From Lepisosteus oculatus (lineage: Eukaryota > Chordata > Actinopteri > Semionotiformes > Lepisosteidae): a stretch of DNA of 64,000 nucleotides. Position numbers and translations under genes: made by a program. The notes under the pieces are model-generated. The model had not been told where the DNA came from and made no database searches. It saw nothing but the letters and a program-made list of their open reading frames with translations. Positions 1-64,000 of the stretch are shown here, piece after piece (within the stretch, counting starts at the first letter, position 1; every line of letters starts with the position of its first letter). Location of the stretch: contig NC_090703.1 of NCBI RefSeq assembly GCF_040954835.1, forward strand, positions 8,551,001 to 8,615,000. Direction: 5' to 3'.

Positions 1-555
1 CTTGAAAATTAAAACATAACCGTTTGGCTTCCAGCTGCTTCTTACTCGAGACTTTCTGCGTTCTCTGCGCCAGGGCAGCGTTTTCCGTGGAGTTATTTCT
101 CACACACACACCCCCCAGCGACCACGACACAGGAGAGTGTGAAATCGCAAGCGAGCTCGTATCACACACGCAGAAGTTATGTTGTAGTGAGAACCTCGTG
201 CACGATGTCAGTTTCATCTGGGCAGAAAAGGAAGACCACAAACCGCTATCGCAGAGAAATAGACCTCGTTAGACGTTGTGCGTGAGTACTTTAGTGTGTA
301 GCTTCGGTGTCCCTGCTACATACAGGGTATTACTAATATGCTTGTCCTGTTGGGACAGCTGATGGCTTCACTAACAGCTTTATTTTGAACAACCACTTTC
401 GTTTTGTGAGTTTCTCATTTTTGTCATAGGTCTGCAATACCAGTGGAGGATGCACGACGGCAAAATGGAAGATTTTTAGTTTTGTTTGATACCGGCGCTG
501 CTTTGTTTTAGTATTGATTTAATTGCATCATGTTTAGTTTCTTTTTCGGTCCCGT
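1..555. other. Left-edge non-coding stretch, upstream of jdp2
   Basis: No protein family is recognisable here. The first 280 bases are fairly CpG-rich and end at a splice-donor-like GTGAGTAC near 282, so part of this could be an untranslated first exon of jdp2 or of an antisense or non-coding transcript. The short open frames have no family resemblance. Only RNA data could settle it. Confidence 0.3.
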
Positions 556-931
556 GGTGACACGTTACGTACGTCAGGTGTGGTGCATTTATTTACAAGG
601 GATTCCCGTGTGCCTCGCGTGGGTGGACTGCACGAGGTCTCTCCAGCTGGAAGCTGAAACAGTTGCCGTGTTGTTTGTTTTCTGGTCGCTAGGGGTGGAG
701 CCACCCAGATTTTTTTCTCTCTTCTTCTCCCTCTCTTCTGCGTTGTACTGTATTTTTACATCCCTGCTTACGTATGGCGGAGGCTTAAGTCGGTTCCGCA
801 TTCCCAAACCCTCCCAGATAGGGATCGGTATAAAAACGGGCTGATGCAACGCTTTCCACTCTTTAAAACCTACGTCCGACCTTCAGCTGACCTGAAAAAA
901 GAACGTCTATCGGATTTAGGAGTAAAGTCAG
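556..931 (+). promoter_or_regulatory. jdp2: Candidate TATA promoter and 5' untranslated exon, probably jdp2
   Basis: A TATA box (TATAAAAA, 829-836) lies in a moderately GC-rich stretch. About 25-30 bases later a transcript could start near 860 and run to a good donor, CAG|GTAAAT, at 931/932. Upstream are ACGT-core elements: TTACGTACGTCA at 565-576 contains a CRE half site, and TTACGTA lies at 768-774. These are typical targets of ATF/CREB/AP-1 factors. The next coding exon on this strand is jdp2 at 9.8 kb, which has an acceptor in front of its start codon, so a 5'UTR exon somewhere upstream is required. The assignment is inference. Confidence 0.4.
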
Positions 932-2068
932 GTAAATAGAAGAGATCTTTTTTTTTTTTGACAAAAAATATTATAATTGGACATCTATCAGTTAGAGTCA
1001 CGCACCGAGTTTGAATAAAGTTTGGCCACTTTTTTTAAAACAAGGTTTCGGACTGCAGTGCCTGGTGTATGAACAGAACAAGCGTCATGCCTATCTGGGT
1101 GTAGGATTGTCAGTTATATTATCTATTTTTTTTGTAAGCAATACTATTGTTTTGCATGCATTGTGTAGCTGGGTGCCCTTTCTTCGTCTGCACATTTTTT
1201 GCAATATGTTGCACAATATTGAGTACTCGGCACTTTCGCTTGCTTTTTTCCAGCAATAATAACTAGAGATTTGAGACAGAAAAGTAACTAATGAGAGTCA
1301 GATGAAACATGAAAATGCGTGTCGATCCGGTTTTTTTTTACGTAGACTTGTTTGCATTAGTGTGAGCTCTGTTGTTAGACCATTAAAGTTAACGGCGTTT
1401 AATTAGCTACAGAAGTTACACGACGTTACGTAAGACAGAGAACATTACTAATTGAACAACAACTTCCGCTTTGGAAGTTGTTTGGTGTAGTTTTTTAAAA
1501 ATGGGTTTTGTGAACGTTTATCCACAAATGGAGGAAAACGTTTTGCCCCTTCTAGAGCAGATGATGATTTGAGTTGAGCACATTTTCAAGTTAATTTGCC
1601 TTGAGATGAAATGTCACAAGTACTTCAAAGTTGTTACTGCTTCATCATTCTTTTTACACGTTCGGTTTTTGCAATTCTTTAGTTCTTAGAACTTATTACA
1701 AATTTGTCTTTACACAATGTGTCTTTTTCAAGTGAGGATTGTCTCTAAAAACAAATTGGAACTCCTCTAAAGCGAATAGAGTAGGGTAGGAAGCATGTTT
1801 AATAAGTGACTTAAAGACCACAGAAGTAAATCGTTTTTGCACTTGCAATAATAAGGAATTCAACTTAGCTGTTCGACTAATGTTTGTCAAAAAATGACAA
1901 TGTGCTACATGCCTGCTGAATCGCTGAAAGCTGTAACAGATGTGGTTGTGAAAAATAATGCACAGCAGGAACATGAGAATTCCGTGCAGGTATTAATTTG
2001 GGTATTACTTGTGTAGGTGTTCGTGAAACACATGATTCATGCTTTGATATCAAAGGGCCGCAGCTTTA

Positions 2069-2092
2069 AAAATGTGTATATATACACATTTT
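2069..2092. repeat. 24-bp perfect palindrome
   Basis: The arm AAAATGTGTATA is followed directly by its exact reverse complement with no spacer. The centre is alternating TA. No function is known; it may be chance in AT-rich DNA or a cruciform-prone spot. Confidence 0.7.
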
Positions 2093-5000
2093 AAATGGTC
2101 GAATTAATGTGGGCGTTCTGTAGTTGATGCATCCTTTGCGGGGCTAAACGCAGATGAACTGCTATGAGATGAAGCGTTTTCCCCGTGAAACGCAGGAATG
2201 GAACATAAATCTGTGCAGCTCAACTTGCTTTCCCGGCGAATTCTTCAGAAATATTTCCTGTGCGGTGCGATGACCCAAGCTTAATGTGCCATGTCTGTGC
2301 TAGTAGGCAGTTTTCTACAGTGTGGCACTGCTTATGTATCAATAACTGGGTTTGTCACACTTGGTTCATTTGGAATGAAAGCATTTCCCCTTGGAACCGA
2401 GTTTCATGAACATGGCTTCCTGTAAAAATGCTGAAATTACGCTTTTCTGTCATAGTCACGGAGGTCTAGTAACATCGTGTTATGTACTATACGTGCGTAT
2501 GTTTTTTCCCCAATGTTATATTAAAACACTTTGCACTCAGAAAACTTAATACACTATATTTTTTTGTTTGCACGATCACGGAGGACAAGTACAAGTTTAA
2601 CGATTATGGGACGTCATGTGTTCTTCATATACTTTTGACTGCCTCGAAGCGATTTAAAAAAAAAAAAAAGATCCATCCCTCCTCGGAGTATTCCAGCAAA
2701 TTGAATTTACCTTAACATTTGGGATTTAGTATGATATGCTATAGCTGAGGGCTGTGATTTAGACTGTTGTTTCTTTTGATATTTCTAATAAAACTACGGT
2801 ATAATGGTGAAACCCTTGTGCTCTAGTGCAGAGTTTGCTTAACTCTTCCAGGGAAACATTTTGAATATTTAAAGACAGGTGTTCCTAAGAAAACGTCTCA
2901 TAAGTACCTAAAAGAAAACCATTTTTTTTTAAATTAGATGTCTTTGTGGAAAACGAGATGGAGTTTATTTATTTGGGTGTAAGTGTCTGATCAGTTCAAA
3001 TTCAGAAAACAGATTTTTACTAAAACTATTTACTAAGCATTCTGGCAACACCTGAAGAGAAAAGGATCAGAAAACTCATGAAGCTTAATAAATGCAGTCA
3101 TGGAGATGTACCAGCAGGACCAAAAAAAATGTCCTCAGTAGATGGTGAAATAAGATGTTTTGCTTTAAGATTTTTCCCCCTTCGTTCTCTTTGTGGGTGT
3201 CCAAGCAAGTCAAAATGGTTTAAAATAATTGGTGTTACAAAAGTCATATGGGCCCTATTAATGATCTTGTTGCTGTCAGGTCTTTTATCATTGAAACCCC
3301 ATCAATTTATTTAAGTGAGACCTCAACAGTTTCAATATGATGTCAGTATACTGTAGTTAGCCTATGTATTTATTCCATTGTGGCCTGAATGAGTGATTTT
3401 GTTTGAAAACAAACATCTATAGGAATTGAATGTTTAAGTTGAACATTTTCAGGTTTTTAATTCCAGTTCTAGAACTTGTAAGGTGTACACCCAAAATGTT
3501 ACGGTCAGCCTCTAAATGACAAAGGAAGCAATGGACATAAATGGTAGGAAAATATTTCAAAACCCTGAAGCCTCTGGTTTATTCAAAGGGACAAGGACAG
3601 CTATTAAAAGCCATCTGTTGTATTTTTGTGAAAAAAGATGACATTGCTCTTAATTAAGGAGAAGAGACTTAAAATATTTTGGGTAATTTTGTGTTTATGT
3701 TTGGGTAATGTTAAGGAGTCCTATGTTGTTGTTTTTTTCAGGCAAGAACCAGAAAAGATAGCAATTAATGATTAATTGCCAGAATTTGACACCTCACCTG
3801 CGCATCAGCGATATTGCAGGTTGAGCTTGGTTCATGACGCAAGTCAAGGTGTTAAGCTCCTGATTTCTTCCAGTCATTCCAACAAAAATACTTTCAGTGC
3901 CTTAATCTGAAAACTGTTTCCCAACATGTCTTTAAAGGGAACACTCCTAGCAATCCAACAATAAGCCACAAACATTCGTTAGTTCGCCTATTAAGATATC
4001 GTTTTGGTGATATTTCAGAAGTATATAAAATTACAACAGCTTTGAGATGCCTTAAAGGTCAAAGTCATTAAAGCCTTTATTACTTTGGCTTATTAATATA
4101 ATTGCACAGCTAAGCAGGTTAAATTGTATCCCACATGTGTCTTCCAGATTTTCAGGCCTTGTGTTTGTTTTAAACAGATTGTGAACAAAGTTTAATTTTA
4201 AACTTGCCAAAGTGATGCATGCAATGTTAATTTTCCCTACATAGCTTTCTCTTGAATGGTTGGTCGAACCCCTATCTGCTCAGGGGTGCACCGAGGAGTA
4301 GGAGTGTCATAGAAACCTGGAACCTGGAGACTGCTTTCACAAAGCAGTGCAGTCCTCTCTGAACCCCGCGGGGGCTGCCTGCCCGTGTTAAGGTTTGCCC
4401 TGCGTGCAGTTTGTGTCATGGCAGATGCCAAACCCTGTTTATCACAAGGCAATCCATATAGCCCGGATGCCTTTGTTTGTTTTTGAAGGATACAATTATT
4501 TTCTTCTGTCGCAGGAAAGTGTGAAAAAGAACATTCCGAAATGCAGCAAAGATTTGTTTCTCCAAAAAAGATGTCTCTGTGAGCTTTTACCAGGTTCGCC
4601 ACTTTTGCGCAGGTTCTTAGCTCAATAGTAGTTTCATCTGTTGGCTTCGTATGCTGTGTGTATTCAGCATATGGACTCCTAAACAAAACCATGCCGTCCT
4701 TTTCAGATCTGCTGGTTGCTTGTTAATGAAACCCATTCTGCTTGCGTAAACCTGTTCAGTGTGTTACATAAGACACAAGGTGTTTCCTTAGCCAGCTCTT
4801 TTGCAATGTAATGCACCAGAATAACTTGACTGACTCCCATGAATGACATGGAGTTGCCTGGATAGCTTAAATAAACTTTTGAATGGGTGTTGTAAATCTG
4901 GCACGAGAAGATCTTGGTTGAAGTTTCAAAGTCTTGCACGGGGCAGAAAACAGTGTACACCCTGGTTCCTGCTCTCGTGGAACAGTGATCCCGCTCAGGG

Positions 5001-8000
5001 GAATCCTCTGTAAGACTGCTGGTGGTGAGTAAATGTACGAACCCAGGCTGCATGTACAGTACAAGCCTCTCCAGATTCGCAAACTAAGAGCTGAATTTGA
5101 ACCACCCTCCAACGCCAAAAAAACGACCCTTTCAGACGTGATGTCTGCCAAGTCCGGTTTCATTATGAAGCAGTGACGCCTGCATGCACTGCAGATGTTT
5201 AATTCTGAATTCTTACAGTTTCTAACGCTCTTTAGTTGAAAGACTAGGATATCATTAAAATGTGCCTCACCAGCGGTAGACATTAGCTGGGTCTTTGCTG
5301 GTGTTGAAAGCTACCAGTGTGGAAGAGACAAAAGGGACAAAGGAGAGTCTTTTGTGGTCAGTACACAATTTACAGTGGCCAACAAGTTGCTGTTGCTTAA
5401 TAAAAAACCTATTTTTGCTAGGGAACGCCATTGGCTCTGCAGCTGCTGAGCTGAATAATCTTTGTCAGACTCTGTCTGTCTGGACAAGAGAGGAAAGGAG
5501 GATTAAGACCACAGAAAATATACTCTTGTTCCCAGAACAACTTGGGTTTGTGGACATTAAGCTGTGCTGCAGACTTTGGGGGTGGGGCAATTGTTTCCAG
5601 AGGTGCCCCTCATACCCTCTGTTGGGGTCTCTGATAAAATGTGGTTGCCACAATTTTGATGGGAAAACATTTATTGGTTGCACACTTAATTAAGTCTCTT
5701 TTTGTAGCTTTTTAGATTTTGCTTGTGCTATAAAACCGTTCCACTCAGAACAGTTCCTAAAAGTGGGGTACAACAAATCATAGGCTTGATTGTAGTCTGA
5801 TAACAGGTTTTAAATTCGGTGCAATTTTCAGTTGTGATCTTTTGCCCCTTTACAAAAAAAGGGGAAAAATTCACAGTTCACCCTCCCTCTGCAGCAGTAA
5901 ATCGATACATGAGATGTCCGTGTCTCTTCTGGTGCGAGAAAGGCCTGAAATGGAGACGAGCGAAGATAAATAGCGAGAATAAATTGTGGCTATGTTTTCA
6001 TAGCCTTTCGCTGCTGAAAGAAGTCATTTTTGGAGGGGTTTTGGGTTCATTGCCTTTGTCTCCAGTGTTTCCCTCATTTTTCTAAACATACGATGTGGAA
6101 ATAATTTTGGTGCATTTATGTTCTTCCTAATGAGCTCTCAATTGATATGCTGATAGTTTAAGTGTTTATTTGACTTATTCAGGGTCTGCAATGTGGAATA
6201 CATAAGAGGAATTTAAACAGAGCCTGGAAACTCAGTGCCTGCTCCCTTTATTCAGCTTGCTCCTGTTAGCAATGTTGTTTTTTAACATTCATCTTCCAAG
6301 AATCAGAATGCTCTCTTTATGCTAAAGGTTCCTTCAGAGCTGGAGCTGTTAATTGCCTGGAGGAATGGAGCAGGAAATAGTCCCATTTCGACAGGCGCGG
6401 GGTTTAGACATAGATGAATTATGCAACTGGAGTGATCTAAAGGCTTGTGCAGTATTTTGTAGAAAATGTGCAGGAAAAATAATAAAAAAAAATTCTGAAG
6501 CACACACATGTCCGAAAAAAGCCAAAACCCCAAGTATGCTTGTTCTGGCAAGCAGCCAGAATTTCTTGAGTGCAGTTTTATTCTATTTCATAACTAGTAC
6601 ATAACATTTCCGCTCTGTTCCCCTCTAGACTTCGGACACTGCTGCCACTGCTCAGTCCTAGAAAGCAGTGCCTGCAAGCCTAGTACCTCTTGAGTGAGAC
6701 TCTTTGTTTCAGGCACATTCTTCAGGCCTCTGCAGTGGCATTGCTTTTTCTGCTTCGCTGCAAAAACATAGCAGGGCTGTTGCGTCATCAAAATGAAAGC
6801 TCATTCTCTGTTAACCTCAGTAAGGAAAGCTTTTAGGTTCGAGATCTTGAGCGTCAACACCCCAGCTGCCTCCCAGTCAGTTCCTTCCCAGTCTGGCATT
6901 TGTTTCATAGGTTGCAAACAAAGTTCAGTGAAGATGTCTTGTTTATCCATTTAAACTGTAAAAACAACACACAAAAGTTGTTATTTTTTTATTTTTACTG
7001 CTCGAGTACCTGCTTGCCCATACTGGCCAGTCAGTAGGTGTTTTGGTGTCAGGACAGGACTGTCTGTAATGAGAATGCAATGCTATAGCAGGCCAGTTCT
7101 TAGCAATTGGGATCAGGGTGTCTGACATCTGTCCTCAGTGCTGGGTCTGTGCTGGCTTTTCAATTGGAGTCTCAACTTATTTCAGTAGCATTTGGCTAAC
7201 AAGAACATGAGCATGTGAGAAATCTGTTATGTCTAGTAGAATGACTCCAGAGGTACCTGTGCCCTTAAAAACCTGCTCCAATCATGTTTCAGCCAGCAAG
7301 AGGAAAAAGGAAAGCCCAGCCTGTTGAGTGCAGTGGGGAGGAGATGATAAATGTATACAAAAGCTCTGCTGTAGACTAACCATAGTTCTGAATGTTTTCT
7401 GGGGAGGTTTGAGGGATTTAGGGTACCTGTCCTTAACCTTGTGGTTCCAGTGGGCAGTTGATCTGTTCAAAGTGATTTGATAATGCCGTGTCTGGCATGG
7501 AAACAGAAGTTATCAAAAACCACAGAGGTCTCAAGTTGGTGTCTGTTTTTTTTCCTAAGGAATTTTACCTCCCTAGGTGGATTTGTGAAATTTGTATCGT
7601 TATTGACTTTGTGTACTATACACACACAAGCTCTTAAGATGGTTTCTGGAAATCAGACTTGGCACTTTTGAAACCGAGGAACAGTTGGTAAACAGACTGG
7701 GCTTGTTTCATAATATCCTGTTCTAGAAGCACTGTGGCTTGAAATTGGAGTTGAATTAGGCTTTAAACCAGACAGATAATGAGTGGCTGAGTTTGCTTGG
7801 CAAGTCAGGACAGGTGAGGTATGAAAAACCGCATGAGCAAGGAGAAACCTTTGTAGTAATCCCTCTGCACAATGAACTTTGAGGAAAGAGAAGGCAGAGC
7901 TTTGTGAAATTTAAGATGAACAGCCTAACTCGCTGTGATTGTCAATTTTGCTGATCTGGCTGTTAGGATGTTGAAAGCTGAGGATGGGGACAAAACAGTG

Positions 8001-9130
8001 AGGCTGGTATGTCCGCCTCACATTGACAGCCACCCACACAGACCTGCACACACAGAAAACCTTGTACTGTGCAAACCTAGGGAGAGCATGTTTCTTGGCA
8101 CTGCTCTCCACAAATCTCCTTGGGCTAAATGGGGAATGCGTCTGTGTCTGCCTGTGAGTCGAGCTCTTCATTACAGCTCCAGTAAAAACACATTTGCTTT
8201 GCCAAGAGCGCTGTAAATGGAAGTATAGATACTGTAAAATAAAAAATTAATAACAATAAAGTGGTTTGCTGGAAACTGGCTTGGATCTCCCACTCGGTCC
8301 CAGGCCAACAATTCATGCCTCTGCTGCTGGCTCGGTCCCGGCTGACCCAGGGAGAGTGTCGTGTTGAACAAGGGTGTCTGCGTGATGAGCGCTCGGGGAA
8401 ACGGACTGGTTCTGCCACCGTGCAGTCCGGCAGCGACGAGACTCTGTAACGAGAAAAGACTGAAGCCGGGATCTCCCCGCGGATTAAAACAGCACTGGAT
8501 GGGGTGGAGTGTGGGGTGGTATCTTTTAACATTAAAAAAAAAGAGGTTGCATAACCCTGTATTCTTTAATAATGTGCTGCAGCAAAGCGCGATTAGGTAA
8601 TAAGGGAAAAAGCTTCATTTACTTTTTTTGTTGGAGACCTGCTGTCCCAGATTTGGTTCCCTGCCCAGTGCTGTCAGGCAGTTTACTGCCATTATTAAGA
8701 TGATTCAATTGCAGCTTTTCACTAATCAATTTTGCAATGATGGTCCGGCCTTGCCAAGACATCATTATAACTTTTTTTTTTCTCTTCTTGGTGCAGGGGT
8801 GGAATACCCAGAGTAGGTCTCAGGTTGCAGTATTATGTCGTTTGTAACATTTGTTTTTAATTTAACCGATAGTCTTTACCAAGACCTTCTCTTACGATAA
8901 TTACAAAGATTCCTTGCTTCTTGAGCTATTTCCTCTGTGCATTAAAGCTGCATTCCCCTAAATTATACTTAATGCAATTTGTTGTTCTTTTTTACATTTT
9001 AAACTGTAGGGTGGATTTATCAAAGCCTGGCTTGCTTCACAAGTTATTTCACATTTTGCTTTTGTGGGGGGAAAAAAAATATCTGCAGTGAAATAACATC
9101 CTGTAAATTTTTGCATTTAAATACAAGCAT

Positions 9131-9170
9131 TTTCTTGCAAATACAACCGGTCTCTTGTATTTACAAGAAA
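9131..9170. repeat. 16-bp-arm hairpin with 8-nt loop
   Basis: The left arm TTTCTTGCAAATACAA (9131-9146) and right arm TTGTATTTACAAGAAA (9155-9170) are reverse complements except for one C/A mismatch. They flank the loop CCGGTCTC. The hairpin lies about 650 bases before the first jdp2 coding exon. Confidence 0.7.
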
Positions 9171-9838
9171 TTCAGAAATGATCTTGTCTTTTTAAAATTA
9201 AACTTAACACCGACAAGGGTCAGCTGTGCTAAAACTGAGAAGCCATATCTTTGTCACCTCATGGGTACCTAGTGCTTTTCTTGAACTTCAGAGACGGTTC
9301 CGTTTGTAATATCTCATCTAAAAACGGATCCCTTGCTGTGGGTCCCTTCACCGCAGACAGAGAGGGCCTCAGAGGCCATTGCAGTTGCTCGAGAGACTAG
9401 GGCAATCTGAAAATTTAAGTTGGCAGGTCGTGTCTCCTCTAGTGTTGCAGAGGTAGTCAATGATGATATTGCAATGTTGCTGGTGTGATGGGGGCTGCTT
9501 GGCTCGGTGGATGGGTTGGGTGTGGGAGGAGAAATGGCAGGAGGAGGCTCTCTGGAAGGAAGGCCTTGGTGCTTCTGTAGCTGCTGTGTGTCTAGCAGGT
9601 TTGGCTGCGGCGCGGTTTCTGCTCCCTCCAAGGTGGGACGGCGCGATTGCTGTTTCCTTCCAGTCTCCCCACCCCGGCTCTGCTCTGTGTCGCTGTGGCG
9701 TCTCGCGTCGGGTGTTGGGATGCTGGGTCCAGAGCTGGACGCGGGTGGGGCCGGTCGCCGTGGCGGCAGCAGCCCCCCTGGTAACGGTTTCTGTTGCCCC
9801 TCCTCTGCCCGGCAGCTGCGCGTGGAGCTGAGCCTGAC

Positions 9839-10042
9839 ATGATGCCCGGTCAGATCCCCGACCCCTCGCTGACGGCGGGCTCCCTCCCCAGCCTCGGGCC
9901 GCTGGCCGGCATCCCCGCCGCCGCCACCCTGACGGCCGACGAGCTGAAGTACGCCGACCTCCGCAACATCGGCGCCATGCTGTCCCCACTGCACTTCCTG
10001 GGCGTGAAGCTGGGCAAGAGACCGGCGCCCATCAAGGGAGAG
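9839..10042 (+). CDS. jdp2: jdp2 coding exon 1 (Jun dimerization protein 2, residues 1-68)
   Basis: JDP2 is a nuclear AP-1-family bZIP repressor. It pairs with JUN proteins and ATF2, binds TRE and CRE sites, and recruits histone-modifying repressors. The exon begins after an acceptor (CGGCAG, exon start 9816) and the reading frame opens with two ATG codons in a row, starting MMPGQIPDPS as in mammalian JDP2. The conserved block ELKYADLRNIGAM and LHFLGVKLGKRP precede the donor GAG|GTGAGA at 10043, phase 0. Joined to exons 2 and 3 the protein is 164 aa; human JDP2 is 163. An Ala-rich stretch (IPAAATL) replaces a less Ala-rich mammalian segment. Long antisense frames here are shadows of the high GC content. 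Confidence 0.95.
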
Positions 10043-10886
10043 GTGAGACTGGCCCTGTCCTCCAGGCACAGGCACCTTCGTCTCGTATGCTTTCAAAGAG
10101 AAACTCTGTTGCAGAAGTGGCTGTTGGACACTTGGAGAGAGCTGGCACAAGCTCTGCGCCCGCAGGAGTCCACCCTGTGTGTGTCGTATGAGAGGAAAGT
10201 GCACAGGGGTTTTCTCAGAAGTCTGGCCTTGTGCTAGGTACTGTTGCACAAAGGTCTGTGTTTAGAAATACTGTGTCAGTTTATATACAGGTGCCTGCTT
10301 TGTTCTGTGGACCTGTGAATTAGGGTGTTACAAGACCATGCATATTTAAAATAAATTTCAATAAGCAGGCAGGGCCGTTGAAAAGGAAAAGGTTTAATTT
10401 TTTTTTCTGGCACTTGGGGAAAAACTGACATTTTCCTCCTACATATTTTTTTTCTAACGCGCTGTGTGAAGTTAGCTAACATTAGCTACTACCGCCCTCT
10501 GCAGGTCCGAATGAGAACTACGTCGTTATTTTTTTGGTGGGGGGATGTCAAATTCTAATTCCATCTTCTCGAAAACTCAACGTACTATCTTTTCCATAGA
10601 GCACTTACTGTTTGTTTGTTTGTTTGTTTGGGCACAGGCAGTTTTGGAAACCAAACAAAATATCACCTTTAATTGATATTTCCCCCTTATGAGCAGTCAA
10701 AGGCTTTCAGCTGGTACTGAGAAAGTAGTGTTTTATTAAAACCTGTAGTTTCCCAACTTTGGGGGGCTTTTCTTTAAAACCCCCCTCCCCTTCCCCACTC
10801 GCACACACTTCTCCTGGGCGGCTGCAGGCCCAGTCCCTGGGCCGAGGCGTTGGCTTGACCGCGTCCTCTCCTTGTGTGCCCCGCAG
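10043..10886 (+). other. jdp2: jdp2 intron 1
   Basis: This 844-base intron runs from donor GTGAGA to acceptor CCGCAG. It contains a short TTTG microsatellite near 10608-10630 and a pyrimidine-rich, GC-rich 3' part. No other gene is seen. Confidence 0.85.
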
Positions 10887-10991
10887 ATGGACGAGGAAGA
10901 GGAGCGAAGGAAAAGGAGGCGAGAGAAGAACAAGGTGGCCGCGGCGCGCTGTCGAAACAAGAAGAAAGAGCGGACGGAGTTTCTGCAGCGG
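10887..10991 (+). CDS. jdp2: jdp2 coding exon 2 (bZIP basic region, residues 69-103)
   Basis: This exon is 105 nt, exactly 35 codons, phase 0 at both ends. It encodes the acidic lead DEEEERR and the DNA-contacting basic region, including the FOS/JUN-type signature [14 protein letters not shown], in which Asn, the two Ala, Cys and Arg are the base-contacting residues of the family. It ends EFLQR, just before the leucine zipper, at donor CGG|GTGAGC. The first codon is ATG (Met) where I recall mammals having Leu; a transcript starting here could in principle make a bZIP-only form, but there is no evidence that it does. Confidence 0.96.
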
Positions 10992-12178
10992 GTGAGCGCT
11001 GGCGCTGGGGCGGGCGATGTGTGGGCCTGGCTCTGGGGGTCTGTGGGTGGGGGTTCGCTCCCCATGGCTCACTCTCGGAAAGTGCGTGCAGAGCTCGGCG
11101 CAGGTGCTGTGTGCCCCAGCGGTCTCATTTCCCAGGGTGAAGCAGCACTCTGACCCACTCCTCCTGGGATCACGCCCCAGCCAGCTCATGCCCAGAGGCC
11201 TTGTTTAAAGGCCAGGAGCAGGCTTGACATGTACAGTTGTCCCTTTCCAGCTCCTGGCTGTGCAGGGAGGAATTAACATTAACATTAAAATTAACATCTT
11301 GATAACTAAGTTATAATCCATTTTCAACATTTCCTCTGTTCCCCTGTTATCTGACACCTCAATAATATGATACAATAATAATTGCTTACACTAATATAGC
11401 GCTTTTTCTGGACACTCCACTCAAAGCGCTTTACAGGTAATGGGGACTCCCATCCACCACCACCAATGTGCAGCCCCACCTGGATGATGCGATGATGGAT
11501 AGTGCACCAGAACACTCACCACACATCAGCTATCAGTGGGGAGGAGAGCAGAGTAATGAAGCCAATTCATAGATGGGGATTATTAGGAGGCCATGATTGG
11601 TTAAGGCCAATGGGAAATTTGGCCAGGACGCCGGGGTTACACCCCTACTCTTTTTGAGAGACACCCTGGGATTTTTAATGACCACAGAGAGTCAGGACCT
11701 CTGTTTTACATCTCATCCGAAGGACAGCACCTGTTTACAGTATAGTGTCCCCGTCACTACACTGGGGCATTAGGACCCACATGAGCCACAGGGTGAGCGC
11801 CCCCTGCTGGCCCCACTAACACCTCTTCCAGCAGCAACCTTAGTTTTTCCCAGGAGGTCTCCCATCCAGGTACTGACCAGGCTCACACCTGTTTAGCTTC
11901 AGTGGGTTGCCAGTTGTGAGTTGCAGGGTGATATGGCTGCTGGCCATGCTTAAAATGCTTAACTAGACTAATTATCTTGTTAAAAATCATTTGTTGGGCG
12001 GAATTAATAACAGACGTAGACTGTCAGTTAAAAACGTGAAAGCTGGGGTGAAAATCAGAAAATGGGTGCCCTTTGAGGTCCAATTTTTAAAAAGAGATCC
12101 CTTTGGTCCAGCTTCATCGCCGCCGCCCCTGAGAGTTGGGCACTCCCAGCGTGTGACGCGTCTGGAATTCCCTTGCAG
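10992..12178 (+). other. jdp2: jdp2 intron 2
   Basis: This 1187-base intron runs from donor GTGAGC to acceptor CCTTGCAG. Nearly half of it is a 5S-derived SINE inserted in antisense orientation (11372-11942). The 5' part (10992-11210) remains GC-rich. Confidence 0.85.
11372..11942 (-). mobile_element. 5S-rRNA-derived SINE (SINE3-like), near full length
   Basis: The right-hand 95 bases, read on the minus strand, follow 5S rRNA. They include the box A-like GAAGCTAAGCAGGT-type segment (here with AAACAGG) and the box C-like CTGGATGGGAGACCTCCTGGG. This is the internal Pol III promoter of the SINE3 class. The body is about 450 bases and the far end is a TTATTATTG-type tail (AATAATAATT on the plus strand). 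The element matches the copy at 15846-16422 along its whole length with scattered differences. It sits antisense in jdp2 intron 2. No clear target-site duplication is visible by eye. Confidence 0.8.
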
Positions 12179-12364
12179 GAGTCGGAGCGCCTGGAAGTGA
12201 TGAACGCGGAGCTGAAGGCCCAGATCGAGGAGCTGAAGCACGAGAGGCAGCAGCTCATCGTCATGCTGAACCGGCACCGGCCCACCTGCATCGTGCGGAC
12301 CGACAGCGTCAAGACCCCCGACAGCGAGGCCAACCCCCTGCTGGAGCAGCTGGCTGCCAAGTGA
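12179..12364 (+). CDS. jdp2: jdp2 coding exon 3 (leucine zipper and C-terminus, residues 104-164)
   Basis: The exon starts after CCTTGCAG with ESERLEVMNAELK and carries the heptad leucines of the dimerisation zipper (RLEVMN, ELKAQIEELK, QQLIVML). The C-terminal tail contains HRPTCIVRTDSVKTP, shared almost exactly with FOS-family and JDP2 proteins, and ends LLEQLAAK before TGA at 12362-12364. The Thr of VKTPD, residue 149, corresponds to the JNK-phosphorylated Thr148 reported for mammalian JDP2. Exons of 204, 105 and 186 nt (with stop) give 164 aa. Confidence 0.96.
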   Translation, partial: ESERLEVMNAELKAQIEELKHERQQLIVMLNRHRPTCIVRTDSVKTPDSEANPLLEQLAAK

Positions 12365-13175
12365 GGGGACTGGCTTGGCTGCTGGGGGCACCCTCTCGCA
12401 CCCTGGACTTTAAAACAAACGAAACAAAACGAAAAGCTGCTGGAGCCGGCAGCACTGCGATCTGCATGAGAAGGATTTGAAGGAAGTTGAGATTCCTGGC
12501 GAGTTCTGGGGGTCTGAGGTTAGCTGCGCGAGACTAGGGGCTGGCAGCGGGGGGGGGCTGGTTTGGTCTTCCCCGTCCCTCGGATTCAGTCCACGAGATT
12601 ATTGCTGCCGTCACTACAAACACAACAAACAGTCATGTCTGTCCGTCAGCGAAACACTCTAACGAGGTTCAGAAGATCTGTCCTGGTCTCAGGTACTCAG
12701 ACAGCAACTTCCTTCCTTTTGCCAATGTATACTGGTTTAAATAACAGCTGTAGTATTTTATAATATTGATTATATCCTGCCCTTGAGTAAGGCAATCTCC
12801 GGTTGAACCGGCTCTATTGGCGCTGGCGTCATTAAAGCACATATATATATATATCTATTGTTTACAGTCTTGCTGTTACATCATTGTTACTTCCAGTTTT
12901 ACAATGTATTTTTATGAATTTTTTATACTGCAATATATATTAAAAATATATATGATGTGTAATCACTAGATGTGATACAATTTACATTTCTGTTACGAAC
13001 AGATATAGCTTTTTTTTTATTCCGTGTTGTGTGTCCGATTTTTAGTGTTCGTTTTTTTTTTTGGGGGGCTACGAAGGAGCTCTGTGATCTCTCCTTTTTG
13101 TATTTTTTTTTCCCCCAACATGTATGTCTTGGTTACCCTGTTCCATACTAATTAAATGTTATTTTAAAAAAAACT
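12365..13175 (+). other. jdp2: jdp2 3' untranslated region
   Basis: About 0.8 kb follows the stop codon. It includes a short G run, an AT microsatellite (near 12838-12855) and T-rich stretches. A polyadenylation signal variant ATTAAA lies at 13151-13156, followed by a GT-rich element (about 13180-13200), so cleavage is expected near 13165-13180. A segment near 12780-12830 (CTTGAGTAAGGC) resembles the 3' part of a common fish SINE. Confidence 0.7.
13151..13156 (+). terminator. jdp2: Polyadenylation signal ATTAAA, jdp2
   Basis: ATTAAA is the commonest variant of AATAAA. It is followed after about 25 bases by a GTGTGTGTGTCTTTGTTG downstream element. No canonical AATAAA occurs earlier in the 3'UTR. 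Confidence 0.65.
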
Positions 13176-13179
13176 AAAG

Positions 13180-13677
13180 GTGTGTGTGTCTTTGTTGTAA
13201 ATGAACACGTTTTCTGGAAAACGCGCTGATGCGGCGGAGAGGAAGTCTGACGTTCCCAGGGTCTTCTGAAGCCACCTGCAGGTAAGCAGTGGGAATGTGG
13301 GCTCTTCTGCATAACTCCGACAGGATAGATGCTGGCTTAAGCTGAGGTAGTTGGTATAGGCATATGTTGGGGAAATATAGAAGGGCTAGTTGGTGTAAAA
13401 TTTAAACTTGAGCACAGTACTTGGACTATCGGTTACAATTGTTATTGAATTTGAAAATCAGTAACTTGTGGTACTAGGATGTGACCAGTAGGGGCGTTCT
13501 TGCATACTGAGGGGTTAATAATGAGTAAAGTTGTAAGGCTTTGACTGTTTCCCCATCTCGCTGCTGCATTTGGAAAGGGAGAGGGAATGTGCCATTGGCC
13601 CTGGAGTTCCTGTCATCCCTGGTCAGGGCTCTGGCCCAGAACACTTGTGAGGGTTGCAGAAGACACGAAGACGGGAT
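13180..13677. other. Intergenic, nothing recognised
   Basis: A donor-like CTGCAG|GTAAGC near 13278-13285 is the only splice-like signal. No coding exon is seen. Confidence 0.5.
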
Positions 13678-13742
13678 AATAATAATAACTGCTTACACTT
13701 ATATAGTGCTTTTCTGGATACTCCACTCAAAGGGCTTTACAG
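13678..13742 (-). mobile_element. 5S-SINE tail fragment
   Basis: This is a short piece of the same SINE family, from the AATAATAATAACTGCTTACAC tail through TATATAGTGCTTTTCTGGA and CACTCAAAGGGCTTTACAGG. The head with the 5S promoter is missing. Confidence 0.75.
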
Positions 13743-14010
13743 GATGCATTGCAATCTCTGCACACACCCCTAAGAAGGAGCCACTCGGGACTCGGTGAAT
13801 GTGAAGCATAGCATAGAAATCAAGTGATGTTTTATTAAACTAGCAAGAATCTAGAGCTCTGCCCGGGTCTAAGGGAGTGTCCTGCACTGTCGGGCTAGAG
13901 TACCTGAACCTTATCATACTGAACAGCAGAGACTATTGGGGGTGATATAAGTATTTAGAATCCTCAAAGCCGCTGATGGTCAATCCAGTGAATTTCTTCA
14001 AAATCAACAA

Positions 14011-14249
14011 CAGTGTGCCTGCATCAGGGCCGTCCGGTCCCAGTCCTGGTGGGGTCAGTGTGTCTGCAGCACAGCTGTCCAGTCCCAGTCCTGGTGGGGT
14101 CAGTGTACGTGCAGGAGGGCTGTCCAGTCCCGGTTGTGGAGGGGTCAGTGTGCCTGCAGGAGGGCTGTCCAGTCCCGGTCGTGGAGGGGTCAGTGTGCCT
14201 GCAGCAGGGCTGTCCAGTCCCGCTCCTGGAGAGGTCAGTGTGTCTGCAC
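14011..14249. repeat. 45-bp minisatellite, about 5.3 copies
   Basis: The motif GTCAGTGTG recurs at 14054, 14099, 14144, 14189 and 14234, exactly 45 bases apart, with a partial unit before the first. Units contain CTGCAGGAGGGCTGTCCAG and vary at a few positions. The period is a multiple of three, so frames crossing the array stay open on both strands. On the minus strand a 128-codon frame (14319-13933) reads repeats of GLDSPPAGTLTPP between non-repetitive ends. I do not recognise a protein, and the open frames may only reflect the repeat. Confidence 0.9.
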
Positions 14250-14787
14250 AATGCATTTCTTCAAAGCCCAAGCTCCCTAAGAGCTGAGAAATGCTGTTAA
14301 ATTGATCCCATAAGGACAATTGATAAGGATTGATATGATTTAAGTCGTTTAGAGGTGTGATGGAATGAAACTGCAGGCTCTGTGATTGTCCACCAAGTTC
14401 TAGGTGGTAGCCTTTTTAAATCTCTTCTGACATGCAGTAGAACTCAATACTGTTGTCTGCCAGTATATTTTGCGAGTACCAGAACGAAATAAAAGTCCTG
14501 TGTCACTAGGATATACATACATAACTTTCCACGTAATCGGAAATCAACAGAACCATTTAAATCCGTTGTGATTATTTCGGACATTTTATAATAACCCTTT
14601 AGAAGTCAACTAAATGTAGAGAATTTCATATGATTAGTGTTGTTATCAGACAATTACCGTTATGTATTATCAAAACACACTTAGTGTTCGTTAAAATATT
14701 GCGGAAAATTAAGCTGTTACATTCAAAGTACGTTTAAGTTCAATCTTCCACCGCTAGGCAGCGCTAGGCAATGCATTCTGAAACCTG
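14250..14787. other. AT-rich intergenic DNA, nothing recognised
   Basis: No repeat family, RNA or exon is visible before the 7SL promoter. Confidence 0.5.
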
Positions 14788-14795
14788 TGACGTCA
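14788..14795 (+). promoter_or_regulatory. rn7sl: CRE/ATF site of the 7SL promoter
   Basis: A perfect palindromic TGACGTCA lies 52 to 45 bases upstream of the 7SL start. Human 7SL genes need an ATF/CRE element at nearly this distance in addition to their internal promoter, so its position supports a functional gene rather than a retrocopy. Confidence 0.85.
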
Positions 14796-14839
14796 CGGGT
14801 GGCGGCAAGTGAAGAGCTCTACAAGCGCAGCTCTCTCTC

Positions 14840-15138
14840 GCCGGGCACGGTGGCGCGCGCCTGTAATCCAAGCTACTGGGAGGCTGAGGCTGGCGGATCG
14901 CTTGAGCTCAGGAGTTCTGAGCTGCAGCGGACTATGCCGATCGGGTGTCCGCACTAAGTTCGGTATCGATATGGTGCTCCTGGGGGAGCCCGGGACCACC
15001 AGGTCGCCTAAGGAGGGGTGCACCGGCCCAGGTCGGAAACGGAGCAGGCCAAAGCCCCCGTGCCGCTCAGTAGTGGGATCGCGCCTGTGAATAGACGCTG
15101 CAGTGCAGCCTGAGCAATATAGCGGGACTCAGTCTTTT
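14840..15138 (+). ncRNA. rn7sl: 7SL RNA (signal recognition particle RNA)
   Basis: This is the RNA scaffold of the signal recognition particle, which pauses translation of secreted proteins and docks ribosomes at the ER. The match to vertebrate 7SL runs from end to end. The 5' Alu domain starts GCCGGGCACGGTGGCGCGCG and continues CTGGGAGGCTGAGGCTGG. The S domain has ATGCCGATCGGGTGTCCGC (helix 5 region), the helix 6 stem-loop bound by SRP19, and GGTCGGAAACGGAGCAGG, the helix 8 site bound by SRP54. The 3' Alu strand has GGGATCGCGCCTGTGAATAG. The length is about 299 nt, as in human. It is followed by a T4 stretch and not by a poly(A) tract, and a CRE lies upstream, so I read it as an active Pol III gene. 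It stands alone between jdp2 and batf. Confidence 0.95.
15135..15138 (+). terminator. rn7sl: Pol III terminator TTTT
   Basis: Four T residues end the 7SL match (GACTCAGTCTTTTGC). No A-rich tail follows, unlike 7SL retropseudogenes. Confidence 0.8.
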
Positions 15139-15521
15139 GCTTTCAAAATGTGAAAATAAAACTTTTTGGAGTTTTGAAACACACGCACAGCCTTGTTTTG
15201 GGAATAATCGCGTTTGTAATAGTTTTTTTTATTAGAAGTGAATTTCTAAAATCACAGCATTAGATAGTAAAACAATAACACCGGTTAGATTGCTGTTGTT
15301 AACCCACTGTACAGCGCGACACAATGTTATATGTGAATAATATTTACCTTACTATGTACAGAATTCCGAGGTACCCGCATTACTAGCGCTTTGCTTGTCT
15401 GCCCCCTACTGGACTCATCCTCTTAACATATTTTGTGAAGTGCAGTGCTGAGCAGATCCACAAGGAGACACTGTTGGGCAAGGATGCCGTAGTGAAAAAT
15501 AATAGAACAGTATAGCTTTTA
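15139..15521. other. Intergenic, nothing recognised
   Basis: This is AT-rich sequence between the 7SL gene and the next repeat. Confidence 0.5.
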
Positions 15522-15795
15522 GATAGATAGATACTTTATTGATCCCGTGAGGGAAATTGCAGTGCAACAGCAGCTTAACACACACAACACAGCCACAGTG
15601 TGATGAATTATATAATAATAGTACAATACATACAATGCAATACAAGAGTTACTCACAGTCCGGACACACAAAGAACAAACTAGTACAGAACAGTACACAG
15701 AAAAATCGTATCACACATATGAATATAAATATAGATATAAATATAAATGTATTGCACAGGTCCCTGGCATATATTGCACAAGAAATGGTTGTAAA
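15522..15795. repeat. Fish interspersed repeat of the TTTATTGATCCC type
   Basis: A short GATA microsatellite (AGATAGATAGATA) leads into CTTTATTGATCCCGTGAGGG, a signature found very widely in fish genomes at the end of a retroelement. About 250 bases of AC- and AT-rich sequence follow. The family name is not certain to me and the right border is approximate. Confidence 0.55.
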
Positions 15796-15845
15796 CTAAT
15801 CTTTTAATTAGAGATTAATTATATTTATTTGAATAAATCCATATT

Positions 15846-16422
15846 AATAATAATAATAATTGCTTACACTTATATAGCGCTTTTCTGGACACTCCACTCA
15901 AAGCGCTTTACAGGTAATGGGGACTCCCCTCCACCACCACCAATGTGCAGCCCCACCTGGATGATGCGACGGCAGCCATAGTGCGCCAGAACGCTCACCA
16001 CACATCAGCTATCAGTGGGGAGGAGAGCAGAGTAATGTAGCCAATTCATAGAAGGGGATTATTAGGAGGCCATGATGGGGTAAAGGCCAGGGGGAAAATT
16101 TGGCCAGGACACCGGGGTTACACCCCTACTCTTTTCGAGAAGCGCCCTGGGATTTTTAATGACCACAGAGAGTCAGGACCTCGGTTTTACGTCTCATCCG
16201 AAGGACGGCGCCTGTTTACAGTATAGTGTCCCCGTCACTGTACTGGGGCATTAGGACCCACACAGACCGCAGGGTGAGCGCCCCCTGCTGGCCCCACTAA
16301 CATCTCTTCCAGCAGCAACCTTAGTTTTTCCCAGGAGGTCTCCCATCCAGGTACGGACCAGGCTCACACCTGCTTAGCTTCAGTGGGTTGCCAGTTGTGA
16401 GTTGCAGGGTGATATGGCTGCT
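15846..16422 (-). mobile_element. 5S-rRNA-derived SINE (SINE3-like), near full length
   Basis: This second long copy is in the same orientation as the one in jdp2 intron 2. On the minus strand it starts AGCAGCCATATCACCCTGCA, continues TGAAGCTAAGCAGG and CTGGATGGGAGACCTCCTGG (5S boxes A and C), runs through the family body, and ends in a TTATTATTATTA tail. This copy keeps CTAAGCAGG intact and is the better reference of the two. Confidence 0.85.
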
Positions 16423-16489
16423 ATTATTCTATTTTTATTTGTTTTGTGAATAGGCAAAGAAAATCCCACGACAGAACCAAAGGGGAAAC

Positions 16490-17350
16490 AGGGAATATTA
16501 ATACCTAAATAGTGCAAGAATTCAAAACAAAATACATGACATAGAAGCTACCACATTAGCAGGCAATTATGATATCACTGGGACCACAGAAACATTGCTA
16601 ACTGAAAGCTATGGAAAGGAATGTAGCAGATACACACTGTTAGAGGATGGTCAGACCAAATATATAGAGTCCAGGGTATGCTATAGATCACCAAATGCAA
16701 ATGTTGAGTATAAATCAACTGTATCTTAAAATGAAGAATAATGTGCAGAGGAAGACATCCTTTTTATGGGACTTGTTAGACAAGGTTAAGAACCTTCTTA
16801 TCCAGCTAGTTGGAGCAGACAGTAGAGTAAGTGCTCGTACTGATGTTGTCTTTTCAAACAACCAAGACAGAGTGAGACACAGGTGAGAGACTCACCAGGG
16901 AACTGTAATCATAATATGTTGTGCTTTGAAGCATGTTTTGAAGCTGGACAGAGTGAAGCCCAAATCAAACGTTTGCAATTCCAGGAAAGCCTGAAGGGCT
17001 GAGGCAGAGAATGCGAGCAGCCGACTGGGACGGGAGAGACATGGAATCAGAGGAGAATGGATGACAACAGACTGAGCAGCAGCAGAAGCTAAGTATCCAA
17101 ATAGTGCAACAGATTAGGAAAAAATATAGAGGGAAAGAAAACTCTGAGGGTTAAAGCGCAGCAGGATCCAGTTAAAGAAAAGCTGTACAAAGAATTGTAA
17201 CTTCAGCTTACAAAACATGTTGGAAAGGCCAAGAGAGATGGAAAGGAATATTGCAAGGGGGGTCTAAGATATTAAAATGTGCTTGCAGTACTACAACAGC
17301 AAAAGGTGAAGCATTAAGGGTGAAGCAAAATGTATCAGAGACAACAGTGG
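16490..17350 (+). mobile_element. Decayed non-LTR retrotransposon (endonuclease region)
   Basis: Translated pieces recall the APE endonuclease of CR1/L2-like LINEs. They include YDITGTTETLLTES near 16570-16610 (compare the D-I-x-x-I-T-E-T-W-L motif), VCYRSPN near 16678-16698 (compare G-V-x-Y-R-P-P-N) and a GNCNHNM segment near 16900 (compare the S-D-H-x-x-I motif). Frames are broken by stops and shifts, so it is not active. The clade is uncertain and the borders are approximate. Confidence 0.55.
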
Positions 17351-17499
17351 TTAAATACTAGACAATGAAAGGGGACTGATGCATTGAAAAGTATTTCACT
17401 CAGGCGTTCACTAAGGAAAGAACATACCTCGGGCTGCAAAGACAAGTCCCATATTAAACAGTACCAGCTTAGACGAGACAGAGGAAAGACTCAAGATTA

Positions 17500-17665
17500 T
17501 CTCCAGGATGCAGAAGCCATTGACACACACTCGAAGAAGGCTCCACAGCTGAAAGGTTGTGTTTCTTTTCTTCTCTTTTCAGCCTGGAATAAACCTTGAC
17601 TTGTTCCTTTGCAGCCTACGCACGCTGACGCAGCTCCCCACCTGAACTATTAAAGAGGAACTGTT
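17500..17665. repeat. Interspersed repeat segment, family not named
   Basis: The sequence ACTCGAAGAAGGCTCCACAG, then a pyrimidine-rich run, CCTGGAATAAACC and CCTTTGCAGCCTACGCACG, looks like a repeat end common in fish. It may be the 3' end of the LINE to its left. There is no coding content. Confidence 0.4.
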
Positions 17666-17919
17666 ACGTCTGACATTTCATTCATTTCACACTCAACCCA
17701 TGAAGCATGAAGACTGTACTTTGGTATGCGGGTGCTTTTGTTCAGTATAACCACTAGGTGACTCCACATACTAACAGCCTGAAGGCATGATCTATGAAAA
17801 ATCAGCCAGTTGTTTGGTTGCAACGAGCTAATTACTAATATCTTGCATTTTATATATATTCATTTTTTATACTTTTTATCCCAAAGGATTTCAAATTGCT
17901 TTGCATCTAGAGAGATCCT

Positions 17920-17978
17920 CCTTCATCAATTGATTGATTAGAATCAAATCCCCCTTCATCAATTGATTGATTAGAATC
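17920..17978. repeat. Short tandem duplication, 33-bp period
   Basis: A 26-base string containing TCATCAATTGATTGATTAGA occurs at 17920-17945 and again at 17953-17978 without change. Confidence 0.85.
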
Positions 17979-17994
17979 TAATCCAGATGTTTCT

Positions 17995-18119
17995 TGACAG
18001 ATGGTATCTGCTCCAATAGCAAGGCTAGGGAATGTGTTCAAGACTTTTTCATCGCTTCCTCTTGTGTCCCCTGGTCTGTCAGTTATTGTTGATTCTATAG
18101 ACGTCCACTGAGTTGACTT
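17995..18119 (+). repeat. Old unnamed repeat (copy 1), left part, split by a V-SINE
   Basis: This resembles the copies at 24320-24760 and 32050-32465. It contains the segment leading to GTCCACTGAGTTGACTTC, matching GTCCATTGGGTTGACTTCAT near 32320. The repeat resumes at 18420 with TTATCGATGACTTTGAGGAT after the inserted SINE. Confidence 0.55.
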
Positions 18120-18411
18120 CAGGGTGGCATGGTGGTGCAGTGCTGGGGCCCTGGGTTCAATTTCTGGGGTGCTGTCTGTGTGGAGTTAGTATCTTCTTCC
18201 CATGTTCGTGTGGGTTTCCTCTAGGTGCTCTGGTTTCCTCCCACAGTCCAAAAACATACTAGTAGGTTAATTGGCCTCTGGGAAAATTGGCCCTGTTTGC
18301 ATCTGTCTGCCCTGCGATGGACTGGCACCCTGTGCAGGGTTGCTTGCTAGGATAGGCTCCAGCTCCCCCTTGGCCCAGAATTGGAAGAAGTGCTTAGAAA
18401 ATGGAAGGATG
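18120..18411 (+). mobile_element. V-SINE, nearly complete, nested insertion
   Basis: This is a tRNA-derived vertebrate SINE. The head GGTGGCATGGTGGTGCAGTG and GGGTTCAATTTC (box B-like) are followed by the strongly conserved core GGTTTCCTCCCACAGTCCAA and GGTTAATTGG. The 3' part has TGCGATGGACTGGCACCCTG and the tail AGAAAATGGAAGGATGG. The 8-bp direct repeat GTTGACTT flanks it (18112-18119 and 18412-18419), marking the target-site duplication. Confidence 0.85.
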
Positions 18412-18560
18412 GTTGACTTTATCGATGACTTTGAGGATACTGAAAACTTTACTTAGTCCCCTTTGAAGTTCATAGCTTAAAAGATTCTGGTCTTTTAGCA
18501 TGTCAGAGTAGGACTTTTGGTTAAATGTGGGGAGGTATCTTTTCAGTTTTCTCTGCGCAG
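18412..18560 (+). repeat. Old unnamed repeat (copy 1), right part
   Basis: This continues the repeat interrupted at 18119: TGAGGATACTGAAAACTTTA then AGTCCCC, matching the copy at 32340-32390 (GTGAGGATTCTGAACACTTG). Truncation begins beyond about 18560. Confidence 0.5.
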
Positions 18561-19599
18561 ATACCAGAGTAGCAATATCCTTGTTATAATACATTTATAA
18601 ATACATATACAAATACATAAATACATGTAATACATAGAAAACACATTTTCTAACAGCTTCATTAAAATCAGGATCACAGGGAGCCAGTGGGGTGGGGAAT
18701 GAGGAGGGCACAATTACACACGATATTCTAAACGTGGTCTTACTAGCTTATTGAACAAGATTAACATCCTCTGATTTAAATTCTACAATTTTAACTGTAT
18801 TTCATGACTTTTTTAAATTGCTACCACACTTAACTGCGATCACATTACCTGTGATGGTGAAGACGCTGAAACCCCATTTGGGTTTCTTTCAAATCCTCCT
18901 TTATTTACAATAATGCCTCCAAGCTGCAGCGAGTTAAGCTTTAATTTTAGAAAACAAAAACAGTAGTTTTCATCGTCTTTGTCTCCCCAATATCAGTTTT
19001 CAGCACAACAGGATTTAAGGGCTTGTGAAGGCCCTTAAGCACTTGTCAAAAGCCACTATGTCTGATTACTTACTCCAATACCAAGAATTGCTTGTATTGC
19101 TCTTGTACTTTTCATCTGAAAGGATTACAAACGTTGTGGGAAATCCTTCATCAAAGGAGTTGGACACAGTCTTGCGTGGATTCAGTTGTTTTATTGAGCT
19201 CAATAATGACATCAACGCGCGTTGGGTCTGCCCTGCAGGACAGACAAACCGCAAGGGTTTCCCAGCTCCTATATACAATATGATCTCAGGAAGATGTTTT
19301 GTTTCACCGCTTCATGTGTATTCGTCTTGTCCTTTGATATGTAACATGAGTTGACCTAGTGCTGTCCCAAGTCTTGTCCTTTTGATGTGTAGCTGTAATT
19401 GTTGGAGCTGCTTAAGATATGTTAAAACAGCCGACATATTACACAATGCGCCTGAACCAACACTGTAGTGTTGAATACAGATAAATTATATATATATATC
19501 CCATCAATAATATATATAAGTGTTTTTCTACTTCACAAACCACTGCCCACATAGGAGAGAACCCACTTTATCCATCATTGAAGTGCAGCACCGACTTAG
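18561..19599. other. AT-rich intergenic DNA
   Basis: It contains TA-rich microsatellite tracts at about 19478-19520 and no recognisable gene. An open frame at 19025-19354 resembles no known protein. Confidence 0.45.
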
Positions 19600-19930
19600 G
19601 GGACACATGGCAGTTATTCTGTATCAGCAGCAGTACACAGCACATCAGCTGGGAAGTAAGAATTCTCCAAAGAAAGGAATTTCATTCTCCAAAGAAGGAG
19701 GAAATTCAAGGAGGTCAGGTCATACATGCCCAAAGCGGACTGGCTTTCATGAAAAGTGCCATAGGATCTTAAAAGACCAGTAGTCAGGACCTTGTCACTG
19801 TGCTAGGGAATTAGTTTGGACATTCTGGTTCAGATTGAAGAGCGCTGCCATTGCTCCACTTACAGCAGCAGAAACCTGAGTTTCCTCAGAGGTCTCCCAT
19901 CCCAGTATTGAGCAGGACTGCAGCCAGTCT
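19600..19930 (-). mobile_element. Strongly degraded 5S-SINE copy
   Basis: Near 19760-19795 the sequence ATCTTAAAAGACCAGTAGTC matches the family body (TTTTTAATGACCACAGAGAG in the full copies). At 19893-19920 AGGTCTCCCATCCCAGTATT is a decayed 5S box C on the minus strand. It is much older than the two long copies. The left border is approximate. Confidence 0.5.
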
Positions 19931-22900
19931 GTACTGTTCTTGTAAAACGGAAAGCAAAGAAAAAAGCACAAGTATTGCTCTAGAGACCAGACACTTTGTG
20001 GCTCTTGTGAGATGTACAGATAAGGGGAATAGACTTAAAAGTGAGTGGATTTATTTCCTTCAGACCATAGCTGTGTCACTGTAGCGTATGTGCTGCTGCA
20101 CAGCTCTGGTTTGGGTCTTGTCGTGTTTTCCTGCTTTGAAATGTCAGTGGTCGTGAAGGGATTTTTTCAAAGGATCGGCTGATGGCTGGCCCTAAACTTT
20201 CCGCTGTGCAGGTAGTGATGTCACACTCTGGTGGTTAAAAGTGGGCGGCACATGTTTTTAACTAATAAACCCTAATTAAGTGGAAAGACACCGGTTAACA
20301 CAGACTGCAATTGCTCTGCTCTACATTGCATTGTTCAGTGTATAATGATATCGGTGTACAACCATTGAATCATTTTCTTTCTTCATTCGTGTGCTAAAGG
20401 AATCAGTCTCTTTCTGCAGACCACCTTCATAAATGTTGTATGTGCCTCCAAGAGCCTTACAAAAAAATGGTATTACAAAAAAGACAACATGAAAAGCTTG
20501 CCCAGAGAGCTTTTTAGCACTCAAGTCTATACCAATAAATCAAGAAGGTAAATGTCAAACTGAACAGCTATCAATGTTCAGTCTATCAGAAGATGTAAAT
20601 TCCTCAAGATGAACAGATGGCAATGAGCAATCCTGTGTTTTAGTTTGAGGGGACATCAACATGACATTTCACTAGCATGTTGCAAACATTATAATAAACG
20701 TGAAACAAAATACTAACCTGAAATGAAAGATGCTGTCTGCTTTCAAGTGCCCTGCACCAAAAGTGTTAGATTGTAAGGGCATCTCTCCACCCCCTGAGCA
20801 ATTAACTGTTTTAACCTGTACACTTTCAGAATTACACCATGACACGTGTTTTATTTGTGAACCTTTGTTGCAACGTTTTTCTGGTAAACTGAAGGGGGTG
20901 ACAGAAAAGGCTGCTGTCTGCGTCCGTAGGGTTATTGTTACACATGTCCTGGATGCAGTTTAAAGTGAAAGGTTAACCTGCACACGGGATTTTTACAGGA
21001 CGCTATGCACACTGAAAGGAAGTTATTTTGTCTAGGTGCTTCTGGAAGGAAAGCAGCAGATAGGAAGGAAGGAAGTGTTGACAGTGATAGTTTGCTATAA
21101 AAATAGAACTACCGTCAATTCAGATCCGTTTGGTTAATGGCGGTGTGGGCTACTCCAGTACGTAACAGCAAGCATGCCAGTGATCAGAACACAGGATTCT
21201 TCTTTTTATTTCCTCAGATTCCTCAAGCTGGGGAGCTGTCTGCTAGCCATTACTAACCACGGATACTGCCTGCAGTGCACTATTTCTGTTGTAAAAAATC
21301 TGCACTTCTTAATAGAGAGTGACAGATAAAACATAAGAAAGGTTCCAAACAATCATTATTTGGAGGTGGTTTCTAACACTCAAACGGAATTGATCATGAC
21401 ATGTTCAATGTCGTTTTTGTTTCCCGCTGTTCTGCTGTCAGAGGCTTACAGGTTCTCTGGGAGGCTCCGAACAGATCTGGGGATCCTGGGATCTCATGTC
21501 AGGAGCCCTCAGGGTTCAAGGGGTCCTGATAAGAGCTCAGCTTCATAACTACAAAGCAAACCTGTACATCTCATTGCTCTGACATCTCAGCGTTGCACTT
21601 TGATGATACCAAAATGAAAAAAAATGCTACTGGTGAAGGTTACAAAGGCCTTAGCTTTGCCTGCCTTGTCGTTCTGGCAGTTGATGTATCCTCGGAGCCT
21701 GGGAATGGCTTTGCAGCTCAGTGATGAAGTGCAAGCCTCACGGTTTGAAGAGATTTGCATAGCTTTTCGGTGTGATTGAGAGAGTGAGCTTTCTGACTCC
21801 TACCTACAGACTTAGGAATTTTGGGTGACACATAGTTTTCTCCAGAGAGGGGGAGGGGAGCATAAGCTTTTCTTACGTTTTAGCGTAGATTCCTAGTTAG
21901 CATGTTATGTGGGGTTCGTCAAAAATTTGAAACTGAAGACCGTGCGCTTACGGTAATCGATTGTCTTCCAGGTGAAGACCGCAGGAGGTACAGTCGCACG
22001 CCTAGCGAAGACACTCATGGGGAGGATTAGGAACTTCAAAACATTTCAACAAACTACGCGTGAGAAGATTCTATTTAAGTGTTTTTGCGGCGTGTTGCGA
22101 ACATTTCTTTGCACAGAAGCGATATTGAGACACAAAGAATGTACTGTACAAGGGCAGCTAGCCAGCCAGTAAGCACCATCTACGCGGCGACTTTGTTTTC
22201 CATTTTAGACGGTATTTGAGCAGACAATTAAAGTCTGTATCTAGAACCCAATTGCTTGCTTGCATCCATTTCATTACCAGTGCTAGATACCCGGGTGTCT
22301 CTCCCGTTTAGCTAGAAGCTGTTTTGTGTAGTTCTGGAATAGATGGGATCAGCCACAGTCTCCAGTCGTATTCCTCGAATGTTGCTCAGTGGGTGTGAGA
22401 ACAGCGTGTGCGGGCGAATGTTTTGGTTAAAACAATGTCTTTTTTTTTTAAAGATCTTTTCTCATGCAAAGGACGGTGCACAGATTCGCAGAGTCGTGCA
22501 TCGTCTTACCGTGCGTTTTACCTGCGGTTGAGTCCGTGGTAGAGATTTTCCAGAAATGACAAACTCAAAACCATTTTCCATCTATGTCCTCGCCCTTTGT
22601 AATAAACACAAACGCGAGTTCCCGTCTTAAAGAAGGGGTTTCATAGTTTTTTTTCTTGGTTCCAAAATAAAGTGGGTTTCTCATTCAAAGCGCTTCAGTG
22701 TTTGAGTACGTGTTGCATGTGTACAGAAGCACGTGTGCGTAAGCGCAGATCTCAGTGGACAGTTTCTGAGCTCTTAATGCATGCGTGCATGACACAAGAA
22801 GCTAAGGAACAGATATGAGCGACGCCAGTCGGGGTGCATTATATCCACAGTTTTGCAACTGAGCCTACCCAGAGAGAATGCAGCAGGAGAATTTGTTCAT

Positions 22901-23952
22901 GGGACGATGGTCAAAAACCATAATTGCAACCGTCTGATAAAACCTTAGGCTCACAGAATAGCTTTAACTCGGGCAGCAAATGCAGTCGCAGTATAAACAT
23001 TGGAGGCAGACCAGGCAGCCACAATAAAGCTACTACAGGACACGTGCGAGTTGAGGCCTAATCATCGAGCTGTACTGGAGCAAACAAAAGCCAAACTGGT
23101 GAATGTTGCATGTTAAGTGAAAGAGAAATGAAATGGATGAAGGTTTTACCTACCCCATGAACACAGAACACGTCTTTATTAAATCCACAATTCTACGTGG
23201 CAGGTTTTGGTTAAAGAACGTGAGAAAGATGTCAAGTGAGACCTGGGGCGCAAGTAACATAATGGATGACATTAACATGGCAAGCATGTTCTAGGCGGCT
23301 ATGACTCTAGCTCATTCCCTGAAAGATATAAAAAAGTGTGTTTTGCACAAGGGTTTCAGCAAAGATGCTGAACAGCTATTGAAATGACTTGACGTACCCA
23401 GTCAGACCCACACATGAACCAGCATAACTTTGTATCAGATACGAATAATGCTTTTAACATTAAAGCTGTTCACATAAACATTATCTCCATGTTTTCATTC
23501 TGATTATTTGTTTCAGTGCCTGAAAAGCAGACATCGCTGCATTGACCTAAAGATCAGACTGTGATACGCAAAAGCCTCCCACTGAAGTTTCCTAGGAACT
23601 CTGGTCTAGGGACTTTTTCTGTGAGGGCATCTGAAAAAGAAGCTTGACATACCTCCACTGCGGAACCCTCAGTTACATGGATATTGACGGCAATTCTTCT
23701 GTAAACTACCGCAGTGTTTATTAAAACACACATAACACATTAGCTTCAGCTTGTACAAATACTTTCTGGTGGAATAAAGCACATTATATAAAATCGCTGC
23801 TGTCCTCCCCCTTTATAATTCAAAGCTCTTTAAAATTCCTTGTCAGAAAGTAGCCAGAAGAACATGTTTTTGTGTGTGGGAGTCCTGTGAAGCAGAATTA
23901 TTTTTTCTGTTGCACAAGAAAATCATGAGACACAAACAAGACTTGTATACCA

Positions 23953-23954
<2 letters not shown>
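19931..23954. other. Intergenic DNA, no gene recognised
   Basis: This 4 kb stretch has no family-like coding frame, RNA gene or clear repeat that I can name. CpG-bearing sequence near 21940-22200 and E-box or CACGTG-like words near 22725 and 23040 could be regulatory, but nothing decisive is seen. Confidence 0.4.

Positions 23955-24025
<71 letters not shown>
23955..24025. repeat. TAA microsatellite, about 23 uninterrupted units
   Basis: This is a pure (TAA)n run of about 70 bases. The frame reading poly-isoleucine across it is an artefact of the repeat. Confidence 0.97.
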
Positions 24026-24319
24026 CAGCTTAAAAGACTTATTAAAACTTACTTAGACTTCCTTTTTTACCATCAATATTAGTCTAGTGTATGTTATGGA
24101 GGTTCAGTTAATGGCAGTACACTCATTGAGTTTCAATTTATTCCTTAAATAATCTGAAATAGTGATTCATTAACTTTCAGGTCACTCCCCAAGAAAACAT
24201 GATCATGAAACAGCAGAGTGATTCTGTCATAATTGTCCCTGGTGAAAACTAAAATCCCAGCAAGGGGGTTACAGAGCTTTTATCTGAGAAGTTAAGATGA
24301 TGACAGGCTACGTTCATGA

Positions 24320-24760
24320 GGACATACTGTAAGAAAGTATGCCATTTGGCCCATTTAACCTGCTCATAGATAATTGATCTGAGGATTTCCTCTAGCCAAT
24401 GAAAGAAACAAAGGCATCATCCTCAGCAACAGGGCTGGGGTAGGTTGTTCCATGCTCTTACCACTCTTTGTGCAAAGAAGAGCCTCCTCTTCTCACTTGT
24501 CGAAGTGTGCAGTTGCCATTTGTAGCCGGTGGTTCATGTATCATTGATGAGTTTGAAGCACTCCACTGGGCAAATTTGTCAGTGCCTTCCGGGATTTGAA
24601 TTGTCAAAGTCAAATCCTAATCTTCTCTATTTAACATTAAAAGATTGATAAGTGTAGTCTGACAATGTAGGAAGTTCTTTTGATCCCCAGAAAGTATCTG
24701 GTTGCTCTTTTGGACAGATTCTGGAGTGACGGTATTTTGTTTTAATGTGGTGAAACAGAC
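24320..24760 (+). repeat. Old unnamed repeat, copy 2
   Basis: The order of segments parallels the copy at 32050-32465. A head with GCCATTTGGCCCATTTAACC is followed by GGATTTCCTCTAGCC, GGTTGTTCCATGCTCTTACC, TTTGTGCAAAGAAGAGCCTC and then a tail with GAATTGTCAAAGTC. It is well diverged and non-coding. Confidence 0.55.
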
Positions 24761-25929
24761 TTGTACACAATATTCTTAAATGAGGTATTGTTAATTCACT
24801 GTGCAATTTTATCATGTGCTCAATTTTAAAAAAATACCTATTTTTTTATTTTGTCATTCAGTTTGTCTGTAAGTAAACACTTACTGTAACTCATTTGCAT
24901 TATATCATTGTTTTGCATCAAAACGTTTCTCTTCATAAAACTCAAACGGAAATCCAAAAGAAATGTTTTACCTACCTATAAGACTAGCATCCTGAAAGAC
25001 AGTTTAGGAGTTCAACGCACTGCTTTCTGATTAGGAAATAAAGAGATGCGGACACACTGTGTTAGTAAGTATTTTCTTAATGTAGCCCAAGCAGTCTTCC
25101 TCCTTAGCAGTTTGTTAAAAGCTTCGTGTCATTTCTTGTAACTGACATGAGGCTTGACTAATGAACTGTAGTCATTTTATTTGATTAAGCATTATGTAAA
25201 AATACCGTAAGTAAAAAGCAAGGACTTTTGGTAGTGGAGAGCCCCTTGAGTTTTCCCTCCCCCACATCTTCACATCTGGGATAAGAAACTGCACCTCAAG
25301 CCTTGCCCATTGCTAGCAGGTGTTAACGCGACATGTTAGCTATGTGTTACACAAGACAAATCCCCGAAGCCTTAAAAAAAAAAACCTTCAAATGCAAAAA
25401 AAGAGACTTCATCTGGTAACAATGAATTTACGGTAGTCTGTTAGGCTAGAGTTGTGTAAAACGCATTATCTTAAGGCACACCTGTGTCTGAAAAAAGCAC
25501 ATTTACACCATTTGCTAAGTCAGATTATTGATATCTAGACATACAGAACATTGTCATAAAATATCTGAGGCAAAGTCATTTATTAAGTTAGTACAGTACT
25601 TCTTTGTCAGTCATCAGTATCTGAGATTTCACAGATCATCTAATTCTAGCATTAGGGTCCCAAACTTACATCTGCAACTCTGTTCACATCTAACTGAATT
25701 TCCTGAGAATCAGCTCTAATATCATTAGTGCTCATCATAATAATAGTGTTGTTTTTTAATTGGTTTATATATGGTATGCTTTGTCTGTGTAAACAACTTC
25801 TTACATTGTGAAAATGATCTTCATACTTTCACCTAGGCAGAGAGAGTAAGTGGGCTTTTTCTGGGGTTTTGAGGCAACTTTGTATTCCTGAATGTTTTTG
25901 TTAAAAGTTTCCATGTCATGTGACTTCCA
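24761..25929. other. Intergenic DNA upstream of batf
   Basis: AT-rich sequence with no recognisable gene. Confidence 0.45.
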
Positions 25930-26183
25930 GTTGCGAGTCACTTACATCGATCTTACCAGAAACCACATCAGACACAGCGAAGACAACTGAGATAAAGTCT
26001 CACAGAGGCACAGAAGTGTAACAGAGGGAGAGGGAGAGGGAGAGAGAGAGCGAGAGAGAGCGAGAGAATTATTCATTAAGTACAGAAGGCAAAGTGAGGC
26101 GGACGGGAGCAGTTCAGTGCACACACAGACACAGAGAAAGCAGAAGTGGAGAGTTCTGTGAGCTTTCAGAGACATAGTCTGCT
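25930..26183 (+). promoter_or_regulatory. batf: batf 5' flank and 5' untranslated region
   Basis: This stretch directly precedes the batf start codon. It holds an AP-1-like half site GCGAGTCAC near 25934-25942 and a purine-rich GA tract (26023-26068, AGAGGGAGAGGG then GAGAGAGCGAGAGAGAGCGA). No TATA box is clear, so the transcription start is not determined. The role is inferred from position. Confidence 0.4.
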
Positions 26184-26249
26184 ATGGCACAGGGTTCTGA
26201 CAGTAATGACACAAGTTTCACCAGATCACCGTCACCAGGCAGCAAGCAG
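26184..26249 (+). CDS. batf: batf coding exon 1 (residues 1-22)
   Basis: BATF is a nuclear AP-1 bZIP protein without a transactivation domain. It pairs with JUN proteins and works with IRF4/IRF8 in lymphocytes and dendritic cells. This short exon encodes MAQGSDSNDTSFTRSPSPGS then KQ and matches the Ser-rich start of mammalian BATF, including the S-D-S-x-D-x-S-F-x-R-S-P block. It ends at donor CAG|GTAAAG, phase 0, and is 22 codons. The exon is recognised by its fit to the family N-terminus and by in-frame joining to the bZIP exon at 29126. Confidence 0.93.
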
Positions 26250-29125
26250 GTAAAGAACACTCTTTTATTTCTATTATTGCTAGCAAACATATCGTAGCCA
26301 GAGCTTTCACCAGCATAGATGAAGGTAAACAGCTGTGCAAGGGGCTACAGGAGAACAGTTCCCTCAAGATACTAACTCAGAATTTAAGATGGTCTCTATT
26401 ATGCAGATGCTCTGTGTGTATCCATGCACAATAAACTTGTGTTGGAACAATTTTGAAAGTCTAAAAGAAACATTCTTTCTGTATCTTCCTCGTGAATGAC
26501 GTATTTCAGCCACACTTAAGGTTTTCTTCATCCCGGTAGTGTTTCTGTTTTCTGAGACAGGTTCAACACAATGCTGTAGCAAAGACAGCCAGACATCCCC
26601 CTCTAAGTTTTACAGTCCTTTCAACACGTGTGGTGATCAGGCACTGGCAGCCTGTGTTAGTATGTGTGCCAGTCAACTGTGTGCAGGATGTCCGCTCTCA
26701 AGGTTGAACACCCAGAGAGCATATGTGACTTTAACCCTTTTAAGGAAGAGAATGCTTCTCTGTCGTAGCGTCAACTCCAATGTCGGCAACTGACTGATAA
26801 GTTATTAATGCTGCTGAGTAAACCTCAGTCAAGTTTTATAGATGCAACAGTGATATGTCACTTTAAGTGTGTTGCACTTGCAAAAAGTGGTGTTCAGGGG
26901 TATGAAAAAGGATGCTTGTGTGTTTGTGATTGGTGAAGAGTTAATCCAGTGTGTGGGAAGAGATGAACGAACAAAGTTATAGAGGCCTCTAGGACATGAT
27001 ATTAGACATGGAGTTAATTAGAATGTAACTTCCTTGGGTATCGCCACATTGCACTTCAAGATGCAACATAGTTCGTACAGATTTTCCCTTTGCCTGGACT
27101 TTCCCCTGTCTTAAGGGGGCTGTTATGTTAACTTGAATGCAATACGTTCAACAGCCACTGTAAAAACACTGCATTACTTAATTCACTTCTGTCACTGTGT
27201 GTGTGGAGGGCATGTCTTTTTTAAAGTTGCAGTCGGTGATCGAGTTATGTGGATCACATCTGGATGGAGTAAATGTTTCTCACTAATCTATGAAAGAAGA
27301 CAAAATGCCACAGAGCAAGCACCTTTTGTGAGAAGAAACTCAAGTTTATTCATTTTGATACCTTTAAAACTGTAGCTTTCAGGACATGAAACAGGGTGTG
27401 TTCTGAGGAAATACTGATGAACTGGTAAAATCCCCTCATCATTAGCTGCTACCACAGAGCTGCGCAAAACACATGTGCACACGCTCTCAGTGAATAACCG
27501 ATCACTGACATAGAAGGTTGAACTCTGGATTGGTACTGGAAACAGAACACTGCAAAACTGTGACCTCAATACAACCCACCTTCAGCCAGTTTTTAATTGA
27601 TGTAGTCAAAGCAGCTGAGACCTAATAACAAACCTGATTTAATGGTGATTATTTAAAATTTTTACATGTTGATGAAGTGGAAATGTGCAGACAAAGGAAC
27701 CAGTGAAATATTTTTATGCCTTCTGTCAAGCCTGAAAGGACTTTGTTAAATTACTCCATGGGTAGCAGTGTCAAAACATGATTACTCTAAAAAACAGTAA
27801 CAATAATATATAGAAATAGGTGTTACTCCCATACTGAAAAGTAAAAAGAAACTTTACAGCTACAGGCAGGGGGTATCCTTTTTCGTTTTAAAGTGTCCTG
27901 TATCTGCATCTTTTTAAGATGCATGCTATCACATCTCTTCTGTTCAGCCTCTTCATGATAAAAAAGACTGTTTGAATTTTACAGGTAGCAAATCTGAACA
28001 GTATGTATTATCATGAAGAGGTTGTGAAAAAGCATCTTAGCAACAGTATGTTAGTGAACTAAGCATCAGCAGAGATAACAATATCAACTGGGTGCACACA
28101 TCCTCTATTATAAATTATTAAATTTTCTTTTAGTGAATTAAACTTACCCATCTTTACATTTCTTAACCCAGTCTTTCCTACAGTTCTCCACTCTGCAGAT
28201 TTTCTTATCTTGGCACCACTTGACCCTTTCTGTGTTGTTCCTTTATTTCTGGTGGCTTTTTTCTGGAAGGATGGAGCTTGTTCTGGAGGTCTAGAGGGCT
28301 CCTACAATCACTGGTCCTGTCCTAGCAGTGGGTGATGAGCAGTACATTCTACATTGCCTGGAAGACTCCTGGGGTTCTTCAGATAGCCTGTTAGTAGAGG
28401 GGAATCATTTTAACAACCCCAAGTGCTTCACTTTGCATGAGGCCTGAGCTATTCTAATCTTCCCCATATTTATATATGAGTGTCTAAATAAGCTCACACA
28501 AGGCTTTAGTTAAATTTCTCTTTGTCTTTCTTTCACTCAGCCTCATTCCAACGACTGGTGTATTACTCATTAACTGCTTTCAGGCACTCAACATAATCTG
28601 ATAAGTGTTTTCTCTTTCATACAGTTGACTCAGTGTTATACAGAAATCCCATTTTCTTCTCTCAGCACGTATGGTGGAAATACAGCACTGTATTTTCTTT
28701 CTAAGAAACACAGTCTGTCCAGATCAGATCTTTTGAGGTGGCTAGATGCCTTTTTCAGTGTAAGGCTGCACAAGACAGGTTGTGAAAACAGCCTTCTGCA
28801 CTTTCCCTCCAATGCATAGTCACCATGTTTTGTGGCATGTATAGCCAAAAGTTTTAAATATCTTTTTAAGATTAATACAGAAATGAGAAAAAAGTAGGGT
28901 TCTGATCATAGAAATAAGTGTTGTAGGATCTATTTTAGCTTGGGTATGTTTAAGCTGCTATTGACTTTAAGCAATTTTATCAAAGATAATGCAGGGTGTC
29001 CGCATGTCAGCTTTCAACAGCAACACATCACAGATCAGCGACAAGATGCACTTGATTTCATTCCGTTCTTCACTTTAAGATTCAGCTCCCTCAGGGGATC
29101 TTTCATCTTTGACTCTGTCCTGCAG
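26250..29125 (+). other. batf: batf intron 1
   Basis: This 2.9 kb intron has no second gene. It contains the multi-arm inverted repeat at 27915-28039. Other short open frames look random. Confidence 0.8.
27915..28039. repeat. Multi-stem inverted repeat (hairpin of about 125 nt)
   Basis: Three pairs of arms nest in order: TAAGATGC (27915-27922) with GCATCTTA (28032-28039), CCTCTTCATGATA (27948-27960) with TATCATGAAGAGG (28009-28021), and ACTGTT (27967-27972) with AACAGT (27997-28002). All are exact complements. It could be a structured intronic RNA, a precursor-like hairpin or a small palindromic transposon relic. Confidence 0.75.
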
Positions 29126-29230
29126 GACTCCTCCGACGATGTGAAGAAGGTGATCAGGAGGGAGAAGAATCGGATTGCAGCTCAAAAGAGCAGGATGAGA
29201 CAGACACAGAAAGCAGACAGCTTGCATCTG
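29126..29230 (+). CDS. batf: batf coding exon 2 (bZIP basic region, residues 23-57)
   Basis: 105 nt, 35 codons, phase 0 at both ends. It starts after CTGCAG with DSSDDVKKV and carries the DNA-contact motif REKNRIAAQKSRMRQTQK of the BATF family, in which mammals have RQRQTQK. It ends KADSLHL at donor CTG|GTGAGG. The size and phase equal the jdp2 bZIP exon. Confidence 0.96.
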
Positions 29231-32200
29231 GTGAGGAATTTAAGTGAATAGCTCCTTAACTGCAGCCCACATCTGGTCAGTCTTCCCAGCACCTCAGAGT
29301 GATAACATGTTACTGCAAGTCCAACCTAGGGTGGGTGAAACAATCCACACAGCCTTCGGGTCCCGAGGGATGTACGAAACACCACAGCGACTCGGTCATA
29401 ATATTCAGAACTTACCTTGTGAATGCATAATCTATGAGTACATGTATCTTCTGAAACCATGCATGAACACATGTGAATATGCGTGCAGATCACCCTCATG
29501 TGTAGTCTGTGGCACACGTCACTAGGCATCTTTTATATAGGTCGGAGTAAAGAGGTAGGGTCCATCCTGGTATACACACTCGGGAACCACAATGGGGTTT
29601 GTGCACATTGTGGGGAGATGGTACAGAAGACCATCACTCATTGGCAGAAGTCGTTACTTCAGGGTTGGAAGAAGATTAGGTCTGCTGAGCTTTACACTGG
29701 ATTTCTGACTGTCATGTAACTCTTCCCCAAAATACTAAAGAGAGAATTAACCTTGATCAGACAGACTGCCCAGTAAAACTTACAAAGTGGGCAAATCGGA
29801 AAGGGCCTATGGGAACATCTCGGCAAAAGCTAGGAGTGTAAGACACCATGCTGCGATGCATCATTCTGACAGCTCCTGTTGTGTTCTGAACTGGGAACAG
29901 ATATTCTTTACTTATTCAACAGACTTTTGCATTAATTAATCAAGTGCAGATGAGCTCATCACGAAGCACAAGCCGGAGGTAGAAGACATCAATTCTGAGA
30001 AGGCGTATGAAAAACAAGGGCTGCTCTGAAATAAGCAAACATATATTTTTGTTTAGGATCATGTAAAATTGTAGCTTTTGGCTGTCTATCTAAATGTTGC
30101 TGACCTGTGGACGTTAGAGAACAGGAAGCTGATGAATGATATGTGAATTCAGAAAAGACTAGTGAAGAGCTGCAGCAGCAGTTAGCTGTATGTGGATGAG
30201 CTCTGTAACTTCCTTGAGAGGATGGGAAAATTGTACTGTACTGTGCTTCTGGTAAGTATAGTGCACACAGCAGTAATATTGCCTAGCCAGGCCAGTGACA
30301 ATGGTTGTGCTCAGTTTTAATTGCCGCCTGTTGACTTTCATTTAAAACTGTTGTGGCTGTTCATTGACGAGGCGCACAATTTTGCTGCTGTATAGTTCTT
30401 AGTCATCAACTTTCACAAGGAAGAAAATGAATTACGCAGAAAGAACTACTTCTGGTGTAGGCCTGATTAGAATTAATACTAACTGTACTGAAGGGAAATG
30501 AGCGTCTCCGTTCTTTAATTGACACGAAACTCTTGGAAGGGAAACCAGTAACCCAATGTGAGTTATTGCCTTAATTGACTTAAAAACAGATATCTACAGT
30601 TAAGAAATTGGTTCAGGGAAATAATCTTTTACTTGAACAATGCACTGCTACCTTAAAGTAAAGACTGAAAGGTGTTCCATTTGTTTCTGCTACTGCAGTT
30701 TAGCATGGCTTAAAAAAGTTAGAGTTTTTATCTTGTTAAATTACTTGTGTTAAACATAGAAGCTGTATTCAAATAACCTCTTCCTATGAGCTTTTGCCTC
30801 GAGCCTGCAATACCTTCTTTAAGTCACCAGTCACACCCAGAGATGAGGGAAGCATCATGTACATAGCTGTGTCCCTCCTAAATTACAATTTAAAGAGTAT
30901 TACAGCAAGGTGATGCTCACAATGTGTCCTTTCTGCAGTCTGCTTCAGGGAACAGAAATACTACATGAGTGTATAAAACAGTGGGTCTTTTTGACCATCT
31001 GATCTAAACCTTCAGCATCTCTTCAAGCCTCCTGCAGGCTGTCAGACACAGCAGATGACATTCCTGGGAGGACCGAGAAAAGTTTATCTTACAGGGAGGC
31101 AGACATTCATTGCCAGTTTACCAGGTACACACCATCCCCACCAGTGACAGAGATCACTGGTGATTTCAACAACAATGTTGCAACAAGAATGTTAAAGCTA
31201 TGCGAAAGGCTTATCCTATTGCTTAAAGACCCAGAAAGCAACAGATGGGCTGTTTAGTTCTAGCTATTTTCAGTTATGGTTACCACTGCCTACGAACCTG
31301 TTATGTTAGCATGGATTCAAGCATCCTTGCACTTTCATAAGCTGCTAAAAAATGTAAAAGTTCTGTTTTACTGTTACTAGCTAAAAAGCTTTCATGCTTA
31401 CTGAGACCATATGGCCTTCGACCATCGAATAACATCAGCAGGCCTTCTGTGAGGTCTGCTTTCTGCTCTATCCTCATGTGCAAGGCAAAGGGACAGCTCC
31501 ACAGTCATGCTACTCCAAAGGAAAAACTGCTAACTGTACTGTGCTGTACTGATAGATACTGTGTGCTGAAATCCACACAACCAATTTTACATGTCCCTGT
31601 TGCAGAGAAGGGACAGACAAATCCTCCAAATTATTTCAGTAGCTTTCAGTCAACATTAAGATCAGATCAGAAATTGACTTTAGAACAAACACAAAATGTA
31701 TCAGTATTTTACATGAATTTTGGAAAGACTAATGGAGGGCATATAGGACTGATCTGAACAAAATTGATGTTAGTCAATGGACACATAAAATGAATAACAA
31801 AAGAGAGCTTTGCCAGTTATTTTAGCCATGGAATATCATAGTTTTTCTGTAGTGCTATATCCCACCTATTCCCTATGCTTTAAATACCATATCTTATATA
31901 CCTGATATTCCACTAGTTCTTCTTTATGAGTTATTCCTTGCCCGAGCACCACTGATAAACCTTGTCTTTTACCCAAAGAAATAGGCCTGCTTTTACACGT
32001 TAACTTCAATGTTATCTTTTTAAACCCCTTTTCAGATTTCTCCTTGCCTGTGCCATTCAGCTTCAGAACATAAGAAAGGTAACAAACCAGAGGAGCCCAG
32101 TTAGCAGATACTTGCTCAGGGGATCTCATCTAGCAGCTTTTTGAAAGAAGCCAGTGTATCGGGTTCAACAACATGGCCGCATAGCCTTTTACATACTACC

Positions 32201-33723
32201 ACAATCCTTTAGGTCAAGAAGTGTCTCTTCTTCTCAAGTGTAAAAGCACTTCTGTGTAGTTTCCACGTATGACCTCTAGTTCTTGTTTCACTGAAGTATC
32301 TTGTTGCTACCGAAGATGTCCATTGGGTTGACTTCATCAGTGCCTGTGAGGATTCTGAACACTTGGATCACAGACCCTTCAGTTCTTCACTGTTAGAGAC
32401 CAAAAAGGTTCAGCACTTCTGACCTGCCACTTAGCACTATCTTCCATTCTGAAGGACTGCCCTGAATTTATGCTATCGTATCGTTGTCAAATGATCTCTG
32501 AACAGGCCACTCTAGAGCCAATCTAATCTTTTGCTGGAAACGGCACTCCATATCGTCCCTATCCGTGTAGAAAAGTGGATACAGGTCTTCCGTTAAGAAG
32601 CTGGGAAAGTAGTGCCTTTTCATATTATGGACCAGCACTTGTCTGTTCACTATAGTCTGTGGTTTCGGTTTCACCACTGCACATGATAAACAGGAAGAAC
32701 CCAGTCTGTTTTTTCCCTATCGGTGACACGTTTCCTGTCAGAACTGTGGTTTTTCTGCTTATTTTTTCTTCAATGAAAATGCTCTTAATCTAGTAGTGGG
32801 CAGATCAGAATGTGAAGCTATCATTTCTGGTAACAAGCAAGCGACAGCTGCCTATTTAAACGAGTGACGTGTATGCAGTCTGTCAGCGGGGCTTGCCCTG
32901 AGCCTTGTTTACAGTAAGTCAGTGGTGTGGTACAGCCTTCCTGAGCTGTACTAGGCTATTGGCAGAGTACACTGGAACCTTTTTGTTTTTCCTACAGTTC
33001 AGGAGGAAAAATAACCACCAACATCCTCTGCATTGGCTGTGGTTGTGTGCAACAACTGATATTTGCCCCTAGAAATCTTCCATTCAGAGAGCATCATGCT
33101 GCCCTATGGTGTAGAACAGGCATTGCATCACCAATGACAATACATTTCTGCAAAAGTACTCCTGTTTTTAGGCCATTTTATTTTTGTTTTTGTTTCTATT
33201 TTAAGGAATCATTTTTAATGATTAAAAAAAAACATCCTAGTGAAAATTCATCTGATTAATAATACCTACGTATTCTTGATGCACTATCATCACCCAGATT
33301 CTGGATTTATGAAACACACAACAATGTAGCACAGGCGGACAGCAACACACACAGAATTGCCTTGCAGTGCTTTAGTTCACCTCTCCAGTCTCGAATTATA
33401 GGACAGGAAGTGATAGACGATTTAGTCAGTAATTACAAACTCTGAGGGAACAGATTCCTACTGTAGGAATGGCTGGAGGTCTGTTGTTAACCAGTATTGG
33501 TGCAGTGTAATTCTAGTTTAGAAGCAGATGCCAGCAACGAGCAAAACGAGAACCAATTGATAACATGGTATTGATGTAACACATGTACATCCCGTATCCT
33601 CCTTTGTTCATCTCTTCGGGGGGGCTTGTAACTGTAAATGAACTTGGGTTTTCTGGAGGTCTTACGGAGACTTCAGCCATCTTTGATGGGGGCCCCGCCA
33701 TTGTTGTTTTTTTTCCTTTCCAG
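29231..33723 (+). other. batf: batf intron 2
   Basis: 4.5 kb with one old interspersed repeat (32050-32465) and no other gene seen. The acceptor is preceded by a strong T/C tract (TTTTTTTTCCTTTCCAG). Confidence 0.8.
32050..32465 (+). repeat. Old unnamed repeat, copy 3 (most complete)
   Basis: This copy shows the family best: GAACATAAGAAAGGTAACAA, ATCTCATCTAGCAGC, GAAAGAAGCCAGTGTATCGG, TTCAACAACATGG, AAGAAGTGTCTCTTCTTCTC and GTTGACTTCATCAGTG. Such sequences are widespread in fish genomes. I cannot name the family from memory, and no coding domain is visible. Confidence 0.6.
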
Positions 33724-33927
33724 GAGAGCGAAAATCTGGAGAAGGAGAACGCGGCTCTGCGCAAGGAAGTCCAGAGGTTGACCGAAGAGGCCAAACATCT
33801 GTCCACGGTGCTAAGCAACCACGAGCCCTTCTGCTCCGCCCTGAGCTCCCAGCCCTCCGAAATACTCTACTCGCCCCACGGCGCCTTTCATCAACCCCAC
33901 ATCACCTCGCCACGCTTTCAGCACTGA
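33724..33927 (+). CDS. batf: batf coding exon 3 (leucine zipper and C-terminus, residues 58-124)
   Basis: The exon begins ESENLEKENAALRKE, the zipper of BATF, and continues with VQRLTEEAKHLSTVLSNHEP. The His in the zipper region and NHEPFCSAL agree with mammalian BATF (SHEPLCSVL). The C-terminal AFHQPHITSPRFQH closely follows the mammalian AFHQPHVSSPRFQP end. TGA is at 33925-33927. The three exons give 124 aa; human BATF is 125. The last two exons correspond to the only domain of this small protein, so it is complete. Confidence 0.95.
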   Translation, partial: ESENLEKENAALRKEVQRLTEEAKHLSTVLSNHEPFCSALSSQPSEILYSPHGAFHQPHITSPRFQH

Positions 33928-36068
33928 CGGCGACTGAGGCGTGGGGGGTGGGGCTGTCGACCTGTTGTCCTGTTAAGGGTCGTTGTGAATGAAGATGTGT
34001 TGAGTCTGTAGTTTGTGCCTACTGTCAGAGTCAAACCCACCCGCCCCGTCCTCTTTCGTCTTAAAAAGCCCGCGTCTCTTAATGGAGCTGAGCGCGTCCC
34101 TCAGGTTAGAAAAGGTGATCCCTAGCCTCGTCGTTTACAGCACGTTTTCGTGTAAATCTGTGCTAACGAGCCATGACTTTGTGCTTGAGGAAAAAAAACA
34201 ACCACAGGAAAGATGCTTATTGTCGTAATCCTTGATTTTAAAGGGCGATTATGAAACCGAATTTCCTAGGTACAGGTAGAAATGACTTAATATGAACCTA
34301 CCTATATCTAGTATTTTGGTATGGTTTTGTGTTCGTTTTTAAGTTAACACTTTATTCCGATCAAACGAGCAATAGCAACTTGACTGCTTAACATGTTACG
34401 GAATTTTAATGGATTTTTAAATGTAACTAATCTTTCCTTGAAAATGAATGTATACAACGTTTTAACTGAGAGACTAACATGCGCTGTGCGTACTTCTTTC
34501 AAGATGTCACTAGCTAGTAGTGTATTTGGATGTCGCCCGCTGTTGTTTATTTTTTTTTGTACTCTGCCCCCTAGTGGTAGCATGTTTTCCATTCTGGACT
34601 TTGAATCCGTTTAGTTTTGTAGTGAGGTAACAAAGGTATTCAGTACCTTGAAAACAGTGAGCTATGGTACAGACCGGGGAAAATTCTCTTTGCGAGGGTG
34701 CACACATCCACACAGCTGACTGCCACGGTAATTCATTATGCCATAGATACTCCATACATGTAAGCTTTTTGTGTGTAAAATTTAAAAACGTAAACTGTGT
34801 CAGTGGACAGTTTGGACAGAGATCGTTTTTTTCTGAATGTTGCATTCATCATAAAAGAATGTTTGATAGAGAAACGTAATTTAAAATAATGTCGACTCAT
34901 TCTATTTTTGAATACGCGACAGTAAATTTTAAGCTCTGCTAGAAAAGAAAATATTGTATTTTGTATTAAAGCCTACCTCTCCTCCATCCGTTGTAGGACA
35001 GAAAAGGTAAATATGGAGCTGCGGTTGTTACCTCTGAACGTAGAAAACTGCGGAAAGATTTTTGCGATACCTGGAATATTTTACGAGATGCGCGTTTTGA
35101 TTTTGCAAAACTAACGTGAATAGCAGTGTCCAGTTGGACATACAAGTCCTTGACATTTATATTACTTTTGTAGACCTCTATTTTTTTAGAAAAAAACTTT
35201 TGGCACATGTCATGTTTTATTCCTAGGACTTGTGTCCATTAAGGACATGATGTCTGAGGTCTTGATATCATCGTGATACAGATGATAACTAGACTGCTAT
35301 CTTATCTACCAAATCGCCAGTACTTGGTCTTCACATTTCCCCCCATCAATAAGCGACTTACATTTGTTCACAATCCAGAAAACTCGGAAGGAAGTTTTCT
35401 TTAGCTAAGTCTCGTAAGACCTGGAAAACATCACATTCTAAGGAGTAATATTCTGCTCACTTTTACATACAAGGTCATTTTAAGATTTAAGTGTCATATT
35501 TATTTCGATGTCTGTATCCGCTCAAATGAATGTGGGAGTTGTAGTTTTACAGTCTTTTGTATATACACGCTTTTATTATTTTGTCCAGAAGAGAATTGAT
35601 TTTTATTTTTGTTAAAAGCAAACAGAAAAAAAAGACTTTGGAATTTATTTTTTTGTTTTGTTCTTTCTGTACAAAGCAGCATGTTTAAATATACTGCCAT
35701 CACGACACAGTGGAGAAAATCCTTAATTTTTCTCTGAAAAGTTTAAAATGCTGCTGCTTAGACATGGTTGCAAAAGTAGTTAAGAGGTTTATGTATACTG
35801 TATACTGAAAATGTATTTATAAAAAGCCCGTGATTATTCGTCAGATGTCGCTCTATACCGTCAGGTGAACTCAGTGCCAGTATTCCGTTTTGATTGTCTA
35901 ACAAATATGAATGTATTTTTATAGTGTTTATGAGCATCAAAATATTTTATTTTGCTGAGGTAACATTTACGTTAAAACATTTCAAAACATTGTGATAAAT
36001 GAAAACTAAATGACATTTTGTATTTGCGGCTTGTGGTTTTCAAAATAAAGATGAAAGAAAGGAAAACA
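33928..36068 (+). other. batf: batf 3' untranslated region, about 2.1 kb
   Basis: AT-rich sequence follows the stop codon. The first canonical polyadenylation signal I find is AATAAA at 36044-36049; an ATTAAA near 34964 may give a shorter form. Short open frames are not protein-like. The extent is inferred from the signals. Confidence 0.5.
36044..36049 (+). terminator. batf: Polyadenylation signal AATAAA, probably batf
   Basis: A canonical hexamer in TTCAAAATAAAGATGAAAG, about 2.1 kb after the batf stop and ahead of the flvcr2 5' region. Confidence 0.5.
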
Positions 36069-37479
36069 GCTCCCCCTGGAGGTTGATTTCAGTAGAACAA
36101 AACACGATTTCGTCGCAAGAGGAATATTAGCTTAGCACCGCAAAGGATTTAAAGACACCGTTTAAGCATTCTCTATTAATGAAACATTTTCATCGGTTTT
36201 CTTTGAAAGCAGCGCTTCTCAGCATTGTCCTAGTATTTTATTTTTACAACACCTGTCTCGTATCACGTGGGTCTCCCCTACATAGACACCTCAGGAGAGG
36301 AGAACAGCAATAGCAGATTGATAAGGAAAGGATCCACGTCGCTTTGGAAAAGATTAAAATGTATTTTGCTAGTACGTCACAGATCTGACTGGTTATTGCT
36401 TGGTTGTCATAGGACCACCAGCCGCCACAGATGACTTAAAATCCCATTAGTTTGCTATGATAAGGTCAACCACGTGTTTCGATGACAATCTACTACTAAG
36501 AATGCAACTAAAGGGAGTTCTCTCACGTGTGCAGTGGCTATTCAAGTTCTTGTCACAGGAGAACTGTAGAAGGATTTAGAGGATAACAGCTATGGATTGT
36601 GTTGATCATTTCCGTCTGGCAAACTGAATGCAGTGTTTCTCTAAATGGGCAAAGGCTGAACACAAATTGGAAACAAAGTGACAAAACAAACTTGACTTAA
36701 TTGAATAAAATAGCTGGCCTGCCCTTTACCGGAACTGTGAAACAAAAAAAAACAACATAATTTTTCTGTGAAAATACCTTTAAAACATTTTTTAACTTAA
36801 AAAAAACACGTTTGCACATTTTATGACACAGAGCGTACTAGTCACCAGAGGAATGTGACAAAGGACATTTTCAGATCATCGCCGCTTAATCTTCAGTTTC
36901 ATAAGATAAAGTCTACCAAAGAACAGCAGCGGGATAGGCGTTGTAATCAAATTCACCTCGAGGCAGTGAGCATGCCGACGAGGCAGCGCTAAATTTATTC
37001 ATCTGAAAGAATGAAGTGAATCTGACAGTGTGGTACAAACGGAGGCGCAGGGTCTTATTTTAGCTTGATTTCCGAGATCCAGAATTTCAGTGCATTGGCG
37101 CGTTGGTTGGAGCTGTCGCGGTCTTCCTTCTGCAAATCGTCTCGAGTACTGAACTGCAGATGGGACCGAGCCCCCTGTAAACATTGACGAAAGTCTACGA
37201 GCTAACAAGGCAATGCATTCCATTAGTTCGGAGGGAATCATCTGAACGGACTATGAAAAGGAAAACAAGGCAATCTAATCTCCATTCGTTGAGATCTCTA
37301 CAATTCTCATTTAAATATCTTTTCGACACTGTGGATGTTTAGGATTTTGCATCTGCTCTCAGTGTAACCTATCTGTTGTATACAGTCTATTTCCCCTGTC
37401 TCGTATATTTGCCTATTTCAAAATCTATTCATTTCTGAGAATATTACAGATAAGGATAACTCCACCGTACGAGCTCAGA
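36069..37479. other. batf-flvcr2 intergenic DNA
   Basis: No gene or named repeat is visible. Confidence 0.5.
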
Positions 37480-38248
37480 GCGATGTCTTTTAACAACTAT
37501 TGGTTAAAGTTCGCAGGGTGGAGCTTCTACACCACGTGGTTGTAGGAAGCCGGCGTTTACATTGGAGGCCGGAGCATGACCGCTCTGAAGTTTGAAGACT
37601 TATTTTTTTTCCCCGACGGGATTTGGACTAGTAAGGCTGTGTCTTTTTGTACTTTCAGTCCCTAAAGGGATCAGCATGCCGCAACACAACTGTAATGATG
37701 ACTTACCATCATCATGTGGCTCCGATTTCTGCATCATAAGGAAGTCCTGAAAAGTTTCTCCTTTGTCATAAAGTTGCCAAGTTTGTTCTTATTTTTTTAC
37801 GATTAGGTTAGCGATTTTGGTAACAAAGTACGTACTGTCCTTCAAACAAACCGAACGTATTGTTTTTAAGCCGCAATATCAGGTAGCTAATATAAAAAAC
37901 AACTCGTCATATAGCCAAAGAAGAAACTGAAGTGCACCCGCACGTGACTTTTTCCCCAAAAAGGAGAACTGCTGGTGTTACTGAAGATCAAAGGATCTGA
38001 CGGGTAACAAAACAACGAGTTTATCTTCGGGTTTTTGTCGGACCTTGATTCTCACAACCGATATCTTCTTTCCCGTTTGCTCAACCGGTGTGCAGTAAAA
38101 CGTCTAGCATGAGATAACTGTGTATCTCCTAACAGCCGTGGTGTTCTTTCTCAGAGAGACATTCATAGAAAATACTACAGGGCTCTTCCTGAAAAGGTTT
38201 CCGGGTCCCAGAAATCAAGGGGGAAAAAAATCGAACTGACCGAGAAAC
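37480..38248 (+). promoter_or_regulatory. flvcr2: flvcr2 5' flank and leader for exon 1A
   Basis: An inverted CCAAT box (CTATTGGTT, about 37497-37505) and an E-box CACGTG in ACCACGTGGTTG (about 37530-37545) lie 700 bases before the exon 1A start, in a stretch of raised CpG. No TATA box is obvious. The start codon is preceded by GAGAAAC. The promoter role is inferred from these boxes and from position. Confidence 0.4.
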
Positions 38249-38812
38249 ATGAACGAGACGCCTGCCTCCGAGAAAGATGCTTCGGATCTGGAAAAAGCAA
38301 AAATCATTCATGACCCCAAATCTCCGGCTGACGTCCAGAAACTCCCCAATGGGAACGAGGATGGCTCCCTAGCTACCCACCTGTACCGAAGGCGATGGTT
38401 CATCGTCTGTCTGTTCAGTTCTTACTCTCTCTGCAATGCGTTTCAGTGGATCCAGTACGGCATCATCAACAACATCTTCATGAAGTTCTACAACGTGGAC
38501 TCCTTCACCATCGACTGGATGTCCATGATCTACATGCTCACCTACATCCCTTTCATATTCCCCGTTACGTGGCTGTTGGATAAGAAGGGGCTGCGGGTCA
38601 TAGCTCTGGCCGGGTCCGCCCTGAACTGCGTGGGGACGTGGATCAAGGTGGCGAGCGTCAGACCCGACCTGTTCGGGGTGACGATGTTGGGACAGTTCAC
38701 CTGCTCGCTGGCCCAGGTCTTCATTCTCGGGATGCCGTCCCGGATCGCCTCGGTGTGGTTCGGATCACGTGAAGTGTCCACGGCGTGCTCCATCGGCGTC
38801 TTTGGAAACCAG
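38249..38812 (+). CDS. flvcr2: flvcr2 alternative first coding exon 1A (188 codons)
   Basis: FLVCR2 (SLC49A2) is a 12-segment plasma-membrane major-facilitator transporter, now regarded as a choline/ethanolamine carrier and earlier linked to haem. The exon encodes a 44-residue polar cytoplasmic tail, then TM1 (with NAFQWIQYG), TM2, the loop motif DKKGLR (MFS motif A type), TM3, TM4 and the start of TM5. [16 protein letters not shown] and [12 protein letters not shown] agree almost fully with mammalian FLVCR2. Trp67 and Gln156 align with human Trp102 and Gln191, residues of the choline site; the spacing of 89 is the same. It ends phase 0 at CAG followed by GCAAGT, a GC-type donor. Using the next GT, four bases on, would break the frame. 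No exon 2-like sequence occurs before exon 1B, so 1A most likely splices to 50618. Confidence 0.9.
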
Positions 38813-38818
38813 GCAAGT
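38813..38818 (+). promoter_or_regulatory. flvcr2: GC-type splice donor of exon 1A
   Basis: CAG|GCAAGT pairs with U1 at every other consensus position, as is usual for the rare GC-AG introns. Only this cut keeps the frame into exon 2. Confidence 0.75.
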
Positions 38819-40466
38819 ATCCCCGAGAGACGACATAGGCAGTTAAGTACTCTTGGATATCCTCCAGAATTGATTCTAAAAGTCACAACCAGCATCATCT
38901 GAATACATCGTCAGAACCTCATTCTTAATTCTCGCTGTTCCTTCTTCACCGTAGGACAGCGGGTTGACGCCTAATGTGCACTAACAAGTTTCAGTATGGC
39001 AGTTTCAAAACACGCTTTCTCTGCCACTGCAAGTGGTGTTATTGATTTTCTTTGAAAAAACAACAACCCATTGCTTTTTATTTGTGCTACACGTAACATA
39101 ACCGAAATCGAGGGTTCGTGGGTGTGTAGTCACAGTGAAGAAATGTATGATTAACATTGGACGGTTTATTAAATGTGGTCTGTGAAGGGGATTTAAACTG
39201 CTTCATTTTCAAAAGCAGAGAACGGTAATATATTTGTTCTGCTCAGTGCAGATACGCAAAGGAGTTATCTAAGAGCACGGTGACTTGATATTAATTGTTA
39301 ATATTAACATGAATCTCCAGAAGGTTTGGAGTGCCAGTGTTTCAAATTAATTTAGGGAATGGGTTGATGCAGGGAACTGGTGTTAAGAGCTCTACTGAAT
39401 TTCTGTAAAGTAATATTTTTGCTTTTGAAGGAAATTTAAGGCTTTAATGAAAGACAGTGGTGGATTTCATTCAGACCTGGTTTAGGGTTAGGGTTAGGAT
39501 TTCTTGGAGATGAGGTGTTGTTATGGTTATGTTTCAAATGGTTTAAATGACTTGAGTGTTTGAGGCCTCTGTTTGGCTTGATTCAGCATTCTGGTGATTG
39601 TTAGGGCTTTTACTAACATGTATAAAACATAAGGCCACAAGCAGGCATAGGGCAGTACAAAACTGTAACTCCATCTGAATTTTTCATCTATCTTAAAAAT
39701 GTAGCCATGATGTTAGCTGAAGTTAAATTTAAGGGGCACTCTAACCCAAAACCAAACAGTAGCCCAATGCTGTGTCAGGTGCCTGGAACCTACCCTACCC
39801 CCAGCCTCGAAATGGACCTGAAACTACTGTAGATGCCACAGTTTAGCTGAAAATGTCTGACCTGTTAGCCCCCAGGAGCTGAAAAGCCATCTCCACATCA
39901 TCCCCAAGTCTACAGTCGTCTCTAATTGACTAAGTCAGAATTAAGTTTTGGTCCGACTCTTTACACCCTCCCTGGCAGCGACAGGGCTGCAAGTCTTGGC
40001 TACTGCCACCTTTTGTACTGAAAGCTCCTTTGAAACTTAAAAATATATCGCACTGAATTAACTGTCCTGTGATTCCCTAACGGATATGTACTTTCTTCCT
40101 CTTGCCGTCTTTTTGTCTAGCCAGAATTCCTAATTACATGTGCCTTGTCTTAATGAAGCCTGTTAGTCCTGCTTGTGTATGGTTTATGTCGAATGTGTTT
40201 GCAGCACCAAGTATACCGGAGTATTTTCCTTGTACGTGACATGTACGTGGTGAGTGCAGATGACTCTATTTCTGGTTTCCAAGTCACACTCACACACTGT
40301 CAAAATCAAACTGAACTGGGAGTAAAGCTTCTGTACATGCGTTACAAGCATCTGTATAAATCATTTAATTTATTTTGTCTCCGTGAAAGACATCGGCAAC
40401 AAAGTACAGTTAGTGCAGGGAGTCAGGTTCCCGCCAGCTCCTCTTAAATCAGCAGCTCTGTGCTCC
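38819..40466 (+). other. flvcr2: flvcr2 intron between 1A and 1B, left part
   Basis: No exon is recognised. Three TTAGGG units occur at 39482-39500, too few to mean more than chance or a short interstitial telomere-like motif. Confidence 0.6.
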
Positions 40467-40506
40467 GGGGGCGGTCCACTTCCGCATGGCTGCCGTCTCT
40501 CATTGG
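40467..40506. promoter_or_regulatory. Promoter-like cluster: GC box, ETS site, CCAAT box
   Basis: GGGGGCGG (40467-40474), CCACTTCCGC (40476-40485, ETS type) and an inverted CCAAT box ATTGG (40502-40506) fall within 40 bases, and CpG-bearing sequence continues to about 40740. It lies between the two flvcr2 first exons. It may drive transcripts that use exon 1B through an unseen leader exon, or a minus-strand transcript. No TSS evidence is available. Confidence 0.35.
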
Positions 40507-40920
40507 CTGCCTCTCTCCGGACGCCGCTGTCAGGATCTTACGTCGGCACTCTTAAAGGGGAAAGCGGTCCTCTGCTTCACCACGTTGACCATCGTGGCAG
40601 TGAAACTCGCGGAAATCCGTCAGTTTTGTAAAAGCAAAATCCAAGTTACTGGCAGGCCCGTGGCACGATGTGCTTAGTGTCGTTTGTGGGATTTCTGCAC
40701 GCCGCTGCGAACCCAAAGCGGCAAAACACGCTGCGAAGTCCTTATTCATTGCAGTGAGTTTTAAGTCTTTGAGGAATGTTTTTCTAGTTTTAATCTGTTT
40801 TGGCGGTTTAAATCCTACCCAGCCATACGTGCAGTATTGTGTCCGGGAGGATCTCCTATTTGAATCTTTCCCCAAAGTTATTATGGTTGGCACTGGAGAA
40901 ATATATTATTATAACAACAA

Positions 40921-41196
40921 TTCTCTCGAAAAAGAGTAGGGATGTTAATCCTGATGTCCTGGTCAAATTGCCCCCTGGCCTCCTAATAATCCCCATCTAT
41001 GAACTGGCTTCATCACTCTGTTCTCTTCCTCACTGAGAGCTGGTGTGTGGGGAGAGTACTGGTGCACTTTGGCTCCTATCGCATCATCCAGGTGGGGCTG
41101 CACACTGGTGGGGTGGAGGGGAGTCCCCATGACCTGTAAAGTGCTTTGAGTGGAGTGTCCAGAAAAGCGCTGTATAAGTGTAAGGATTTATTATTA
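40921..41196 (+). mobile_element. 5S-SINE, 5'-truncated
   Basis: This copy runs in the opposite direction to the others. It starts inside the body (TTCTCTCGAAAAAGAGTAGG), passes AGGTGGGGCTGCACACTGGT and GTGCTTTGAGTGGAGTGTCC and ends in the TTATTATTA tail. The 5S head is absent, as expected for truncated reverse transcription. Confidence 0.8.
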
Positions 41197-42101
41197 GACA
41201 ACGGTCTGTGATTGACTTATGTTGTACTGTAGTTTGTCACAGAGCCTGACAGAAAGTAGACCACCAAAAAAGAACAGCAAGCGAATTATTGACTCTCAGA
41301 AGAGCATGTACCGAGAATTGACCAGGAAGGGTCATTCTGTAAATATCTTGTCATAAAATGGTCTCTTTTCCTGATGTGATTCTGGATTGTTTTTATATAA
41401 CAATAATTGAAGAATGGATTAATTATTGGACAGGTTTCCTAATGAGAACTAAAGAAACCAAATAATTGGGTAAAAGCAGGTAAAAATATGGACTTGCAAA
41501 GCCTCTCAGTCCCTGGAATGTCTGTGCCTGTGTTCTGTGCTGCTCCTGCTGTAGCAGAGAAGTGCTTCTTTTAAAGCAAGCAGGGTTGGAAAGGAAGATA
41601 TCAAAACCGCTTTTCTTTCGATAACACGCTTTATAGCATAACGGGAAAACTGTCACGGCAACCTTCTATGCAGAACTTCAATATAGGTTTGCAACGTAAT
41701 TGATTTTCATCTTTGATTTTGTTGTTTGGTTATTGTAAGGACTTAAATCAATATTACGTACTGTATATCCCACTCACTGGTCTGCCTTGGGCCAGATAGT
41801 CATTTTCTTCACGGATATTTGCACTCGCACTGGATTTAAAGGAGCAATCTATGCCACCTGTATTTTCTTTTATTCCGTTGCTTTCTTGCTCCACGTTCTG
41901 ATAGGTGATTTTATTTTTTAGGCTGAGTCAGAAACCTTGAAAGGAATGGAAGCTGTTCATCTACAGTAGCCATAAGGCGCTGTCTCCAGCTCCTAAACCC
42001 TTGAGTCCTGTGTCGCCTGGCCACAGGCTGAAGGGCGAAAATGGAGATGCAGAAGGTCTTCTGTGGTGTCAGATTCTGAAGAGAGCTGTTGTAATGTGAT
42101 C

Positions 42102-42597
42102 TTGTACTCAGTCCCTCCATTCATACTCCGTAACTGTGTGCTTCACTAGTGTGGTGCCTGTTTCTACATACTGTACTTCAGACATGCTGAAAAAGCTTAT
42201 TTAGGTAGTTAATAATGGACTTTGATTTAAAAAAAAGCTCTGTAACGAAGGTTTCTTGAACTTAATTATATTAGGTAAAATAGCTGCAAAGTGGTGTAAC
42301 TGCAGAATAAATGAAAGGAAAGGCGTCGTGCGTAGTTCTGCTATGCAGGTACTGTATTTAGCTGATTGGGCACTCAAAGCCCTTAATCTTCATATATATT
42401 TGGGCTTATTTTGTTTTAGTTTCTTTGAGCCAGCATTTTTGTTGATCATTAGTTGTGTGACTTGGTAAATGCAATGTTGAGATTAGCATGTGGTATTAAA
42501 GAAGGAATTTATAGTGGAACATTATATTGTACAGTATAACAATGAAACGTCATCAGCAGCTACAGAAAGGTACGGGTTATTTGCCTTATGATAAGGG
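42102..42597 (+). repeat. Tandem duplication, unit 1 (496 bp)
   Basis: This unit is followed directly by a near-identical second unit with an exact offset of 496 bases. I find three differences by eye (ACATACTGT/ACATATTGT, TAACGAAGG/TAATGAAGG, TATAGTGG/TATGGTGG). The content is AT-rich and non-coding; the matching 70-codon frames in both units come from the duplication. Confidence 0.95.
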
Positions 42598-43093
42598 TTG
42601 TACTCAGTCCCTCCATTCATACTCCGTAACTGTGTGCTTCACTAGTGTGGTGCCTGTTTCTACATATTGTACTTCAGACATGCTGAAAAAGCTTATTTAG
42701 GTAGTTAATAATGGACTTTGATTTAAAAAAAAGCTCTGTAATGAAGGTTTCTTGAACTTAATTATATTAGGTAAAATAGCTGCAAAGTGGTGTAACTGCA
42801 GAATAAATGAAAGGAAAGGCGTCGTGCGTAGTTCTGCTATGCAGGTACTGTATTTAGCTGATTGGGCACTCAAAGCCCTTAATCTTCATATATATTTGGG
42901 CTTATTTTGTTTTAGTTTCTTTGAGCCAGCATTTTTGTTGATCATTAGTTGTGTGACTTGGTAAATGCAATGTTGAGATTAGCATGTGGTATTAAAGAAG
43001 GAATTTATGGTGGAACATTATATTGTACAGTATAACAATGAAACGTCATCAGCAGCTACAGAAAGGTACGGGTTATTTGCCTTATGATAAGGG
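42598..43093 (+). repeat. Tandem duplication, unit 2 (496 bp)
   Basis: The second unit of the pair ends at TTATGATAAGGG before unique sequence GCCGTTCTC. It lies in the intron between flvcr2 exons 1A and 1B. Confidence 0.95.
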
Positions 43094-43486
43094 TTGCCGT
43101 TCTCACACCTTAGGTAAAAGACTGACTGCTGACTGTACACATGCCCACCCCATAGCCAGTACAATTCCAATGTTTTGTTAGACATAGAAATACTAATGTG
43201 TCCAACAATAGGAAGGGAGTTATTTCTGCTCTGTATTTCAGGATCAGTAAGAATTGTACATCTCATCTTCAACCATTTTTCAGGTTTTGCACTTTGTGTT
43301 CTTTGCTCTGACTGCTCTTTGGCCTGACTGATTAGATCCCTTGGCACTGGCTGATTTCACCTGTGGGGTTGTACATGTCCGTTTTCTCTGAAGTTCCCCC
43401 ATAATTCAATGGGTGAAGTAACCTCTCACTGCTCACCCTGATCTCCAGTGCACTGGGCCTCTGGTCCAGAATGGCTGCTGTATATT

Positions 43487-44112
43487 TAGGGTGACCAGAC
43501 GTCCTCTTTTTCCCAGACATGTCCTCTATTTGAGACCTAAAATATTGGTCTGATCGGGATTTATAAAATTCCAAGAATTGTCAGGATTTTGTTTTGCTCA
43601 TTATTCAGACTGTAAACACACAAAGGCCTGCATATTTTCGTTCATTCTATGCATTACCAGTAGATGTTTTGAACTTGCATGCAGCGTACGCAGTGTAGCT
43701 TGAAAAGGGTTTTTGTGTGTGTGTGGCTGTTTTTAAGGATATGAGAAATAACAATGTTTAACTTGTTTCATTATATTTCAAAATGTTTAGTTAAAATTGA
43801 TAATTTTTGCAACCAATGAGGAGGTCTCCTAAGTTATGATGTCTTCATTTTTTCCTCCGATATAAAGACTTTTGTTGTGTTAAAATGGAAAAAAGTTTAA
43901 AATGGTTTATTTTTCCTTGTTTGGCGGTATGGAAGAGAAATAGCAACCCTACAACTGTTTAAGAGCTTGCTAAGAAGTTAAATAAAAACTAGAGAGTTTA
44001 AGCTGATTTTTGGATTAGAAAAAGTAATAAAGATTAGTTACTTTGGAGGCATGTGTCGAGTGTCGATTATCCCCCTGTCCTCTTTTTTGAAAACCAAACT
44101 ATGGTCACCCTA
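43487..44112. mobile_element. Non-autonomous DNA transposon with terminal inverted repeats
   Basis: The left end TAGGGTGACCAGACGTCC (43487) and the right end TATGGTCACCCTA (to 44112) form an 11-bp inverted repeat, TAGGGTGACCA. Subterminal GTCCTCTTTTT also recurs near both ends. The 626-base interior has no transposase. The ends recall hAT-type elements, but I see no clear 8-bp target duplication, so the superfamily is uncertain. Confidence 0.6.
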
Positions 44113-44159
44113 GTAAGGTACGTCACCTGGAGGGCTGCACTTCACAGCTCCGTAAAATC

Positions 44160-44240
44160 AGCCCTCCTATGTTTAAAGTGCTTTGGGGATTCTTCTGGTT
44201 GAAAAGCTCTTCATAAGTAAGAGAAATTATTATTATTTTC
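44160..44240 (+). repeat. SINE/LINE 3' tail fragment
   Basis: AAAGTGCTTTGGGG, then CTCTTCATAAGTAAGAGAAA and TTATTATTATT, is the usual tail of CR1/L2-type-mobilised fish elements. The body is not recognisable. Confidence 0.45.
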
Positions 44241-44344
44241 TCTGATATAAACCTCCAGCTCTGTTACTTTTGAGTGAGCTGAATTTCTGTTGCTCTTCCT
44301 GTAAAACGCACTGAAAAAGTCCAATAAAAATAATGTCAAATTGC

Positions 44345-44460
44345 ACCGATATTCTACCCTTGAGCAAGGTACTTCACTTAAATTGCATCTGTAGAATGTC
44401 CAGCTATCTAAATGTAAGCCAGTATGGATAAAAGTAACAGCCAAGTAAATCAATTATTAT
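44345..44460 (+). repeat. SINE 3' fragment
   Basis: CCTTGAGCAAGGTACTTCAC, GGATAAAAGTAACAGCCAAG and a short TTATTATT tail match a common fish SINE 3' region (consensus-like GGATAAAAGCGTCAGCTAAA). Confidence 0.5.
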
Positions 44461-45184
44461 TAATGCTAATTATTCATTCATGTTTAATTATCATTTTCCT
44501 TGGGGAAGAACGCTTGCATTGTTTGCAAGTAACAAAAAGAAACATTGCAGCACTACAGACAATATCCTCAGGCAGCCATCATTTCAGTGTCTCTCACATT
44601 TTCAGAGTCAGATTCGAATGGTGGAGGTGTTTATTGCTAATGCGTAAAGACTTTCTCAAGTACACCACAGCACTGCCTTTTAACTGAAATTTTGAATTAT
44701 TACAGAATTGGAGCATCACTGAAATGTTGTATATGTAGATGCCTACCCTCACGAAGCATAGAAGCTTTTATATGTCAGGGTTTTAAAATGGTTTTGCAAA
44801 ATGCCGTGTGCTTGCTAGGAGGTAACTGAACCTGGAAGGAGGGTCCAAAGAGGAAAATCCTGAAACATCACATGACTTTGGAAGGCCGGTGCTAATAAAT
44901 AGTGGAATACACACAAAGGGTTTGGGAAAAGGGGAACAGATCTGGAACTGTCAGCTCACTTATGAAGCAGGTATTTTTCAGAGGTGTGTTTACTGTACCA
45001 GGGCAGCATGGCAGGCAGAATTAGGGTGAGAGTGCACTCTGTTTGTTTTACTTAGTATGGTTTTGAATTTTACGGAGAAGGGGATTTAAGAAGCTTGAAG
45101 AGAAGCTTGAAGAAAATAAAGAGCATCAAAGTTTCATACAGACCCCACTCCTAAGGTGCTGCAGGTTTTCCGTCCAGTTTCAAC

Positions 45185-45844
45185 ATGCAGCAGGAAACGC
45201 AGATGAATGGTGACGTCAGTCTGAAGATGACCAGGACTGGGAATGCAACCACAGAGGACACAGTGACAGCTGCAGGAAACAGTGGTCCTGGCGCGGCTGG
45301 TCATGCAGGGCAGTCTTCTCCAGGCGATGGGAACCCAGTGGAGGGAGGAACCCCCACTCCTGCTGATCCAGCAATTCATCCGGAAGCCCCAAGTTTGGCT
45401 GCAGCCACTCATGTTTACAAGAGGCGGTGGGTGATACTTGTCCTCTTCAGCACGTACTCCATGTCCAACGCCTTCATGTGGCTTCAGTATGGCATCATCA
45501 GTAACATCTTCATGAGGTTTTACAGCGTAGACTCCTTCGCTATCAGCTGGCTCTCCATGATCTACATGCTGACCTATATCCCCCTGATCTTCCCTGTCAT
45601 GTGGCTCCTGGACAATCGCGGGCTCCGGGAAGTCCTCGTGGCCGGTTCGGCTTTCAACTGCGCCGGCGCCTGGGTCAAAACGGGCAGCGTCGGCCCACAC
45701 CTCTTCGGGGTCGCCCTGTTCGGCCAGTTGGTTTCCTCTGTGGCCACCGTGCTCATCCTGGGCATCCCTGCCCGCCTGGCCTCGCTCTGGTTCACCGAGA
45801 AGGAGGTCTCCACCGCCTGCGCCATCGGCGTCTTGGGAAACCAG
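45185..45844 (+). CDS. flvcr2: flvcr2 alternative first coding exon 1B (220 codons)
   Basis: This is a second, divergent first exon of the same transporter. A 76-residue Pro/Gly/Thr-rich cytoplasmic tail precedes TM1 (NAFMWLQYG), TM2, DNRGLR, TM3, TM4 and the start of TM5, ending [13 protein letters not shown]. Hand alignment to exon 1A over 144 residues without gaps gives 94 identities (about 65%). The choline-site Trp is kept (Trp99), but the Gln of TM4 is Thr188 (SVATVLILG versus SLAQVFILG). It ends phase 0 at CAG|GTCCGT, a weak donor, and joins exon 2 at 50618 in frame. A possible acceptor (TTTTCCGTCCAG, to 45177) eight bases before the ATG suggests a further untranslated exon upstream. 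Confidence 0.92.
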
Positions 45845-47235
45845 GTCCGTGATCTGCCCGAAACAGGAGCTAGTTTTGTCGGCCAGGAGGTGTTTGTCTT
45901 TGGGGCCCGGGCATGGTTGTGTTTTCAGCTACGTAATGGTGGGCGCAGGCGGAATTCACGTGCTCCTCTGGAGGTAATCTACTTGGCCTGCTCTCAACCT
46001 TCAGTGGGAAAAAAAAAATTGCTGTGTTTGTTTTGTTACCTGTGTAACTTGAATGGGGGTTCCCGACGCATTCAGCCACAGGAAATCCAATTGTTTGCTT
46101 GGTGGTGAAAAGCCGCATCCCTCTGAAGTGTGACTTGTTTTTTGAGTGCACTCAATGTCTTCTGTTCCTGACGTTAAAGAAGCCAAAACCTAAAAAGTTT
46201 CTCTGTATTTACAATCCTAATCCTTTCCAATTCCTAATTCTTCCCAGCTCACAAGGATAGTGCAGCTCTGTCATTTGCTCTCCACGCCATGTTTTGGATT
46301 TATTCGCTTTTCGTTTTCTTGAACGCTTTGAGTATGATTGAATGGTTTCTTTTTTTTCTACAAGCCAGTGTTTTTCTTAACTGTGAGGCAGACTCAAAAG
46401 GGTGGGACTGCCACGCCTGCTCTGACCTCTGCAAAACTGTGGTTCATTTGAAAGGCAGTACAAACCGTGGCAGCTGTAGCAGAAGGCAGGTCTGTGCTGA
46501 AGCTCAGTGTGAGGATGTGGGCGAAAGAGTACAAGACACTTTTTTGTTCTGAATAGTCTTGTGCAATGCGAGGCTGAAGTTTTGTCAACCAAGTTTTGTA
46601 AAAGGGCTGTTCAGATGGAAGTCTGGCTATTGGCTTCTGTGAGGAAGCTGTAGATTTCTGTGGGAATACTGTGAGCATTTTTGAGGGGTGTAAGCCTGAC
46701 AAATTAGAAGAAAAAGAGACAAAGCCTGATTGTAAAAATGTTGTATCCACGCAGACAAAATTCTTGGGTGCCTGAAAGGACTGGTTTCCTGTATGTGCTT
46801 GTTTCTGTCATGCTCTGTGCGTGAAAAAAAAAGACTCAAGTCACGCATACGGGATGTTTGATAGGGAGTTCCCTTAGAAATTGGACACACAAATATAGAA
46901 ATGCCTTAGCAGGTGCACCTTTGCCAAGCTGAAGTGAAAGCTTGTCTGTGTCTCGTTGAGATATCAGAAGACCCAGGAAGAAACGACAAAACGAGTTTTG
47001 CCGAAACTTGAAAACAAAAGTTTTTTTTAACTAGCGTAACGTAGAAAGAGCTTCTAAGGTGACTTTTGTATTCAAGCAGTTTGCGTAGTTAAGTGCTTGA
47101 TTGACAGGAGCAGTAGAAGGGCAGAACACTATTGCAAAGCCCTGCCTTGCCTGCAGTTCCAATTGCTTGTATACGGAACAATGAATTAAATGCATCTGCT
47201 TTAAAGGTTCCAATACTTCTGGTTTCAGTGCCTCT

Positions 47236-47575
47236 CAGTGTATTTGTATAGTGCTTTTCATCCTGAAGGATCCAAGAGTTTTTCACCCAGAGGAGGCACC
47301 CCATCTGAGCCTCTGCTAAAGCTGCACAACTCCCTGGAGGGGACACAGCAGGTCAGGGGGAGGAGTGGGAAATTACTCTAATTGAATTGAAGGGGAAATT
47401 TAAGACAGACTTTGACATTTAGCTCAACTATAACCCAAAGGGGAATTTAGCCAGGACACTGGGGTTTAACATCCCTATTCTTAAGAACAGTGCAGTGGGG
47501 TCTTAGACAGGTCTGTGAGGACATACGCTGAGGACCCATGTCCTTCCTCTCTCTCGGCAGAGTAGTACCCTAGTT
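47236..47575 (-). mobile_element. Old, degraded 5S-SINE relative
   Basis: TATAGTGCTTTTCATCCTGA near the left and TTTAGCCAGGACACTGGGGT then CATCCCTATTCTT in the middle correspond to the family body (TTTGGCCAGGACACCGGGGT). The 5S head is not discernible. Confidence 0.55.
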
Positions 47576-48091
47576 TGACTAAGAAAGACACAAAAATCTT
47601 ATTTTTCCCCGTGGGTCAAATAGTGAATCTTGACTGCAGTCCACTTTAAGTCAATAAGACAGATCTTTAGCTTACTGTTCCTTTAAAAATTGCATCGACG
47701 ACGAGAATTTCTTCCACATGTGACACCTTGGAGTTTTGAACATGGCAAGTGATTGAATTAGTGTAGCTTTGGGGGGAAAAACAAACTTAAAGTTTAAAGT
47801 TTAGCTTTAATTTAGGCCAGTTGTACCTTTGCTGTAATTCCTTTATTCCACTGGGATATTATGAATATTTATAATCACCCAGGCAACGTTTGCTTCTCCT
47901 TAACAGTCCTGAACCTTTTGGGATAATCTGCACTGATGCTTGGCTGCAGAGGGAAACACAAATTTGAACATTATAAAAGGCCACACGTGTGTACTTGGTT
48001 CCCAAAGAACATGTTTGGAAAATTTAAAAAAATAACCAGCCAGTCATAATTCAAACAAATTTGACTATCGCCTTGTGAAAAGGAAGGAGTC

Positions 48092-48208
48092 GTACTTGAC
48101 TGGTGTCCCACCCAGGGTGTATCCCCCCTTGTGCCCGTTGCTTGCTGGGATGGACTCTGGTTCCCCCTGTGGCCCTGAAATGGATAAAGTGGTTTGAAAA
48201 TGGATGGA
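48092..48208 (+). mobile_element. V-SINE, 5'-truncated
   Basis: Only the 3' part is present: GACTGGTGTCCCACCCAGGG, CCCGTTGCTTGCTGGGATGG, GCCCTGAAATGGATAAAGTG and AAAATGGATGGA. Confidence 0.75.
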
Positions 48209-49149
48209 AATGTTGGAGTCTGTATAATCTGAGAACTTGATCTGCCAGTTGCTTAGCAGGAAATATCAGTTGTAGCATGAGAAGATTTTAAGAGATGGTT
48301 TATTTTTACTTTCTCTTCATTTACTACTTACAGAGATTTCAGTCGTAAAATACTCGAACAAGCAGTATTTTATTGCTAGTTGGTGGGCAGTTGCGCCGGT
48401 AGGGGAAATTATTTCCCTCTGATGTTCCTCTGAGACCTCTTGCACGTTGACAGAAAATGGGTTACGGAAATTTGCAGATTCTTGTCTGGAGTCCGTTTCT
48501 TAGCGGGGAATTTTTTATTCTGCTGTTTTGCGATGCTCGTTTGTGTGCACATCGCAGTGAGACCCAGCCGTGCTGTGTGGGGAGTCTGAGGCTGGAGAGT
48601 GTGCCAGGTTATGCGTTTCCCAGAGCTGAACCTTCATCTCAAAAGATTGAATGCTGTCAAGAAAAGTCCCACCGTCAGTTTGTTGCGCCTGTGCATCTCT
48701 GTGGAGAGAAATCTAGGATTTTCCATGATGCCCACATGAAAGATATTGAATTTGTTTATTATCCTGACGATCAGGCATAACCTCCCCTTGCTGATCATAA
48801 ACACCTTTGTTTCACCATAGAGTTCATAAGACAGTTTCGGTTCCTCGTGTTTTAACAAACGAACACCGGTGTGATTTGGAAACCTTAGTTTCTTTCAAAA
48901 GGCTGTTGAACTGCCTGTGATTAAGTGTTCATATTAAATTAACGGTTTCTATAACCACAGTGAAAAAGCTTAGGTTTCTTGGTGTATAAAATGCAAATCA
49001 AATTCCAAAACTTGAGATGTTACTTATATCATAAACATTGCATAGATCTGACAGCGAGCACTTTTATCTTCCTTTCCTGTTGCATGCAAATCAAACTTTT
49101 CAGCTTTCCATTTACTTCAACACAAGAATAAATAGGGGGTAGGACGGAA

Positions 49150-49480
49150 TCTCTCCCTTTTCCTCATCCCCCTGGAAGCACAGCTGCAGCCCTGCAGTGC
49201 TGGAGGGGTCTGGCTGGATGTCTGCTGTCCAGCTCTGCGGGCAGTGGCAGGAGGCAGAAGAGACGAGGGCTCTCTCCCTGGGTCGCGCGCCCGCGGGCTC
49301 GTCCCTCAGGACCTGCGGCAGCAGCTTGCACAGGGTTCCAGGTGCTCCTTCCTTCTAGCGCGCGGCTGCCTCCGGCTCTGTGGGCGGCCCCAGGGCCCCC
49401 CCTGAGGGAGCTGAGCGATTGCACAGCTTCTCGTCTCTCGTTAAAATAAGCAACCCAGAGGCCTCCAGAGGCCATGCTGT
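49150..49480. other. GC-rich block in flvcr2 intron 1
   Basis: This is a local GC-rich island with GCGCGC and CGCGGG words in AT-rich surroundings. A 103-codon minus-strand frame crosses it (49475-49164), but its Ala/Arg/Gly-rich product looks like a GC by-product. An octamer-like ATGCAAAT lies just outside at about 49084. A regulatory or alternative-promoter role is possible. Confidence 0.3.
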
Positions 49481-50617
49481 TTATTTCATTTAGGTTTTCA
49501 AAGTGGACTCTTAGAGCTGACTTGCTGAACAGTCTTCAGGGAACTAGGCTACATCCTGACGAATTGGGGAGCTCTTGAAAATGACTTGACCTTTCAACTC
49601 GCACACAGCAGCAGTTACTCAGTTAAATGGTTATTTTATAACAAAAGAGGTTTTAAACCCTTAAAATGGCTGTCACCCCACAGTTAAATAATTCTTGCTT
49701 TAAGGAAATATAGAAAATAACTTCAGTGCTAACAAGTTTGTTTAGTGTCCAATGTTCCCCCCCACCCTTTCCTTTTGTTTTTCAGGGATGTTTTTGGAGA
49801 TTATGAGCAGATTTTCACACTTGGCACTAGACTGGACTGAGAATGTACGGAAGCAGTAGGATTCCTGGGCAAACGTACATGAAAATGCCAGTGATTTCAG
49901 CTACTGACGTTTTTAATTTCTTTGGGATTTAAGAGATTATTTCTTCATGGGAGCTGTAATCATTGTGTACTTTCTGGTCAGTCTTTTGTCTGCTCAGAAA
50001 AGGCTCACAGTCCCAGTGCTGAAGACAGCCCCAGCCTGTGTTGGGCTGCCCTGCCAAGTCCCTGAGGCATTCTCTCCTATGCTCCATTTCTGTGGGTTCT
50101 GTCCTCTTCTTTAACATCCTCCTTATTTTCTCGGCCCTTCAAGGTGTATTGTACTGAAACCCAACTGACTTTCGGACTTACTTGATAGGATGGTTAGGAC
50201 AGTTTATTAGAACTACTGTAATCCTGCCAGTTCATTTTATTTTCCATATCCAAATACCCACGTATAAGCACAGATCATAGCCCCTCTGCAGGCAGTTGAG
50301 TGAGGCGGCCTTGTCGTGCTTGAGCCTCGGACTGTGTTCCTGAATTTCCAGTACGGTGTCAAATTGCTGCTATATGTGCTGCCAGCGATACACTTGACCG
50401 GAGATTGTATCCCCTGCTGGGAATCATGGGAGCTCCTTTTCTTAGCATAAACAGCTGCTTGTGTAGGAATCGTTTGCGTTGTGCACCAATGGTGGAAGAT
50501 CCCAGCTGTGATGCTGTAGTCAGTCTTTCCAGGTGTCGAGAAGATTGCGCTCGAGGAGGTCAAGTGTGAGCTGCTCTCGGGGACTAACGCTGCCCTGTTC
50601 TCTGTGTGCTCTCTCAG

Positions 50618-50759
50618 CTTGGCATCGCTGTCGGGTTCCTGATTCCTCCTGTTGTGGTGCCCAACCTAGATGACCTGGACCAGTTGGCCCATCACATCAG
50701 CATCATGTTCTACGGGACGGCTGCTGTAGCAACAATTCTCTTCATCCTAGTGATCATTG
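50618..50759 (+). CDS. flvcr2: flvcr2 exon 2 (TM5-TM6)
   Basis: The exon starts after CTCTCAG with [17 protein letters not shown], completing TM5, then [13 protein letters not shown] and a hydrophobic TM6. This follows mammalian FLVCR2 (LGIAIGFLVPPVLVPN). It is phase 0 in and ends phase 1 at ATTG|GTAAGA. It is the only copy of this exon in the window, so both first exons must use it if both are expressed. Confidence 0.94.
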
Positions 50760-53700
50760 GTAAGATAATAACAGCCCGCTGGTTGGTTGGTTTTCAGCTC
50801 TGGGGGGGGTGGGTGGGAATTAAGCAGCCTTGAGAATTTAAAACATCCTTCAACGTCGCTCTGCTGTCAGTGGCACGAAGCGGCAGCCCCATATAGAAAA
50901 GATCCCCAAAATAGCTTTGTCTCTTAATGGGCCACTGCCATCCTTTCTTCAGATTTCACTTCTCCTGTCTCCCAGGGCTGTGAATTCTGCCTACACAGGG
51001 AAAGAAAAATGGTTGGAATGAAAAAGCGTGCTTGTAGTTAAGTGTGTGACCAAAGGTGAAATCCTACTACGTCAAAATTGGAACTCCATTTCAAATGTGG
51101 AGGCTCTCTTCAGCAAATAAATAGGATAATTAGTATGAGTGAAGAGTTACTGATGAATAAAAAGGAGCCTGGGAGGTTGATTTTGACAGCAAAATGGAGG
51201 GAGACGTTTGCTCAGTCTTTGTAATGTGGTGCAACGTCTGAAAATCTGCAATTAAAATCTCACTAACAATTTTTTTATACAACATAATCAGCAAAGACTT
51301 CCTAATCGTGTTAAGCATTCTAAACAAAATTGTAGTTTTGATTCTTTATTTTGCCCCAACGGTTTGATGCGTCTTTAATTGAATGGAAAATCCAGAGCTC
51401 GTATTGGAAAAGAGCCTTGCTGCTAATTCTCTAATCTCAAAGGCAGAGGGCCGTTACAGTGCGAGGTCGGCCTGCTGTTTGTGCCGTTCATTCTTTGACT
51501 TCGGGATGAGTACAGTCCTCCCGAGTGCAGTCACAGGATGTGGGCAGATGTGAAGCTCACCACGACGGATGAGTCCCCCTCCTGCTCTGACTTTGCCATT
51601 CATGAACTTCTGCTTGCCAGAACTTTGAAAACAGCTGCTGAACAAACACACAGTGCTATTTACAGTTCAGAACATCTGCACCCGGAGAGAAGGAGTCACA
51701 TGGCGCTTTCACAGAGGCAGCCTTGCAGAGCTTTTCCTGTGACTGTTCTGAAACTCCCAAGCTCTTCGGCTCCTACGTTTAGAAACTGGCGAGGTATCGG
51801 TTACAGCCGCCTCTGCCTGCCAAGGTAGTGGCTGCCGGCTTTCACTCTCCAGTGAATGGAGAGGACTTGGAAAGGGCGGAGCTGGGAATGTCTTGGTGCT
51901 CTTCAGCCCTCACTGCTCCACGCCTGTGAAACTAGAGCCCTGTACATGTGTGAGTGATGTCAATGCAGATACTGCCACAGCTCAGTTTTACTCTGCATTA
52001 GGGTTATGGTACTCCTGGGATGCTTGTGATCAAACCAAAAAGTTGTTAAACACAATGGATGTGTACAGTTTGTACGGTATGCAATTTCCTGATTGATTGA
52101 TCTTTGTGTTAGTGGTGTGTAAAAATAATCGAATTAAAGCAAAAAGACACTTTGCTGTTCACAACTGAATCAGTGGCTGGAAAAGGAAATGATCTTTCTC
52201 CTTGTCTTAGAGTTTTCCACACATACACCAGGTGTTGCTTTGACTGGTGATCATATATAAAGAATACCCTTATGTTTGGAGTTTGTACATTATTTGCTTT
52301 TTTTAGATTCCTCTGTATTAAAGCACTGCTACTCTTTGTTTCTGTGAAGATTTGATAGTATTTTTTAAAAAGTTTTGTTCACTATTGAAAGTTAGACATA
52401 GAGTCAATCTCAGCAATTGATAATCTGTAACTTTTATAATCAGTTCTGATTATATTAAGGAAGGAATTATATTAAGGCCATATTAAGGAAGTGTTTCAAC
52501 TGACAGTGTCTCTATGGAGCCCTGTACGTGAGATGTTTAATTGTAAAGCTAGGTAATAGTGACACATTCAGTGGAGTGTGACAAAACTTACTACTGCACT
52601 CAGATTTTAGAATAAAGAAAAAGATAACAGGAAATAAGATATAATCCACAAATTGCAAACAGTTACCTTTTTTTCTTAATTTTTAAATATAATTATTGTA
52701 TTTATTTAGAGGGGAACTGACACAATTTCTTAAACTGGTCATTAAATCTCGTAACAAAATACGTTTATTGATGGTATTGCAAAATGTTACGATTTCTGAA
52801 TTAGGCACAAAATTGTGAACGTTGTGAATGTCGTGTATAGTTGTCATCTTGTCTCAAACCCCTGGTCTCACCACGGGTGATAGCAAAAGTTTTCGAAAAT
52901 TGTGACATGAATTGGCCCTTCCTGCTCACTAGTCACTGTACTGACTAATGTAATGTGAGTATGAGCGAGTAAGTACAGGTTGTAAAGCAGACATTTCGCC
53001 ACAGAAATGTTCCAACATGATCTGAATGCAGAGTTATCTAGTAGGTAGTATTTGTGAGCAAAACTGTGGTGAAGTCAAGAACAATATTTCTTTGGATGTA
53101 TTCACAAGCCTGCTTGTTTACAATATAACAGGCCTGGTTCACTTCATTAGAAGTTTGGTTGTCTAGGTCTGAATCATAGAATATGGAAGGTTTGTCTAAT
53201 TTGTGATGTAAATTGGTGGTTTTACAAATTACTATGTACATTTTACTTTCATTGTAGTTTGAAATGCCTATTCTTTCTAACCCCAAAATATAGAAATAGC
53301 ATTGCATTTCCCCTTTAAGGTAAGCAGAAAAAAGATCAGTTTAAATCTGTGAGTTATAAACCACTGAGGTAGTATTGTTCATTGCTTTATATTAAGGATG
53401 TCTTCAATGAATAGATGATTTCTGTATTGAGCAGTTTATGGCTGCGAAGGCTGACTCATGCTGTGCGAATCTTCATCTGTTTATTAAAGTTTGTAAGTGG
53501 GGTTTTCCAGTTCTTGCCATGGAGTGATAATGCCCACAAGATGAGGCCAAGCCAAGCAGTTGACAGGGGTGTGTACGGTATGAGCGAATTCTGCCAGCGT
53601 GTCACCGAATCAGTGTTTGAAACGTTGTGCAGGTCTGTCTGAACTGTAGCCCTGTGAGGTGACTGCTCAACAGCGGCTGGACTTTGTCATTTCAGAGCAG

Positions 53701-55476
53701 AGCAGACACATGAATCGCTGAACGTAGCACTGCAGCCACGTGGCTGTGTTTGCCTAGTGATCTGGATGCCCAGCTACTACACTGCTATACACAGCGTATG
53801 GATGGTGACTCACAGCACACTAAGATAAATATATCTGCACCTTAAATGTCAGTCCTTCTGAGTCTTATCTCCTTTCTATATTTCCTTGACAAGTTACAGG
53901 TGGCTTGTCCTGTTGGAACTATGCAGGGGTCACACATACAGTAGGTCCATGTACTGTACAGTATAAATATCCGTGATAAATGATTTAGTAACAAATGGAA
54001 ACAAATTGGAGAAAGTAAATACCTTTTGGATTCACAGACCACAGAGGCCAAACGAGAACTTTGGCTTAGAGAGACTCACTATTTAAATGTATGGCAGAGT
54101 TTGCAACTGTACAGTGGGCTCGTCAACATCAGAAACAAATCTAATGTTTGTGACAGCCAGCTGTTTGTCCCAGCATGCTCACTGGCCAACAGCCAGGCTT
54201 TCTGACCTGTCCTGGACTGCCATGCACACCTACTGTGGCAGCTGTGCCTCAGTGTTCTTTGTACTTTGCATGCACTGGGGCATTTCAAAGACTGTATTAC
54301 TCAGATGCAAGAGTGGTGAAAGAGAAATAAAAGTACTAACTGCAGAGATGAAAGCTCCATGGCAAATGTGAAAGACTGATCTATTTGGAAAGCTTGTCAT
54401 AGGTCCTGATGTGTAAACAACCCCGGGGAGAAGTCTGGTGATTTGCAACTGCACATACTGACATCTGCCCTTATTTCACATCTGCTTGGATGTAGAGGCA
54501 TTTTGTGACGCAAGTGCTTTTCTGTGAGGTCTGCTGTTCCTGCGGCTGTTTTATTGGATGAATGGCCATCTGTGTGCAAGTGAGTGACAGGAGACAGCTG
54601 GCTTGTTTGTGTCCTCTATTTCATTGCTTGGAAAACAAAAGCAATGCTAGACCAGCTATTCGGAGAGTCTCACAGTCTATCGGGCCTAACTGAGCTTCCA
54701 GATCTGACAGCCCGTTGGCCACAAAACTGGGAGGTGGTGATCCTTTAAGCGCTGAAATTCCCATTAGCCCTTACAGCATGATGCAAGTGGCCATTTCACA
54801 TTAGAATGCATAGCACACCGATGAGCTTCCAAACTGTATTGTTTAGGCAGCTCACATAGTGATATGGAGTACAATAAAACTAGGCAAACATTCCGCTGAT
54901 GCCTTGCAGAGAACAGGACCCATGTTGTATCAGAAGGTTCACCAGTCTTCAGACTAACTGCAGTATAAATCACCCTGGACAGTGATTTTATTGTCACTCA
55001 TGACAGTTTGCCTCTGTCATTAGTGTGCAATCAGTGTGGACTGATAAAATTGATGGAAATAATAAGAATCCCGATGAAAATAGAATGTTTTTTTTTCCAA
55101 TTATTTTACAGCTGAATTAACAAACGTTAAAGGTATGTGTGCAAGTGACCATTAAAGGTTTTGTTTGCCATTTGGATTTGTTTAAGAATTTAATTGTTCT
55201 GTGTTGCCCAGCCTTGTCCTTTACATGGTCTTTAAAGCTCTAACACAAAGTGGCCATGTTTTTGTAGCATACATGCAACCAATAATTGCAAGTGCAAGGA
55301 GTGTTTTTGAGCTAAAGCACAGTTACCCACAGTGTGATCTAGGTTGGCAAAATGATGGGGAGGAGAACAGAATGAACAGAGAACATTTATGGATTCAAGA
55401 GACCTTTCTTGCCTGTTGAGCACCTGTGGTTCAGAGGGGTCTCTCTTGGGGCTGACACTGTCCCGCTGTCCTCAAG
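50760..55476 (+). other. flvcr2: flvcr2 intron 2
   Basis: 4.7 kb, no exon, RNA gene or nameable repeat recognised. Confidence 0.7.
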
Positions 55477-55617
55477 TGTTTCAGGAGAAGCCAGATCTTC
55501 CCCCTACGCAGGCTCAGGCTACCATCAGGAGCTGCCCCCCGGAGAACTATTCTTACATTCAGTCCATCCTGCGTCTCCTCAGCAACCGACCCTTCATCCT
55601 CCTCATCATCACCTACG
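55477..55617 (+). CDS. flvcr2: flvcr2 exon 3 (central loop, start of TM7)
   Basis: After the acceptor CCTCAAG the split codon restores Val, giving VFQEKPDLPPTQAQ, the cytoplasmic loop between the two six-helix halves (VFKEKPKYPPS in human). NRPFILLIITY starts TM7. It ends phase 1 at TACG|GTATGT. The acceptor uses AAG rather than CAG, but only this cut fits frame and family. Confidence 0.92.
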
Positions 55618-58600
55618 GTATGTTTGCTCTCCTCCTGGGGTGGGTGGGGGAGCTGGGGGGTGTTTAGAACCCTAATAATCTGCAGCTCTGGAGAAATTGG
55701 AAAGAGAATCCCTTTGAGACTGAGGAGACCTCAACCAGGTCTAGAGGTTACAGTTAGAGGGGGTTATAACTGCCCACATAAACTGCTCAGATGCTGGATT
55801 TCTTCTGGTTTGCTTTGCAACTGATTGGAACAGGGTCTTGGGTCCTGAATTTCATGGCTGGCTGTCGCTCAAAGCGTGCAGTTTCCCCTTGCCTCTGCGG
55901 CCTTTCCTTCCTCCTCTCGTGCTTTTTGGAGATAACATAGCTCCTGATGCAAATCGAGCATTTCCACTGCTGAAGGCAGTTAGCGCAGGGTAATAGGAGG
56001 GGGCTTCACAAACACGGCCTCGAGCTTCACTGTGCAGCCAAACATCTGGAGCCAGGCAGGAGCAAAACCAACAAGAACGTCATGAAAGATCGTTTAACTC
56101 CCAAGGAGAGAGTCCTGAAGGTAAACTCCCTCACCGTGGTACATTAGCCATGTCCCTTTTATCCTTGAAGGAACCTTTGAGGCAATATTAACCATCGTAA
56201 GACCCTCGCTGTTATATAATTAGGACTTTTTGAGGGAGCAATGCCAGCCATTGACATTGTTGCCAGACGTTAGGTAACTTGTTGGGGAAGATGAACAAAA
56301 TCTGGTAGTGAAGTCCGCTGTCCCAGAGCTACAGCAGGGGATGGTCTGGCCTACGATGGATTCGTCACGTAGTCCAAGCAGTTTATTTTCAGGCTGTTCT
56401 GTTATGAGCCCACGCAGTTCTGAATTCAGAAGTGCAGGCAGACTCCCCCGACCTGTCCTTGGGAAAATAATATCATTTGCTCCAAATGTCATAGGCTTCA
56501 TTGTTCGCTTTTTGTAACAGGCTGTTTCCACTATAGCAGGCAGGTCTCATCTTACTTTGGACCTCTGGGTATCAATGAGCCTGCTGTCATATTTTATGGA
56601 AGGAGAAGTCTGTAATCCAACTGGATTGAGTTTGTTCTCAATTCACTGTGAATTGCCACCTGTGGGGGGCAACGAAATCTCTAGTCTGTAATGTAGGTCA
56701 GTCCCACATATGAGCATCCTCCCCAGGAGTGTAGAACAAACAGTGCAGGGCATTTCACTGATACCCCAGCCTGCAGCTTTCACTCTTCTTGAGATGTCCC
56801 TGTTCAGTCTCAAAATTCTTGTTCTCCTCAATCAAGACCCTTCTCTACTGTGGTTAGATGCTGTGGTTCTTAGAATACAGGATACAAAGACCATCAGGAT
56901 TAAAAAATGAAGGAAGACTCTGAAACACACATTGATCCCTTCATCAGTACAAAACAGGAGTAGAGGCCAGCTGGTAAATCATGGTTTTGCCAGAAACCAG
57001 GCTCTTCCACTCTGTTATACTGACAAAGTGCATCATGTCAGGTGATTCAGCCACCATTAGGCCACAGCAAAGAATGTTGCTAAACTCCACGTAGGAGCCT
57101 TTAGCGGCTGAAACCAGAAGAGCACAGAATTCTTGGTTTATTTCTCAATGGCTCATGAAATTGCGGACGTGATCTCGGGTTTGTGGGGGAGTGTAGGAGC
57201 CAGATTTCAAACTAACTAGCCTGTTGTACTGTTCCAAAGCAGAGGTGGTCAAATCTTATTGGCCTCCCTTATTCATCAGTTTGTTAAGATTTGTAACAGA
57301 TGGATGTTTTTGACCAATTTAGCAGGTTGTTTGCTCATGAGCTGACCTCTCTAGTCTTCCAGTGTTATCTCTCTAAAGGATCCCTAAATAACAGCACTAA
57401 ACAGAAGATCTGCTTAAGTGGCAAATTACACCTTGTCTTCAAAAACTGATATATATATATACAACAGCCTGCTTCACCTGTCTGGGACAAGGATCAACAA
57501 ACCCTGTAAAAACCACACCCTGAATACTGCAGCAGAGCTTAATCTTATCAATGCTATCAAGAAATTATGCAAAATAATTATGCAAAATCTCCCATGTCAG
57601 AGGAATTGAGATATTGTGCCAGAATTAACTAGTGCACAGCTGCTAGTAGTGACAGCACTGTTTTTTCTGCAAATAATTTATTAACCTGAACCCTGAGTGG
57701 AATTCTGTTGTGTTCTGTTGTGTATTGATTGAATTGTGCTATATACCATGAGTCATTTTAAGACAAAATGTAGACAGTCCCATTAAGTCTTATTGGAACA
57801 AAGCTGTTACCTGTAGCTGTAATAAAATTAAACTTTGTGCCAACATTTCATTTTACACTAGTGATAGTGTTATGCTAGTTTTTCATGCTTGTAAGTATGT
57901 TTATGATCAGAGAGTTCAAGGGTAAAGGGTTATTTAGCTGATGTTTGACAAAAATGAATTTCTAGTTAAATTAAACCTACAAAAACTTGAACATATACCT
58001 AGTATCTTTTTTTTTTTAGTTTGTTGTGGAATTAGACAAAGTCTAAAAACGATATTTTCCAAGCATGCCTTTCTTGGCCAAATAAATGCCTGTTTTGATC
58101 AGGTGTTTTACATTAAAGTTGCAGAGGAGGTCAAATGATGTCTGTCCTCTGTACACCTCTCGTTGAGTTTTGAAATGCAGCACAGATGGATTTGGTGGTG
58201 TTGTCATGAGCTGTAATTCCCACAGTAATATTTGGATCCACACTATGAAGGCTGTTGTTATTTGAAAGGTGCAGTTTCCCAGACCTCTCAGCTATAATCC
58301 CCTGCTCTTTGCGGTCTGCTTCTTGGCCTGGCTCAGAGTATGTTTTTATTGTGTTCTGAAGGCTGAATGCACTGTTCTTTTGCCATATACATCAAACAAC
58401 TGTTTCAGAACAAATATCTATGTCAAGGTCAGTAGTGTGGCTGTATGACCCTTTACCCAGATACAGGGAAAGGAACAGTGTAAATCTGGATTAATGTCAC
58501 TGGGAGAAGAGTCCTTGTAATTTGTTGGACCCTTTTCTCCGCAAACCACAGGACTAAATCAAGCTAGAGATCTCGTTATTGCAATAAAGACAGGAGGACA

Positions 58601-59126
58601 GATGACGTTAACAGGTTGACCTCATCTCTCGCTCACTTTCATTAGGACAGCAGCAGGCTTTTAATCTTGAGCAAAATTTCCATACAAAAACATACATTCT
58701 TTATGATGAGTGTGTCATGGGTTGTAACCGTACTACAGTAGGTGTAAACAAGGTCAGAAAGTTTGGCAGTTAAGTCAGCCTTGGACAATTAGCCAAGAAC
58801 TCTGTTCTCTTTCATGTTGCTGAATTAAATATAGGATACATGAGTTACACCTCCAAACGTTAGGCCAGCTGGGAATGCACAAAATAGTAAAACACTTCTT
58901 GAGGGCCTAATTGTTAACTCCTAACAGGCGTAGGTTCCTTCACTATATAATTGTGCAGTTTATCTGGACAGCAACATATTAAAGTGAAGCCGATGAAAGA
59001 AATACAGTAGCAAGGCTGAGGGTTACTCAGTTGTATACAGTATATAAGTGCATCTGTATGTGTATATTATGCTAATTTGTAAAAGGAATACTTGCATCTA
59101 ATCTTGCACATCTTTCATTCATACAG
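55618..59126 (+). other. flvcr2: flvcr2 intron 3
   Basis: 3.5 kb without recognised genes or named repeats. A short TA microsatellite lies near 57450-57460. Confidence 0.7.
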
Positions 59127-59194
59127 GATTAAACGTTGGCTGCTTTTATGCTGTATCCACGCTGCTGAACAGGATGATTATTGAGCACTACCCT
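59127..59194 (+). CDS. flvcr2: flvcr2 exon 4 (TM7)
   Basis: 68 nt encoding GLNVGCFYAVSTLLNRMI then IEHYP. The Tyr of CFYAV aligns with human FLVCR2 Tyr325, the second aromatic residue of the choline site; counting without gaps, it is 223 residues after the TM1 Trp, as in human. It would be shared by the 1A and 1B forms. Borders are CAG|GA and CCT|GTAAGT. Confidence 0.93.
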
Positions 59195-59816
59195 GTAAGT
59201 CCCTGGATTCAAGTTAGTCTCACCTCTGCCTTCTGTGTTTTCCACACAGGGCAGTCAGAAAAGCCTCTTCTGGTGAGGAGTGAAGGGATTTAACCAGTGG
59301 AACTCAAATCAATCTCTGCTTATAGAGGGATTTATATCCCAATAACGTCACATTGGTCCCATTGAATTCCAGTTCACACAAGCTCATAATTCTTTGAATT
59401 GTCTTGAATTGACTTTTTGTAGGCTTTTTTAATATTATTTGTGTTCTTTGTTCACTTGGTTTTTCAGTGTTCATTTTCCTCTTTCAAGCATTCTACTGCC
59501 TGGATTTACACAAAGAACTCTTTGTGCAGGAAACAAAGTTTTATTTATATGTTTTTCTTGCCGATTTTGTTTAGAATTTACCGATTAATTTCAGAGCTTC
59601 GGAGTTCCTGAAACCTGTACTACAAGATATCATAAGCTTTATTCGTGAACGTGTGCTATAAAAACCGGGTTTGTTTACAGCTTTACTTGTTTCATATCAA
59701 CGAAAATGAGAAATTATGTAACTAGTAACCTGGAGTGTTAAGATTTGCTTAAACATGTTTGCGAAAAAGCAGGTACTGAACTCTGGCTAAACATGAGCCT
59801 TGTGTTTGCTCCCCAG
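59195..59816 (+). other. flvcr2: flvcr2 intron 4
   Basis: 622 bases, AT-rich, nothing else seen. Confidence 0.8.
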
Positions 59817-59920
59817 GGTGAGGAGGTGAATGCTGGGAGGATTGGCCTTACTTTAGTCATTGCTGGTATGGTGGGTTCTCTCATCTGTGGCATTTGGCTC
59901 GACAAAACCAAAACCTACAA
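59817..59920 (+). CDS. flvcr2: flvcr2 exon 5 (TM8)
   Basis: 104 nt encoding [20 protein letters not shown] then a hydrophobic stretch and WLDKTKTYK, the pseudo-repeat of motif A after TM8. It agrees nearly fully with mammalian FLVCR2 here. It ends phase 2 at ACAA|GTAAGA. Confidence 0.94.
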
Positions 59921-62900
59921 GTAAGACTGCTTTTCCGATTGCCGCTCGAAACATCCGTTGCCTCTTGCAGAGAAATTCAATAACACTTCAGACTCCCGGA
60001 GAAAGGCAGTCAAAAGAAGTATGCTCAAGTTAACCAATATTACAAAATACAATCCAAAATGAAGAAAAATGTAGCTTATCGCCAAATCATTAACAGATAG
60101 ATAGACTGTAGGGGGCAAACACTGAAAGTAAAGGAAAATTAATATTTTATTTTAGCACCAATAATTGGCTCGTCTCAGACAGTATCCCACACTTCACTGT
60201 AATGGTCTAGTAACCAGGTGATGCAGGACAATTTAGCCTGAACAATCCCCAAGTCTTTGCTCTGTTTTTGCCTACGTCTGATAAAGAGCTACAGTTGTTT
60301 TGCCTGTTAAGCTGAAGCATTTGTCTTGTGTTGTGATTAATTGTGGAAAACTAATCTAGTTTTTGCAGTTTAAAGGAATAAAATCTAGTTTATTAGTTAA
60401 GTCACCTTTCTTCTGACAACCACCTTAACAAACTCCATCAAGTTGGTACCTGTTGCCATGAGCAATGAGAATTTATTACCTTATTTCTGATGATTTCTCT
60501 ATAATACCCTGCTAACACAGCAATGCCAATACATCAGAAAAAAACGACATATCAATCATACGGAAATGGAAGACATTTTCCCCATTGTCAGACCTTCACT
60601 GTTCTCACCAGCAACTGATATGTTTCATGCTGTTAAAATACACATCCCCATTATCAATTTTTCTTGTGATGTCAACTCTACATCAGTGTACAGTATGCAA
60701 ATAAGGAAAAAGGATTTATTAGAATGGGACTCACACTACCATAACAGATAGCAGCACCTTAAAAATGCTCCTTATTCATGAATTGGAAATGGACAGATTT
60801 TACCGTTGTAGGATCGTACAGTAGATTGTGTGAATAGGTACAGCCACGTATGCAAACACTATTAAATTATGTAAACTCTATTAAAACAATCCGATATCCT
60901 GTTCTTATTTATTACTTTGATGTTCTTCATAGCCCAAACCTTCCATAATAGTCATAATATGCAAATATTACCCAATATGTGCTACTGAGGTTCGTGCAAT
61001 GGAGTTTGTATTCATTTGCCTTCTAATTCTCATTAAAGACTTGTTTTCACCATGGACTGAGGACTGTCGCTTCCCTCCAGTCAATAAGGCTCGTTGCCCT
61101 TGAATTGTCTTTAAAATCGCCTTTCCAAAGGCTCGTGGCTGGATGAATTGGAGAGGTTTTTTTTCTCCCAGTGCAAGCTTCTCGGAAGATCCCGAAAAAC
61201 CTAGTGCCACATCCGATAGATTTTCATTCCAATAGAGGTTGACAGCTTTTATTCAAACAGCCTTCCGGCTAAATCCTTGGGTTACGAAGCGTGGAAACTC
61301 ATGGAGAAGTACAGAATTTGTTTCCATTGTGGATTTAGCTAGGGATTATAGGAAGTTTTATTTGGCTTGGGTTTCGTAAATGCCGGATGGTCACCTTCTT
61401 AATTAGGTGGTTGCTTATCCTCCGTGAGCGAGCCGATATTGAATTCTTACCAAGATTTGTTTTTTTTTTTGCTTTCTGTGTGTTGTTTTTGTGACATACT
61501 TTATATTCCTCCAGCAAGCCAATTAATACCGCTTTGTTACACAGAGCAGTGACCTAATAGGCTGTTCAAAATAGCAGCCTAATATTCAGTTCATTCAAAT
61601 TCATTAGAAATATAAAGCAATAATGAGCTACTATTTTCCTATATAGTTCAATTAATTATACACTTAATATCTGATAAAAGGATTTGCTAATACTGGTACA
61701 GTGTTAATAATCATACCTAAGGCTTATTTAATAGTAAATCAATAGTAGATATAGGACAAATTCTGTTTTTAAACTGGTACATTAGATATAAGCATTAGCA
61801 AGCAATATTTTCCTGGAATTCACATTCTTGTTCTTGTAACACTTCTCTATACTGTATGATGAGTTTGGAAAAGGGTATTTGCTGATATCCTGATCTGTAT
61901 ATCACTTAAGATTATAGGACCTTCGAGATGTTTTTCTGAAATTCCTTTACACCCACAAAAGCAAACACACTGAAAAAAACATCTGCAGGTGAAGCTCAGC
62001 CACTGGAAATGTGAAACAGAGTTGCTCTTGGACGTTTCTTTTTGCATATCTTCAAGAATTGTAGTGTTACGTGTTCAAGATGTTTTTAGACACCTTTTGG
62101 ATTGCTGGTGTTAACAATTCCTTTTCATTAAAGACGGGGATTTAATTTTTGGCATATCTTACATAGTATTAAATTTAAAAAAAAAAAGTCTTTGCCGTGC
62201 ACTTCGCACAAACTATAGCCTTGGCACAAATATGTTGGGAAAAACAAGCCTTTAAATTGAACTGTTTTATTATCCAGCTACTGTCGCACTCCTCCCCAAC
62301 AGTCCATACAATAGGTCCACATTTAATTAGTCAGCACCTGAAGAAATAAACAGAGTGTCACCTGTAAGGCAAGGGAAAGAACACAACCTTGATCTGGGGT
62401 TTCTGCTCATTGAGTCATTTGAAGGACTAATGGGGGAAAAAAATCATTTTCACTAATTAGAACTAAAATAACCTGACAGCTATTACAGGAGAGAATCAAT
62501 ACATAAACTCTCCCCAGTGATTCATCTTTACCTCTTACGAACAATGGTTTCATGTAGCTCTGTAGTGTTTTACTCTGAAGACTTGTTGTCTTAGTAGTTT
62601 GCTTTCAGGGCTCCAAATGACTTCTTTTCAGTAGTTCTTGAGGGTTGGGGTTGATTATCCAGCTGCTTCATGCTGTCCTCAGGGTTCAGCTGTCTTTTTC
62701 CCCAGCATCTGTTCATTTGTGTTAAGTGTGTGCTTGGGGAAAGGTTTATCCCAGACCATAAGTACATTAAAGAACATTCTTGATATTCTTTCTTTCTCGT
62801 TGGCACACATTCGTACATACAGGCCCGTAAAATACCCTTCCACAAAAAAAGAGCCACTTCTAGTTTTCATGTCTTTCATTTCCTGTTGAACAGCTGTCAA

Positions 62901-63597
62901 TGCAATACTGTTCTCCTGTATCCTCGTGGACAGCACTGTCAGTTTCTGTATAGTCTGACAAGGGTCTGTAGTTAAGAATTACCAGATGGCCGAGACTTTT
63001 TCGATTCCTATTTTACAGGTGTCTTCAGTAATACGAATAAATTGCTGACCCTAGCAGTGATTAAGTTTGAAATGTCCACAGAGAAAGGTGTACATTTGAC
63101 ATTAACAAAATATCACTTCATAGAGAACATAGAGAAAATGTTCTCGTTCTCAAATAATAATAAAAATCATTGGAATGACCCCTATACTCCAGACAATACG
63201 GTAACAGGGCTGTTTACAACAGACCAGTGATAAGAATAGTTTAGGGTTTATAGAACTCAGCTAAGTCCTGTTTTCCTCTTCATGTGTGACTGTGTTGGCA
63301 GTGCTGATGAGGCCTGAAGTCTGTTTTCTTTGGGATTATCATCATTGTCACAGTTAGGCCTGCTCAAACTTTCAGAAGCTCTCCCCTGGCACTTTATTTC
63401 AATCCAGGGATCTAGTACTTTTCTGAAATTCTTCGCTTGTGCAATTTTATTGCTATTTACTTTGGGTTTGTTACAAACATACATCCGGGAGGTTTTGACC
63501 TCTTGTGACGTGTACATAAACTGTACATAGAGAGACTTGAATGGAAAAAATGCAACCACTCTTTCCTGACTGTTTTTTTTGGGGGTTCCTTCTCCAG
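59921..63597 (+). other. flvcr2: flvcr2 intron 5
   Basis: 3.7 kb, AT-rich, no exon or named repeat recognised. Confidence 0.7.
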
Positions 63598-63708
63598 ACA
63601 GACGACGCTGGCTGTATACTTGATGTCCTTCGTTGGGATGATCGTGTATGCTTTCACCCTTGGCCTGGGACACCTGTGGGTGGTGTTCATCACAGCCGCC
63701 TTGCTGGG
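63598..63708 (+). CDS. flvcr2: flvcr2 exon 6 (TM9, start of TM10); gene continues past window
   Basis: 111 nt encoding [20 protein letters not shown] then [17 protein letters not shown], as in mammalian TM9-TM10. Borders are CTCCAG|A and CTGGG|GTAAGA. The remaining helices and C-terminus lie beyond the right edge, so the coding region is incomplete here. Up to this point form A has about 346 codons and form B about 378. Confidence 0.94.
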
Positions 63709-64000
63709 GTAAGACCTGAGCCTACCCTGAGGGGCAGATACTGTAATCCACCCTGCTTCCCTGCTCTTTCCAGTATCCCGAATGGAAAAGAAGGTCTGCT
63801 TAGTGCCCCAATCCCCTTAAGGTGGTGGCAGGATAATCCTGATCTGCCACAGTTCCTGTCACCTGCCTGTAGCAGAGGGGGATGTAGCCACCTCTTCCTC
63901 TGAATCCTCACTTAGACCAGCCTGGACCCACTGCTGTTCTAGTGGGCCTCACGATCGATCCTCTTTCTTTTCATTCTGTTTGTGATGGAATCATTTGGAT
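63709..64000 (+). other. flvcr2: flvcr2 intron 6, left part
   Basis: Intron start to the window edge, no further exon visible. Confidence 0.75.

Follow-up and report, generated by a model that had tools for sequence, protein, structure and literature searches.

The window, by which we mean the whole stretch of 64,000 nucleotides analysed here, carries flvcr2 (SLC49A2), a vertebrate choline-transporter gene. Two homologous coding first exons (heads), 1A and 1B, precede one constant set of at least eight exons (2 to 9), which extends beyond the end of the window to position 66815 in extended coordinates (Table 1); this is the layout of a variable-first-exon gene of the UGT1 type. Both heads match 8qcx (E 5.8e-70 for 1A, 5.5e-59 for 1B) and Pfam MFS_1 and align without gaps to solved FLVCR2, from whose human sequence the helix limits of 1A were inferred. 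An earlier note on this DNA had given the exon positions, the open frames, the phase-0 ends after Gly-Asn-Gln and the start of exon 2, and all are as it had them. It had also claimed that 1A and 1B both fit the single exon 2, and this holds further downstream: the joined models of 1A or 1B with exons 2 to 9 run for 468 and 500 amino acids up to the end of exon 9, with 0 stops.

Table 1. Features of the two-headed flvcr2 locus (positions in the window unless stated otherwise).
Feature	Position	Strand	Remarks
600 bases upstream of 1A	37649..38248	+	presumed promoter 1A
flvcr2 exon 1A (coding part)	38249..38812	+	TM1-TM4 and start of TM5, after 44 residues preceding the aligned core
Exon 1A 5' splice site	38813..38818	+	GC-type (CAG/GCAAGT)
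600 bases upstream of 1B	44585..45184	+	presumed separate promoter 1B
flvcr2 exon 1B (coding part)	45185..45844	+	TM1-TM4 and start of TM5, after 76 residues preceding the aligned core
Exon 1B 5' splice site	45845..45850	+	GT (CAG/GTCCGT)
Shared exon 2	50618..50759	+	acceptor ctctcag/CTTGGC; remaining part of TM5, continuing into TM6; one FLVCR2 copy in the genome searches
Shared exon 3	55477..55617	+	
Shared exon 4	59127..59194	+	carries residues matching F324, Y325, N332, R333
Shared exon 5	59817..59920	+	carries residue matching E343
Shared exon 6	63598..63708	+	
Exons 7-9	64186-64291, 66126-66237, 66760-66815 (extended window coordinates)		past the window end

The locus is nearer to human and mouse FLVCR2 than to FLVCR1, the FLVCR1 pair separating at 99/99 in the tree, and a separate FLVCR1 gene is present in the same genome, on C2; exon 3 taken alone scores better to FLVCR1. 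Human FLVCR2 is syntenic with JDP2 and BATF. Here, positions 10890-10988 hold a bZIP exon resembling JDP2, FLVCR1 has a copy resembling ATF3 nearby, and BATF was recognised by eye only. Against human FLVCR2, 1A is the human-FLVCR2-like head (101/144 identical, 70%) and 1B the divergent one (89/144, 62%). The identity of the shared exons (186/261, 71%) is close to that of 1A and not to that of 1B, as expected if the shared exons serve 1A.

The claim that no second downstream set lies between the heads stands, at least above chance, for exons 2 to 9 over 84 kb (the window and 20 kb downstream). The best additional match to exon 2 in this interval had an E of 0.36, and the best to any remaining exon an E of 1.3, at 4460; the one lying between the heads, at 44130, had an E of 7.7. 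When the genome was searched with exons 2, 3, 5 and 7, each returned two places, this locus and FLVCR1, and the genome search for further heads returned FLVCR1 and weak matches only; these searches score the best candidates only, and a strongly diverged second set could escape them. As far as the searches reach, there is one FLVCR2 remainder with two heads.

The two heads are identical at exactly 94 of 144 ungapped residues, as had been counted by hand. Identity at fourfold sites (16/44, with 34% expected at saturation) indicates that silent sites are saturated. The 50 replacements between the heads are nevertheless conservative, with a mean BLOSUM62 score of +0.42; neutral simulations, 1000 for each exon, averaged -0.72 and -0.69 and never exceeded 0.0 and 0.06. 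Neither head thus looks decayed, in agreement with the earlier note: both are open, and no neutral run gave replacements as conservative as theirs. A stop-free frame by itself was discarded as proof of selection, being too weak for the purpose, as 89/1000 and 160/1000 of the neutral runs were also stop-free. In fits in which synonymous saturation pushes branch lengths to their bounds, omega = 1 could be rejected for the branch of 1A (2 delta lnL 11.0) and for that of 1B (18.6), separate omegas for 1A and 1B were unnecessary (2 delta lnL 3.2), and the branch of 1B was longer than that of 1A (0.58 vs 0.10). Both heads show signs of long purifying selection and, judged from their sequences, the two alternative first exons are old and well kept. 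Dating 1B relative to the mammal split was abandoned, the tree being a trichotomy of 1A, 1B and mammal FLVCR2. No repeat of at least 30 bases common to both heads was reported outside the coding part beyond one base past the donor.

In the FLVCR1 gene of the same genome, exon 1 ends at the same Gly-Asn-Gln point as the flvcr2 heads, and by this alignment both donors sit at the ancestral exon 1 junction. They are of unequal kind. The 1A donor, on which the earlier note is silent, has GC and not GT, and its score (position +2 ignored) is equalled at no other of the 6076 GC dinucleotides on both strands of the window; the GC could reflect a recent weakening of 1A. The 1B donor is weak, 370 of the 7415 GT sites in the window reaching or exceeding its score. 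The upstream regions also differ: the CpG observed/expected ratio over 600 bases is 0.89 before 1A (0.47 for the window), and the 600 bases before 1B are CpG-poor, at 0.28.

For four residues of the N-half, W102, N110, D124 and Q191 (human FLVCR2 numbering), alanine mutants of the human protein have been reported. Exon 1A keeps all four; 1B keeps two (W102 and N110) and carries D124S and Q191T. All eight C-half residues looked at (I226, N239, F324, Y325, N332, R333, E343 and Q447) are kept in the shared exons, as judged by eye on the model; the human numbering used beyond residue 270 agrees with the residue names in PMC11168923. In human FLVCR2, alanine at Q191 abolishes choline and ethanolamine transport, and alanine at D124 significantly lowers choline uptake and leaves almost no transport of ethanolamine (PMC11168923). 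An enrichment of pocket changes in 1B was not significant (P = 0.16; 2/4 checked residues changed, as against 15/80 reference-invariant columns). With a change at chance level, 1B may be under relaxed constraint. The two substitutions bear on whether 1B is a choline-transporting FLVCR2, and not on its descent from FLVCR2. As 1B lacks two residues important for human choline transport, two distinct carriers may come from this one gene.

We propose, with a probability of roughly 0.8, that flvcr2 is here a UGT1-style variable-first-exon carrier gene, with 1A giving the choline-carrier isoform and 1B an isoform with an altered pocket and gate. A single locus whose two alternative N-terminal parts share one remainder, which the earlier note had held to be the simplest reading, is also the best fit to the sequence evidence, namely the downstream set that is single as far as the searches reach, the signs of purifying selection, the donors on the ancestral junction and the models open through exon 9; the joins themselves are predicted. 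The two alternative coding first exons would most likely have one promoter each. Transcripts starting at 1A would be spliced from the GC donor to the acceptor of exon 2, and those starting at 1B from the weak GT donor to the identical acceptor. As a first exon 1B requires no acceptor, so the 1A intron would just span it. The two mRNAs would yield two 12-helix carriers with most of TM5 and TM6-12 in common, each with its own cytoplasmic tail and its own TM1-4. The 1A form, in which the pocket and gate residues checked are kept, is most likely a choline/ethanolamine carrier. In the 1B form, the choline-contacting Gln191 is Thr and the gate residue Asp124, which forms a salt bridge to Arg333, is Ser; because these two are replaced, 1B most likely has an altered substrate range or activity. 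One might speculate further that this is an old, selected two-headed carrier in which promoter choice swaps TM1-4 and half of the pocket, 1A carrying choline and 1B a different substrate while the shared C-domain serves both, although we hold this fuller version only tentatively and at less than even odds.

Both heads might be used, in keeping with the gene model proposed, and the 1B protein nevertheless be non-transporting, as a decoy, a dominant-negative or a regulatory partner. We consider this less likely than not: 1B has lost Q191 and D124, whose alanine mutants are impaired in the human protein (PMC11168923), but the alanine results do not cover Thr or Ser, and 1B keeps W102 and N110, a gapless alignment and intact shared pocket residues in the C-half. 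Distinctly less probable is a full tandem duplication of flvcr2 in which one copy then lost exons 2-9, leaving one head as an unused relic. Tandem duplication is a frequent origin of such pairs, and the non-canonical donor of 1A, the weak donor of 1B and the longer branch of 1B would all suit a relic. Yet, in the 84 kb searched, remnants of exons 2-9 rise above chance beside neither head, both heads are open and gapless over 144 residues with conservative changes despite saturated silent sites, and the donors fall exactly on the ancestral junction. The earlier note's own alternative, a tandem copy with lost downstream exons, may describe the origin but would result in the same structure today; if both heads stayed in use it is correct at most on origin. 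A single mRNA holding 1A with 1B as an internal exon is highly improbable: the 120 bases preceding the start of 1B contain 15 AG dinucleotides, of which three are in frame with 1B (exon starts 45101, 45113 and 45122) and 12 are not. The three lie upstream of an in-frame stop before 45155, which would end the frame ahead of 1B, and a doubled N-half would be incompatible with a 12-helix fold.

In the open-access literature, among the matches listed, we found no second coding first exon of FLVCR2, no FLVCR2 with an alternative promoter or first exon, and no gar or teleost FLVCR2; flvcr2b gave no match there, and flvcr2a/flvcr2b were absent among the zebrafish-related matches listed. Nor, by title and beginning of abstract, did any paper matched there on alternative first exons and transporters concern a swapped transporter half. 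The present locus resembles human and mouse FLVCR2 (SLC49A2, MFSD7C) in sequence and, in 1A and the shared exons, in all the pocket and gate residues checked; it is unlike them in the D124S and Q191T of 1B. Human residues have been mutated and human structures solved, so a different choline handling by 1B is directly testable, and a two-headed flvcr2 bears on how FLVCR2 chooses its substrates. Within SLC49, FLVCR1 also gives two isoforms from one gene, FLVCR1a and FLVCR1b (PMC10998817), as we predict for flvcr2. FLVCR1b is a shorter isoform, unlike the alternative full N-half of flvcr2. Among other SLC transporters, such as ZIP14 and CAT-2, mutually exclusive duplicated exons alter the substrate or affinity of one carrier; these exons are internal and selected by splicing, not by promoter choice. 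UGT1 has many first exons, as against two in flvcr2. The likeness to UGT1 (UGT1A) and GCNT2 is that tandem variable first exons precede one constant downstream set and, in the UGTs, the N-terminal domain holds the acceptor-substrate pocket; a substrate-binding part swapped in this way is already known for enzymes (PMC1885805). The product of flvcr2 would instead be a 12-helix carrier, in which the swapped part gives TM1-4 of a pocket formed by both domains. If true, the swapping of TM1-4 of a transporter by promoter choice would show that two MFS half-pockets can diverge against one common partner.

At the sequence level, the two-headed flvcr2 (SLC49A2) gene of Lepisosteus oculatus is real, as far as two divergent tandem coding first exons, 1A and 1B, and a single set of shared exons 2-9 indicate. 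Both heads match Pfam MFS_1, and the top solved-structure match of each is human FLVCR2 (8qcx). Over the ungapped stretch terminating in Gly-Asn-Gln, 94 of 144 residues are identical (65.3%), exactly the hand count of the earlier note, whose claim of intact frames fitting exon 2 also holds: the models joined to the end of exon 9, short of the last coding exon (468 aa for 1A, 500 aa for 1B), contain no stops. A finder probe served to place exons 3-9, whose borders were then fixed; exons 7-9 fall past the window end.

Features of the flvcr2 region (window positions)
Feature	Position	Strand	Remark
flvcr2 exon 1A	38249-38812	+	188 codons
flvcr2 exon 1B	45185-45844	+	220 codons
flvcr2 shared exon 2	50618-50759	+	phase-0 continuation of both 1A and 1B
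flvcr2 shared exon 3	55477-55617		
JDP2-like bZIP exon	10890-10988	+	
5S-rRNA-like sequence	11826-11944	-	55.7 bits
SRP (7SL) RNA, metazoan	14840-15138	+	full-length match, 288 bits
5S-rRNA-like sequence	16307-16425	-	48.4 bits
300-base direct repeat	42102-42401 and 42598-42897		99% identical, 496 bases apart, between 1A and 1B

When the window and a further 20 kb were searched in six frames, no downstream exon had a second copy above chance, in agreement with the earlier note, which saw no second set of exons 2-6 between the heads. In the 1.2-Gb genome, where the window is C8:8551001-8615000, exon-1-like sequence was found at 1A, at 1B and in a single FLVCR1 gene on C2, which matches human FLVCR1 at 111 of 144 residues, with additional weak matches (one in one search, four in another). 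Exons 2, 3, 5 and 7, the four used as genome queries, each gave two places only at E up to 1, the flvcr2 locus and FLVCR1; the search scores the best candidates only, so a very diverged copy might escape. Since the first exon of the gar's own FLVCR1 stops at the same residue as 1A and 1B, there with a GT donor, the exon 1-exon 2 junction is ancestral. Besides the JDP2-like exon, two bZIP exons, presumably FOS-like, precede the window by about 20.5 and 12.5 kb (C8:8530484 and 8538436). On C2 an ATF3-like exon is found some 84 kb away from FLVCR1, an arrangement that a paralogous pair of regions would be expected to show. The 5S-like sequences are possibly, at a guess, 5S-derived SINE copies, and the 300-base repeat is probably a recent local duplication.

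The donor of 1A, a point absent from the earlier note, is of the GC type (CAG/GCAAGT), and no other of the 6076 GC dinucleotides in the window (both strands) has as good a context; that of 1B is GT but weak (CAG/GTCCGT), 370 of 7415 GT sites in the window scoring as high. GC-AG introns make up about 0.8% of the protein-coding junctions of human and mouse; among first introns in human their share is 1.2%, and genes carrying them have a greater tendency to alternative splicing (PMC7242645). CpG observed/expected in the 600 bases upstream is 0.89 for 1A and 0.28 for 1B (whole window, 0.47), a contrast compatible with two kinds of putative promoter. A single mRNA carrying both heads is unlikely: the 120 bases before the 1B start contain 15 AG sites, of which 12 do not share the reading frame of 1B and the other 3, which do, all lie upstream of an in-frame stop preceding 45155.

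In a six-row tree the FLVCR1 pair separates at 99/99, and 1A (0.10), 1B (0.58) and mammal FLVCR2 (0.37) form a trichotomy. The duplication is therefore old, as the earlier note had proposed, and may predate or postdate the split from mammals. Identity to human FLVCR2 is 186/261 in the shared exons, close to 1A (101/144) and above 1B (89/144). Shared exon 3 scores 54 bits to human FLVCR1 versus 36 to human FLVCR2, and mammal FLVCR2 may thus have changed in this region.

In line with the earlier note, neither 1A nor 1B has the look of a dead relic. The two are identical at 16 of 44 fourfold sites (34% expected at saturation), much as 1A and FLVCR1 are (14 of 40). Because of this saturation, branch lengths in a three-branch codon model lie at their bounds, so that its likelihood tests are usable and its omega values are not; these tests reject omega = 1 both for 1A (2 delta lnL 11.0) and for 1B (18.6), and separate omegas for the two are unnecessary (3.2). 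The 50 replacements between the heads have a mean BLOSUM62 of +0.42, more conservative than in neutral simulations with equal numbers of differences and no insertions or deletions (means -0.72 and -0.69, maximum 0.06, 1000 runs per exon); 89 and 160 of the 1000 runs stayed stop-free, which makes openness alone weak evidence.

Human FLVCR1, human and mouse FLVCR2 and the gar's own FLVCR1 have 80 invariant columns in common, of which 75 are retained in 1A and 65 in 1B; 1B alone departs at 13 columns where the remaining five sequences agree, and 1A alone at 3. In human FLVCR2, Q191 lies close to choline (PMC11168923, PMC13160678), and the Q191A mutant no longer transports choline or ethanolamine; D124 is salt-bridged to R333, and the D124A mutant takes up significantly less choline and transports almost no ethanolamine (PMC11168923). 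1A retains both residues and 1B carries Q191T and D124S; W102 and N110, which complete the four N-half residues with reported mutants considered here (others may exist), are retained in both heads, and all eight C-half residues checked by eye, R333 included, are kept in the shared exons. Two changes in four residues are no more than chance would give (P 0.16), in view of the number of invariant columns altered in 1B; altered transport by 1B is therefore predicted, and the changes do not show that it has been selected for.

With a single remainder and two open heads, the sequence supports the one-locus, variable-first-exon reading of the earlier note. The flvcr2 locus, with putative promoters and junctions, most likely works like a variable-first-exon gene of the UGT1 type (PMC1885805).
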